Assembly (NCBI GenBank): GCA_017516265.1
Contig: JAFXDL010000014.1
Span: forward strand, 1 to 45,084
Source of the DNA: Bacteroidaceae bacterium
GTDB lineage: Bacteria; Bacteroidota; Bacteroidia; Bacteroidales; Bacteroidaceae
Length of the DNA stretch: 45,084 nt
Direction of reading: 5' to 3'
The number at the start of each line of letters is the position of its first letter. Position 1 is the stretch's first letter. This document shows, piece by piece, positions 1 through 45,084 of the stretch. The notes beneath the pieces were generated by a model that made no database searches, had not been told where the DNA came from, and was given only the letters and a program-made list of their open reading frames with translations. The position numbers and the translations under genes are program-made.

Positions 1-332
1 CGGGGAATATCACGAATGCTGTACTGGCGTGAACGGAGAAGTTCTTTCGCATATTCCACCCGATAACTGTTGACCACCGTCTTCAAGTTGCATCCGAAAT
101 ACCGATTGACCGTCCCTGACAGGTAGGAAGTATTCGTGCCGACTATTAGACTGAATTTGGCCAAAGACAACTCGGGGTTCAGGTAAACCCTCTCTTCCTC
201 CAAATGGTACTTTACCTTATTATATAAGTCGGCCAGTTTGGACTCTTTGACCTCCTCAGATTCTCTTTCTCCATAGGATTTGGAGTCAGTCGGCTGACTG
301 TCAGATGTTAGTACTCTTTCTGCTTCTCTCAT
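1..332 (-). CDS. AraC-family transcriptional regulator, partial (N-terminal part visible)
   Basis: The reverse strand reads open from an ATG at 330-332 to the left edge, giving about 110 residues; the C-terminus is outside the window. A charged, Ser/Glu-rich N-terminal stretch of about 30 residues is followed by a segment typical of AraC-type DNA-binding domains: LSLAKFSLIVGTNTSYLSG is the first helix-turn-helix, then VNRYFG and a VNSYRVEYAKELL linker helix. In the usual two-HTH arrangement the second HTH would lie beyond the edge. The start is placed at the first in-frame ATG, about 30 bases downstream of a Bacteroidetes-type promoter. No sensory domain is visible, so it could be a stand-alone regulator or only the end of a longer protein with an earlier start. 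Its target genes cannot be inferred. Confidence 0.75.
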   Translation of the reverse strand, partial: MREAERVLTSDSQPTDSKSYGERESEEVKESKLADLYNKVKYHLEEERVYLNPELSLAKFSLIVGTNTSYLSGTVNRYFGCNLKTVVNSYRVEYAKELLRSRQYSIRDIP

Positions 333-360
333 CTTGAACGTTTTAAACAGATTTACGGGG

Positions 361-391
361 CAAAAGTAATATTGTTTTTGTAATTGAGCAA
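361..391 (-). promoter_or_regulatory. Bacteroidetes-type promoter for the AraC-like gene
   Basis: On the minus strand a TACTTTTG box (361-368) matches the Bacteroidetes -7 consensus TAnnTTTG. A TTG (389-391) lies 20 bases upstream, as expected for the -33 box. Transcription would begin near 355 and run leftward into the gene that starts at 332. Confidence 0.6.
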
Positions 392-458
392 GACTTTGTT
401 CTCCTAAAGAATAAGTAACGGTTGTAATATTTAAGATTCAGGAATTATTTTCATTGGA

Positions 459-1199
459 TTACCCATTTGTGACCCGTAGCCTTTCCCAGATGGGACGGGG
501 GATGAGGCGCCAGAAGAAGACTAGCAGACGGTAACGCCAGTCGATGATGCGGATGCGGTGGTGGTGCTTGAGGGCGTGGACGATGTCGCGGGCCACGGGC
601 TCGGCCTTCATCAGCAGCGGATAGCGGGCATCGCGCAGCAGGTCGGTGGCAACGAAGCCCGGGCGGATGTCTGTAAAGTCGATGGGCAGGTGTTGCAGGT
701 GTGCCAATTGGGACAGGGCTTGGATGTAGGTGTTCTGAAAACGTTTGGTGGCAGAGTAGGCCGGAGCGACTCCGATTCCCTTGGTTCCGGCTATGGAACT
801 GATGACTGCTATGTGTCCGCGGGCATCGCGTGTGGCATGTGCCTTGAAGTGGTTGAAGGCGTAGGTGACCATGCGTACGAATCCCTCACCATTGGTACGG
901 GCGGTGCGCATCTCTATGTCGGGGTCGAGGGTGGCATTCTGGAATCCGATGCCGCTACTGTGGAAGTAGAGCTCCATTCCCCCCAGTTCGTCAATGAGGC
1001 TTTGCAGACGGGTAGGGGCATCCGTGTCTGTCACATCCAGTACGGCTGTCTTTACTTGGCCTTCGGGAAATTCGGCTTGCAGTGATTGCAGCAACTCTTC
1101 ACGACGACCGGCAATGCCTATCTGCCAGCCGTCTTTGGCCAACAAGCGGGCCACTTCGCGTCCGATACCAGAGGTGGCACCGATGATGATAGCTCTCAT
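459..1199 (-). CDS. SDR-family NAD(P)-dependent oxidoreductase
   Basis: A 246-residue classical short-chain dehydrogenase/reductase. The N-terminus carries the dinucleotide-binding motif GATSGIG (residues 7-13). The catalytic triad is visible as Ser135 in ISSIAG and Tyr148/Lys152 in YSATK. Length and motif order fit the cytosolic classical SDR class. The C-terminal end (FFWRLIPRPIW) is hydrophobic and may touch the membrane. The substrate cannot be told from sequence. It is last in a minus-strand run yicC-gmk-nadD-SDR, separated from nadD by a repeat element. The start is the ATG at 1197-1199, only six residues before the glycine motif, so no earlier start is likely. Confidence 0.9.
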   Translation of the reverse strand: MRAIIIGATSGIGREVARLLAKDGWQIGIAGRREELLQSLQAEFPEGQVKTAVLDVTDTDAPTRLQSLIDELGGMELYFHSSGIGFQNATLDPDIEMRTARTNGEGFVRMVTYAFNHFKAHATRDARGHIAVISSIAGTKGIGVAPAYSATKRFQNTYIQALSQLAHLQHLPIDFTDIRPGFVATDLLRDARYPLLMKAEPVARDIVHALKHHHRIRIIDWRYRLLVFFWRLIPRPIWERLRVTNG

Positions 1200-1205
1200 G
1201 ATTTA

Positions 1206-1348
1206 AGTCCCCTGTAGCCCCCTCTAACTTCCCCAAAGGGGGAGGATTCAAAGACCGAGAGTATTGGGGGATGTTTTTAAGTTATTACTGTTTATTTATT
1301 CAAATCATTTTAAACTCCCTCTCCTTTGGGGAGGGCTGGGGTGGGGCC
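1206..1348. repeat. Hairpin-ended mini-element, copy A (SDR/nadD junction)
   Basis: The left part (about 1206-1245) contains GCCCCCTCTAACTTCCCC followed by AAAGGGGGAGG. The middle is AT-rich with AAGTTATTACTG and TTTATTTATT. The right part (about 1313-1346) holds CTCCTTTGGGGAGGG. The ends are G/C-rich hairpins in opposite orientation. The same architecture recurs at 1904-2051 and 6651-6768. The right end lies inside the last codons of nadD. Confidence 0.65.
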
Positions 1349-1896
1349 ACCTCTTCCCAAACCTCCTTCGGCAGAAAGTACCTCACATCTTTTCCCTCCC
1401 GCAGTGACTGCCGGATGAAGGTGGAGCTGATTTCCAACAGGGGGGTGTCAACCAGACGGACGTTCGGGGGGAGGGTCTCTTCCTTGATGGGGTAGTCGGG
1501 GCGTGGATAGATGAGCAACTGGTTTTCGGCCAACAGTTCATCGTGCTTGTACCAACGGGGGAAGACCTGCCAATTGTCGCTACCGATGATAAGGGTGAAT
1601 TCATGCTCGGGGTAGCTTTGCCGGAGGGCTCGCAGGGTGTTCACCATGTAGCTGGGGCGTGGCAGATGGAACTCAAAGTCCGAGGCACGGAACTTGCTGT
1701 ATCCTTTGATGGAGAGCCTGACCAGTTCGAGGCGCAGTTCGTCGGGCCACAGGTCGTCACGTTCCTTCAGCGGGTTGTGGGGCGAGACGAGGAACCACAC
1801 TTCATCTACTTTGCCGTATTCGCAAAGGTAGTTGGCCAGGGCCAGGTGTCCGATGTGTATGGGGTTGAAGGAACCTCCGAAGATGCCGATGTTCAT
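1300..1896 (-). CDS. nadD: Nicotinate-nucleotide adenylyltransferase
   Basis: NadD transfers AMP from ATP to nicotinate mononucleotide, making deamido-NAD in the cytoplasm. The start at 1896 gives [18 protein letters not shown], which places the nucleotidyltransferase GGSFNP and HIGH motifs at residues 7-17; the open frame extends 13 codons upstream but those codons come from a repeat. The C-terminal ISSTFIR motif is present. Length is 198 residues, normal for the family. The last roughly dozen residues ([15 protein letters not shown]) are encoded by the hairpin mini-element rather than by typical nadD sequence. It follows yicC and gmk on the same strand, a gene order common in Bacteroidales. 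Confidence 0.95.
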
Positions 1897-1903
1897 AAGG
1901 TAA

Positions 1904-2051
1904 AAGCCCCTTGTAGCCCCCTCTGACTCCCCCAAAGGGGGAGGAATTAAAGAATCTACAGTTACTGGGGAAATAAGTTATTACTATTTATTTGTTTAGG
2001 TAGAGGCCTTAGAGTTCGCTCTTCCCCCCTTCGGGGGGATTGAGGGGGGCC
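1904..2051. repeat. Hairpin-ended mini-element, copy B (nadD/gmk junction)
   Basis: The left end (about 1913-1943) reads GCCCCCTCTGACTCCCCC then AAAGGGGGAGG. The middle again contains AAGTTATTACTATTTATTTG. The right end (about 2018-2050) has CTTCCCCCCTTCGGGGGG then GAGGGGGGCC. The right end encodes the last residues of Gmk, and the left end abuts the nadD start. Layout matches copies A and C. Confidence 0.65.
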
Positions 2052-2605
2052 AAAAACTCCCGTATTACTCGCAGCGCTTCGGCCTTGGCTGTCTCCAAGT
2101 CGTCGTTGATGATCACCACATCGAACTTGGAGGCGAAGCTCAGTTCGTATGCCGCTTTAGCAATGCGGCTTTCGATGACGTCGGGAGCATCCGTGCCACG
2201 GCCTTCCAAGCGGTGGCGGAGTTCCTCGATGCTGGGAGGCTGGATGAATACAGAGAGGGCACGGTCGCCATAGAACTGTTTGATGTTGCAGCCGCCCACG
2301 ACATCTACGTCGAAGATGACGTTCTGTCCGGCATTCAACTGATTCTCCACTTGTGACTTCAAGGTGCCGTAGAAGCGGTCCTGATAGACCTCTTCGTATT
2401 CCAGGAACTCGTTGTCCGCAATGCGTTGGCGGAACTCCTCGGGAGTGAGGAAGAAATATTCCACCCCGTGCTGTTCCTGTCCGCGTGGCGGACGGCTGGT
2501 GGCCGAGATGGAGAATGCCAGATGCAGGTCTTGCTCCAGCAGATAGTTGATGATGGTGGATTTGCCTGACCCTGATGGGGCAGAGAAGATAATCAGTTTG
2601 TTCAT
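2009..2605 (-). CDS. gmk: Guanylate kinase
   Basis: Gmk phosphorylates GMP to GDP using ATP in the cytoplasm. The P-loop APSGSGKST is at residues 9-17. The GMP-binding region follows: SATSRPPRGQEQHGVEY, then FLEYEEVYQDRFYGT. DVDVVGG and the lid sequence (EGRGTD) are also present. Length (198) is slightly above the bacterial norm because the last dozen residues (LAPLNPPEGGKSEL) come from the adjacent hairpin mini-element. It sits between yicC and nadD on the same strand. Confidence 0.95.
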   Translation of the reverse strand: MNKLIIFSAPSGSGKSTIINYLLEQDLHLAFSISATSRPPRGQEQHGVEYFFLTPEEFRQRIADNEFLEYEEVYQDRFYGTLKSQVENQLNAGQNVIFDVDVVGGCNIKQFYGDRALSVFIQPPSIEELRHRLEGRGTDAPDVIESRIAKAAYELSFASKFDVVIINDDLETAKAEALRVIREFLAPLNPPEGGKSEL

Positions 2606-2648
2606 ATTTCTACATTGATTGAGCCTTGAATCTTGTAATACTTCCTAC

Positions 2649-2686
2649 TCTGCTCTATCCCCCTTTGGGGGAGTCGGAGTAGGCCT
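2649..2686. repeat. Partial copy of the hairpin mini-element (gmk/yicC junction)
   Basis: CTACTCTGCTCTATCCCCC followed by TTTGGGGGAGTCGGAGTAGG forms one long hairpin directly after the yicC stop codon. It resembles one end of the elements at 1206, 1904 and 6651; no second end is visible here. Confidence 0.5.
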
Positions 2687-3559
2687 TTACATTACATTCA
2701 AAACTTGTTCCTTGATTTGCTCCAGTTCGTCCTTCATCTTCACCACGATGTTCTGCATTTCAGCCTGGTTGCTCTTGCTGCCTGTGGTGTTGATTTCACG
2801 TCCCATTTCCTGTGCTATGAATCCCAGTTTCTTGCCTTGGCCTTGTCCTTCCTGCATGGTTTGGCGGAAGTAGGCCAAGTGGTTGGTGAGGCGCTGTTTC
2901 TCTTCGTTGATATCCAGCTTCTCGATGTAGTAGATGAGTTCTTGCTCCAAGCGGTTCTTGTCGTACTCCACGGGCAGTTTTTGCAGGTTCTCCACGATGC
3001 GGTCGCGTATCTTCTGCACGCGCTCAGTCTCGTATGGCTCAATCTCCTTCATCAGAGCGGCAATGTTGTCCAGCTTTTCTTCAAACTTGCTTGCCAGTGC
3101 TTTTCCTTCCTGTTTGCGGAAATCCACCAGTTGGTTCACGGCCTCTTCCACTACAGTATGAGCCACAGCCCACTCCTCGTCCGAGAGTTCCTGTACCTCC
3201 ACCCGTGTCATCACATCGGGCATACGCAGCAGGGTGCTGAACCACTCTTCGGGTTGGGGGATGCCGTATTGCTCGGCAATGCCTTTGATTTGTGCATAGT
3301 AGTTGCCCACCAGTGCCCCGTTGATGGGTGTGGCAGCCTCGGTAGCCTCTTTTTCCACCCACAGGTTGAAGTCAACCTTGCCGCGCTCCAGTGCCTTGCT
3401 GATGATGGTGCGTATCTCCATCTCCTTTTCGCGGTAGAGAGGGACTATACGGGTGCTCAAATCCAGCGCTTTACTGTTTAGCGAGCGTATCTCGGCAAAG
3501 ATTTTCTTGTCGCCGTATGTGGCCATGGCCTTGCCGTAGCCGGTCATTGATTGTATCAT
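2687..3559 (-). CDS. YicC/YloC-family endoribonuclease
   Basis: A 290-residue member of the YicC family, whose characterised members are endoribonucleases acting on RNA. The N-terminal family signature MTGYGKA and EIRSLNSKALDLSTRI is clear. The C-terminal DUF1732 segment includes the acidic EQELIYYIEKLDINEEKQRL stretch and GKKLGFIAQEMGREINTTGSK. Helical, charged sequence fills the middle. It is the first gene of the minus-strand run and lies directly upstream of gmk, a conserved pairing. A TACATTTG box at 3590-3597 is a likely -7 element, but its -33 partner is weak. Confidence 0.92.
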   Translation of the reverse strand: MIQSMTGYGKAMATYGDKKIFAEIRSLNSKALDLSTRIVPLYREKEMEIRTIISKALERGKVDFNLWVEKEATEAATPINGALVGNYYAQIKGIAEQYGIPQPEEWFSTLLRMPDVMTRVEVQELSDEEWAVAHTVVEEAVNQLVDFRKQEGKALASKFEEKLDNIAALMKEIEPYETERVQKIRDRIVENLQKLPVEYDKNRLEQELIYYIEKLDINEEKQRLTNHLAYFRQTMQEGQGQGKKLGFIAQEMGREINTTGSKSNQAEMQNIVVKMKDELEQIKEQVLNVM

Positions 3560-3632
3560 ATCTTCGTATTATTGTTTGTTTATTGGCTGCAAATGTAGCA
3601 CTTTTTTTTAAAACTTCGGGCATTTATATACG

Positions 3633-3667
3633 AAAAAGCCAAGGAGGTCCTCGCGGTCGTCCTTGGC
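3633..3667 (-). terminator. Rho-independent terminator after the M56 gene
   Basis: On the minus strand GCCAAGGA (3660-3667) pairs with TCCTTGGC (3638-3645) and is followed by TTTTT (3633-3637). It lies between the end of the M56 gene (3842) and the start of yicC (3559), so it would stop blaI-M56 transcription before the next operon. Confidence 0.75.
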
Positions 3668-3736
3668 ATTAGCGCGCTATGATTAATTAACTACTTTGCT
3701 TTTAGCTTTTGTTTGAGTTTCGCAAGCTTGGGCTTT

Positions 3737-3804
3737 CGGGAGTGCAGGAGTGTAGATTTTTTTATCAAGGTATGGTGTCTGCACTCCTGCCTTCTACACT
3801 CCTA
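3737..3804. repeat. Micro-repeat island, AGGAGT dialect
   Basis: GGAGTGCAGGAGTGTAG (about 3739-3755) faces CTGCACTCCTGCC and CTACACTCCT (about 3779-3803). Together they form an imperfect hairpin built of 7-8 base units. Related islands lie near 17590, 25735, 29000, 43200 and 44110. It occupies the spacer between the terminator and the M56 gene. Confidence 0.6.
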
Positions 3805-3841
3805 AAACCATACTCCTCTGGTATATTTGCCTTTAACTCCT

Positions 3842-6634
3842 TTAGCTTTCCTTCTTAAAACGGAAGGATACAGGAATGGCGACACTGCCATTCACGGGTT
3901 TCCCGTTGAGCACAGCGGGTGTCCATCCTTCTTTGGGAAGCAGGTCGGCTACCCGGTGAGCCTCTTGAATCAGTGCATCGGGAGTTTCCAGGTGGTTCTT
4001 TCGGGTGATGTCGGTATATCCAATCAGCTTGCCCTCGGGGCTGATGAAGGCTTGCAACAGGACGTGTTCCTCGACCTTATCCGAAAGGTTCTTGTCAAAC
4101 CTCAGACGGTTTTGGAAGAAGTTCAGCATCGCTTCTCTGCCTTCAGGGTATTGGGCTCGGGTCGTCGGTTGCGATTCCACCACGATGGACTGTCCGTTGA
4201 CCACAGTGGTAAACTGCGTGCTTTTCCCCTTCCCGCTTGCCAACCGGAACTGTATGGGCAGTGTAAATTTCACGTTCACAGCTTGTCCTCGTTGTGTACC
4301 AGGCTTCCATGTAGGCATGGCATTGACCACGCGGATGGCTTCGGCATCCAGTTCGGGTGAGACGCTACGCATGATGGTAGGGTCACTGACTTCCCCCGTC
4401 TTTGTAATGACAAATTGTACGATGACGCGGCCTTGGATGCTGTCCCTCATGGCCTGTTCGGGATACTTGATGTTTTTGGAAATGAACTTCATCAGTTCGG
4501 CCATACCGCCGGGGAACTCGGGCATGTTCTCTACGACTTGGAAGACTTCGTCTGTGCTGTTGTTGTCTTGCTCGACAGGCAAATCATATACCGCTTTCAC
4601 ATTGCCTTTGCCTATTATGCGGATGTCGCCTTGCTCTTCGTCCTTAATGCCTTCAGATTCCAAGCTGAAGGAGATAGGAATGTTGTATTTGCAATCTACA
4701 GCCATGCCACGCTGGCGACCAGGTTTCCATGTGGGCATTGCTTTGATTACTCGGACGGCTTCGGCGTCCAAGGCGGGAGAAATGCCTTTTTTCACTTCAA
4801 TGTCGCGCAACTTCCCGTCTTTACCTACAACGAAAGAGACTATGACACGTCCCTGTTCACCATTCTGCTTGGCTTCGGCAGGATAGTTGAGGTTCTTGGC
4901 AAGGAACTTCATCAGTTCGGCATTACCGCCTGGGAACTCGGGCATCTCCTCCACAACCATGAAGACTGGTTCGGCATCGCCAAATTCCAAGTGTTCCTCT
5001 TGATATTGACGGACGGAGCCGTTCAGTTTCAAGTGGTCGACATTCTCCATATCCTCTGTTCGAAGCATGTCGAGAGTAAACTCTGTCGGATGCATCCTGA
5101 TCGTGTGTTCCATGTAGGGGACTTGTCCGTTAGGCATTTTGATGCCTACACTGTGCATACCAACGTAAGAGACATTGACGACCTCTTTGCTCGGGTCGAA
5201 CTCGATTTCGAAGCGTCCCTCTTTGTCGGACACAGTGCCGCGTCCGGTGCCGCGGACTACCACATTGGCTCCGTAGATCGGCTCGTTTGTCTCAGCATTT
5301 ATCAGACGGAAGCGCATTTTCATTCTTCCTTCCGTTGACTGGTGATAACTGATTCTCAGAACATAGATATTGCGAAGCGTCTCTTTCAGTTTCTCGAAAC
5401 TTTCCTTCGGAGCATTATTGTCAAGCTTCACGTTTACGGCAAGGTATTGTCCTCCACCGGCTTCTGTAAGTTTCCTGCGTTCGGTTTGGATGTAGTTGGC
5501 CACGTCGTCCAACGAGCCCTTCTTCAGTGTTCCACCCATACGGCCGTAGCTGTATTCGCCGGCATTGTTGACATGGACGGTGAACTTTTCGTTGGATTTT
5601 TCGTCTAAAGTTTGGTCATTTGCCAAAACTTCCGTACCTTTGGCCTCTGAAACGCCGTTACTGTTATTCGCGGCTTCAGTGTGGGCGAATGCTACCATTG
5701 AGATAGCGGCCAACGGGAGTACGTAGAGGTACTTCAACCGTGCCCATGGATGTGACTTTTCTTTCATCATCATAGTTAAACGTTTCTTCAATGAACTATG
5801 GTTAAGGCTGTTGGCAAGAGAGTAGAGCCTTGCGCCGACAGCCTTTTTTATAATCAATAACTGGTATTCCTTGGCATTGATTCCCCGGCGGAGCACGGTG
5901 TCGTCGGCCTCGTACTCGTGGATGTTCTGCAACTCCTGACGGAGTAGCCATGCCGCGGGATTGAACCACTGTGCCAGCAGGCAGACCTCAACCAAAAGAA
6001 GGTCCCATGAATGATGGTTGCTGATGTGCGCCTGTTCGTGAGCTACAATCTGACGCCCGTTTTCGCGGTAGTCCGTTTCAGAGATGACGATGTACTTCAT
6101 CCAGCTGAACGGGGCTATGTCCGATTGTGGGTGCAGATAGAGGCGGGTGCCGTCTTCAAGGCGCTGCATCCGTCCCTGTTTGAGCAGGCTGAAGAGACGG
6201 ACAAGCGAAGCCACATGGCGCACCAGCAGAAAGAGGATGCCTCCGATGTAGAGCAGGAAGAGGAGGTCGCCCCAATGTTCACTCAAGAACTCACCGAGTG
6301 AGAAGGCTGGTTCCATCGGTACGATGTCAGCTTCGGCCACGGAGATGGCGGCAAAATCCATGTCGCTCCAACTCACATCTATCGTGGCGGTTGTCGTTTC
6401 TGCCTCCTGTCCCGTCAGCCAATGTTCCCACCGCTGGTAGAGCTGGCTCAACAGCATAGGTTCCTCGGTGGTGATGCGGCAGGTAGGGATGACTACCGAT
6501 GCCAGCAGGATGCTGATGAGCGCCATGCGGTTGAAGCGGTGGAATGTCTCGCGGCTGAGCAATACCATGTAGAATGGGTAGAACAGCGTCAGACAGAGCA
6601 CCGACTTCATCAGGTATAGGAAAAAGGTGGTCAT
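3842..6634 (-). CDS. M56-family metallopeptidase with CarboxypepD-like and TonB C-terminal domains (BlaR1-like sensor)
   Basis: A 930-residue inner-membrane protein when started at 6634 (MTTFFLYLMKS); the open frame runs 13 codons further up but these are repeat sequence. The N-terminal half has several membrane segments (about 3-25, 35-52, 120-140, 215-235) and an M56 zinc site, HEQAH near residue 200, followed by EYEAD. A carboxypeptidase-like regulatory fold follows (NAETNEPIYGANVVVRGTG). Next are two clear TonB_C domains, each with EFPGG, GRVIV and PTWKPG motifs, and a third degenerate one that keeps the fold pattern but lacks EFPGG. Characterised BlaR1/MecR1 relatives cleave a BlaI-type repressor on sensing a signal. 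The repressor gene lies just upstream, so these two probably form a signalling pair. What the TonB_C domains contact is unknown. Confidence 0.9.
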   Translation of the reverse strand: MTTFFLYLMKSVLCLTLFYPFYMVLLSRETFHRFNRMALISILLASVVIPTCRITTEEPMLLSQLYQRWEHWLTGQEAETTTATIDVSWSDMDFAAISVAEADIVPMEPAFSLGEFLSEHWGDLLFLLYIGGILFLLVRHVASLVRLFSLLKQGRMQRLEDGTRLYLHPQSDIAPFSWMKYIVISETDYRENGRQIVAHEQAHISNHHSWDLLLVEVCLLAQWFNPAAWLLRQELQNIHEYEADDTVLRRGINAKEYQLLIIKKAVGARLYSLANSLNHSSLKKRLTMMMKEKSHPWARLKYLYVLPLAAISMVAFAHTEAANNSNGVSEAKGTEVLANDQTLDEKSNEKFTVHVNNAGEYSYGRMGGTLKKGSLDDVANYIQTERRKLTEAGGGQYLAVNVKLDNNAPKESFEKLKETLRNIYVLRISYHQSTEGRMKMRFRLINAETNEPIYGANVVVRGTGRGTVSDKEGRFEIEFDPSKEVVNVSYVGMHSVGIKMPNGQVPYMEHTIRMHPTEFTLDMLRTEDMENVDHLKLNGSVRQYQEEHLEFGDAEPVFMVVEEMPEFPGGNAELMKFLAKNLNYPAEAKQNGEQGRVIVSFVVGKDGKLRDIEVKKGISPALDAEAVRVIKAMPTWKPGRQRGMAVDCKYNIPISFSLESEGIKDEEQGDIRIIGKGNVKAVYDLPVEQDNNSTDEVFQVVENMPEFPGGMAELMKFISKNIKYPEQAMRDSIQGRVIVQFVITKTGEVSDPTIMRSVSPELDAEAIRVVNAMPTWKPGTQRGQAVNVKFTLPIQFRLASGKGKSTQFTTVVNGQSIVVESQPTTRAQYPEGREAMLNFFQNRLRFDKNLSDKVEEHVLLQAFISPEGKLIGYTDITRKNHLETPDALIQEAHRVADLLPKEGWTPAVLNGKPVNGSVAIPVSFRFKKES

Positions 6635-6650
6635 TTGATTACAAGTTAGA

Positions 6651-6768
6651 AGCCTCTCCCTAACCCTCCCCAAAAGGGAGAGAACTGGAAATGCTACGTT
6701 TTTATTGTTTATTTATTATTCTCTTCTTGGGATTCTCCCCCTTGGGAGGAGTTAGAGGGGGCCTCCAC
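6651..6768. repeat. Hairpin-ended mini-element, copy C (blaI/M56 junction)
   Basis: The left end (about 6653-6682) reads CTCTCCCTAACCCTCCCC then AAAAGGGAGAG. The AT-rich middle contains TTTATTGTTTATTTATTATT. The right end (about 6733-6763) reads CTCCCCCTTGGGAGGAG then TTAGAGGGGGCC. The ends are inverted relative to each other over about 28 bases. The right end supplies the last codons of the BlaI-like gene. Copies A and B have the same design. Confidence 0.65.
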
Positions 6769-7110
6769 CTGACGAATAAGGTCTTTTAGCTCGTCAAGGG
6801 ATATTTCTTCCTCTTTCACCAAGCTGGATACCAGACCCATGTAAGAGTTGTTGAAGTACTTGCTGATAACATTGCGCACGGTACGCTTGTGATACTCGTT
6901 GCGGCTGACAAGCGGATAGTACTGGTATGACACACCAAAGGCACGGTGCCCGATGTAGCCCTCGTCCTCCAAAATGCGTACGAAGGTGGATACAGTGTTG
7001 AAGTGAGGCTTCGGGTCATCGTAGTGCTGGAGCATTTCCTTCACAAACATGGGGCCATTGTCCCACAACAGATTCATGATAATCTCTTCTTTCGGACTCA
7101 GATTTTTCAT
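6709..7110 (-). CDS. BlaI/MecI/CopY-family transcriptional repressor
   Basis: A 133-residue penicillinase-repressor-type regulator. The winged-helix domain spans about residues 1-75 (LSPKEEIIMNLLWDNGPMFV; NTVSTFVRILEDEGYI; YQYYPLVSRNEY). It is followed by the helical dimerisation region (NVISKYFNNSYMGLVSSLV...ISLDELKDLI). In this family the repressor is cleaved by a partner M56 protease, which is encoded immediately downstream. The final residues (APSNSSQGGESQEENNK) are encoded by a hairpin mini-element and are unlike family C-termini. Two palindromes upstream (7158-7195) are likely autoregulatory operators. Confidence 0.93.
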   Translation of the reverse strand: MKNLSPKEEIIMNLLWDNGPMFVKEMLQHYDDPKPHFNTVSTFVRILEDEGYIGHRAFGVSYQYYPLVSRNEYHKRTVRNVISKYFNNSYMGLVSSLVKEEEISLDELKDLIRQVEAPSNSSQGGESQEENNK

Positions 7111-7157
7111 TGTTTTCTCTCTTTTACGGGTTGTAAACTAAACTCTCGCTGCAAAGG

Positions 7158-7195
7158 AACGAAAGTTTTACGTTATAGAACGAATATTTCTCGTT
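7158..7195. promoter_or_regulatory. Tandem operator-like palindromes upstream of blaI
   Basis: Two 17-base imperfect palindromes, AACGAAAGTTTTACGTT (7158-7174) and AACGAATATTTCTCGTT (7179-7195), lie 21 bases apart start to start, about two helical turns. Both have AACGAA and CGTT ends. The first abuts a -7-like TTCCTTTG on the minus strand (7151-7158). Bound repressor would block transcription of blaI and the M56 gene. That BlaI binds here is inference from position and symmetry. Confidence 0.65.
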
Positions 7196-7266
7196 AAAAG
7201 ATGTAAAGAGGGAGAAAAAAGAGAGAAAAAAGGGTGTTTGGTTGTGGAGAAAGCGGTTCGGAGTTC

Positions 7267-7490
7267 AGGAAAAGTTCAAGGTTTAAGGTTTAAGGTTTAA
7301 AGTTCAATAAAGTTCAAGGTTTAAGGTTCAAGGTTCAAGACGAAGCGGATGCACACCCTCAATAAATGTCGCCCAACCATTCTTTTGGCAGGCAGACCCT
7401 GCCCCTATGGCAAACGAATGGGTGCACATTCTTGAACTTTAAACCTTAAACTTTGAACCTTAAACCTTGAACCTTGAACCTTAAACCATA
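7267..7490. repeat. Micro-repeat island, GGTTCAA/GGTTTAA dialect, in a 392-base gap
   Basis: The gap 7111-7502 holds no gene. A left arm (about 7272-7340) is made of heptamers GGTTTAA, GGTTCAA and AGTTCAA. A right arm (about 7430-7488) carries the reverse complements (TTGAACC, TTAAACC). The arms could pair over roughly 60 bases. The intervening 90 bases contain smaller inverted segments, such as GGCAG facing CTGCC and CACACCC facing GGGTGCAC. Other traces of this dialect occur at about 8614-8632, 43092-43145 and 44606-44620. Confidence 0.7.
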
Positions 7491-7502
7491 TTCTTGCCTT
7501 TA

Positions 7503-8603
7503 TCACCCCTTCGCCTGTTTGAAATAGGTGTCCAGCAGTTGGTGTGCAGCAGTGAATGAGGTCAGTGTTCCGCCCAAAACCTCGTTCTCCTTTTGGCTGA
7601 GCATAGAGGCAATGGAGGGATTGTTGTAGAAACTGTTACGCAACTGCTCATTGATGCTTTCGTACATCCAATACTTGGCCTGTTCGTTGCGGCGGTATTG
7701 GAAGTATCCGTTGGCTTTGACGAAATCGATGTATTCATAGACCATGTCCCATATTTCCTTGATGCCCAGTCCGTAGAAACCCGAGTAGGTGAGCACGCGG
7801 GGCGACCATCCGCTTTCGGGAGCAGGGAAGAGGTGCAGTGCATTGCGGAAGTGTGCGGCTGCCAGCTTGGCTTTCTCCAGGTTGTTTCCGTCGGCCTTGT
7901 TGATTACGATACCATCGGCCATCTCCATGATGCCACGCTTGATGCCTTGTAACTCGTCGCCAGTGCCAGCCAGTTGGATGAGCAGGAAGAAATCGACCAT
8001 GGAGTGTACGGCCGTCTCACTTTGACCCACTCCCACTGTCTCCACAAAGATCTTGTCAAATCCGGCAGCTTCGCACAAGATGATGGTCTCGCGGGTCTTG
8101 CGTGCTACCCCTCCGAGTGAACCGGCCGATGGGCTGGGACGGATGAACGAGTCGGGATGTACGCTCAGTTTTTCCATGCGTGTCTTGTCTCCCAAGATGC
8201 TTCCTTTGCTACGTTCGCTGCTGGGGTCGATAGCCAGTACCGCCAGTTTGCCTCCACGCTCCAGTACGTGCAGACCGAAAGCGTCGATGGAAGTACTCTT
8301 TCCTGCACCGGGTACACCGCTGATGCCTATGCGTATGGAACTGCCGGCATAGGGCAGGCACTTCTCTATCACCTCTTGGGCTATGGTCTGATGCTCGGGC
8401 AGGGTGCTTTCCACCAGAGTGACGGCTTGGCTCAACAGGGTGGTGTTCCCCTTCAAGATTCCTTCCACGTAATCGCCCACACTGAGCTGCTGGCGCTTGG
8501 GCTTTCGCTGGAATTTGCGATACGGATTGATGGTCGAGGGTTGTTCGATGCCTTTGTTTACGGTCAGGCCTTTGTATTCTTCGCTGTTTTCGGGATGTTC
8601 CAT
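7503..8603 (-). CDS. meaB: Methylmalonyl-CoA mutase-associated GTPase (MeaB/ArgK family)
   Basis: A 366-residue G3E-type P-loop GTPase that protects and reloads the B12-dependent methylmalonyl-CoA mutase. Visible motifs are GVPGAGKST (residues 96-104), AIDPSSERSKGSILGDKTRM (switch region), ETVGVGQSE (Walker B and base II), and NKADGNN (guanine specificity). Length and motif order match the family. Mutase genes are not in the window. The neighbour on the same strand is a DUF1573 gene about 100 bases upstream; a shared transcript is possible but unproven. The start is the ATG at 8601-8603; a leader of about 90 residues before the P-loop is normal. Confidence 0.95.
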   Translation of the reverse strand: MEHPENSEEYKGLTVNKGIEQPSTINPYRKFQRKPKRQQLSVGDYVEGILKGNTTLLSQAVTLVESTLPEHQTIAQEVIEKCLPYAGSSIRIGISGVPGAGKSTSIDAFGLHVLERGGKLAVLAIDPSSERSKGSILGDKTRMEKLSVHPDSFIRPSPSAGSLGGVARKTRETIILCEAAGFDKIFVETVGVGQSETAVHSMVDFFLLIQLAGTGDELQGIKRGIMEMADGIVINKADGNNLEKAKLAAAHFRNALHLFPAPESGWSPRVLTYSGFYGLGIKEIWDMVYEYIDFVKANGYFQYRRNEQAKYWMYESINEQLRNSFYNNPSIASMLSQKENEVLGGTLTSFTAAHQLLDTYFKQAKG

Positions 8604-8613
8604 GTGGGGTAGG

Positions 8614-8683
8614 GTTTAAAGTTCAAAGTTCAATAATCTTCCTTTTTCTCCTTTTATCTCTCTATATATAATAAGGTATAGGT
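8614..8683. repeat. Short heptamer remnant and a 21-base sequence shared with 36421-36441
   Basis: GTTTAAAGTTCAAAGTTCAA (8614-8633) is a single arm of the GGTTCAA dialect. At 8663-8683 there is an AT-rich 21-mer (TATATATAATAAGGTATAGG plus one base) that is repeated exactly at 36421-36441. It lies between meaB and the DUF1573 gene. I cannot assign a function. Confidence 0.5.
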
Positions 8684-8705
8684 AATGGGGCAGATGGACT
8701 CAGGT

Positions 8706-9773
8706 TTATCTGCTTAGGGGGATGTCAATCTCCAGTTTGGGATTGTTCGGATCGTTGGTGATGAGCAGTACGCGTGCTTCGGTCGGGCTTCTCTTCAAGT
8801 ATTTGGCAGTGGCTGTAACCTTCAGTTTGGTATGCTCGCCTGGTGCCAGGGTACTTTTCTTCAGTGTGACGCTCAAGGCCGGATTGGAAACCTGCAACTC
8901 TTGTATCCTCAAGGGGGATTTTCCTGTGTTGCTCAGTGTCAGTGTCCGGGTAAACTTCTTCTTCTTTCCGAATGGTCCAAAGTCAATGTCTGTTTCCGAG
9001 ATATTAGCTTGGGGAGCCAGTGTCCGCTCAGCAGCACTCAGTGCGGAGAAGTCGGGGAGCAGTGTGGCAGTCAATGGGATTTCATTTTCTTCCGAAACCT
9101 TGTCACCCATATAGCGCGAAAGGAATACGGATGTTTGTGTCAGTCCCAGGTGTGTCAGCTTGTCTGTGTCCAGTGTCAGCATCAGTGTGCCGGCTTGTTT
9201 GCGACGCAGTGTGTCAGGCATGGACTTCAAAGTGATGTAGGATGGCAGGTGCATCAGTACGGGTACGTAGGGGGCATCACCCGTATTGATGATGTTGATT
9301 TGGGCCGTTGGCCGTTGTCCTTTGTAGGCATCGGCAAAGTCCACCCTGTTGCAGTTCATCCGTATATTCCCCATCTGGTAGGGGTGTGTTTCGTCGTAAT
9401 TGTCCAGTCGGCTCACCACATGTCCACGCAGGGTCAGGTAGTAGGGGGCATCATCGGCATTGGTGTATATGGCTACCATCTTTTGGAAGCGTCCCAAGAA
9501 GCCGGCATCGAATGTGGCAGAGATTTCTCCGCTTTTTCCGGGTGCTATGGGCGATTCTGTCCACTTGGCCACTGTGCACCCACAGTCGGTACCTGCATAG
9601 GTGATGTTCAGTGGCTGGTTCCCACGGTTGGCCACAGTGAAAGTTACAGTGACAGGCTCTTTCCAAAGTACAGTCCCCAGGTCGGCTTCCGTACGGTCGA
9701 AAAAGGGAGCTGGTTGTGCACTGGCCAGGCAGGCATACAGGGATAAAATAGCTACTATTGCGATGCGTTTCAT
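8706..9773 (-). CDS. Secreted DUF1573 domain protein (two domains)
   Basis: A 355-residue protein when started at 9773 (MKRIAIVAILS); the longer frame adds 16 residues without a signal peptide. The N-terminus is a signal peptide ending in CLASAQ. A first DUF1573/immunoglobulin-like domain follows (FDRTEADLGTVLWKEPVTVTF, with the typical TDCGCT motif). A second lies in the C-terminal third (TDIDFGPFGKKKKFTRTLTLSNTGKSPLRI, ending with LLITNDPNNP). DUF1573 proteins are common in Bacteroidetes envelopes; their biochemical role is not settled. It is upstream of meaB on the same strand. Confidence 0.85.
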   Translation of the reverse strand: MKRIAIVAILSLYACLASAQPAPFFDRTEADLGTVLWKEPVTVTFTVANRGNQPLNITYAGTDCGCTVAKWTESPIAPGKSGEISATFDAGFLGRFQKMVAIYTNADDAPYYLTLRGHVVSRLDNYDETHPYQMGNIRMNCNRVDFADAYKGQRPTAQINIINTGDAPYVPVLMHLPSYITLKSMPDTLRRKQAGTLMLTLDTDKLTHLGLTQTSVFLSRYMGDKVSEENEIPLTATLLPDFSALSAAERTLAPQANISETDIDFGPFGKKKKFTRTLTLSNTGKSPLRIQELQVSNPALSVTLKKSTLAPGEHTKLKVTATAKYLKRSPTEARVLLITNDPNNPKLEIDIPLSR

Positions 9774-9869
9774 GACGTTTTTTCTTGTTAAAATCTTGTT
9801 TTCGGGTTCTATTTGGGGCAAAGGTAGAAAAAAAACGTCAGTTGGCAGTGCTTATTTTCTACTTTGTTG

Positions 9870-9877
9870 TATCTTTG
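9870..9877 (+). promoter_or_regulatory. Likely -7 box for the SufT-like gene
   Basis: TATCTTTG matches TAnnTTTG and lies 25 bases before the ATG at 9902. No convincing TTG is seen at the usual distance, so the -33 half is weak. Confidence 0.45.
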
Positions 9878-9901
9878 CTTGCAATATTAAAGCATATTAG
9901 A

Positions 9902-10168
9902 ATGGATTTTGATAAATTTGCGATAGAAGAGCGCATCATTGCGATGCTGAAAACGGTGTTTGACCCAGAGATTCCTGTCAATGTCTATGACCTGGGATTG
10001 ATATACAAAATTGATGTGGAAGAGTCAGGGACTGTGTCGATAGACATGACTCTGACGGCTCCCAACTGTCCGGCGGCAGACTTCATTATGGAGGATGTGC
10101 GTCAAAAGGTTGAGTCGGTACAGGGAGTGACTGCAGCCACTATCAACTTGGTCTTTGAACCCGAGTGA
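9902..10168 (+). CDS. MIP18/DUF59-family metal-sulfur cluster assembly factor (SufT-like)
   Basis: An 88-residue single-domain protein of the MIP18/PaaD-like (DUF59) family, whose members help mature Fe-S proteins. It shows the family signature DPEIPVNVYDLGLIY (residues 21-35), the TLTAPNCP motif with conserved Cys56, and a C-terminal VNLVFEPE-like strand. The ATG at 9902 follows a -7 box by about 25 bases; longer frames run into the neighbouring DUF1573 promoter region and are unlikely. It is divergent from the DUF1573 gene and upstream of lpxH. Which Fe-S client it serves is unknown. Confidence 0.88.
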   Translation: MDFDKFAIEERIIAMLKTVFDPEIPVNVYDLGLIYKIDVEESGTVSIDMTLTAPNCPAADFIMEDVRQKVESVQGVTAATINLVFEPE

Positions 10169-10186
10169 GACAAGGACATGATGAGC

Positions 10187-10215
10187 GAAGAAGCCAAACT
10201 CGAACTGGGCTTCTT
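10187..10215 (+). terminator. Hairpin after the SufT-like gene
   Basis: GAAGAAGCC (10187-10195) pairs with GGGCTTCTT (10207-10215), with an 11-base loop. It lies 19 bases past the stop codon at 10166-10168. No long T-run follows, so termination may be partial. Confidence 0.4.
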
Positions 10216-10328
10216 GTGACAGAATTAAAAACTAAAAATTAGAAGTTGATAGTTTGGTAGATTCATTCCAGTAAACTCGAATGATTATTCAATTTCTCTA
10301 ATCCTTTGCCCTAATCCTTACACCTGAT

Positions 10329-11099
10329 ATGAAGAATATCTATTTCCTTTCCGATGCTCATCTTGGCTCGCGGGCCATAGAGCATAGTCGTACGCACGAG
10401 CGTCGCTTGGTGAACTTTCTGGACAGTATCAAGCACAAGGCTGAAGCCGTTTACCTGTTGGGTGACATGTTTGATTTCTGGTACGAATTCAAATTGGTGG
10501 TCCCCAAGGGCTACACCCGTTTCCTTGGAAAACTGTCAGAACTGACCGATATGGGTGTGGAGGTGCACTATTTCGTGGGAAACCACGATATGTGGTGTGG
10601 TGATTACCTGGAGAAAGAGTGTGGTGTGATTCTGCATCGTGAGCCGCAGACTCTTGAATTGGGAGGTAAAATCTTCTATCTGGCCCATGGTGACGGGCTG
10701 GACTATGCCGACCGTCATTGGAAGGTACGCCTGATACAGACCATTTTCCATAGTCGTACCTTGCAACGCCTGTTCTCTACCCTGCATCCGCGTTGGAGTG
10801 TCGATTTCGGTTTGGAGTGGGCCAAGCATAGCCGTTTGAAGCGGGTAGATGGGAAAGAACCTCCTTATCAGGGCGAGGATAAAGAGGGACTGGTGCTTTA
10901 TGCCAAGGATTACCTGAAAAACCATCCCGAAATCAATTATTTCATCTTTGGACATCGCCACATTGAGCTCGATTTGATGCTGAATCGCGAAAGCCGCATC
11001 CTGATATTGGGCGATTGGATAAACAGTTTTTCATACGCTGTGTACGATGGCAATCTCCTTTTCTTGGACCAGTTTGTTGAGGGGGTGACTCAGTTGTAG
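10329..11099 (+). CDS. lpxH: UDP-2,3-diacylglucosamine diphosphatase (LpxH-type)
   Basis: A 256-residue calcineurin-like metallophosphoesterase. It hydrolyses UDP-2,3-diacylglucosamine to lipid X and UMP at the inner membrane, the fourth step of lipid A synthesis. The two-metal site is seen as D9-A-H11, GDMFDFW (Asp46), GNHD (Asn85-His86), AHGDGLDYAD and GHRHIE. The DAHLG start and the FDFW sequence after the second aspartate are typical of LpxH rather than general phosphatases. The start at 10329 places the first metal ligand at residue 9. Convergent with the GNAT gene downstream, with a repeat-rich hairpin region between. Confidence 0.92.
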   Translation: MKNIYFLSDAHLGSRAIEHSRTHERRLVNFLDSIKHKAEAVYLLGDMFDFWYEFKLVVPKGYTRFLGKLSELTDMGVEVHYFVGNHDMWCGDYLEKECGVILHREPQTLELGGKIFYLAHGDGLDYADRHWKVRLIQTIFHSRTLQRLFSTLHPRWSVDFGLEWAKHSRLKRVDGKEPPYQGEDKEGLVLYAKDYLKNHPEINYFIFGHRHIELDLMLNRESRILILGDWINSFSYAVYDGNLLFLDQFVEGVTQL

Positions 11100-11100
11100 G

Positions 11101-11185
11101 GGGAGTAGCTGTAGGAATTTATAGTAGCTATAGAAATTATAGCAGCTATAATCACTACAGGAAATTATAGTCACTATAGTTATTA
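11101..11185. repeat. Micro-repeat island, TAGCTATAG dialect, between convergent genes
   Basis: Repeated units of TAGCTATAGAAATTATAGC type fill the gap between lpxH (plus) and the GNAT gene (minus). TAGCTATA and TATAGCAGCTA segments face each other and can fold. The island may act as a two-way terminator, but no T-run is seen. Confidence 0.5.
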
Positions 11186-11191
11186 TTGCCG

Positions 11192-11743
11192 TTATTGTCG
11201 TTCTTTAAGGGAGGGCATCCTATATACCTCTTGATGAATACGGTTTTGGATGTGCTGGTAGTCTTTTTCTTTCGAAAGTCCGGAGCTTGCCATCAGGTAC
11301 ATAGGTAGCCATCCGTCGGAGTTCCGGTAGGGTGGTTGCCGGTAGTCACATTCCCACAAGTGTAGTCCACACCGTTCGTAGAATCCGATACGTCGGCGGC
11401 TCATTTCGTTTGTCGGCACTTCCACTTCCAATACCACAGGCTTGGACAAATGCTCTTCGAAGAATGTGCATACCATCTCCTTCCCGATACCCTGTCCGCG
11501 TAGGTAGGGAGCGGTAGCCAGATGTTCGATATATATGAAGGTGTCAAAATCCCAATATGTGAGTAGTCCTACGGGTTCTTGTCCGTCCGTTGCCAACAGA
11601 CAATGAAACCGTGCTTCGTGGTCAGCGTTCCATCGCTGCTCATCATCATTGCGCCGTTCTGCTTCGGGAAAAGCCGTGTGCAGCAGTTCCTCCACGAAGT
11701 TGTAGTGCACATCCTTGCTTCCTATTCTTGTCAGAGTCACCAT
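11192..11743 (-). CDS. GNAT-family N-acetyltransferase
   Basis: A 183-residue single GNAT domain. The acetyl-CoA-binding motif A is visible as YLRGQGIGKEMV. The preceding strand is YIEHLATAPYLRG, and NEMSRRRIGFYERCGL is motif B. The substrate is unknown. It starts 17 bases after the stop of the MscS-type gene on the same strand, so the two are probably co-transcribed. The C-terminal 25 residues after MASSGLSKEK are charged and variable. Confidence 0.88.
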   Translation of the reverse strand: MVTLTRIGSKDVHYNFVEELLHTAFPEAERRNDDEQRWNADHEARFHCLLATDGQEPVGLLTYWDFDTFIYIEHLATAPYLRGQGIGKEMVCTFFEEHLSKPVVLEVEVPTNEMSRRRIGFYERCGLHLWECDYRQPPYRNSDGWLPMYLMASSGLSKEKDYQHIQNRIHQEVYRMPSLKERQ

Positions 11744-11760
11744 CCTTTATTCTTCGTTCT

Positions 11761-12954
11761 TCACTCTTCTTTCTTCATTTTCCTGATGTCTTCTCCCATT
11801 GGGCTTTGGAACACCTTCAGTCCATAGCTGGGCACCGTGGCCATCACATAGTCAAACACGTCGGCCTGCAATATTTCATAAGCCACCCACTGTTTGTCGG
11901 CGGAGAAGAAGTACAGTTCCAGAGGCATACCTTGTGGGGTGGGTTGCAGTTGGCGCACCATTACCGTCAGGTCTTGGTTCACGCGCGGATTCTCTTTCAG
12001 GTATTTCATCAGTGCCCGTCGTAGCATGGTGATGTTTGTCAACTCCTCCAGATGGTCTTCGGGATGTACAATGCCTTTTTCACGATACGCCTCTATCTCT
12101 TCCGGAGTGCAGAACCGCACGCTTGTCATATCTATATCGATGGAGCGTTTGATGCGTCGTCCGCCACTCTCGAACATGCCGCGCCAGTTTTGGAACGAGT
12201 CACTTACCAGCGTGTAGGGAGGCACTGTCACAGTGGTGTTGTCCCAGTTGCGCACCTTCACCGTTGTCAGGTTCACCTCGAACACCACACCGTCGGCCCC
12301 ATACTTGGGCATCGTTATCCAGTCGCCCGGACGTAGCATGTCATTGGCCGATAGTTGTACCCCAGCCACCAGTCCCACGATGGTATCCTTGAAGACCAAC
12401 ATCAGCACGGTGGCGGCAGCTCCCAGTCCCACCAGCAGGTCAATGGGCGATTTGTCCATCAGTATGCTGATGATGAAGATGATGGAGAGCGATACGGCCA
12501 GAATCTTTATCATCTGGAACACACCCTTCAGCGGACGGTTCTTCGTCTTTTCCCGTTCGTTGCTCAGGTTGTGGAGCGAGTTGGAGAAACTGAACACCAG
12601 TCTCAAGGCCGCTGCAATGATGTATATTTCGCTGGCTTTTATCAGTAGCGATTGCAGAATGGGAGTATGGGGAAAGGCCAATGGCATCAGCATGTTGGCC
12701 ACAAAGGCCGGGATGAGGTGGCACATGTCATCCAGTACCCGGTCGTTCAGTAGTGTTTCGTCCCAGGTGACATGCGTTCTGTTGACGATTTTCTTGATGG
12801 CAGGTACGAACAGGCGCCGGCAGATAAGGTCGGCTATCCACACCAGTGCCAGGATGAAAGCGATGGTCCCCAGTTGTTCAGTCAAGTTGATGCCTTCTTG
12901 GCTCATTCCCGAGTTGCTGAGCCATTGCATCAGGGTCTCTTTCAGTGATTCCAT
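11761..12954 (-). CDS. Mechanosensitive ion channel, MscS superfamily (YbdG-like)
   Basis: A 397-residue membrane protein. N-terminal transmembrane segments lie at about 28-45, 80-100, 105-125 and 150-170. They are followed by the pore-lining helix and MscS signature LLVGLGAAATVLMLVFKDTIVGLVAG. The beta domain is clear: LRPGDWITMPKYGADGVVFEVNLTTVKVRNWDNTTVTVPPY. The inserted GRRIKRSIDIDMTSVRF region and the long C-terminal domain resemble the YbdG/MscM branch. It protects the inner membrane against osmotic downshock. A TAATTTTG box at 13043-13050 (minus) is the probable -7 element. The GNAT gene follows. Confidence 0.92.
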   Translation of the reverse strand: MESLKETLMQWLSNSGMSQEGINLTEQLGTIAFILALVWIADLICRRLFVPAIKKIVNRTHVTWDETLLNDRVLDDMCHLIPAFVANMLMPLAFPHTPILQSLLIKASEIYIIAAALRLVFSFSNSLHNLSNEREKTKNRPLKGVFQMIKILAVSLSIIFIISILMDKSPIDLLVGLGAAATVLMLVFKDTIVGLVAGVQLSANDMLRPGDWITMPKYGADGVVFEVNLTTVKVRNWDNTTVTVPPYTLVSDSFQNWRGMFESGGRRIKRSIDIDMTSVRFCTPEEIEAYREKGIVHPEDHLEELTNITMLRRALMKYLKENPRVNQDLTVMVRQLQPTPQGMPLELYFFSADKQWVAYEILQADVFDYVMATVPSYGLKVFQSPMGEDIRKMKKEE

Positions 12955-13113
12955 TTTTTTTCTCTGTTCAATGTCTGAAGTTTTAAGTCCAAGTTCGGGC
13001 CTTTCGTCCCCTTACTTTAAAACTTGGATTTCAAATTGCAGGCAAAATTAGGATAAATTACTCAAGTAACGCGAAACATTGCCGAATAATTTCGTTCTTT
13101 CTGCTTTATTTTA

Positions 13114-13121
13114 TACCTTTG
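13114..13121 (+). promoter_or_regulatory. Likely -7 box for the nadX-like gene
   Basis: TACCTTTG matches TAnnTTTG. Transcription would begin near 13126, which favours the ATG at 13147 over the ATG at 13132. Confidence 0.5.
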
Positions 13122-13146
13122 GGGCTGAAATATGATAGAAAAACGT

Positions 13147-13926
13147 ATGAAGAAACTAGTAATTGTTGGTTGTGGCAGACTCGGTGGCATTGTTGTCGAT
13201 GCTTTGCAGAAAGGTTTGCTTAGTGAGTATGAATTGGTCGGAGTCTATTCGCGCACCGCTTCCAAGGCCGAAGCTTTGGCGGCCCGTGTACAGGGGTGTC
13301 AGGTATGCGGCAGTGTGGACGAACTGCTCTCCTTGCATCCCCATTTTGTTGTTGAGGCTGCTTCACCGGCAGCCATGCGCGAGTTGGCCTTGCCCGCTTT
13401 GCGTCAGGGCACATCTGTGGTCACACTTTCCATCGGAGCCTTTGCTGATGATGCCTTCTATGCCGAGGTGATGCAGACGGCCAAAGAGAGTGGGGCGCAC
13501 GTATATGTGGTCTCTGGTGCCACGGGTGGTTTCGATGTGCTTCAGACTGCCACATTGATGGGAGGTGCTACAGCCCGTTTCTTTAACGAGAAGGGGCCCA
13601 ACGCCTTGAAGGGTACTCCTGTCTATGATGAGGCTTTGCAGCACGAGCAGCGCACCGTCTTTCAAGGTACAGCCACCGAAGCCATTGCCCAATTCCCCAC
13701 GAAAGTCAATGTCACAGTAGCTGCCTCACGTGCCTCCGTAGGGCCTCAGAACATGCAAGTCACCATGCAATCCACTCCCGGTTTTGTAGGCGACACCCAG
13801 CGGGTGGAAATCAAGAACGAGCAGGTGCATGCCGTCATTGATGTCTATAGTGCTACAGCCGAAATTGCCGGTTGGTCCGTAGTGAATACCTTGCGCAACA
13901 TCACCGCACCCATTGTCTTTTGTTGA
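13147..13926 (+). CDS. nadX: L-aspartate dehydrogenase-like protein (DUF108)
   Basis: A 259-residue protein from MKKLVIVG; an alternative ATG at 13132 adds MIEKR. The N-terminal Rossmann fold carries GCGRLGG at about residues 8-14. The second half fits the aspartate-dehydrogenase domain: VVSGATGGFDVLQTATL, FPTKVNVTVAASRASVG, then a TPGF...IDVYSATAEI segment. In characterised members the enzyme oxidises aspartate with NAD(P) to iminoaspartate, feeding quinolinate and NAD synthesis, or runs in the aminating direction. No NAD genes adjoin it. Related dehydrogenases (diaminopimelate, homoserine) share the fold, so the exact substrate is less certain than the family. Confidence 0.75.
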   Translation: MKKLVIVGCGRLGGIVVDALQKGLLSEYELVGVYSRTASKAEALAARVQGCQVCGSVDELLSLHPHFVVEAASPAAMRELALPALRQGTSVVTLSIGAFADDAFYAEVMQTAKESGAHVYVVSGATGGFDVLQTATLMGGATARFFNEKGPNALKGTPVYDEALQHEQRTVFQGTATEAIAQFPTKVNVTVAASRASVGPQNMQVTMQSTPGFVGDTQRVEIKNEQVHAVIDVYSATAEIAGWSVVNTLRNITAPIVFC

Positions 13927-13989
13927 GGCATGGTTTGGGGTGAAAAGGAGACACGATACAAGAGGCTACAGTATATAGCATTCGGAGGC

Positions 13990-14150
13990 GTCAGAAGATT
14001 TAAATCTTCAAGCCGTAAGATTTAAATCTTCGGGCGCTAAGATAGGTATCTTTCGCCACCTCCTCCACGGGAGGATTCTCGTCCATCCTCGTTTGCAACG
14101 AGGGTTACAAACGCGAAGGGACGGACGGATGGGTGTTAAAATTCTGAGAG
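13990..14150. repeat. Palindrome-rich spacer with two ATTTAAAT palindromes
   Basis: This part of the 13927-14215 gap has no credible gene. GAAGATTTAAATCTTC (13994-14009) is a perfect 16-base palindrome. AAGATTTAAATCTT (14017-14030) is a second, 22 bases later. Further along are CCTCCACGGGAGG, CCTCGTTTGCAACGAGG, and outer arms CCATCC and GGATGG. The small reverse frame across it (14008-14247) is repeat-derived. Confidence 0.55.
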
Positions 14151-14154
14151 ATAG

Positions 14155-14186
14155 TTGGAAAAAATGAATTATATATATTATCTTTG
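14155..14186 (+). promoter_or_regulatory. Promoter of the toxin-antitoxin remnant
   Basis: TTG (14155-14157), 21 bases, then TATCTTTG (14179-14186). Transcription would start about 25 bases before the antitoxin ATG at 14216. Confidence 0.65.
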
Positions 14187-14215
14187 CAAAAAATAACCAA
14201 TATAATATTACGATT

Positions 14216-14422
14216 ATGCAGACTGCTGTAATTTCTGAGAATGTCACACTCTCATTGCCACAAAATGACTTGAATCTACTCAGAAGTCTTGCTAAAAAGA
14301 TGGGATGGGTGATGCGTGTTCAACGCAAGAGTGGTATAGAAAAAGGCTTGGAAGACGTTCGCAAAGGGAATGTATTTCAAGCCAAAAATTCTGAAGACCT
14401 TATCAAACAGATATTAGGCTAA
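14216..14422 (+). CDS. Antitoxin-like protein of a YafQ/RelE-type module
   Basis: A 68-residue protein, MQTAVISENVTLSLPQND... It starts with a short beta segment and continues as a basic helical region (LRSLAKKMGWVM), ending in SEDLIKQILG. Small proteins of this shape precede YafQ-type toxins in Bacteroidetes, and the toxin start codon lies 4 bases after its stop. It appears full length and keeps its promoter. Because its toxin is truncated, it may now be an orphan antitoxin. The family call rests mainly on the neighbour. Confidence 0.7.
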   Translation: MQTAVISENVTLSLPQNDLNLLRSLAKKMGWVMRVQRKSGIEKGLEDVRKGNVFQAKNSEDLIKQILG

Positions 14423-14425
14423 ATC

Positions 14426-14614
14426 ATGTACGATGTAATTTATACCGGACAGTTTCGAAAGTCACTGAAACTTTGCGCCCGTCGTGGATTAAACATTCAA
14501 GAGTTCACGACAGTTCTTGATATTTTGCAAGAAAAAGGTTCGTTGCCATCTGAAGCAATTTCTTGTCAAAACGATACAGTTCCCATGCATTCCCGAAGCA
14601 ACCATCCTGCTTGA
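14426..14614 (+). pseudogene. Truncated YafQ/RelE-type mRNA interferase toxin
   Basis: The first about 41 residues, MYDVIYTGQFRKSLKLCARR to LDILQEKGSLP, fit the N-terminus of YafQ-type toxins, which are about 90 residues long and cleave mRNA at the ribosome. After that the frame reads SEAISCQNDTVPMHSRSNHPA, which is antisense to an Abi-like gene and not toxin sequence. The C-terminal half with the catalytic residues is missing, so the toxin should be inactive. The breakpoint is about 14549-14560. Confidence 0.7.
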
Positions 14615-14795
14615 ATACATGTTCTTCCTTAGGTTGCATCAAAAAAGGGTACAAATATGCACTGAAACGATAGTAACCCACATTTTTGAGAATGTCAGCA
14701 GCCAATTGTCGGTTATCAATATTCAAACCACGTTTTTGCAGAATATCAACGATGACTTCAGGTGAAGTGTAGGATTTGTCAAAGTTAACAGCCAT
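14505..14795 (-). pseudogene. Truncated Abi_2-family (AbiD/AbiF-like) gene
   Basis: The 96-codon frame begins MAVNFDKSYTSPEVIVDILQ, then NRQLAADILKNVGYYRFSAY and LYPFL, and reaches AWELYRFDKKL near residue 77. These fit the N-terminus of Abi_2 proteins, which usually exceed 250 residues. Beyond that the frame runs antisense through the truncated toxin. Abi_2 members include phage-abortive-infection proteins. Most of the protein, including the conserved C-terminal catalytic part, is absent. The 5' end, leader and promoter look intact. Confidence 0.7.
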
Positions 14796-14888
14796 AGTAT
14801 ATATAAAAAACGACCCCCGATTTGAGCATTGTTAAGAGGCTTGGGGGTTCTAGTGTTGCAAAGGTACAACAAATATATGAATCTGCAA
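14796..14888 (-). promoter_or_regulatory. Promoter and terminator-like leader hairpin of the Abi remnant
   Basis: On the minus strand TTG (14886-14888), 19 bases, then TACCTTTG (14859-14866) form a good promoter. The roughly 57-base leader folds ACCCCC (14843-14848) with GGGGGT (14813-14818), followed by CG and TTTTTT (14805-14810). This is an intrinsic-terminator shape placed before the start codon. It would produce a short RNA of about 45 bases, with occasional read-through into the Abi frame. The gap 14796-15091 holds no other convincing gene. Confidence 0.6.
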
Positions 14889-15047
14889 GTTTCTGTTGAA
14901 GAAAAGTTTGTTTATGGTGTGATTTTTCTTCTTTTCTTCGTTCTCTTCTCCGTCCTTCTCGCGGAAGTCATGGATAGAGCACCTGTGATGCACCTATATG
15001 CCCGTCCATCTATAACGATGCACCCGAAAGCGGCTTTGTTGTCGGTT

Positions 15048-15081
15048 GAAAGCGGCTCCGTGGGGCGGTGGAGCCGCTTTC
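15048..15081 (-). terminator. Strong hairpin downstream of the lipoprotein gene
   Basis: GAAAGCGGCTCC (15048-15059) and GGAGCCGCTTTC (15070-15081) are a perfect 12-base stem with a 10-base loop. It lies 11 bases past the stop of the minus-strand lipoprotein gene. There is no T-run on that side. Confidence 0.6.
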
Positions 15082-15091
15082 ATTCTTCTGC

Positions 15092-15571
15092 TTACCGTGT
15101 GGGGTAATGAATTGTCCAATTCAGACTGTCCAATTCCTTTCGGGTGTACCAATGCATATCTATCAGATGCTCCTTTTGAAAGCGCAGGAGGCTGTCGGGA
15201 TGGTTGCTGATAGAGTTGTAGGGCGCATCGAAAAGGAAAATCCGTACGAAAGGAATTTTCTTCAGTTCTCCTTCCCAACATTCGCTTTTCAGAGGCATCA
15301 GGTTGAATGAATCTTTTATCCTTACTTGGAATCCCGAGAACAAAGAGTCTGAACTTTCCATCGGATAGCGTGGATTCCATTCAAGCCAAATCGTTTGGTC
15401 TGTGTGGTTCACAAATTGAATGTTAGAATGCCCAACGAGTTCACCGTATTCATACTTGCACCCTTTCTTGTAACTGTATATGTTAGATCCACACGAAAAT
15501 GCAGTCAATATGATGGCAAGACTTAATATGCATAGTGTCGTTAAAAAACTTGTTCTTGTATATTTATGCAA
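15092..15571 (-). CDS. Hypothetical lipoprotein
   Basis: A 159-residue protein with a hydrophobic signal peptide (SFLTTLCILSLAIILTAFSC), where LTAFSC is a plausible lipobox with Cys near residue 27. The mature part contains NIQFVNHTDQTIWLEWNPRYP, a pattern of a secreted beta-rich domain, and MHWYTRKELDSLNWTIHYP at the end. I do not recognise a family. No ATG opens the frame; the only start in place is TTG at 15569-15571. Either TTG is used or the 5' end is damaged. No good promoter is seen just upstream. It lies beside the toxin/Abi remnants, so it may be accessory. Confidence 0.6.
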   Translation of the reverse strand: MHKYTRTSFLTTLCILSLAIILTAFSCGSNIYSYKKGCKYEYGELVGHSNIQFVNHTDQTIWLEWNPRYPMESSDSLFSGFQVRIKDSFNLMPLKSECWEGELKKIPFVRIFLFDAPYNSISNHPDSLLRFQKEHLIDMHWYTRKELDSLNWTIHYPTR

Positions 15572-15875
15572 AACTGAGGCTCTGAGAATGCGGTATTTGG
15601 GACGAGGTTTCTGTTTGGAGGAAAATACGCGATTTTGGGAAGTTGTGCAGTATGACGCTCATTAGCAATCGGATAGAAATCCTCTATGGGTGGTTGTAAG
15701 ACAGGCGGATGTCTCCTGCTGGGCGTTTGATGGATAAGGTGGAATTTTAGAATGTTTACAGAGTAGCAGGAAGGTTCTTTACGTTCCAGATACAGAGACG
15801 GCATGTAAACCAATTATATACAACCGACTTTTCGGACTGGACCTGTACAATCCGCGTTATCCGCGTCTATGAAAT
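15572..15875. other. Gap of about 300 bases without a recognised gene
   Basis: A reverse frame of 90 codons crosses here but has no start signal, no domain pattern and a biased, Pro/His-rich composition. No repeat dialect or promoter is evident. This may be decayed DNA linked to the neighbouring toxin/Abi scar. Confidence 0.4.
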
Positions 15876-15905
15876 AAAAAGAGGGCATTGGGGTTACACC
15901 CTCTT
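15876..15905 (-). terminator. Rho-independent terminator of the SUI1-like gene
   Basis: On the minus strand AAGAGGG (15899-15905) pairs with CCCTCTT (15879-15885), and the T-run continues to 15876. It begins 5 bases after the stop codon of the gene at 15910. Confidence 0.75.
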
Positions 15906-15909
15906 GCTC

Positions 15910-16248
15910 TCACTTTGTCTGTGTATATCCGTCAGCTTTCAGCAGGTCGATAACCCGTTGCTTGAAGTCGCCTTGTACCAGTACTTCGCCATCTTTGGCA
16001 CTGCCTCCCACACCCAATCGGCCTTTGAGCCACTTGCCCAGTTCCTTCAGGTCTGCCTCTGAGCCGATGAAGCCGGCGATGATGGTTGCGGTCTTTCCTC
16101 CGCGTCCGTTTTTCTCAATTCTTACACGTAGGCGTTGCTGGTTTTTAGGGAGTGTTTCTGCTTCCGGCTCGTCGTCTGTGACAAACTGAAAGTCAGGGTT
16201 GGTGGAGTACACCATGCCCAAGCGGTCTTTCCAATCGTTCTTTTTCAT
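15910..16248 (-). CDS. Translation initiation factor eIF1/SUI1-like protein (YciH-type)
   Basis: A 112-residue protein with a SUI1 domain in its last about 75 residues: LRVRIEKNGRGGKTATIIAGF, LGKWLKGRLGVGGSAKDGEV, LVQGDFKQRVIDLLKADGY. The basic NGRGGKT loop and the GVGGS...G motif match the eIF1/YciH family, which binds the small ribosomal subunit. Bacterial members are non-essential and their role is not well defined. It starts at 16248 (MKKNDWKDRLGM). A TACATTTG box at 16274-16281 is a likely promoter element, back to back with the spmAB promoter. Confidence 0.92.
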   Translation of the reverse strand: MKKNDWKDRLGMVYSTNPDFQFVTDDEPEAETLPKNQQRLRVRIEKNGRGGKTATIIAGFIGSEADLKELGKWLKGRLGVGGSAKDGEVLVQGDFKQRVIDLLKADGYTQTK

Positions 16249-16273
16249 ACCTGTTCTTTTAGATTGTGAGGTG

Positions 16274-16320
16274 CAAATGTACGAATTTTAATTTAAAAGC
16301 AGTATATTTGCCACTCGTAA
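16274..16320. promoter_or_regulatory. Divergent -7 boxes for the SUI1-like and spmAB genes
   Basis: The minus strand has TACATTTG (16274-16281) and the plus strand has TATATTTG (16313-16320). The boxes are only 31 bases apart, so the upstream halves of the two promoters overlap and simultaneous use may be limited. Clear TTG boxes are not seen for either. Confidence 0.5.
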
Positions 16321-16334
16321 ATAATTCGACAGCT

Positions 16335-17564
16335 ATGGTTCTTAATTATATTTGGATAGCTTTTTTTCTCATCGCCTTTGTGGTGGCGGTGGTGAAACTG
16401 GTGTTCATGGGCGACGTGGAGGTATTTCCGGCCATGATGAACTCTACGTTCAATTCGGCAGAGACGGCCTTTACCATCTCCTTGGGACTGACGGGTGTGC
16501 TCAGTCTCTGGCTGGGCATCATGAAGATTGGTGAACAGGGTGGGGTAGTGAATATGCTGGCCCGCTGGATGAGTCCGCTCTTCTGCCGCTTGTTCCCCGA
16601 CATTCCGAAGGGGCATCCCGTCACGGGTACTATCTTTATGAACATAGCAGCCAACATGTTGGGGCTTGACAATGCGGCCACTCCCCTTGGTCTGAAGGCT
16701 ATGGAGGAGATGCAGACACTGAACCCCAAGAAGGACACGGCCAGCAATCCCATGATAATGTTTCTTGTGCTGAATACGTCGGGACTGACACTGATACCCG
16801 TCAGTGTGATGGTCTATCGGGCACAGATGGGCGCAGCCCAGCCGACGGATGTGTTCATTCCCATTCTGTTGGCCACTTTCTTTTCTACCATTGTCGGCAT
16901 GGTGGCGGTGTGCCTTTATCAGCGCATCAGTCTGTTGAACCGCACGATGCTGACCATCTTGGGCGGTATGTGTGGTGCTGTGGCGTTGATTATCTGGGGG
17001 GTGAGCCAACTTTCGCGTGAGCAGATGGACCTTTATTCCAGTCTGGTTGCCAATATTTTCCTATTCCTTATTATAATAGGTTTCATTTTGGCCGGAATGC
17101 GCAAGCGGGTAAATGTCTATGATGCCTTTGTCGAAGGAGCCAAAGAGGGTTTTCAGACGGCAGTCCGCATCATACCCTATCTGGTGGCCGTACTGGTAGC
17201 CATCGGAGTCTTTCGTGCTTCGGGAGCCATGGATTTGTTGCTCGATGGCATAGGGACGGCCGTGGTGGCCATGGGCTTTGATGCAGAGTTTGTGGGCGCA
17301 TTGCCCACAGCCTTGATGAAGCCGCTGAGTGGGAGTGGTGCCCGAGGGTTGATGGTGGATGCCATGCAGACCTATGGTGCCGACTCTTTCGTAGGCCGCT
17401 TGGCCTGTCTTTTCCAGGGCTCTACGGATACCACCTTCTACATCCTTGCCGTCTATTTCGGCAGTGTCGGCATCCGGCAGACGCGCCATGCCGTACCTTG
17501 CGGCCTCTTGGCCGATGCGGCGGGTATCACGGCGGCTTTGTTTATATGCTACCTGTTCTTTTGA
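16335..17564 (+). CDS. Fused SpmA-SpmB nucleoside-recognition (Gate) domain membrane protein
   Basis: A 409-residue polytopic membrane protein from MVLNYIWIAFF; upstream codons overlap the promoter. The first half resembles SpmA: FNSAETAFTISLGLTGVLSLWLGIMKIGE, then TGTIFMNIAANMLGLDNAAT and NTSGLTLIP. The second half resembles SpmB: VDAFVEGAKEGFQ-like sequence (YDAFVEGAKEGFQTAVRIIPYLVAVLVA), ALPTALMKPLSGSGARG, and GSTDTTFYILAVYFGSVG. In Bacillus these two proteins act together in spore maturation; Bacteroidales do not sporulate, so the substrate here is unknown, probably a solute moved across the inner membrane. Followed by ybeY on the same strand. Confidence 0.88.
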   Translation: MVLNYIWIAFFLIAFVVAVVKLVFMGDVEVFPAMMNSTFNSAETAFTISLGLTGVLSLWLGIMKIGEQGGVVNMLARWMSPLFCRLFPDIPKGHPVTGTIFMNIAANMLGLDNAATPLGLKAMEEMQTLNPKKDTASNPMIMFLVLNTSGLTLIPVSVMVYRAQMGAAQPTDVFIPILLATFFSTIVGMVAVCLYQRISLLNRTMLTILGGMCGAVALIIWGVSQLSREQMDLYSSLVANIFLFLIIIGFILAGMRKRVNVYDAFVEGAKEGFQTAVRIIPYLVAVLVAIGVFRASGAMDLLLDGIGTAVVAMGFDAEFVGALPTALMKPLSGSGARGLMVDAMQTYGADSFVGRLACLFQGSTDTTFYILAVYFGSVGIRQTRHAVPCGLLADAAGITAALFICYLFF

Positions 17565-17579
17565 TACTCAACTTTGTAA

Positions 17580-17731
17580 GTAAAGGAGTTTGCTTTTAGG
17601 AGTGTAGGAGGCAGGAGTGTAGGATTGCAGACGATAGTTTTATCAGTGACGAGCTGCAAGCTACAAGTTACGAGTGAGTTTTTAGAAGTGTAGATGATTG
17701 TTTTGCAAATTCATAATTTATAATTAAAATA
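17580..17731. repeat. Compound micro-repeat island before ybeY
   Basis: Three dialects are strung together. AGGAGTGTAGGAGGCAGGAG (about 17599-17618) belongs to the AGGAGT dialect. GAGCTGCAAGCTACAAGTTA (about 17651-17670) is a CTACAAG type. AATTCATAATTTATAATT (about 17709-17726) is an AATTTAT type that runs up to the ybeY start. Confidence 0.55.
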
Positions 17732-18148
17732 GTGATAACCTATCAGACCGAGGGAGTACGTCTCCCTGCAATCAAAAAACGCGAGAACAATGCGTGGATC
17801 AAGGCCGTAGCGGCCAAGTATGGCAAACGGGTGGGCGAGGTGGCCTACATCTTCTGTGATGACGAGCGGATATTGGAAGTGAACCGCGAGTACCTGCAAC
17901 ACGACTATTACACCGACATCATCACCTTTGACTATACCGAGGGTGATGTCATCAGTGGTGACCTCTTTATCAGCCTCGATACCGTGCGTACCAATGCCGA
18001 ACAGTTCGGCCAGGAGTATGAGCGCGAACTTTACCGTGTCATCATTCATGGCATCCTGCACCTGTGCGGTATAAATGACAAGGGACCCGGCGAGCGTGAA
18101 CAGATGGAGGCTGCCGAGAACCAGGCTTTGGGGATGAGAGAAGATTAG
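17732..18148 (+). CDS. ybeY: Endoribonuclease/rRNA maturation factor YbeY
   Basis: A 138-residue metal-dependent ribonuclease involved in 16S rRNA 3'-end maturation and ribosome quality control. The core is seen as NREYLQHDYYTDIITFDY and GDLFISLDTV, then the metal site HGILHLCGIND with His106 and His110. In most bacteria the third ligand is a His in HGxLHLxGxDH; here Asp116 occupies that area, a pattern typical of Bacteroidetes YbeY. The start is a GTG (17732-17734) giving MITYQTEGV; no ATG is near. It follows the spmAB gene by about 170 bases. Confidence 0.9.
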   Translation: MITYQTEGVRLPAIKKRENNAWIKAVAAKYGKRVGEVAYIFCDDERILEVNREYLQHDYYTDIITFDYTEGDVISGDLFISLDTVRTNAEQFGQEYERELYRVIIHGILHLCGINDKGPGEREQMEAAENQALGMRED

Positions 18149-18189
18149 ACAGAGCGTTTTTAGGAGTTCAGACAATACATTCTTTTGCT

Positions 18190-18506
18190 CTGATTCAACG
18201 TGTAAGTTTATGGGATTCAGTAGTAATCACAACTCTCCCTCTAAGTTAGAGGGAGTCCCCGTAGGGGGAGGGCGTGTGTCCGTAAAATCCTCATTTTTAC
18301 ACACTCCTCCGGCCTAAGGCCACCCTTCGGGGCATCGTCGCACAGAGCACTGTGCTCCCCTCGCAAGGCACGGATTGACATCTAGTCAATCCTCTATTGA
18401 CCTTGCTACGCCCCTAACTTAGGGGAGGAGTTGCAGTTACTCTGCTCCTTATATTAAACTTACGTTAAATTAGTACAAAAACAGGGTACAACAAATTGGA
18501 CACCTT
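18190..18506. mobile_element. MITE-like element, copy 1 (left end eroded)
   Basis: This element fills most of the 18149-18599 gap. From about 18190 it matches the element at 44622-44910: TTCAGTAGTAA, then CTCCCTCTAAGTTAGAGGGAG (a near-perfect palindrome), GGGGGAGGGCGTGTGTCC, CTCCTCCGGCCTAAGGCCACC, and CCCCTAACTTAGGGGAGGAG. It ends at 18478-18506 in a sequence that is the reverse complement of the other copy's left end (28 of 29 bases). About 86 bases (18331-18412) are extra here, including GATTGACATCTAGTCAATC. No coding capacity, so it must be non-autonomous. Confidence 0.7.
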
Positions 18507-18599
18507 ACCTTTATTATTCAAGAAATCCCTCCCTAATGACCGATAATCGCAGAATTTTATCTAATTTTGCACCGTTTTAGTAGAACCAATGAATTAAGT

Positions 18600-19640
18600 A
18601 TGCTGAGTAAAGTGATTCTGCAAGCCAATGTTGACCGTTTTGCAAAGTGGTTGGACAAGGCTGAAAATATAGTGATTGTGTCGCACGTTTTCCCCGATGG
18701 GGATGCCATCGGCTCTTCTTTGGGATTGGCCCATTTCCTCCAGTCGCAGGACAAGGAAGTGCATGTGGTGATGCCCAATGCCTTCCCTGATTTCCTCTAT
18801 TGGATGAAGGGGGCACAGAGTATCATCCGCTATGACAAGCACCCGGACGAAGCGGACAAACTGATTGCCGAAGCAGATGTCATCTGTTGCCTCGACTTCA
18901 ATTGTCTGAAGCGCATTGACAAGGTGGCGGCTGCCGTTGAGGCTTCCAAGGCACGAAAGATGCTGGTTGACCATCATCTTGACCCAGAGCCGTTTTGTGA
19001 TATAGTCATCTCCCATCCTCATATATCCTCTACTTCTGAGCTGGTATTCCGTCTGATATGCCGTTTAGGTTATTTTGAGGATATCACCACAGCATGTGCC
19101 GAATGCATCTATACGGGTATGATGACCGACACGGGAAGTTTCACTTACAACAGTAACAGCCCCGAAATCTACTACATCATCAGTCAGCTGCTCAGTAAGG
19201 GTATCGATAAGGACCTGATATACCGCAAGGTCTTTCATACCTACTCCGAGGGACGTCTGCGCCTTATGGGACATGTGCTCTCCCACATGCATGTCTATCC
19301 CGAGTTCCGTGCGGCACTCATCACTCTGACAAAGAAAGAACAGTATCGGTTCAACTATATGCGTGGCGACTCTGAGGGCTTTGTCAACCTCCCCTTGCAG
19401 ATGAAGGGTATCTGTTTCTCCGTTTTCCTGCGTGAAGATACAGAGAAACGGATGATAAAGGTCTCCTTGCGCTCAACGGGAGAATTCCCTTGCAACCAGG
19501 TGGCAGCCGAGTTCTTTGGCGGTGGCGGACACCTCAATGCTTCGGGGGGCGAAGTGTATGGCACTATGGACGAAGCATTGGAACGTTTCAAGGCTGCACT
19601 GGTCAAATATCAGCCCTTGTTGCTTAAAAATAAGTTATAG
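18600..19640 (+). CDS. DHH-family phosphoesterase (NrnA-like oligoribonuclease/pAp phosphatase)
   Basis: A 346-residue protein from MLSKVILQAN, with a DHH domain and a DHHA1 domain. Visible motifs are HVFPDGDAIGSS, CLDFN, DHHLDP, TGMMTDTGSF and, near the end, GGGGHLNASGG. This set is typical of NrnA, which degrades short RNA and 3'-phosphoadenosine 5'-phosphate. A TAATTTTG box at 18562-18569 is a possible -7 element only 56 bases right of the MITE-like element, so the insertion lies immediately upstream of the promoter. The open frame extends 11 codons upstream through that promoter and was rejected. Confidence 0.9.
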   Translation: MLSKVILQANVDRFAKWLDKAENIVIVSHVFPDGDAIGSSLGLAHFLQSQDKEVHVVMPNAFPDFLYWMKGAQSIIRYDKHPDEADKLIAEADVICCLDFNCLKRIDKVAAAVEASKARKMLVDHHLDPEPFCDIVISHPHISSTSELVFRLICRLGYFEDITTACAECIYTGMMTDTGSFTYNSNSPEIYYIISQLLSKGIDKDLIYRKVFHTYSEGRLRLMGHVLSHMHVYPEFRAALITLTKKEQYRFNYMRGDSEGFVNLPLQMKGICFSVFLREDTEKRMIKVSLRSTGEFPCNQVAAEFFGGGGHLNASGGEVYGTMDEALERFKAALVKYQPLLLKNKL

Positions 19641-19734
19641 AACCCTAATTGCTTGCAAATGTGTGCGGATGTTCCTTCTGTTTTTTGTACATTTGCGGCA
19701 AAATTAGTCTGATAGATAGTAAAAAAGCTTTTTT

Positions 19735-20355
19735 ATGATGAAAAGAATTTTCAATTCGCTCTGCATCCTCATGGCATGTACCTGCCTTTTCCAAGCGTGT
19801 GACGACACTGAAACATATGCCGAAATGAAGGAGAAAGAGCGCGAGGCCATAGAGGCATATATCAAGTCCGAGGGTATCAAGGTCATATCCTATGAACAGT
19901 TCTGTGCCCAGGATTCCACTACCGATGTGGAGAAGAAAGAATACGTCCTCTTCAAGGATAAGGGAGTCTATATGCAGATTGTCCGCAAGGGTGAGGGAGA
20001 GCCTTTGGCCAATGGTGAGCGTGCGGAAATCAATGTACGTTACTACGAAGTGAACATCAAGGAGATGGATACCCTTACAGGTAACCTTTACGATGCTTCT
20101 AACCATGATGTCATGACCATTGAAAACAAGAATGGCTCCTACTCTGGTTCCTTTACTTCGGGCTATATGTATCCGGCTTACGGTAGCCCAGTCCCTTCGG
20201 GGTGGATGATGCCTTTGCCTTATATACGCTTGAAGTTTATGCTCTCTGAATTTCCTAAAGTACGCTTGATAGTTCCCCATAGCGAGGGACAGTCAACTGC
20301 TTCATCTTACGTATATCCCTGTTTTTACGAAATAACTTATCAAAAAGCAAGATGA
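19735..20355 (+). CDS. DUF4827 lipoprotein, FKBP-like
   Basis: A 206-residue envelope protein. The signal peptide ends in the lipobox LFQAC (Cys near residue 22). The next stretch is acidic and helical, then there is an FKBP-like beta fold (GVYMQIVRKGEGEPLANGERAEINVRYYEVN, with a GWMMPLPYIR segment where FKBPs have their loop). DUF4827 is a Bacteroidetes family of unproven activity; peptidyl-prolyl isomerase function is only a fold-based guess. A TACATTTG box lies at 19688-19695. Its stop overlaps the glmM start (ATGA), implying translational coupling. Confidence 0.85.
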   Translation: MMKRIFNSLCILMACTCLFQACDDTETYAEMKEKEREAIEAYIKSEGIKVISYEQFCAQDSTTDVEKKEYVLFKDKGVYMQIVRKGEGEPLANGERAEINVRYYEVNIKEMDTLTGNLYDASNHDVMTIENKNGSYSGSFTSGYMYPAYGSPVPSGWMMPLPYIRLKFMLSEFPKVRLIVPHSEGQSTASSYVYPCFYEITYQKAR

Positions 20356-21737
20356 CACTTATCAAATCTATTTCCGGTATCCGCGGAACCATTGGCGGAG
20401 CCGTAGGCGAGGGGCTCACCCCGCTTGATGTAGTGAAGTTTACTTCGGCTTATGCCACCTTCATCCGTCGGACCACTCAAGTAGCAAGCAATAAGATTGT
20501 GGTAGGACGCGATGCCCGCATCTCGGGCGAGATGGTGAAGAATATCGTTTGTGGCACGCTTATGGGCATGGGCTTCGATGTGGTCAACATCGGCCTTGCT
20601 TCTACTCCTACCACCGAATTGGCCGTTGCCATGGAGGGTGCTTGTGGAGGTATCATTCTTACAGCCAGTCACAATCCCCGTCAGTGGAATGCACTGAAGT
20701 TGCTCAACGAACATGGTGAATTCCTCAATGCGGCAGAGGGTAACGAAGTGTTGCGTATTGCCGATGCTGAAGAGTTTGACTATGCAGATGTCGAGCACTT
20801 GGGCAAATATACCGAGGACAACACGTATGATCAGAAGCATATTGATGCCGTATTGGCACTTGAACTGGTGGATGTGGAAGCTATCCGCAAGGCAAACTTC
20901 AAAGTGGCCATTGATGCTGTCAACTCTGTCGGAGGTGTCATTCTCCCCAAACTGTTGAACCAATTGGGTGTAAACAGTGTGGAGGTCCTCTATGGCGAAC
21001 CCACTGGTGATTTCCAACACAATCCTGAACCCTTGGAAAAGAACTTGGGCGATATCATGGGATTGATGAAGCGTGGTGGCCACGATGTGGCTTTCGTTGT
21101 TGACCCCGATGTGGACCGTCTGGCCATGATTTGCGAGAATGGTGAGATGTATGGCGAAGAATACACACTGGTAACTGTGGCCGACTATGTCCTCAAGCAT
21201 ACTCCCGGAAATACCGTGAGCAACCTCAGCAGTACCCGTGCTCTGCGCGATGTCACCGCCAAGTATGGCCAGCAGTATAATGCCGCTGCCGTAGGTGAGG
21301 TGAACGTCACTACCAAGATGAAGGAGACGGGAGCTGTCATTGGTGGCGAAGGTAATGGTGGAGTCATCTATCATGCCAGCCATTACGGTCGCGATGCGCT
21401 TGTGGGCATAGCTCTCTTCCTCAGCCATCTGGCACATGAGGGAGGCACTGTCAGCCAGCTTCGTGCCACTTATCCTCCTTACTTCATTGCCAAGAACCGC
21501 ATTGACCTTACTCCCGAAACCGATGTTGACCTCATATTGGCCAAGGTGAAGGAACTCTTCAAGGATGAGCAGGTCAATGACATTGATGGAGTGAAGATTG
21601 ACTTCCCCGACCGCTGGGTACATTTGCGCAAGAGCAATACCGAACCCATTATCCGTGTCTATAGCGAGGCTTCCACCATGGAGGCTGCCGATGAACTGGG
21701 CAAGCAGATTATGGACGTCGTGTACAGCTTGGCGTAA
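20352..21737 (+). CDS. glmM: Phosphoglucosamine mutase
   Basis: A 461-residue alpha-D-phosphohexomutase. It converts glucosamine-6-phosphate to glucosamine-1-phosphate for UDP-GlcNAc, peptidoglycan and lipid A. The active-site serine loop TASHNP (Ser106) is followed by RQWNALKLL. The metal-binding loop is DPDVDRLAM. The sugar-binding loop is GEGNGG, and the phosphate-binding loop is RKSNTEPIIRVYSEA. The GEGNGG loop and the absence of a PMM/PGM type EMSGH motif favour a Bacteroidetes GlmM-type mutase. Start at 20352 overlaps the upstream stop by 4 bases. Confidence 0.88.
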   Translation: MTLIKSISGIRGTIGGAVGEGLTPLDVVKFTSAYATFIRRTTQVASNKIVVGRDARISGEMVKNIVCGTLMGMGFDVVNIGLASTPTTELAVAMEGACGGIILTASHNPRQWNALKLLNEHGEFLNAAEGNEVLRIADAEEFDYADVEHLGKYTEDNTYDQKHIDAVLALELVDVEAIRKANFKVAIDAVNSVGGVILPKLLNQLGVNSVEVLYGEPTGDFQHNPEPLEKNLGDIMGLMKRGGHDVAFVVDPDVDRLAMICENGEMYGEEYTLVTVADYVLKHTPGNTVSNLSSTRALRDVTAKYGQQYNAAAVGEVNVTTKMKETGAVIGGEGNGGVIYHASHYGRDALVGIALFLSHLAHEGGTVSQLRATYPPYFIAKNRIDLTPETDVDLILAKVKELFKDEQVNDIDGVKIDFPDRWVHLRKSNTEPIIRVYSEASTMEAADELGKQIMDVVYSLA

Positions 21738-21783
21738 ATAGATGATGATAAAGAAGAAGGTGTGTTAGAATACTCTTTTTCTT

Positions 21784-21861
21784 AGAATACAGAGGCACGA
21801 AGACACAGAGGTACAACATAGAAAGGAGAAAAAACTCTGTGTCTTTGTGTCTCTGTATTCT
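21784..21861. repeat. 27-base inverted repeat between glmM and recF (ACACAGAGG dialect)
   Basis: The left arm at 21784-21810 and the right arm at 21835-21861 pair over 27 bases with two mismatches, both of which are G-U pairs in RNA. The loop is 24 bases. Units such as GACACAGAGG and AGAGGCACGA recur inside the arms. It lies 28 bases before recF and lacks a T-run, so it is not a classical terminator. Confidence 0.7.
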
Positions 21862-21889
21862 GATACCTCCTAAACTCAAGAAGCAGACA

Positions 21890-23020
21890 ATGATACTGAA
21901 ACGAATCTCCATATTTAACTACAAGAATATCCGACAAGCAGAGTTGGAGTTTGCCGACAAGCTGAACTGCTTTATCGGACACAATGGTGTGGGTAAGACC
22001 AATTTGCTGGATGCCGTATATTATTTGTCGTTCTGCAAAAGCAGTAACAATCCGATTGATTCGCAAATCATTTGCCACGGGGAGGAATTTTTCGTGGTGC
22101 AAGGCTTCTATGAGCAGGAGGATGCCACTCCTGAAGAAATCTATTGCGGAATGAAGCGTGGCCGGAAGAAGCAGTTCAAGCGCAACAAGAAGGAGTATTC
22201 TCGTCTGGCAGACCATATCGGATTCATTCCGTTGGTCATTGTTTCACCAGCTGACTCTGACTTGATTGCTGGGGGCAGTGAAGAGCGCCGCCGATTTATG
22301 GATGTGGTCATTTCGCAATATGACCGTACCTATCTGGATGCTTTGGTGCGCTACAACAAAGCCTTGCAACAACGCAATACCTTGCTGAAGGGGGAAGAGG
22401 AGCCCGACCCTGAACTTCTCTCTGTTTGGGAAGAGATGATGGCTACAACGGGCGAATACATCTTTACCCGGCGGGAGGCGTTCATCAATGAGTTTGTCCC
22501 CATTTTCCAAAAGTTCTATTCCTTCATTTCGCAAGACAGTGAAGAGGTGAGTTTGGGCTATCAGTCTCATGCCCAACGTGGCCCCTTGTTGGAGATTATC
22601 CGTCAGAGTCGGATGAAAGACCGTATTGTCGGCTATTCGCTACATGGTGTGCATAAGGATGAACTGGAGATGAAACTAGGAGACTACCTGATTAAGCGCG
22701 AGGGGTCACAGGGGCAGAACAAGACTTACCTCATAGCTTTGAAATTGGCACAATTTGATTTTTTACGTCGTACAGGTAGCCAGACGACTCCCCTGTTGTT
22801 GCTGGATGACATCTTTGACAAGTTGGATGCCGTGCGGGTGGAGCAGATTGTCAAGCTGGTGTCAGGTGACAATTTCGGACAGATATTCATCACCGACACG
22901 AATCGTGATCATCTGGACAGTATATTGCGTACCATTGACCAGCCTTATAACCTGTTTGAAGTAGAGAATGGCGAAGTGCATCTGCGCTTGGCGGAAGGAA
23001 GAAAGGAGTCTGATGCATGA
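21890..23020 (+). CDS. recF: DNA replication and repair protein RecF
   Basis: A 376-residue SMC-like ATPase from MILKRISIFNYKNI. The Walker A motif is GHNGVGKTN (residues 30-38). Downstream are LIAGGSEERRRFMDVVISQYD, GSQGQNKTYLIALKLAQ (signature-like motif) and LLLLDDIFDKLD (Walker B and D-loop). RecF loads RecA at gapped DNA. The open frame begins 17 codons earlier, but that part lies in the inverted repeat and does not resemble RecF. The gene overlaps the next by 4 bases (ATGA). Confidence 0.95.
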   Translation: MILKRISIFNYKNIRQAELEFADKLNCFIGHNGVGKTNLLDAVYYLSFCKSSNNPIDSQIICHGEEFFVVQGFYEQEDATPEEIYCGMKRGRKKQFKRNKKEYSRLADHIGFIPLVIVSPADSDLIAGGSEERRRFMDVVISQYDRTYLDALVRYNKALQQRNTLLKGEEEPDPELLSVWEEMMATTGEYIFTRREAFINEFVPIFQKFYSFISQDSEEVSLGYQSHAQRGPLLEIIRQSRMKDRIVGYSLHGVHKDELEMKLGDYLIKREGSQGQNKTYLIALKLAQFDFLRRTGSQTTPLLLLDDIFDKLDAVRVEQIVKLVSGDNFGQIFITDTNRDHLDSILRTIDQPYNLFEVENGEVHLRLAEGRKESDA

Positions 23021-23307
23021 AGCGCAGTAATGCCCTGCCGGTAGGGGAACTTATATACCGTTTCTTGCGTGAAGAGGGATTGGAGTCGCCTCTCAATGAA
23101 TACCGTCTCATCCAAGCATGGGAGACGGTGCTTGGCAAAGCCATATCCCGATATACCGGGCAGATGTTTATCAAGAACCAGACACTGTTTGTCCATCTGA
23201 CCTCGCCCGCTCTGCGGCAAGACCTGCAGATGTCCCGCAAGCAACTGGTACAACGTCTCAACGAGAAAGTGGGTGCGCAGGTCATCGTGGATATCGTTTT
23301 TCATTGA
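23017..23307 (+). CDS. DUF721 (DciA-like) protein
   Basis: A 96-residue protein with the DUF721 pattern: LIYRFLREEGLESPLNEYRLIQAWETVLGK, then a strand LFVHLTSPALRQDLQMSR and KKLVQRLNEKVGAQVI-like ending. DUF721 includes DciA, which helps load the replicative helicase. Its 4-base overlap with recF supports a DNA replication or repair role. Whether this short form loads helicase in Bacteroidetes is not shown by the sequence. Confidence 0.88.
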   Translation: MKRSNALPVGELIYRFLREEGLESPLNEYRLIQAWETVLGKAISRYTGQMFIKNQTLFVHLTSPALRQDLQMSRKQLVQRLNEKVGAQVIVDIVFH

Positions 23308-23316
23308 AAGAAAAAA

Positions 23317-23349
23317 GCGGCTTACTATTCATCCCGAACAATAAGCCGC
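23317..23349 (+). terminator. Hairpin terminator after DUF721
   Basis: GCGGCTTA (23317-23324) pairs with TAAGCCGC (23342-23349), with a 17-base loop. It is 10 bases after the stop of DUF721. It closes the recF-containing transcript before the histidine kinase promoter. The trailing T-run is weak. Confidence 0.6.
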
Positions 23350-23446
23350 GTTCCTATTAGAATATTAGAGAGAGAAAATATTAACAACCAAATAACACGC
23401 CTGATGTCGATTTGTTCATCAATGGGCAAGAAAAAAAGTCAGAATC

Positions 23447-23477
23447 TTGCAGAAATGGGCAAAATGCATTACATTTG
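23447..23477 (+). promoter_or_regulatory. Promoter of the PAS histidine kinase
   Basis: TTG (23447-23449), 20 bases, TACATTTG (23470-23477). The ATG is 40 bases further on. Confidence 0.65.
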
Positions 23478-23516
23478 CAACCCTAATACCTAAAAACTAT
23501 AAAGCATTCGAAAATC

Positions 23517-24965
23517 ATGGATGTTTCTCAATGTACAGATGCCGACCGTCTCAATCGTCTTTGCCAATTAGGCAAGATTGGTTGGTGGGAAGCCAATTTC
23601 ACCACGCGTGAATATACCTGCTCCGAATATCTCTGTCAGATGCTGGGGACAGAACGCACAATCCCTTTCTCCAATTTTGCAGCTATGATTCGTGAGGACT
23701 GGCGTCTACGGGCTACCAGTAAGTTCCTGACGATAGAATCGTGTGACGATTACTACGAACAGGAGTTCCCCATCAATACGTCCCACGGTGTCATATGGGT
23801 GAATTCCCGTATGGGCAGCAGGGAAACTAATGCCAAAGGAGAACTGATTGCTTTTGGTATCTTGCAGGAGATTCCGCCACGCGAAAACAGAGAAACCCTT
23901 TTCAAAAACATTTTTGAGAACATACCGGCTGGTGTGGAAATCTATAACGATGAAGGAGTGCTCATTGATGTGAATAAGCGGGATTTGGATATCTTCGGTG
24001 TGCATCATAAGAATGATATGCTTGGCATAGATCTTTTGCACAATCCCAATATTGGTCCTGAACGTACCCGTATTGTTATGGATAATGATGAGAGCCGCTT
24101 CCAGTTTGATTACCAGTTCTCGCTGACTGATGGGTATTACCCCAGTCATCGTACCGATTGTATCAATCTGATAACGAAAATCCGGAAGATGTTTGATGCC
24201 CAGGGACGTTGTATCGGATATGTGATGATCAATCTGGATAATACCCGGAATAAAGAACGTGAGCAGGAACTGATTGCGGCTAAGGAGCAGGCAGAGCGGG
24301 CAGACAAGTTGAAAAGTGCTTTCATCGCTAATATGAGTCACGAAATACGTACTCCTCTGAATGCCATTGTCGGATTCTCTACTTTGATGGCAGAAACAGA
24401 CAATGCGGACGAGCGTAAGATGTATCAGGAGATTATTGACCAAAATAATGCTCAATTGCTTAAACTTGTCACTGACGTGTTGGATTTGGCAAAAATAGAA
24501 TCGGGAACTCTCAATTTTGACAAGCAGTTCTTTGATCCTATAGGACTGTGCAATGATGTCCTTATCTCCATGAATCTGAAAGTCTCTTCAGGTGTCAATT
24601 TATATGTGGCTGATGATTTGCCTAGTTGTACATTGAATTCTGACCGCATACGTTTGAATCAAGTGTTGAGCAATTTTGTAGGAAACGCTATCAAGTTCAC
24701 TTCCCAAGGGGAAATCTGCATCGGCTTTGAACTTGTCGATGAGACACAGGTTCGTTTCTATGTAGCTGATACGGGTATTGGTATTCCCAAAGAGAAGCAA
24801 GCAGAAGTGTTTGACCGCTTTATAAAACTGGATAATTTTGTACAAGGTAGCGGATTGGGACTTAGTATCAGTAAGAGCTTTGTTGAAGGGCTAGGGGGGA
24901 CCATCGGAGTAGATAGTGAAGAGGGGAAAGGAGCTACTTTCTGGTTTACCATCCCTATTGACTGA
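23517..24965 (+). CDS. Orphan PAS-domain sensor histidine kinase
   Basis: A 482-residue, probably soluble kinase with no obvious membrane helix. Two PAS-like domains occupy about 10-125 (LGKIGWWEANFTTREYTCSEY) and 130-245 (IFENIPAGVEIYNDEGVLIDVN). They are followed by a coiled helix and the dimerisation/phosphoacceptor motif MSHEIRTPLNAIVGF with His275. The ATP-binding domain shows NFVGNAIKFT (N box), DTGIGI (G1) and GSGLGLSISK (G2). No response regulator is adjacent. The YgjP-like gene begins 5 bases after its stop. The signal is unknown; the lack of membrane segments suggests a cytoplasmic cue. Confidence 0.92.
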   Translation: MDVSQCTDADRLNRLCQLGKIGWWEANFTTREYTCSEYLCQMLGTERTIPFSNFAAMIREDWRLRATSKFLTIESCDDYYEQEFPINTSHGVIWVNSRMGSRETNAKGELIAFGILQEIPPRENRETLFKNIFENIPAGVEIYNDEGVLIDVNKRDLDIFGVHHKNDMLGIDLLHNPNIGPERTRIVMDNDESRFQFDYQFSLTDGYYPSHRTDCINLITKIRKMFDAQGRCIGYVMINLDNTRNKEREQELIAAKEQAERADKLKSAFIANMSHEIRTPLNAIVGFSTLMAETDNADERKMYQEIIDQNNAQLLKLVTDVLDLAKIESGTLNFDKQFFDPIGLCNDVLISMNLKVSSGVNLYVADDLPSCTLNSDRIRLNQVLSNFVGNAIKFTSQGEICIGFELVDETQVRFYVADTGIGIPKEKQAEVFDRFIKLDNFVQGSGLGLSISKSFVEGLGGTIGVDSEEGKGATFWFTIPID

Positions 24966-24969
24966 TTTC

Positions 24970-25701
24970 ATGCTGCAGAATTTTACAGATGACCAATTGG
25001 GACAGATTGTCGTGCGCTTGAATGTCCGTGCACGACGTATTATCATGCGCCCACAGGTTGATGGTGTGACGGTCACCATACCTCCAAATACTTCTGCGGA
25101 TATGCTGATGAAGACCCTGGACCGATTCAGGGATGAACTGCATAAACGCCAACAGGCAATCAGAAAGTCAATGACGGAAAAGTGGGGAGATGGCAAAAGA
25201 GTGATAGATTTGGACTTTCGGATAAAGAATGATATTGTCGCGTTGACTATAGATTCAGGGACTCGCAATGTCTTTTATAGTAATTCCAAGCCAGGAGAAA
25301 CGACCATTATTTGTCCTCCTGATACGCAATTTGATGCTCCTGAGTGCCAAGAATGGTTGCACCGGGTCATTGAAAAGGCACTGAGGCAACAGGCGTCATG
25401 GTTGTTGCCTGAGCGTTTGCGTGCACTTTCTGTATTGCATGATTTACCGTTCAACCGATGTAAGGTGAATGTGAGTAAAGGACGATGGGGGAGTTGTTCG
25501 ACACGTAAGGATATCAACCTTTCATGTTATCTGATACTGCTTCCTTCGCATCTGCGCGAATATGTAATGTTGCACGAATTGTGTCATACCCGTGAAATGA
25601 ATCATGGCCCTCGCTTTTGGGAGTTGCTGGACAGCCTTACGGGTGGACGTGCCAAAGAACTTAGAAACGAACTGAAGGCATATCGCACGGAGGTGTGGTG
25701 A
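24970..25701 (+). CDS. YgjP-like (DUF45, M48-type) metallopeptidase
   Basis: A 243-residue protein from MLQNFTDDQLGQ. The zinc site is HELCH (residues 202-206) with a third His in MNHGPRFW, preceded by the family hallmark SKGRWGSCSTRKDINLSCYL. Members are predicted zinc peptidases; function is unproven. It starts 5 bases after the histidine kinase stop, so the pair is co-transcribed. The longer frame overlaps the kinase by 49 bases and is less likely. The middle part (about 45-110) is charged and variable. Confidence 0.88.
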   Translation: MLQNFTDDQLGQIVVRLNVRARRIIMRPQVDGVTVTIPPNTSADMLMKTLDRFRDELHKRQQAIRKSMTEKWGDGKRVIDLDFRIKNDIVALTIDSGTRNVFYSNSKPGETTIICPPDTQFDAPECQEWLHRVIEKALRQQASWLLPERLRALSVLHDLPFNRCKVNVSKGRWGSCSTRKDINLSCYLILLPSHLREYVMLHELCHTREMNHGPRFWELLDSLTGGRAKELRNELKAYRTEVW

Positions 25702-25714
25702 ACCTCGACTTCCT

Positions 25715-25880
25715 AATTCAACTTTCGCAAGTATAAGAAGTTGCAGGAGTTACAGGAGTTCAGGCTATATTTTAACAAAACTAAACATGACATTCAAAGC
25801 TATTGTCTGTAACTCCTGAGCGAAGCGGAAACTTCTGAACTTCAAAAGGTTGAGCTTGCGAAACTTAAATTCCTAATCCT
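25715..25880. repeat. Long imperfect inverted micro-repeat island, AGGAGT dialect
   Basis: This fills most of the 25702-26011 gap. The left arm (about 25720-25765) contains CAACTTTCGCAAG and GTTGCAGGAGTTACAGGAGT. The right arm (about 25810-25865) contains TAACTCCTGAGCGAAGCGGA, TTCTGAACTTC and GAGCTTGCGAAAC. The arms can pair over about 45 bases. The island near 44103-44240 is a homologue with the same GAGCGAAGCGGAAAC core. A TAACTTTG box at 25964-25971 follows, probably the -7 element of the permease gene. Confidence 0.65.
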
Positions 25881-26011
25881 TCTCTTTTGCAACCAACTTG
25901 CAAATACAATGGAGGAGAGCCAAAAAACTTGGGTGTTTGTCGCGACGAAAGAAAATGTTTGTTTAACTTTGTCCGTTGAAAGAACTTGTAATCCATTTTT
26001 TTTTGACTGTT

Positions 26012-27325
26012 ATGAATGAAATCATAGATTTGGTAAATGAAATGTCGCCCTATCTGTTGCTGGGATTCTTGTTGGCAGGATTGATGCATGCTTTTGTCCC
26101 CGGCAACCTCTATCAGCGTTATTTGGGCGGTTCCTCCTTTCGTTCGGTGCTTAACGCAGCATTGTTGGGTGTCCCAATCCCTTTGTGCTCGTGTGGGGTC
26201 ATCCCTACGGCTATGTCGCTCTATCGGCAGGGAGCCTCCAGAGGGGCCAGTGTCTCTTTCCTCATTGCTACTCCTCAGACAGGTGTCGATTCCATCATTG
26301 CCACCTATTCGCTCATGGGGTTGCCCTTTGCCCTGATACGTCCGTTGGCCGCGTTGGTCACTGCTCTTGTAGGCGGACAGATGGTAAATCTGTTTGACCG
26401 TAAAGCGGAGAAAACCATGCAAATCCAGCCGGCAGACAATGCCCCCGTAGAGAGTCTGAGTTTCTTCGGCCGTATAAAAAAGGCATTACACTATGCTTTT
26501 GTGGAGATGATGCAAGATATCGGCCGATGGCTTGTCTTGGGATTGGTCATAGCCGGGCTGATTACCGTGCTTGTCCCTGACTCCTTTTTTGCCCTGTTTG
26601 CAGACAGTACATTGCTCAGTATTCTGTTGGTGTTGGCCTTTGCTGTGCCTATGTATCTGTGTGCGACGGGGTCTATCCCCATTGCTGTTGCTCTGATGAT
26701 GAAGGGTCTGTCTCCAGGTACGGCTCTTGTACTGTTGATGGCAGGGCCGGCCGTCAATGCTGCTTCCATACTGGTTATTCAGAAGGTTATGGGCAGACGC
26801 ACCCTCATCCTGTACTTGGCTTCCATCATTAGCGGAGCCGTGGCCTTTGCTTTGGGTATTGACTATCTGCTTCCGGCAGAGTGGTTCACCTCCCATCTTG
26901 AAGCCATGCACCATAGTTGCCATGAGACTCCAGCCTATTTCAATATCGCTTGCACATGCTTGCTTCTGCTCCTGCTTGTCAATGCGCTCTATCGGCGCTA
27001 TGTGCGTAAGGGTGGATGTGGGTGTCATTCGGAAGACGGATGCCAATGCCACTCGGAAGAGTCGTGCGGATGCTCTTCCGAAAGTGCGTGTGGATGTCAT
27101 TCAGAGATGGCCTCTTCGTCTGGTTGTGGCGAAATCACTCTCCGCATCAAGGGGATGAGTTGTAATCATTGTCGCACCAATGTGGAGAATGCCATAGCCC
27201 GGATACCGGGAGTTGAATCTGTACTGGTTGACCTCCCTTCGGCTACAGCTGTAGTCAGAGGTCATGTTGACCTCGCTTCCATACGTCAAGCAGTCGAGGC
27301 TATCGGTTTTGAAGTGGAAAATTAA
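26012..27325 (+). CDS. SO_0444-type Cu/Zn efflux permease with Cys-rich and HMA domains
   Basis: A 437-residue inner-membrane permease from MNEIIDLVNEM. Two halves of about four membrane helices each resemble the permease family; each half has conserved motifs (PLCSCGVIP and ATPQTGVDS; LCATGSIP and AGPAVNAAS). Between the last helix and the end are about 40 residues of Cys/His repeats (GCGCHSED, GCQCHSEE, SCGCSSES, ACGCHSEM; about 335-373). A heavy-metal-associated domain with GMSCNHC follows (Cys384/387). Relatives move copper or zinc out of the cell; the specific metal is inferred. The longer frame starts at a TTG in the promoter region and was rejected. Confidence 0.88.
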   Translation: MNEIIDLVNEMSPYLLLGFLLAGLMHAFVPGNLYQRYLGGSSFRSVLNAALLGVPIPLCSCGVIPTAMSLYRQGASRGASVSFLIATPQTGVDSIIATYSLMGLPFALIRPLAALVTALVGGQMVNLFDRKAEKTMQIQPADNAPVESLSFFGRIKKALHYAFVEMMQDIGRWLVLGLVIAGLITVLVPDSFFALFADSTLLSILLVLAFAVPMYLCATGSIPIAVALMMKGLSPGTALVLLMAGPAVNAASILVIQKVMGRRTLILYLASIISGAVAFALGIDYLLPAEWFTSHLEAMHHSCHETPAYFNIACTCLLLLLLVNALYRRYVRKGGCGCHSEDGCQCHSEESCGCSSESACGCHSEMASSSGCGEITLRIKGMSCNHCRTNVENAIARIPGVESVLVDLPSATAVVRGHVDLASIRQAVEAIGFEVEN

Positions 27326-27353
27326 GCAGAATATGCAAAAAAAAGTTCTTTTA

Positions 27354-27385
27354 TTTGCACAATTCATCAATAAACCGTACCTTTG
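27354..27385 (+). promoter_or_regulatory. Promoter of tRNA-Met
   Basis: TTTG (27354-27357), 20 bases, TACCTTTG (27378-27385). Matches the Bacteroidetes consensus exactly and begins about 30 bases after the permease stop codon. Confidence 0.75.
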
Positions 27386-27415
27386 CACTGCAAATCCGAT
27401 AAAAGGGTTGTGTAC

Positions 27416-27489
27416 GGGCTTTTAGCTCAGTTGGTTAGAGCAACAGACTCATAATCTGGAGGTCCTTGGTTCAAGCCCAAGATGGCCCA
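27416..27489 (+). tRNA. tRNA-Met (anticodon CAT)
   Basis: A 74-base cloverleaf. The acceptor stem starts GGGCTTT and closes with ATGGCCC plus the discriminator A, with one T-T mismatch. The D arm is AGCTCAGTTGGTTAGAGC. The anticodon loop CTCATAA has CAT at 27450-27452, and the T arm contains GGTTCAAGCC. No CCA is encoded. CAT serves elongator Met, initiator Met or lysidine-modified Ile; the G1-C72 pair argues against a typical initiator. Elongator Met is the best call. Confidence 0.9.
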
Positions 27490-27494
27490 CTTGA

Positions 27495-27543
27495 AAGAAG
27501 AAAAGCTGAATATCTGTCGGACAGATGTTTGGCTTTTCTTCTT
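27495..27543 (+). terminator. Terminator of tRNA-Met
   Basis: AAGAAGAAAAGC (27495-27506) pairs with GCTTTTCTTCTT (27532-27543). Inside, ATCTGTC and GGACAGAT add a second stem. T-rich sequence follows. Confidence 0.8.
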
Positions 27544-27615
27544 TTGGTATGTGGGATTCGGCTCTTCCTTCTTGGAAATAATTGTTCAAGCTGATTGAAT
27601 GCGATTGGAAAATAG

Positions 27616-27761
27616 TTGGTTGTTTCCTAGATTATTTGTATCTTTGCGGCCAACAATATGTTTACTGATAGTTTGCGGATTCATAGAAAGGAATTCATTA
27701 ACTTGATAGTCTAACGGACGAGGGGCTATTGTTGGATGATGGCACTCCCTCTTTTCGTCAT
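27616..27761 (+). promoter_or_regulatory. Promoter and long structured leader of the methyltransferase gene
   Basis: TTG (27616-27618), 20 bases, TATCTTTG (27639-27646). The leader from about 27651 to the ATG at 27762 is about 110 bases, unusually long. CCAACAATA (27650-27658) can pair with TATTGTTGG (27727-27735). An 18-codon open frame (ATG at 27658, stop at 27712-27714) lies inside the paired region. Confidence 0.55.
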
Positions 27762-28994
27762 ATGGCAAAGAAAGAGATATCACAAGAAACGTTTGCCTTC
27801 ATAGAGGCTCATGCTGGGGACAATGTGCAGACATTGGCTCTGCAGGCTGCGCGGTACCCAAAAGTCAACATGTCGATAGCCATCATACAGATTGCTGCCC
27901 GGCAGACGGCTCGTGCCAAATTGCCTACGTGGTGGGAGACCAATGGGTTGCGATATCCGCAACATCTGTCTATGGAGCAATGCTCGTCGGAGGTTACGGC
28001 CCGATACAAGGCAAGCCTTATTCCTGAACGGTTGAAAGATGGTGGTTCTCTGACCGACCTTACGGGAGGCTTCGGGGTGGATTTCACTTGTATGGCGCAG
28101 GGCTTTGCTGAGGCTACTTATGTGGAGCGTCAGGAAGAGTTGTGTGCATTGGCCGAGCATAACTTGCCGTTATTGGCTTTGCCTCATGCGCAGGTGGTAA
28201 ATGCCAATGCTGTTGACTATCTGAAGGAAATGCCCAAGCAGGCGGTGGTATTCATTGATCCATCCCGACGCGACTTGAAAGGGCGAAAGACCGTGGCTAT
28301 CAGTGATTGTGAACCTAACATTGCGCAGTTGAACGACTTGCTGATGGAGAAAGCTGAAATGGTTATCGTGAAGCTCTCTCCCATGCTGGACATCAGCTTG
28401 GCTTTGGAGGCATTGCCCAATGTGCGTGAAGTGCATGTGGTGGCCGTGGGAGGCGAATGCAAAGAGCTGCTTCTGGTGTTGGATGCTCAAGCCTGTTCGG
28501 CTGAAGCACGTGTTGTCTGCATCAATCTTCCTGCAAATGTGGCCGACAAATGGCCGGAGCCTTTTGTGTTCTTCCGGCATGAGGAGGCAAGTGTGGGATA
28601 TGAGACCGCAACGGAGTTGGAAGATTATCTGTACGAGCCTAGCAGTGCTTTGCTGAAAGCAGGGGCTTTTCGGACCGTGGCTGCCCGGTATGGCTTGAAG
28701 AAGTTGCATCCTAGCAGTCATCTTTATACCAGTTCGGAGTTGTTGGCTGATTTCCCCGGACGTGTCTTTGTTGTGATTGAACAAGGTGGATTCGGAAAGC
28801 GGGAGGTCAAGAAGATACAGACCTTTACGGTCAAGGCAAATATCACCGTGCGGAATTTCCCGACCAGTGTGCTCAAGTTGCGCAAACAGTTGAAGCTGGC
28901 CGAGGGTGGAGATTTCTACCTTTTTGCAACCACGCTGGCGGATGATGACAAACAGTGGATTCTTTGCAAGAAGCCTGTGTTGCAGAACTTGTAA
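27762..28994 (+). CDS. THUMP-like class I SAM-dependent methyltransferase
   Basis: A 410-residue protein from MAKKEISQETFAFIEAH. The N-terminal about 90 residues are helical (NVQTLALQAARYPKVNMSIAIIQI). The SAM-binding motif I is DLTGGFGVDF, followed by YVERQEELCALAEHNL. A DPSRR motif (VVFIDPSRRDLKG) and KLSPMLDI lie further on. The final part, with KFHPSS-like KLHPSSHL and VKANITVRNFP, resembles the THUMP-like domain of Bacteroidetes methyltransferases. An RNA target is likely from family resemblance but is unproven. An in-frame TTG start at 27729 (adding 11 residues) was rejected. Confidence 0.85.
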   Translation: MAKKEISQETFAFIEAHAGDNVQTLALQAARYPKVNMSIAIIQIAARQTARAKLPTWWETNGLRYPQHLSMEQCSSEVTARYKASLIPERLKDGGSLTDLTGGFGVDFTCMAQGFAEATYVERQEELCALAEHNLPLLALPHAQVVNANAVDYLKEMPKQAVVFIDPSRRDLKGRKTVAISDCEPNIAQLNDLLMEKAEMVIVKLSPMLDISLALEALPNVREVHVVAVGGECKELLLVLDAQACSAEARVVCINLPANVADKWPEPFVFFRHEEASVGYETATELEDYLYEPSSALLKAGAFRTVAARYGLKKLHPSSHLYTSSELLADFPGRVFVVIEQGGFGKREVKKIQTFTVKANITVRNFPTSVLKLRKQLKLAEGGDFYLFATTLADDDKQWILCKKPVLQNL

Positions 28995-29050
28995 GTAAAG
29001 CAGGATGGTCTCCTACACTCCTGTAATCCTGAAAGTTGTACATGCGAAAC
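28995..29050. repeat. Micro-repeat island, AGGAGT dialect (short)
   Basis: TCTCCTACACTCCTGTAATC and flanking AACTTGTAAGT / GCGAAACTTAA segments repeat the design of the islands near 25720 and 44110 in reduced form. It separates the methyltransferase gene from the antiporter gene. Confidence 0.45.
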
Positions 29051-29091
29051 TTAAATGAAGAAATAAAATATAAGAGATAGTTTAAAAACGT

Positions 29092-30048
29092 ATGATTGAC
29101 GCATTGTTACTTGTCGGTGGATTGTTGCTCATCTTGTGGGGAGCCAATGCCTTGACCGACGGAGCCGCTTCGGTGGCCAAGCGCTTCCAGATTTCCAATT
29201 TGGTAATCGGACTCACCATTGTTGCATTTGGAACTTCGGCGCCCGAGTTTGTTATCAGTTTTCTCTCATCGTTCAATGGTAGTGCCGGACTTGCTATTGG
29301 TAATGTGGTGGGAAGCAATGTCTTCAATTGTTTGATGATTGTGGGAGTGACGGCTGTTGTGGCTCCCATCCCTGTGGGAAAAGGCACGTTGGCCAAGGAG
29401 ATACCCTTGTGCGTGCTTTCTGCCATCGTATTGTTCCTTTGTGCCAACGATGTCTTGTTGGATGGCGGGGCGTCCAATGTCATCAGCCGTAGTGATGGTT
29501 TGATGTTGCTCTGCTTCTTTGCTATCTTTGTAGGTTATACATTTGCCATAGCCAAGAATGGGAATGGTGAGGACGAGGGTGAAATCCGTAGTTTCCCGGT
29601 GTGGAAATCTGTGCTTTTTATCCTGTTGGGCCTTGGTGCGCTCATTGGTGGCGGACAATTGTTCGTGAATGGAGCCTCAGGCATTGCCCGCTCGTTGGGA
29701 GTGAGTGAATCCGTTATTGGTCTTACGCTGGTTGCAGGAGGTACGTCGCTTCCTGAGTTGGCCACATCGGTATCGGCTGCTTTGAAGAAGAATCCGGGTA
29801 TTGCCATCGGCAATGTCATTGGTAGCAACCTGTTCAATGCCTTTGCTGTGCTGGGAGCCAGTGCTACCATCAGCGACCTTCCGTTGGGAGGTATTACGAA
29901 TTTCGACTTCGTTACATTCATCGTGGCGAGTATCCTGCTTTGGATTGCGGGCTTCTTCATGGGTAAGCGTATCATCACTCGTCCTGAAGGAATCTTCCTG
30001 GTGCTCTGCTACGTGGGTTACACCACCTATTTGATTATGCAACAATAG
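29092..30048 (+). CDS. Calcium/sodium antiporter, CaCA family (YrbG-like)
   Basis: A 318-residue inner-membrane protein with two inverted halves. The alpha-1 motif is GTSAPE (residues 47-52) followed by IGNVVGSNVFN. The alpha-2 motif is GTSLPE (217-222) followed by IGNVIGSNLFN. About ten membrane segments are evident. The family exchanges Ca2+ (or K+) for Na+ or H+ across the cytoplasmic membrane. Ion preference cannot be told. A 22-base tandem repeat follows its stop codon. Confidence 0.92.
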   Translation: MIDALLLVGGLLLILWGANALTDGAASVAKRFQISNLVIGLTIVAFGTSAPEFVISFLSSFNGSAGLAIGNVVGSNVFNCLMIVGVTAVVAPIPVGKGTLAKEIPLCVLSAIVLFLCANDVLLDGGASNVISRSDGLMLLCFFAIFVGYTFAIAKNGNGEDEGEIRSFPVWKSVLFILLGLGALIGGGQLFVNGASGIARSLGVSESVIGLTLVAGGTSLPELATSVSAALKKNPGIAIGNVIGSNLFNAFAVLGASATISDLPLGGITNFDFVTFIVASILLWIAGFFMGKRIITRPEGIFLVLCYVGYTTYLIMQQ

Positions 30049-30064
30049 GCGCAGATGACCTTGA

Positions 30065-30152
30065 TTCATCCCAGGCCTGAGCATGGTTCATCCCTGGGTT
30101 AAGCATGACTCATCCCTAGGCTAAGCATGGCTTATCCCTAACCTGAGTTTAT
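30065..30152. repeat. Four 22-base tandem repeats
   Basis: Units of 22 bases at 30065-30086, 30087-30108, 30109-30130 and 30131-30152. Each starts TTCATCCC, CTCATCCC or CTTATCCC and ends near GAGCATGG or TAAGCATG. CCTAGG and GGCC inside the units are self-complementary. Copies differ at several positions. They fill the spacer between the antiporter and the acetyltransferase-fold gene. Confidence 0.75.
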
Positions 30153-30178
30153 TTTGGAAAAATATAAAGAATAAGATA

Positions 30179-31312
30179 ATGGTAAAAATCAAAAAAGTCA
30201 GTACAAAGAAAGAGTTGAAGACCTTCATCCGCTTCAATTATGAACTTTATAAGGAGAACCCCTATTCTGTCCCTGATTTGTACGACGATATGTTGGCTAC
30301 GTTTGACCGTCAGAAGAATCCGGCTTTTGAGTTTTGCGAAGCCGACTACTTTTTGGCGTATAATGATGAGAGAGAGGTGGTAGGCCGTGTAGCCGCTATC
30401 ATCAATCATCGCAGTAATGAGACGTGGGAGGCCAAGAATGTGCGTTTCGGATGGATAGATTTCGTAGATGATGAGCACGTGAGCCAGGCATTGTTGGACA
30501 CCGTAGCTTCTTGGGGTAAAGAGCGGGGGATGGCCGCCATGCAAGGCCCCTTGGGATTTACGGACTTGGATGCTGAAGGCCTCTTGGTTGAAGGGTTTGA
30601 CCAACTGAGCACCATGGCCACAATCTATAACTATCCCTATTACCAGAAGCACATCGAACAATACGGCCTGGAAAAGGATGCCGATTGGGTGGAGTTCAAA
30701 ATCAATATTCCTGATAGTATCCCTGACAAGATGAAGCGAATTGCCGACCTTATCAGTCGCAAGTATGGCCTTCATGTGAAGAAATTGAAGGATATGAAAG
30801 AGGTAAAAGAGGGTGGATATGGACAAAAAATCTTTGACCTTATCAACGAGGCTTATGCTCCTCTGTATGGTTTTTCACGTATGAGCCAACAACAGATTGA
30901 CCAGTATGTCAGCACCTATCTTCCTATCCTTGACCTTCGTATGGTCACTTTGATTGAAGATGCAGAAGACAATCTGGTGGCCGTAGGTGTTTCCATGCCC
31001 TCCATGTCAAAAGCTCTGCAGAAGGCGAAAGGCAAGATGTTCCCCTTCGGATGGTGGCATCTGTTGAAGGCCTTGAAGTGGGGACGCCCGAAGACTCTTG
31101 ACCTGATGTTGGTGGGGGTGAAGCCCGAATATCAGAGCAAAGGCGTAAACTCACTGCTTTTCACCGACCTCATCCCTGTGTACCAGTCATTGGGATTCAA
31201 GGATGCCGAGAGTAATCCGGAGTTGGAAACCAACAATAAGGTGCAGGCCCAATGGGAGTACTTCGACACCACATCACACAAGCGTAGAAGAGCGTATAAG
31301 AAAAGTATATAA
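30179..31312 (+). CDS. Acetyltransferase-fold (GNAT-like) protein
   Basis: A 377-residue protein starting MVKIKKVSTKKELKTFIRF. The first about 180 residues contain a GNAT-like layout: FLAYNDEREVVGRVAAIINH, then NVRFGWIDFVDDEHVSQALLDTV, and AMQGPLGFTDLDAEGLLVEGF. The second half contains DLMLVGVKPEYQSKGVNSLLF, an acetyl-CoA-binding-like motif A. Large proteins of this type are widespread in Bacteroidetes without known substrate. It may contain two GNAT folds. The gene lies between the antiporter and the topoisomerase gene on the same strand. Confidence 0.78.
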   Translation: MVKIKKVSTKKELKTFIRFNYELYKENPYSVPDLYDDMLATFDRQKNPAFEFCEADYFLAYNDEREVVGRVAAIINHRSNETWEAKNVRFGWIDFVDDEHVSQALLDTVASWGKERGMAAMQGPLGFTDLDAEGLLVEGFDQLSTMATIYNYPYYQKHIEQYGLEKDADWVEFKINIPDSIPDKMKRIADLISRKYGLHVKKLKDMKEVKEGGYGQKIFDLINEAYAPLYGFSRMSQQQIDQYVSTYLPILDLRMVTLIEDAEDNLVAVGVSMPSMSKALQKAKGKMFPFGWWHLLKALKWGRPKTLDLMLVGVKPEYQSKGVNSLLFTDLIPVYQSLGFKDAESNPELETNNKVQAQWEYFDTTSHKRRRAYKKSI

Positions 31313-31400
31313 AAAGTTGACAAAATACAAGTTGGCAAGTTGATAAGGCCGTGTGGCACTGCCTTCTCCTCAACTTTCTCGTCAACTTGTTAACTTTAAA
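31313..31400. repeat. Inverted micro-repeat island, AAGTTGAC dialect
   Basis: The left arm (about 31314-31348) is AAAGTTGACAA, CAAGTTGG and CAAGTTGATAAGG. The right arm (about 31362-31397) is CCTTCTCCTCAACTT, CGTCAACTTGTTAACTTT. Together they form a long hairpin just before the topoisomerase B start at 31406. Confidence 0.6.
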
Positions 31401-31405
31401 AGATT

Positions 31406-33352
31406 ATGGAAGAACTCAACCTTAATTTGAACCCAGAAGCTCCCACCGTGGAGTATAACGAAGACAACATTCGCCACCTCAGCGATATGGATCATGTACG
31501 TACCCGTCCGGGTATGTATATCGGAAAGTTGGGCGACGGAAGTCATAGCGACGATGGTATCTATGTCCTGCTGAAAGAGGTCATCGACAATAGCATCGAC
31601 GAATTCAAGATGAACGCAGGTAAGCGCATCGAGATTGATATTGATGAGAACTTGCGGGTCAGTGTTCGCGACTATGGACGAGGAATCCCTCAAGGAAAAA
31701 TGATTGAGGCCGTCAGTGTGCTGAACACAGGAGGCAAGTACGATAGCAAAGCCTTCAAGAAGAGTGTAGGACTGAATGGCGTGGGTGTGAAAGCCGTCAA
31801 TGCATTGAGCAGTCATTTCGAAGTGCGCAGTTATCGCGACGGTAAGGTCCGCTCAGCTGTCTTTGAAAAAGGAGTTCTTCAAAGTGATACGACCCAAGAT
31901 ACAACAGATGAGAACGGCACTTACATCTTCTTCGAGCCGGACAACACCTTGTTCAAGAACTACGCCTATCGTCAGGAGACGGTGGACACCATGTTGCGCA
32001 ATTATACCTATCTGAACACGGGACTTGCCATAGTCTATAACGGACGCCGCCTCATCTCGCGCAACGGATTGATGGATCTCCTTAAAGACCGCATGACGGC
32101 ACAAGAATTGTATCCCATCGTGCACCTCCATGGTGAAGATATAGAGATAGCCTTCACTCACACCAATCAGAATGGTGAGGAGTACTACTCTTTCGTGAAC
32201 GGACAATACACACCGCTGGGAGGAACTCATCAGAGTGCATTCAAAGAGCATATCGCCCGTACTATCAAGGAGTTCTATAACAAGAATCATGAATATGGTG
32301 ACATCCGAAACGGTATCGTGGCTGCTATAGCCCTCAATGTGGAAGAGCCGGTGTTTGAAAGCCAGACAAAAGTGAAGTTGGGTTCGCCTACAATGTCGCC
32401 TGACGGTGTGAGTGTGAATAAATATGTCGGTGACTTCGTGAAACAGGAGGTTGATAACTTCCTGCACAAGAATGCAGAAGTGGCCGAGGTGATGTTGCAA
32501 AAGATTGTTGACTCGGAGAAGGAACGCAAAGCGATTGCTGGAGTGACCAAATTGGCTCGTGAACGTGCCAAGAAGGCTAATCTTCATAACCGCAAATTGC
32601 GTGATTGCCGTGTCCATCTGAATGATGCAAAGGGAGACCTTCGTCAGGAAAGTAGCATATTCATTACCGAGGGTGACTCAGCTAGCGGTTCAATCACCAA
32701 AAGTCGTGAAGTCAATACTCAAGCGGTCTTCAGTCTGCGGGGTAAACCATTGAACACCTATGGGCTGACAAAGAAGGTTGTGTATGAGAACGAGGAGTTC
32801 AATCTCCTGCAAGCTGCACTCAACATAGAGGAGGGGATAGATGGCTTGCGCTATAACAAGGTCATCATTGCTACAGATGCCGATGTCGATGGTATGCACA
32901 TCCGTCTGTTGATGATTACCTTCTTCTTGCAATTCTTCCCTGATCTGATAAAGAAGGGGCATGTCTATATCCTGCAAACGCCTCTCTTCCGCGTCCGTAA
33001 TAAGCGGAGTAAGATAAAGAACAAGGCGGTGCTTGACGAGGCCACAGGTGAAAAGGGGAGCAAGAGTGACTTCATTACCCGCTATTGCTATAGCGAGGAA
33101 GAGCGTGTGTCTGCCATTGAGCAGTTGGGGCCTGACCCCGAAATCACCCGATTCAAAGGTCTTGGAGAAATCTCACCGGATGAGTTCAAGAACTTCATCG
33201 GACCTGAAATCCGTCTTGAACAAGTGTCGCTTCGCAAGAATGATTTGGTCAAGGAACTCCTGGCTTTCTATATGGGAAAGAATACCATGGAGCGGCAGAG
33301 TTTCATTATTGACAACTTGGTGGTAGAAGAAGATAAAGCGGACGAAGAGTAA
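31406..33352 (+). CDS. parE: Type IIA DNA topoisomerase subunit B (topoisomerase IV ParE-type)
   Basis: A 648-residue ATPase subunit. The GHKL ATP-binding motifs are [17 protein letters not shown] and [16 protein letters not shown]. The transducer domain follows, then TOPRIM motifs TEGDSASG and [15 protein letters not shown]. The C-terminal [11 protein letters not shown]-like segment ([20 protein letters not shown]) and ITRFKGLGE are present. Length fits ParE/GyrB without a large insertion. GyrB and ParE are hard to separate by sequence, but the short length and the context with coaD and an S41 protease fit the topoisomerase IV copy of Bacteroidales. Subunit A is not in the window. Confidence 0.88.
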
Positions 33353-33362
33353 AACAGAACGT

Positions 33363-33824
33363 ATGAAACGAGCTATATTTCCAGGTACATTTGACCCTTT
33401 TACAACGGGACATGCCAGTATTGTCCGCCGTGCACTCACCTTTATGGATGAGATTGTGATTGGCATCGGTGTGAATGAAAAGAAGCGCACTTTGCTGCCT
33501 ACAGAAAAGCGCTTGCAGATGGTGAGCGCATACTATGCTGATGAGCCACGCATCCGTGTTGAGGCTTACAGTGATCTTACCATTGATTTTGCCCATCGGG
33601 TAGATGCCCGTTTTATCATTCGGGGTATTCGCTCGGTGAAAGACTTTGAGTACGAGGAGAGTATTGCCGACATCAATCGTCAATTGGCAGGTTTGGAGAC
33701 CATTCTGTTGTTTACTGAACCTGAGTTGACAAACATCAGCTCCAGTGTAGTACGTGAACTGATGAGTTATGGCAAGGATGTGACACCTTTCTTGCCTGAA
33801 GGAATGAAATTGAATGATGAGTAA
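33363..33824 (+). CDS. coaD: Pantetheine-phosphate adenylyltransferase
   Basis: A 153-residue enzyme that makes dephospho-CoA from 4'-phosphopantetheine and ATP. It has the nucleotidyltransferase start [16 protein letters not shown] (HxGH-like TGH), [13 protein letters not shown], the [12 protein letters not shown] motif and the [13 protein letters not shown] motif near the C-terminus. Its start is 11 bases after the topoisomerase stop, so the two are co-transcribed. Confidence 0.95.
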
Positions 33825-33882
33825 TTAATCGTGAGCGACAAGTGTGTTCATCGTGCTCTAGCTCCTAAAGAAATAAGGAAAC

Positions 33883-35454
33883 ATGAAGAAGATATTTTCT
33901 TTTATTATCGTACTTGCCCTCTGCGCCTTGCAGATGCAGGCTCAGAATGAGCAGTCCCAAAGAGAATTGGCCCAGTCGCCTTTGCGTAAGTTGCAATTGG
34001 CCGAATTTGCCATAGCCAACCTGTATGTTGACAAGGTAGATGAAGTCAAACTGGTTGAAGATGCCATCCGTGGCATGTTGGAGGAACTTGATCCTCATTC
34101 AGCCTATTCCAATGCCGAAGAGGTGAAAAAGATGAACGAACCTTTGCAGGGAAATTTCGAAGGCATCGGTGTTCAGTTTAATATGGTGGAGGATACACTC
34201 TTTATTATCCAACCAGTGTCTGGAGGCCCCTCAGAGAAGGTGGGCATCTTGGCAGGCGACCGTATTGTCACCGTGAATGATACTACTATTGCTGGTGTGA
34301 AAATGAGCCGTGAAGAGATCATGCGTCGTTTGCGTGGTCCTAAAGGCACACAGGTGAAGTTGGGCATCAAGCGTCATGGATTCAGTGAATTGCTTACTTT
34401 CGACGTGATTCGTGACAAGATACCTCTCCATACCATTGACGCTGCATACCTTATCCGTAAGGGGATAGGTTATGTGCGTATCAGTAGTTTTGGAGCTACC
34501 ACTCATACCGAATTTGTTGATGCTGTCAATCAACTGAAGAAACAAGGCATGAAGCATCTTGTCCTTGACCTTCAGGGTAATGGCGGAGGTTATCTGAATG
34601 CCGCCGTAGATATTGCCAATGAATTTTTGGAGGCAGACGAACTCATTGTCTATACGCATGGGTTACGTTCGCCCCGACGTGAGTTCAAGGCACAGGGTAA
34701 TGGCGGATTGCGTAAAGGAAAAGTGGTGGTGCTCATTGATGAATTCTCAGCCTCTGCTTCCGAAATCGTTTCGGGTGCCATACAGGATTGGGACCGTGGG
34801 CTGGTTGTAGGTCGGAGATCCTTTGGTAAGGGCCTTGTGCAACGTCCGCTTGACCTTCCTGATGGCTCTATGATCCGTCTTACTGTAGCCCGCTACTATA
34901 CCCCTGCCGGACGCTGCATACAGAAACCTTATGAGGACAAGAAGAAATACAAGGACGACCTTAACGACCGTCTCAGTAAGGGTGAACTTATCCATGCAGA
35001 CAGTATTCATTTCCCTGATTCACTGAAATACCAGACACGCAAGAAGGGACGCATTGTCTATGGAGGTGGAGGTATTATGCCTGACCACTTCATACCTTTG
35101 GATACCACACGCTATAACAAGTATCACCGTGATTTGGCAGCCAAAGGATGTATTATCAATACCTGTTTGCGCTACATTGATACGCATCGTGAGGAACTTG
35201 ACAAACGCTACAAGGACTTCGATACTTATAACAAGCAATTTGAGATTACTCCCAAAATGCTCCGGCAATTGGTGGAAAATGGAAAGAAGTCAGGAGTGAA
35301 GTACGATGAGAAACTCTACGAAGAGGCTCTCCCCTTGTTGAAGGTGCAGATGAAGGCTCTTATTGCCCGTGACCTGTGGGAAATGAACGAGTATTTCCGT
35401 ATCATCAATGAAACGAATGAAAGTGTAGCCAAAGCCATCGAATTGCTGCAATAG
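33883..35454 (+). CDS. S41-family C-terminal processing peptidase
   Basis: A 523-residue exported protease. The signal peptide is MKKIFSFIIVLALCALQMQA. A helical segment is followed by a PDZ domain (about 80-165: GIGVQFNMVEDTLFIIQPVS, GILAGDRIVTVND). The catalytic domain has LVLDLQGNGGG, then EFSASASEIVSG with the catalytic Ser near residue 291 and GRRSFGKG with Lys316. The Ser-Lys dyad of the CtpA/Prc group is therefore intact. It follows coaD by about 60 bases. Its substrate is unknown; periplasmic processing is expected. Confidence 0.92.
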   Translation: MKKIFSFIIVLALCALQMQAQNEQSQRELAQSPLRKLQLAEFAIANLYVDKVDEVKLVEDAIRGMLEELDPHSAYSNAEEVKKMNEPLQGNFEGIGVQFNMVEDTLFIIQPVSGGPSEKVGILAGDRIVTVNDTTIAGVKMSREEIMRRLRGPKGTQVKLGIKRHGFSELLTFDVIRDKIPLHTIDAAYLIRKGIGYVRISSFGATTHTEFVDAVNQLKKQGMKHLVLDLQGNGGGYLNAAVDIANEFLEADELIVYTHGLRSPRREFKAQGNGGLRKGKVVVLIDEFSASASEIVSGAIQDWDRGLVVGRRSFGKGLVQRPLDLPDGSMIRLTVARYYTPAGRCIQKPYEDKKKYKDDLNDRLSKGELIHADSIHFPDSLKYQTRKKGRIVYGGGGIMPDHFIPLDTTRYNKYHRDLAAKGCIINTCLRYIDTHREELDKRYKDFDTYNKQFEITPKMLRQLVENGKKSGVKYDEKLYEEALPLLKVQMKALIARDLWEMNEYFRIINETNESVAKAIELLQ

Positions 35455-35642
35455 CTTGAAATACTGATTGCGAATTTTTCTTGTTTTTATGAAAAATGAA
35501 GGAATTTTCTTGCAAATATCCTTTAATTAGTGAAATAAGAAAAAAAAGTGGCCCGCAAATTTCGTCAATCTATGGAAAAAGGCTAAATTTGCCCGCTGAA
35601 TGTGTAAACATGAAATAGAAACAATAAAAGAACTAATATAAA

Positions 35643-36320
35643 ATGGCAAAAGAAACAAACAAACAAGCAGAAATGAATGTGGAAGAAGTGGTAAGCAAGA
35701 CTGAAGCATTCTTGACAAACAACAAAAAAACTATTTTGGGTGGAATCATTGCAGTGGTTGCTATCATTGCTGGTGTGATTTGTTACAACAACTTTGTGTC
35801 AACTCCGCGTGAAGAAAAAGCTGCCGAAGCTATGGCGAAGGCTGAAGAATGGTTCAGAGCCGGTGCTTATGAGTTGGCGCTTAATGGTGACAGTGTGGGA
35901 GCTATGGGTTTTATTGCCGTAGCTGATGAATATAGCAGCACCAAGGCCGGTAACCTGGCTAATGCTTATGCCGGTATGGCTTTGGCTCAATTGAAAAAGT
36001 ATAGCGAGGCTGTTGAGTATCTGAATGACTTCAGTGCTGATGATGCTGTGATTGCTCCTGCAGCTATGGGCGCTTTGGGTAATTGCTATGCTCAGTTGGG
36101 TGAAGAAGAAAAAGCGGCTTCTACGCTGATGGAGGCTGCAGCCATGTCTGATACTCATTCGCTCAGTCCTATCTATCTGTTGCAGGCTGGACAGCTGTAT
36201 GAGAAGTTGGGAAAGAACGATGCAGCTGTTGAGGCTTATAAGCAGATTAAGAATAAGTATTTCAATTCAATGCAGGCTTATGATATAGACAAGTATATCG
36301 AGCGTGCATCGGCTAAATAA
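35643..36320 (+). CDS. Tetratricopeptide repeat protein with N-terminal membrane anchor
   Basis: A 225-residue protein. After about 30 residues a single membrane helix (TILGGIIAVVAIIAGVICY) is predicted. The rest contains TPR-like helical hairpins (about 60-220: AAEAMAKAEEWFRAGAYELA; NLANAYAGMALAQLKKYSEA; APAAMGALGNCYAQLGEEEK; YLLQAGQLYEKLGKNDAAVE). This layout is like YfgM-type ancillary proteins; partner unknown. A TAAATTTG box at 35584-35591 is a likely -7 element. A strong terminator follows. Confidence 0.88.
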   Translation: MAKETNKQAEMNVEEVVSKTEAFLTNNKKTILGGIIAVVAIIAGVICYNNFVSTPREEKAAEAMAKAEEWFRAGAYELALNGDSVGAMGFIAVADEYSSTKAGNLANAYAGMALAQLKKYSEAVEYLNDFSADDAVIAPAAMGALGNCYAQLGEEEKAASTLMEAAAMSDTHSLSPIYLLQAGQLYEKLGKNDAAVEAYKQIKNKYFNSMQAYDIDKYIERASAK

Positions 36321-36354
36321 AAAACAGATTTTATAGAAATGCGGCAATATTAAG

Positions 36355-36402
36355 AAAAAGGGCAGGGCTACCTTACTGATATGAGGTGGTACTGGCCTTT
36401 TT
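36355..36402 (+). terminator. Terminator after the TPR gene
   Basis: AAAAAGGGCAGGGCTACC (36355-36372) pairs with GGTGGTACTGGCCTTTTT (36385-36402), with wobble pairs and two mismatches. The T-run makes it a good intrinsic terminator, and the A-run on the other side could allow two-way use. Confidence 0.7.
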
Positions 36403-36441
36403 CCCTTTTATGCGCGCGCGTATATATAATAAGGTATAGGT
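36403..36441. other. Alternating purine-pyrimidine tract and shared 21-mer
   Basis: About 19 bases near 36409-36428 alternate strictly purine and pyrimidine (GCGCGCGCG then TATATATA). At 36421-36441 the 21-mer found at 8663-8683 is repeated exactly. No gene lies here; the surrounding gap is 36321-36565. Confidence 0.5.
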
Positions 36442-36565
36442 GAGACTGTCTCTTACTTATCCAGGGAAAGATACCTGTGGGACTCAAATAAAGTCAAGTG
36501 GGATATCTGGAGTTTCCATCAAAACAGATTATTTATTATAGTTTCAATTCAATAAAAAACAGATT

Positions 36566-37060
36566 ATGGCTACAGCCTTTCACAATTTGTCGGATTATGA
36601 CGCGGAGTCTGTTCCTGATGCGTCGGGTATGCGGTTTGGTATCGTTGTCTCTGAGTGGAACAGTAATATTACAGGTGCATTGCTCGAAGGAGCAGTGACC
36701 ACTTTGAAGAAACATGGTGCTCAAGAACAGAATATCTTGGTGCAGACTGTTCCTGGAAGTTTTGAACTGACCTTTGGTTCTGCCCAGATGGTGAAGAGCG
36801 GTAAGGTGGATGCCGTCATTGCCATCGGATGTGTGGTTCGTGGTGATACTCCGCATTTCGATTATGTCTGCATGGGAGCAACCAATGGCATCACGCAATT
36901 GAATGCAATGTCTGATATACCTGTCATTTATGGCTTGATTACAACGAATAATATGCAGCAGGCAGAAGACCGTTGTGGAGGCACTTTGGGCAATAAAGGT
37001 GACGAATGTGCCATCACAGCCATAAAAATGATTGATTTTGTTTGCAAGTTAAAAAAATAA
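36566..37060 (+). CDS. ribH: 6,7-dimethyl-8-ribityllumazine synthase
   Basis: A 164-residue riboflavin-pathway enzyme that condenses 3,4-dihydroxy-2-butanone 4-phosphate with the ribitylamino-uracil to lumazine. The substrate-binding pattern is [32 protein letters not shown], and [19 protein letters not shown], with the catalytic His in [24 protein letters not shown] is a conserved C-terminal part. Length is normal. The gap before it (36442-36565) shows no FMN-riboswitch pattern that I can recognise. A tRNA promoter begins within its last codons. Confidence 0.95.
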
Positions 37061-37072
37061 GTTGTACCTTTG
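37041..37072 (+). promoter_or_regulatory. tRNA-Tyr/tRNA-Gly promoter overlapping the end of ribH
   Basis: TTTG (37041-37044), 20 bases, TACCTTTG (37065-37072). The -33 box lies inside the last ribH codons. A 50-base leader precedes tRNA-Tyr. Confidence 0.75.
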
Positions 37073-37125
37073 CAGCGCAATTGAGGAAGACATCTTTCCC
37101 TCCCCCGTCCGACTCGATTGCTTTT

Positions 37126-37208
37126 GGGCAAATACCAGAGTGGCCAAATGGGGCAGACTGTAAATCTGCTGGCTTACGCCTTCGGTGGTTCGAATCCATC
37201 TTTGCCCA
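37126..37208 (+). tRNA. tRNA-Tyr (anticodon GTA)
   Basis: An 83-base cloverleaf with a long variable arm (class II). The acceptor GGGCAAA pairs with TTTGCCC, with discriminator A. The anticodon loop CTGTAAA sits in GCAGA/TCTGC stems. The variable arm TGGCTTACGCCTTCGG and T arm GGTTCGAATCC are visible. CCA is not encoded. Confidence 0.95.
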
Positions 37209-37218
37209 CTTCAAAGTT

Positions 37219-37291
37219 GCGGAAGTAGCTCAGTTGATAGAGCATTAGCCTTCCAAGCTGAGGGTCGCGGGTTTGAGCCCCGTCTTCCGCT
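37219..37291 (+). tRNA. tRNA-Gly (anticodon TCC)
   Basis: A 73-base cloverleaf starting 10 bases after tRNA-Tyr and so in the same transcript. The acceptor GCGGAAG pairs with CTTCCGC, with discriminator T. The D arm is GCTCAGTTGATAGAGC. The anticodon loop CTTCCAA has TCC. The T arm is CGGGTTTGAGCCCCG. CCA is not encoded. Confidence 0.95.
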
Positions 37292-37301
37292 CTATAAAAG
37301 A

Positions 37302-37340
37302 AGAGGTTGTGTAGCATTTACACAACCTCTCCTTTTTTTT
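37302..37340 (+). terminator. Terminator of the tRNA operon
   Basis: AGAGGTTGTGTA (37302-37313) pairs perfectly with TACACAACCTCT (37319-37330), followed by CC and eight Ts. Confidence 0.9.
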
Positions 37341-37363
37341 GGGGGGATGTTTCTGGGAAAAAC

Positions 37364-37416
37364 AAAAAAAAACAGGCACGGACTATGCGGATAATCTCCG
37401 TTGTTGTCCGTGCCTG
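37364..37416 (-). terminator. Terminator of the trxA/acidic-protein transcript
   Basis: On the minus strand CAGGCACGGAC (from 37416 down) pairs with GTCCGTGCCTG (ending at 37373), followed by a T-rich run. It faces the tRNA terminator, so both transcripts end within about 80 bases. Confidence 0.85.
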
Positions 37417-37463
37417 ATGTGTTTCCGTTTGCTTGGCCTGGAAGCTTGTCGTAAAGAGGGTGG

Positions 37464-37811
37464 TTAATCTTCCTCCTCGGCAATACTGTTTCCGTATTCC
37501 ATTTCGCCTTGGACAACAAACAGAAGTTCCTCAGCGGTGAATCCGGTAATGTTGTCTTTTTCAGCTTCAGCCAGAAGATATTCAACTATTTCGTCTTGGT
37601 CAATATTGATATACCCTTCTTCATCTGGTTCTGCATCCAAGCAACCGCTTGTTGCGTAATACTCAATGATGAGATCTAAGAAATAAAAGAGGTCGTCATC
37701 AGTGAAATGATCTTTCATTTCTTGGGGTAAATAATTTCGGATGAATGCGACTGTCTTTGCGTCTTCTACTGCATCATCTAACAAGAAATCGTCTTCAGAA
37801 CTCATAGTCAT
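37464..37811 (-). CDS. Hypothetical acidic protein
   Basis: A 115-residue strongly acidic, helical protein (many Asp/Glu; MTMSSEDDFLLDDAVEDAKT at the start). The core FIRNYLPQEMKDHFTDDDLFYFLDLIIEYY looks globular. ATGs at 37811 and 37805 are both possible starts. I do not recognise a named family. It lies 80 bases downstream of trxA on the same strand and ends near a good terminator, which supports it as a real gene. Confidence 0.75.
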   Translation of the reverse strand: MTMSSEDDFLLDDAVEDAKTVAFIRNYLPQEMKDHFTDDDLFYFLDLIIEYYATSGCLDAEPDEEGYINIDQDEIVEYLLAEAEKDNITGFTAEELLFVVQGEMEYGNSIAEEED

Positions 37812-37891
37812 GATGTTTTAAAGGTGGATAGTCACCTAAGGTTAATGAATGTGGATGCTTGCTTTTTTAGTGGGAATTTGTAGGATCCGCC

Positions 37892-38206
37892 TTAAAGCAT
37901 AGCTTTGATCTTATCCGCAAAAGCAGATTTGGGAGCTGCGCCTACTTGTTTGTCCACGACTTCGCCATTCTTGATGAACAGTACAGTTGGGATGTTGCGT
38001 ACTCCGAAGCGAGAAGTCAAATCGTCATTCTCGTCAACATCACATTTGCCTACGATGACTTGTCCGTCAAACTCTTCGGCCAATGCTTCAATGTCTGGTG
38101 CAATCTTCTTGCAAGGGCCACACCATGTAGCCCAGAAATCCAATACGATAGGTTTGCCTTGTGCTACCAGTTCTTCGTAGTTGCTGTCAGTAATTTCTAA
38201 TGCCAT
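37892..38206 (-). CDS. trxA: Thioredoxin
   Basis: A 104-residue thioredoxin reducing protein disulfides in the cytoplasm. The active site is WCGPC (residues 28-32) in LDFWATWCGPCKK. The cis-proline region is RNIPTVLFIKNG. No signal peptide. The start at 38206 (MALEITDSNYEEL) fits the family; the longer frame crosses the promoter. It precedes the acidic hypothetical gene. Confidence 0.96.
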   Translation of the reverse strand: MALEITDSNYEELVAQGKPIVLDFWATWCGPCKKIAPDIEALAEEFDGQVIVGKCDVDENDDLTSRFGVRNIPTVLFIKNGEVVDKQVGAAPKSAFADKIKAML

Positions 38207-38251
38207 AATTCTTATATGCTTTAAATTTGTAACTAAAGTTCTTTCTGTGGA

Positions 38252-38282
38252 CAAAGATAGTGCAAACTGAGAGAAGAACAAA
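38252..38282 (-). promoter_or_regulatory. Promoter of trxA
   Basis: On the minus strand TTTG (38279-38282), 19 bases, TATCTTTG (38252-38259). This shows that trxA is transcribed independently of dnaE and confirms the start at 38206. Confidence 0.75.
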
Positions 38283-38381
38283 ATAAATTCCTATTTATTT
38301 TTTTTTCCGAGGTGCAGCCTATCTTGGATTTCCTCGAAATCAAAGAGTGCAAACCTGGTGCCGCCTGTCTTGTTTCTCCTT

Positions 38382-41300
38382 CTATTGGTTGATGCTGAAT
38401 TCCAGTGCAGCATTGCTTTTCAGGTAGTTTATTAGCCTTTTGCCTACTTGCACTTTTACGGTCTTTGATTGCATGTTCACTTGCATCAGATTCTCTTGGT
38501 CTTTTATGTGGAACTGCAATTCCGCGTTGCCTGGGTTGTCTTTGATAAGTGTGGACAGTTCGGCCAGCATGGTGTCGTTTATGGCATCAAGCTGTACACT
38601 GATGGTGATGCGCTCTATCAGTTTGTCCTTTACGTCAGGCAGAAGTTCAATCTTGTTGATTTTTACCTCCAGTTCCTCTTGTTTCCATTGTTTGGATTGG
38701 ACTTTTGCATGAATGAAGAGGAAACATCCCTGGCGCATATATCGTCCCCAGTCAATCCAGTCTTGTCCGAACAGAGGGAGTTCTGTAGCTCCAGAATAAT
38801 CCTCAATTCGGGCAATGCCGAAGGGATTCCCTTTTTTGGTATATCCTTCGCGTAGCCCGGTGACGATACCTCCCAGAGTGATGTCTCTGTTGGCCAATGC
38901 TGTTATCTGCTCGTTCAGCTCGTCCAAGTGGGTTGTGCATACGTGCTCCAGGATGACGGAATATTCATCCAGAGGGTGTGCCGAGAGGTAGATGCCTACC
39001 AGTTCGCGCTCCTTGTCCAGTCGTTCGAGGTCGCTCCATGCTTCAGCCGTTGGAATTTCGGGTGTGGCTATTTCTACAGAGTCAAATCCACCGAACAGGC
39101 TGTTGGCTGCTTCTGCTTTGGAGGTCTGGTAGAGGTTGCCGTATCGCAGGAGCTGGTCGCAGAAGGAGTCTCCTTTCGTAGTGATGGCGAAGAACTGCTC
39201 GCGGGTGATATCTTTGAAGTTGTCGAAAGCACCGGCAAGTGCCAGACATTCAATGTTCTTGCGGTTACATGCCGAGAGGTTGACACGCTGTACGAAATCG
39301 AAGATGTTCTTGTAGGGGCCGTTCTTCTTCCTTTCTTCTATAATGCTGGCTACCGCGTTTTCGCCCACTCCCTTGATGGCACCCATACCGAAACGGATGT
39401 CTCCATTGGCATTGACAGAGAATTTCAGGCTACTTTCGTTCACGTCAGGTCCTAGTGTCTGTATGCCCATGGATTTGCATTCGTCCATCAGCTTGGTGAT
39501 TTCGGTGATGTTGTTGATGTTCCGGCTCATGGTGGCAGCCATGTATTGGCTGGGGTAGTTGGCTTTCAGGTAGGCCGTCTGATAGGCCACCCATGAGTAG
39601 CAGGTAGCGTGGCTCTTGTTGAATGCGTATGAAGCAAACTTTTCCCAGTCGGTCCAGATTTTCTCCAGCACTTTCGGGTCGTGTCCGTTCTTTTGTCCGC
39701 CCTTGATGAACTTGGGCTTCATCTGGTCCAGTTTGTCGCGCAGCTTCTTACCCATTGCTTTACGCAGGGCATCGCTCTCGCCTCGGGTGAAGTCGGCCAA
39801 CAGGCGCGAGAGAAGCATCACCTGCTCCTGATATACGGTGATACCGTAGGTGTCCTTCAAGTATTTCTCCATGATAGGGATGTCATACTCGATGGGCTTC
39901 CGGCCCTGTTTGCGGTCAATGAAGTCTGGGATGTAGTCCATCGGTCCCGGCCGGTAGAGGGCATTCATGGCGATGAGGTCCTCGAACGTAGAGGGTTGCA
40001 ATTCGCGTAGGTATTTCTGCATACCGGCCGATTCGAACTGGAACGTTCCGATGGTCTTCCCGTCGCAATAGAGTTGGTATGTCTTGGGATCGTTGATGTC
40101 GATGGTATCAATATCCACTTCGATACCCAGGCTCTGGCGGATGTTCTCGACGGCCTCTTTGATGATGGAGAGGGTTTTCAGTCCGAGGAAGTCCATCTTG
40201 ATGAGTCCTGTGTCCTCGATGACGCTGCCTTCGTACTGGGTGACCAGCATCTTTTCGCCCGTTTCCTTATCCTCAGCAGTGCTGACGGGTACCCAGTCGG
40301 TGATGTCATCGCGGCAGATGATGGTTCCGCAGGCATGTACACCGGTGTTGCGCACGTTTCCTTCCAGCATCTTGGCATACTTGATGGTGTCTCGCAGGGT
40401 AGGGTTGGGCGAGGCTTCAGCTTCCTGCAACTCCGGCACGTAGGCGATGGCGTTGGGCAGATTCAGTTTCTTGTCAGGTATCTTGTCGGGCACCAGTTTG
40501 CACAGGCGGTTTGATTCGTCCAGTGGGAGTTTCTGCACACGGGCAACGTCCTTGATGGCCGATTTGGTAGCCATGGTTCCGTAGGTGATGATGTGTGCCA
40601 CCTTTTCGGCTCCGTACTTCTCTGTCACCCAGCGGAGCACCTCGCCACGTCCGTCGTCGTCGAAGTCCACATCGATATCGGGCAATGAGATACGGTCGGG
40701 GTTCAAGAAACGCTCGAACAGCAGGTCATAAGCGATAGGGTCAATTTTGGTGATGCCCAAGCAGTAGGCTACGGCCGAACCGGCTGCCGAACCACGTCCT
40801 GGTCCTACGGATACGCCCAATTCTCTTCGGGCAGCTCCGATGAAGTCCTGTACGATGAGGAAGTAGCCGGGGAAACCCATTGTCTTCATGATGTACAGCT
40901 CGAAGTTCAACCGTTCCATCACCTCGTCGCTCAGTGGGTCGCCATAGAGCTTCTTGGCACCTATCATGGTCAGCTCCTTCAGGTAGTCTGCCTCCAGTTT
41001 GATGCGGTACAACTTGTCGTATCCGCCCAACCGTTTTATTTTGGCCTTGGCATCCTCTTCGCTCAGCACCACGTTGCCGTTCTCGTCACGGGTGAATTCG
41101 TTGAACAGGTCCTCCTCGGTCAGGGTCTGGCGGTAGCCCTCTTCCGTTCCGAACTCTTCAGGGATGGCGAAGTTGGGCATGATGGGTGCGTGGTCTATGC
41201 TGTAGAACTCCACCTGGTCACAGATGTCGCACGTGTTGTCCAGCGCCTCGGGCACATCGGCAAACAGGGCATTCATCTCTTCGCGCGTCTTGAACCACTC

Positions 41301-42197
41301 CTGTTTGCTGTAGAGCATACGTTTCGGGTCGTCCAGGTCTTTGCCCGTACTCAGGCAGATAAGGCGGTCGTGTGCTTCGGCGTTCTCCTCTTCCACGAAG
41401 TGCACGTCGTTGCTGCATATCAGCTTGATGCCGTATTTCTTGCTGAATTCCTTCAGCTTTTCGTTCACCTGTAGTTGCAGTTCGTATGTCTCGTAGTTGG
41501 CCCGTGGCGCAGTGGCCTTGTGCAGTTGCAGCTCCAGGTAGTAGTCGTCACCAAAGATATTCTTGTACCACTGTACCGCCTCTTCGGCCTCCTCCATGCG
41601 TCCGCTCAGAATCTTTTTGGGTACTTCACCACCGATGCAGGCGCTGCAGACGATGAGTCCTTCATGATACTTCTCCAGTTCAGCGCGGTCTGTTCGCGGG
41701 CGGTTGTAGTATCCTTCAGTCCATGCTTTCGATACCAGCTTGATGAGGTTGTGGTATCCCTTCTCATTTTTGGCCAGTACTATCAGGTGGTATCCGCCCT
41801 GGTCTTCTTTGCCGTCTTTGTTGAACAGCCGGCGGCGTGCCACGTACATCTCGCAACCGATGATGGGCTTGAACAGTTTCTTCTGCAACTCAGGCAGCCT
41901 GTTCCTGCAGTCCGTCAGTTCGGCTTGTGCGTCTCCGTTCCACTCTTCACCGGCCTCGGCTCCACCTTCCAGGGCAGCGATGCGTTTCTTCAGGTTCTTT
42001 ATCTCGCCGTTTGTTCCGCCGTTCTTCTTGTTTACGTAGTTGAAGAACTCCTTGATGCCGAACATATTTCCATGGTCAGTGACGGCCATTCCGCGCATTC
42101 CGTTGGCCATAGCCTTGTCAACAAGGCGTTGGATGCTGGCTTGTCCGTCCAATATCGAGTAGTGCGTGTGCACGTGTAAATGTACAAAATCTTGCAT
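38382..42197 (-). CDS. dnaE: DNA polymerase III subunit alpha
   Basis: The replicative polymerase, 1271 residues from MQDFVHLHVHTHYSILDG. The N-terminal PHP domain shows HLHVHTHYS and TDHGNMFG. The polymerase core shows VGPGRGSAAGSAVAYCLGIT and LPDIDVDFDDDGRGEVL with catalytic aspartates. The finger/palm part has RPGPMDYIPDFI and TYGITVYQEQVM. A C-terminal OB-fold (TLGGIVTGLREGYTKKGNPFG) and a little-conserved tail follow. The frame extends 10 codons further (to 42227), but the promoter at 42227-42257 makes those codons untranscribed. No intein is seen. Confidence 0.97.
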   Translation of the reverse strand: MQDFVHLHVHTHYSILDGQASIQRLVDKAMANGMRGMAVTDHGNMFGIKEFFNYVNKKNGGTNGEIKNLKKRIAALEGGAEAGEEWNGDAQAELTDCRNRLPELQKKLFKPIIGCEMYVARRRLFNKDGKEDQGGYHLIVLAKNEKGYHNLIKLVSKAWTEGYYNRPRTDRAELEKYHEGLIVCSACIGGEVPKKILSGRMEEAEEAVQWYKNIFGDDYYLELQLHKATAPRANYETYELQLQVNEKLKEFSKKYGIKLICSNDVHFVEEENAEAHDRLICLSTGKDLDDPKRMLYSKQEWFKTREEMNALFADVPEALDNTCDICDQVEFYSIDHAPIMPNFAIPEEFGTEEGYRQTLTEEDLFNEFTRDENGNVVLSEEDAKAKIKRLGGYDKLYRIKLEADYLKELTMIGAKKLYGDPLSDEVMERLNFELYIMKTMGFPGYFLIVQDFIGAARRELGVSVGPGRGSAAGSAVAYCLGITKIDPIAYDLLFERFLNPDRISLPDIDVDFDDDGRGEVLRWVTEKYGAEKVAHIITYGTMATKSAIKDVARVQKLPLDESNRLCKLVPDKIPDKKLNLPNAIAYVPELQEAEASPNPTLRDTIKYAKMLEGNVRNTGVHACGTIICRDDITDWVPVSTAEDKETGEKMLVTQYEGSVIEDTGLIKMDFLGLKTLSIIKEAVENIRQSLGIEVDIDTIDINDPKTYQLYCDGKTIGTFQFESAGMQKYLRELQPSTFEDLIAMNALYRPGPMDYIPDFIDRKQGRKPIEYDIPIMEKYLKDTYGITVYQEQVMLLSRLLADFTRGESDALRKAMGKKLRDKLDQMKPKFIKGGQKNGHDPKVLEKIWTDWEKFASYAFNKSHATCYSWVAYQTAYLKANYPSQYMAATMSRNINNITEITKLMDECKSMGIQTLGPDVNESSLKFSVNANGDIRFGMGAIKGVGENAVASIIEERKKNGPYKNIFDFVQRVNLSACNRKNIECLALAGAFDNFKDITREQFFAITTKGDSFCDQLLRYGNLYQTSKAEAANSLFGGFDSVEIATPEIPTAEAWSDLERLDKERELVGIYLSAHPLDEYSVILEHVCTTHLDELNEQITALANRDITLGGIVTGLREGYTKKGNPFGIARIEDYSGATELPLFGQDWIDWGRYMRQGCFLFIHAKVQSKQWKQEELEVKINKIELLPDVKDKLIERITISVQLDAINDTMLAELSTLIKDNPGNAELQFHIKDQENLMQVNMQSKTVKVQVGKRLINYLKSNAALEFSINQ

Positions 42198-42226
42198 CGT
42201 GAATACAGGTTTACTGAAAAAGTGCA

Positions 42227-42257
42227 TAAAGATACTTCTCTTTTGCCGAATGCCAAA
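42227..42257 (-). promoter_or_regulatory. Promoter of dnaE
   Basis: On the minus strand TTTG (42254-42257), 19 bases, TATCTTTA (42227-42234), one mismatch from TAnnTTTG. Transcription would begin near 42222, which fixes the start codon at 42197 rather than 42227. Confidence 0.6.
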
Positions 42258-42335
42258 CTATCGGGGTGAAAACTTCGTCATTCGGCACTTTTTTTGCGTT
42301 ATTTAAGTTCTTGTGTGTATTTATAAGGGCATTTA

Positions 42336-42367
42336 TTTGCAAATTTTAAAAGATTGCTCTATCTTTG
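42336..42367 (+). promoter_or_regulatory. Promoter of psd
   Basis: TTTG (42336-42339), 20 bases, TATCTTTG (42360-42367). About 26 bases before the psd ATG at 42394. Confidence 0.75.
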
Positions 42368-42393
42368 CGCGATAAAAAATACTGTGTAAAGCT

Positions 42394-43083
42394 ATGAAAA
42401 AGCTGAAGAAACTGAAAAGAATCAGAATACATCACGAGGGCACCGATACGCTCATCATCAGTGCCATCTTGTTAATAGCCCTCAATGCGGCCCTCTATTG
42501 CTATATTGAAAGCAAGTGGCCATTCTTCTTGGTGGCTCCTGTCAGCATTGTTGCCTGGTTGCTGTTGCTGAACTTCTTCCGTTGTCCCATCCGCCTGTTC
42601 AAGGGTGATACCCAACAGACTGTGGTGGCTTCGGCCGATGGTAAAATTGTCTGCATCGAGGAGGTGGATGAGCACGAATATTTCCATGACCGCCGTTTGC
42701 TCATCAGTATCTTCATGAGTCCGCTGAACGTACATGCCAACTGGTATCCCGTGGATGGCGTGGTGAAGAAGGTGGCTCATCAGAAGGGCCGTTTCCAGGC
42801 TGCCTATCTGCCAAAGTCCAGCACCGAGAACGAGCGTTCGATGGTGGTCATCGAGACCCCCGAAGGAGTGGAGGTGATGGCCCGTCAGATTGCTGGTGCC
42901 ATGGCCCGTCGTATCGTCACCTATGCCGAGGCTGGTGAAGACTGCTACATCGATGAGCACATGGGATTCATCAAGTTCGGTAGTCGTGTTGACCTCTATC
43001 TGCCCCTTGGCACCGAAGTGCTCGTCCAGCTGGGAGAGCGCACCGTAGGTAATGAGACCGTCATTGCGAAGTTGAAGGGGTAA
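42394..43083 (+). CDS. psd: Phosphatidylserine decarboxylase
   Basis: A 229-residue inner-membrane proenzyme that makes phosphatidylethanolamine from phosphatidylserine. Two membrane segments lie at about 20-57. The family motifs are [36 protein letters not shown] and [15 protein letters not shown]. The self-cleavage site is FGS in [10 protein letters not shown] (Ser about 197), which becomes the pyruvoyl cofactor. The length is that of the short bacterial type. pssA follows, giving consecutive steps of one pathway. Confidence 0.95.
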
Positions 43084-43084
43084 G

Positions 43085-43312
43085 GGGCTAGGTGCAAGGT
43101 TCCAAGTTCAAGGTTCAAGGTTCCAAGTTCAAAGTTCAAGGCTCAATAAAAAGGAATAAAGGCCGATAGTTCCTCAATTGAGGATAAAGCATTCGTCTGA
43201 ACTCCTGAACTCCTGTACTCCTGCACTCCTTCAGAAAAAGGACTTTCCTCCTGCACTCCTAAAACAAACATTTCTAGTTCACAATTTATAATTCCTAATT
43301 CACAATTCCCCC
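43085..43312. repeat. Compound micro-repeat island between psd and pssA
   Basis: Three dialects occur in a row. Heptamers AGGTTCA, AAGTTCA and GGTTCCA run from about 43092 to 43145 (single arm). CTCCTGAACTCCTGTACTCC type octamers run from about 43199 to 43264. CACAATTTATAATTCC and CACAATTCCC units run from about 43279 to 43311, up to the pssA start. Confidence 0.6.
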
Positions 43313-44020
43313 ATGTCCAACTGTATCACACGTCATATACCCAACACGGTTACTTGCTGCAATCTGCTTTCAGGTTGTGTAGCCATTGTGATGGCCCATC
43401 AGGGATGTTATCAAGCCGCATTGGGCTTCATTGTCTTGGGTGCCATCTTTGATTTCTTCGACGGGTTGCTGGCCCGTGCTTTGAAAGCCTATTCACCTTT
43501 GGGCAAGGAGTTGGATTCGTTGGCCGACGATGTCACCTTTGGCGTAGCTCCTGCCATGATGGTGTTCTCCTTGATGCATGAAGTCGCCCTTCCCGCATGG
43601 CTGGCTCCTGTAGCAGGCTTGTTGCCATATGCCGCGTTTCTGATAGCAGCCTTCTCGGCGTTGCGCCTGGCCAAGTTCAATATCGACACCCGTCAGACCA
43701 CCTCCTTCATCGGATTGCCCACGCCTGCCAATGCCCTCTTCTGGGGTTCGCTCATTGTGGGTGCCCATGACTTTCTGGTGGCCGACACACTTGCATTCCT
43801 CTACCTTATTATATTGGTCCTGCTCACCTCGTGGCTGTTGGTGGCCGAGATACCGATGTTCTCCCTCAAGTTCAAGAACCTCTCGTGGCGCGACAACAAG
43901 GTACAGTTCATTTTCCTTTTGGGATGCATTCCCCTCGTTCTCTTCCTGCAGTTGGCCGGACTGGCAGCCGTCATCATCTGGTATGCCCTGCTCTCCCTGC
44001 TGACACAGCGCAAATCCTAA
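43313..44020 (+). CDS. pssA: CDP-diacylglycerol-serine O-phosphatidyltransferase
   Basis: A 235-residue polytopic membrane enzyme that makes phosphatidylserine from CDP-diacylglycerol and serine. It carries the full CDP-alcohol phosphatidyltransferase signature D50-G-x2-A54-R55-x8-G64-x3-D68-x3-D72. Several membrane helices follow. Serine specificity is inferred from the family pattern (IPNTVTCCNLLSGCVAI at the start) and from psd just upstream. A start at 43313 fits; there is no usable ATG in the preceding repeats. Confidence 0.93.
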   Translation: MSNCITRHIPNTVTCCNLLSGCVAIVMAHQGCYQAALGFIVLGAIFDFFDGLLARALKAYSPLGKELDSLADDVTFGVAPAMMVFSLMHEVALPAWLAPVAGLLPYAAFLIAAFSALRLAKFNIDTRQTTSFIGLPTPANALFWGSLIVGAHDFLVADTLAFLYLIILVLLTSWLLVAEIPMFSLKFKNLSWRDNKVQFIFLLGCIPLVLFLQLAGLAAVIIWYALLSLLTQRKS

Positions 44021-44099
44021 TCAATCTTAAACAAATGTGCCATTTTGGCAGATGGCACGTTGTTTGTTGTAGTGTAAGCGTATTAGTTCGGCTTTTGCA

Positions 44100-44255
44100 A
44101 GTAGAGAAGTTGCAGGAGTTCGGTAGTTGCAGGAGTGCAGACGATAGTTCTAACTGAACTTTATATGATGTTCAAAACCATTGTCTGAACTTCTGAGCGA
44201 AGCGGAAACTCCTGAACTACTGAACTCCAGGAAGTTGAGCTTGCGAAACTTAAAG
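44100..44255. repeat. Long inverted micro-repeat island, AGGAGT dialect
   Basis: The left arm (about 44103-44145) has GAAGTTGCAGGAGTTCGGTA and GTTGCAGGAGTGCAG. The right arm (about 44186-44250) has GAACTTCTGAGCGAAGCGGA, CTGAACTACTGAACTCC and TTGAGCTTGCGAAACTT. It is clearly related to the island at 25715-25880. It lies between pssA and the DUF4834 gene. Confidence 0.65.
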
Positions 44256-44284
44256 TATTAATTTCCAAAACAGAGAAAACAAAC

Positions 44285-44575
44285 GTGGGAATATTCGGAT
44301 TTCTTTTCATCATACTGCCCCTCATCCTGCTCTTTGTAGTCTTGGGGATAGGCGTCACGCTGGTGCGTAGCGTCCTGCGCTTCTTCGGATTGGGAGGAGG
44401 CTCCTCTCAGGCTTATGGCGGATATGGCAGCACTTCTTCGTCCAATGGTCATCGTCGTGATACCCAAGGACGTACATCGTCCTTCTCTTCCGATTCATCT
44501 TCATCCGCTTCGCGCCCCAAGAAAGTCATTGGTGACGACGAAGGGGAGTATGTCGAGTTTGAGGAGGTGAAGTGA
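44285..44575 (+). CDS. DUF4834 family small membrane protein
   Basis: A 96-residue protein. One N-terminal membrane helix (FLFIILPLILLFVVLGIGV) is followed by a Gly/Ser-rich, low-complexity segment and an acidic C-terminus ending EYVEFEEVK. This is the DUF4834 pattern of Bacteroidetes, with no known function. The start is GTG (44285-44287) giving MGIFGFLF; there is no nearby ATG. It may be co-transcribed with pssA across the island, or read from its own weak promoter. Confidence 0.78.
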   Translation: MGIFGFLFIILPLILLFVVLGIGVTLVRSVLRFFGLGGGSSQAYGGYGSTSSSNGHRRDTQGRTSSFSSDSSSSASRPKKVIGDDEGEYVEFEEVK

Positions 44576-44621
44576 GTCTTCTTTTTGCGATTTATTTAGT
44601 GAGAAATTCAAGGTTCAAAGT

Positions 44622-44910
44622 AGGGTGTCCAATTTGTTGTACCCTGTTTTGAGTTCTTTTTCAACGCCTAATTCTATGAGGTTCAGTAGTAACCACAACT
44701 CTCCCTCTAAGTTAGAGGGAGTCCCCGCAGGGGGAGGGCGTGTGTCCTTAAACTCTTTATTTTCACACACTCCTCCGGCCTAAGGCCACCTCCCCTAACT
44801 TAGGGGAGGAGTTGTAGTTACTCCGCTCCTTATATCAAACTTACATAAATCAGAGCAAAAAACAGGGTGCCACAAATTGCCCACCCCCTAGGTGACACGT
44901 TGGACACCTT
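44622..44910. mobile_element. MITE-like element, copy 2 (most complete)
   Basis: This fills most of the 44576-45084 gap. The left terminal repeat (44622-44650) includes GGTGTCCAATTTGTTGTACC. The right end (44859-44910) includes AAAACAGGGTGCCACAAATT and ends GACACCTT, but 23 bases (about 44880-44902) are inserted between the two halves. Inside are CTCCCTCTAAGTTAGAGGGA, CTCCTCCGGCCTAAGGCC and CCCCTAACTTAGGGGAGGAG, all palindromic. It is homologous to 18190-18506. No coding capacity and no clear target-site duplication seen. Confidence 0.7.
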
Positions 44911-45044
44911 GATATTAACATTATAAATATAATATATACATATACATTATCATTGTCTTTTTGTAGATATGAACATGTTCAGAAACGAGGGAACTCAATA
45001 AAATTGTAATAAAGCACACTTAGATAATAAAATTCATTGGAAAA

Positions 45045-45081
45045 GTTGCAAAGGTAAGCGTTTTTTGTTTACCTTTGCAAC
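45045..45081. promoter_or_regulatory. Inverted repeat with facing promoter boxes at the window edge
   Basis: GTTGCAAAGGTAA (45045-45057) and TTACCTTTGCAAC (45069-45081) are a perfect 13-base inverted repeat with an 11-base centre. Each arm contains TACCTTTG, one on each strand, with a TTG in the other arm 21 bases upstream. The plus-strand promoter would drive a gene beyond the edge. The leftward promoter has no visible gene in 44576-45040. Confidence 0.55.
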
Positions 45082-45084
45082 AAA

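Follow-up and report, generated by a model that had tools for sequence, protein, structure and literature searches.

Rickettsia provides the best-known examples of palindromes that code in frame, and inverted hairpin pairs near genes are familiar as REP/BIME elements. Two reports describe the Rickettsia palindromic elements (RPE) as palindromes of ~105-150 bp that form several families and lie in frame in unrelated conserved genes, with Gmk among the host proteins (PMC2229807, PMC10969869). In the same sources, the Correia/NEMIS elements of Neisseria comprise a short class that is open and intragenic and a long class with stops that is nearly always intergenic (PMC2229807), and the BrickBuilt MITE of Porphyromonas gingivalis is reported as strictly intergenic (PMC10969869). 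A further paper places a DUF559 gene in the EDxHD homing endonuclease family (PMC9403480, citing Taylor et al. 2011). Among the matches listed in the open-access literature, there was no report of coding palindromes in Bacteroidota.

We analysed a window of 45,084 nucleotides (GCA_017516265.1, contig JAFXDL010000014.1, 1-45,084) from the draft genome of a Bacteroidaceae bacterium, labelled G000. By analogy, the in-frame copies of this genome look like a Bacteroidaceae counterpart of the Rickettsia palindromes that code for protein. Both kinds are palindromic, lie in frame in unrelated conserved genes and have Gmk as a host; the likeness is one of kind. However, the present elements belong to another phylum, have two C-rich hairpin arms, are often shorter and are in many cases intergenic, and similar arms flank DUF559 genes elsewhere. 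They share with Correia/NEMIS and other MITEs the form of short inverted-repeat elements, and here too the shorter pairs lie more often inside ORFs, but sequence and hosts differ and no target duplication was seen. They are inverted hairpin pairs near genes like REP/BIME elements, yet they have no GTAG tag and no linked RAYT and are often coding. BrickBuilt is likewise a MITE of Bacteroidales and differs in its placement, reported as strictly intergenic. What sets the present DUF559 genes apart from the EDxHD homing endonucleases is their setting, flanked by a pair of inverted C-rich hairpins and placed either at an operon junction or, in frame, within a gene.

Elements of the window and the gene ends they encode

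A preliminary description of this DNA had placed hairpin-ended elements at 1206-1348, 1904-2051 and 6651-6768 and a half copy at 2649. All three elements are present there, each consisting of a C-rich arm of ~30 nt in two inverted copies, and the half copy corresponds to a single arm. The profile found seven arms in the window, against none when read backwards. The features are as follows.

1206..1348, no strand assigned: element e1, arms by profile at 1217-1246 (+) and 1318-1347 (-) with an AT-rich centre
1300..1347, minus strand: element-coded NadD C-terminus, 15 residues and stop, read from the right arm
1904..2051, no strand assigned: element e2, arms by profile at 1916-1945 (+) and 2021-2050 (-)
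2009..2050, minus strand: element-coded Gmk C-terminus, APLNPPEGGKSEL and stop, read from the right arm
2655..2684, minus strand: single arm (half copy) by profile, 2 bp beyond the yicC stop codon
6651..6768, no strand assigned: element e3, arms by profile at 6652-6681 (+) and 6733-6762 (-)
6709..6762, minus strand: element-coded BlaI C-terminus, APSNSSQGGESQEENNK and stop, read from the right arm

Element e1 lies between the 3' end of nadD and the beginning of the ORF that follows (459-1199, -), e2 between the start of nadD and the end of gmk, and e3 between the start of an M56/TonB_C gene and the end of blaI. The AT-rich centre motif described earlier, TTATTACTGTTTATTTAT, was recovered with ≤2 mismatches at 1282, 1978 and 6699, and at no other place in the 41 own-genome stretches scanned.

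The proposal that the elements supply new C-terminal tails agrees with the comparisons: NadD, Gmk and BlaI each take their final codons from an element, most relatives examined end otherwise, and in none of these did the same tails occur without the hairpins. The NadD tails of 12 congeners differ from that of the window, and arms are absent from these operon junctions in most congeners. An arm-coded BlaI tail, EAPSNSPKGEEAQEQ, is common to congeners G004 and G008. In the AlphaFold2 model of Gmk, residues 190-198 have pLDDT < 50. Gmk of congeners G007 and G008 ends in QK and stop directly before arm-like sequence; judged by eye, the Gmk tail does not appear to be a clean insertion, and ~11 nt with the native gmk end appear to have been lost here. 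In addition, e1 shares 87% identity over 128 bp with an element that follows gmk in G007; as e1 follows nadD here, we counted this for movement.

Copy number, placement and possible causes of spread

The elements recur well beyond these sites, which supports the earlier reading of a repeated, non-autonomous element whose ends are inverted hairpins. With ≤3 mismatches allowed, a 28-nt arm pattern matched 35 times in G000 and never when read backwards, and inverted pairs were found at operon junctions. We counted 82 arms in 259.5 kb of own-genome stretches, picked because they matched arms, against none in one mononucleotide shuffle. In 20 contigs taken regardless of arms (194.5 kb), a lower cut yielded four arms; the higher cut yielded one, as did the profile read backwards. 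The elements are thus spread unevenly, and beyond the matching stretches the arm count is not above control. The pairs measure 73-180 bp, 19 of 32 falling within 73-91 bp. They have terminal inverted repeats and no transposase gene, as MITEs do, and they are multi-copy like palindromes of the Rickettsia type, though often shorter than the ~100-150 bp of those. Taken jointly with the in-frame reading and the DUF559 partner discussed below, it is probable that they are non-autonomous hairpin-ended mobile repeats, made up of MITE-like inverted pairs of C-rich arms or of single arms.

It is unlikely that the repeats spread without a dedicated enzyme, through recombination, gene conversion or slippage, although some features speak for it: the arms vary, 20 single arms occur beside 29 pairs, tandem arms occur at two loci (L022 and L252), and inspection by eye of the ABC-F and S9 peptidase sites revealed no target-site duplication. 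Against this, elements are present or absent at defined ortholog sites, and the same arm type recurs in unrelated genes and genera. Slightly less likely still is a REP/BIME system moved by a RAYT (TnpA-REP, a Y1 transposase). Inverted hairpin pairs resemble BIMEs, and a ~345-aa Y1_Tnp frame is present in three congeners that have arms too, G004, G007 and G008; Bacteroidetes are also reported to have a TnpA-REP subclass, 2.6, whose flanking structures are atypical (PMC6006769). However, G000, which is richest in arms, gave no match to PF01797 in its 76.6% complete assembly, the Y1_Tnp genes of the congeners are flanked by CGGCGG..CGCCG-type sequences and not by these arms, and only 2 of 79 arms have a GTAG tag beside them. 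No cognate RAYT flanked by the same repeats was found in this incomplete genome or in those congeners, and we rejected RAYT as the partner.

Placement does not bear out the preference for gene ends that had been claimed. Random placement would put 1.8 pairs across a stop codon and three of 29 are seen there (P = 0.26), and when ORF-internal places are removed from the model, three are seen where 6.2 of 20 are expected. All three sit in this window, and its stop-codon copies are a local cluster. By contrast with random placement, 15 of 29 pairs are intergenic where 3.1 are expected. Such an excess would suit functional RNA hairpins, terminators or processing sites, under selection at operon junctions, but many copies lie in genes and most congeners have no arms at the same junctions. 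The RNA hairpins earlier proposed between cistrons gain weak support: the transcripts of e2 and e3 fold moderately better than shuffles (z-scores -1.5 and -2.5) and that of e1 no better (-0.02), and window positions 1-10000 gave no Rfam match at the gathering threshold; a functional-RNA origin is very improbable. Residual spacers at elements were shorter (median 52.5 for 10 pairs against 102.5 for 92 co-directional spacers, P = 0.077), which we did not count as shown.

In-frame copies inside genes

Reading frames enclose nine of the 29 pairs and, with a looser cut, 11 of 32; the latter comprise 10 of the 24 pairs of ≤105 bp against one of the eight longer pairs; a 117-bp pair inside an ORF was found later (L265). 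The G000 ORFs concerned encode an ABC-F protein (two elements), an S9 peptidase, a helicase, an HlyD-type MFP, RND pumps, a glycosyltransferase, a second ABC-F protein, a primase-like protein and an amidase. The number of open frames out of six was 2.64 for elements inside ORFs, a figure biased because those elements already sit within ORFs, 2.10 for elements outside and 1.81 for shuffles, a small effect. Generic inverted repeats inside ORFs numbered nine in 214 kb of coding sequence from selected own-genome stretches, against one in 154 kb of unselected own sequence, one in 161 kb of cultured Bacteroides/Phocaeicola, one in 156 kb of Prevotella and kin, none in 88 kb of others and none in 40 kb of four near relatives.

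Copies located within an ORF necessarily read open, so the case depends on comparison with orthologs, which we made for four genes. In these unrelated conserved genes the flanks are kept in relatives that have no element, and lengths differ by multiples of three in 50 of 50 aligned rows: 17/17 for ABC-F, 14/14 for S9 (15 loci given), 7/7 for the MFP and 12/12 for the glycosyltransferase (13 loci given each). At site 1 of ABC-F, G000 and G003 carry 96 nt and G008 carries 45 nt, whereas the remaining 12 congeners have 3-15 nt, and the same place in paralogs carries different palindromes of 117 nt (G005), 96 nt (G008) and 51 nt (G003). Six close congeners have 6 nt at the S9 site, and G007 and G008 have other palindromes there, of a GTTGAC type. 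It is hardly conceivable that faulty assembly or dead genes explain the in-frame copies, even in a fragmented draft of 223 contigs, since the ABC-F insert recurs in frame in separate genomes (G000, G003 and, shortened, G008), as do arm-coded BlaI tails (G000, G004, G008) and the glycosyltransferase insert (G000, G008, G002, G004).

The peptide often read from the arms is A-P-S-N-S-P-K-G-G-E. In two other genera of the family the arm peptide is in frame in a V-ATPase I subunit, an RNase H linker, a GH28-GH88 protein and a C-terminal tail. We infer that in-frame copies are translated and that the elements move actively with an enzyme partner. Mini-elements would land between operon genes and inside genes, and copies that persist within a gene or at its end would keep the frame, so that the arms are read as peptide. 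Inside a protein this would give a loop or linker insertion and at a stop codon a new C-terminal tail, and the three copies of the window would be the gene-end form of in-frame insertion. In this gut lineage several palindrome families repeatedly occupy identical linkers in proteins while sister species show empty sites, which offers a natural experiment on insertions becoming protein.

DUF559 genes between inverted hairpins

We propose DUF559, which we take to be a Vsr/EDxHD-like nuclease (PF04480), as the best candidate partner moving the C-rich mini-elements. Of 26 DUF559 loci examined, 13 (one in G000) have inverted hairpins on either side, as do 7 of 621 control windows, at a flank-score cut of 14 chosen after the first twelve loci had been seen. 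The hairpin-flanked genes come from several phyla. Among the 13 that failed, two (L092 and L098) have arms by profile and one (L303) scored 13; the other ten, including those of E. coli, Lelliottia and Sinorhizobium, showed no convincing arm pair. In loci of the Prevotella type, four of four DUF559 genes lie between a plus and a minus C-rich arm; all four are immediately upstream of gmk and could reflect a single event. One hairpin-flanked DUF559 unit sits in frame inside a methylase gene. None of the 14 open-access papers listed as containing the word DUF559 mentions flanking repeats in its title or abstract opening.

In the proposed mechanism, the endonuclease would cut or nick at the hairpins, repair would copy the unit, and mini-elements would be forms that lost the DUF559 gene. 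Should DUF559 be the partner, C-rich hairpin repeats of unexplained mobility would gain a cause and an enzyme open to testing. Tentatively, and with rather less confidence than for the mini-elements themselves, hairpin-flanked DUF559 genes could be widespread, unrecognised small autonomous mobile elements of several phyla, with the C-rich pairs and solo arms of Bacteroidales as their non-autonomous derivatives; jointly, both would settle at operon junctions or in frame, making tails, linkers and fusions such as the DUF559-Gmk of the Prevotella type.

As a candidate autonomous relative of the mini-elements, DUF559 lies between C-rich arms in the Prevotella type and between other arms in G000, where no DUF559 gene between C-rich arms of the window's type was found in ~592 kb of 2.89 Mb. 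The G000 gene lies between 45-nt arms, and 10 further full copies of that arm occur in 591.9 kb. The window carries this arm twice.

18303..18431, no strand assigned: the DUF559-type 45-nt arm, split by an interposed stretch
44769..44812, minus strand: solo copy of the 45-nt arm that flanks the G000 DUF559 gene elsewhere

Copies and placement of the elements

We recovered all three elements of the preliminary description (e1, 1206-1348, at the end of nadD; e2, 1904-2051, gmk; e3, 6651-6768, blaI) and its half copy, a single arm 2 bp past the yicC stop (2655-2684, minus strand), at the positions it gave. Each element consists of an AT-rich centre between two inverted ~30-nt arms, which are of type GCCCCCTCTAACTCCCCCAAAGGGGGAG and variants. 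As it had anticipated, there are further copies: the strict arm pattern gave 35 matches in the window's own genome, G000, and 0 when read backwards. The analysis centres on this one draft (2.89 Mb, 223 contigs, 76.6% complete; the window is contig C189), with about one fifth of its sequence read and a home-made gene caller used. Strict matches were present in 8/15 genomes of the genus and in 10/121 sampled family genomes (5/30 genera), G000 having the highest count. Among named sequences, the closest Gmk relatives were mostly MAGs labelled Bacteroidaceae bacterium. Separately, the spacer that follows blaI holds inverted arrays of GTTCAAGGTTTAAGG-type repeats at 7260-7490, and related repeats occur on other contigs.

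Placement was scored in 21 stretches of G000, the window and 20 picked by similarity to e1, not gene position, where the higher profile cut gave 29 arm pairs and another 20 arms standing alone. Nine pairs fell inside ORFs, 3 across a stop, 2 overlapping a start and 15 in intergenic sequence, against 22.5 inside ORFs, 1.8 at stops, 1.6 at other gene ends and 3.1 intergenic expected from random placement. Inside-gene places are therefore depleted and intergenic ones enriched, and the proposed preference for gene ends is not supported, stop codons not being favoured (3 pairs across a stop versus 1.8). Six single arms were inside ORFs, 1 across a stop and 13 intergenic; at the lower cut, 11/32 pairs were inside ORFs.

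Relatives of the e1 centre occur at 8 places across 4 genomes, e1 included. Over 128 bp, e1 is 87% identical to the element 3' of gmk in the congener G007; e2, at the place matching that element, shares 71% identity with it across 87 bp. Besides movement of the element, gene conversion between neighbouring sites is a possible account of the likeness between e1 and the G007 copy.

Tails and palindromes within genes

The idea that the elements supply C-terminal codons fared better. The window's Gmk tail was found in 0/12 congeners, and the 12 congener NadD tails are unlike the window's. Gmk ends at most 6 residues past the aligned core in 78/80 gmk loci of other Bacteroidales (exceptions L087 and L091), and in G007 and G008 it terminates QK-stop immediately ahead of arm-like sequence. 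Judged by eye, the window's gmk appears to have lost its native end, the arm being read in its place. An arm-coded BlaI tail resembling the window's was found in G004 and G008 among 11 congeners and was absent in the other 9. The structure model of Gmk is confident in the core, with pLDDT <50 at residues 190-198. On the basis of the congener comparisons and this model, the tails predicted for NadD, Gmk and BlaI are element-derived, that of Gmk is probably unstructured, and that of BlaI is common to three species.

An open frame inside an ORF is true by construction, so the weight falls on ortholog comparison. All 10 host ORFs (10/10) were assigned a Pfam family; the match spans the insert or continues on both sides in the ABC-F, MFP and one RND ORF, and in others the insert adjoins the matched domain. 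Four genes were compared among congeners. Site 1 of ABC-F is 96 nt in G000 and G003, 45 in G008 and 3-15 in the other 12 congeners, and its place is occupied by different palindromes in paralogs of G005, G008 and G003. At the S9 site, the six close congeners G001, G002, G003, G006, G009 and G012 have just 6 nt, whereas G007 and G008 carry palindromes of GTTGAC type; the other rows are distant. The MFP site is 15 nt in five congeners, with arm-like sequence in G007 and another insert in G003. The glycosyltransferase site, long in every row (>=39 nt), has C-rich elements in G000, G008, G002 and G004 and other sequences elsewhere. Site lengths were multiples of three in 50/50 rows (17 ABC-F, 14 S9, 7 MFP, 12 glycosyltransferase), after loci without alignment of both flanks were dropped (S9 1/15, MFP 6/13, glycosyltransferase 1/13).

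Among 38 sense arms in ORFs or gene ends, not all independent, 4 carry a stop in their own reading frame, and 19/25 of those starting GCCC begin at codon position 1. A separate family, of CGTAGGGG..CCCCTACGG units, has four in-frame copies in two RND pump ORFs. These RND-type genes (L019, contig C101 of G000, 1833-5564 and 7056-10319) each or together hold several palindromic inserts in frame, from two or more families, those four copies included. In-frame arms of the window's type were found in two other genera:

In-frame arms in other genera
L239, L296: V-ATPase I subunit
L252: RNase H linker
L234: GH28-GH88
L241: C-terminal tail APSNSPKGEDSK

DUF559 as a candidate partner

Three Prevotella-type loci have an ORF of the Vsr/EDxHD-like nuclease family DUF559 whose frame continues, across a C-rich arm, into Gmk; the L091 frame includes only part of DUF559.

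DUF559 loci and DUF559-type arms
L097 5554-6567, L098 5560-6564, L091 2842-3612: DUF559 and guanylate kinase, one ORF, joined by C-rich arm
window 44769-44812: 45-nt DUF559-type arm, full copy
window 18303-18431: 45-nt DUF559-type arm, split copy
L320 1373-5261: DUF559 and hairpins in frame in methylase-type gene, two genes after brxC, Pseudanabaena plasmid

DUF559 genes of relatives had a plus arm upstream and a minus arm downstream within 500 bp in 4/4 cases; the fifth, in G000 (contig C155, L174 about 2741-3190), had no arm of the window's C-rich type beside it. It lies between 45-nt hairpin arms of other sequence, and its frame extends into the downstream one. The 591.9 kb of G000 sequence that was read holds 10 further full copies of this arm at 95-98% identity, including the one at window 44769-44812. 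The stretch splitting the copy at 18303-18431 itself seems to contain inverted repeats. Beside the DUF559 element, one gene, which we take to be aminotransferase-like, appears as two adjacent ORFs (L174 3268-4449).

We surveyed the flanks of 26 DUF559 loci (21 plasmid-collection records, 4 Prevotella-type, 1 own), requiring an inverted repeat score >=14 and above all 40 shuffles. Thirteen of the 26 had such flanks (10 plasmid-collection, 2 Prevotella-type, 1 own), whereas 7/621 control windows in the same loci scored >=14, three in L098 (known arms) and four in L311. The Fisher P of 1.4e-15 is indicative only, since control windows overlap and the cut was chosen after a first look. DUF559 genes were located within suf, paa and hpa clusters, at different junctions of hpa in three Deinococcus records, and a Pseudanabaena galeata plasmid has the domain and arms in frame within a methylase-type ORF. 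PMC9403480 assigns a DUF559 gene to EDxHD homing endonucleases, and PMC12907096, on a Vsr-like protein, mentions DUF559 once.

The elements are best filed as a variant of protein-coding palindromes; if DUF559 is indeed their enzyme, the finding would be more than that. The closest kind is the Rickettsia palindromes, with the same mode of life, likened by their description in PMC2229807 and PMC10969869. Membership of REP/RAYT fails on tag and on linkage. Genes for Y1 transposases of about 345 aa with CGGCGG..CGCCG-type flanking repeats were seen in L110, L111 and L112, in tandem in the last; they may represent a REP system of this genus distinct from the elements described here.
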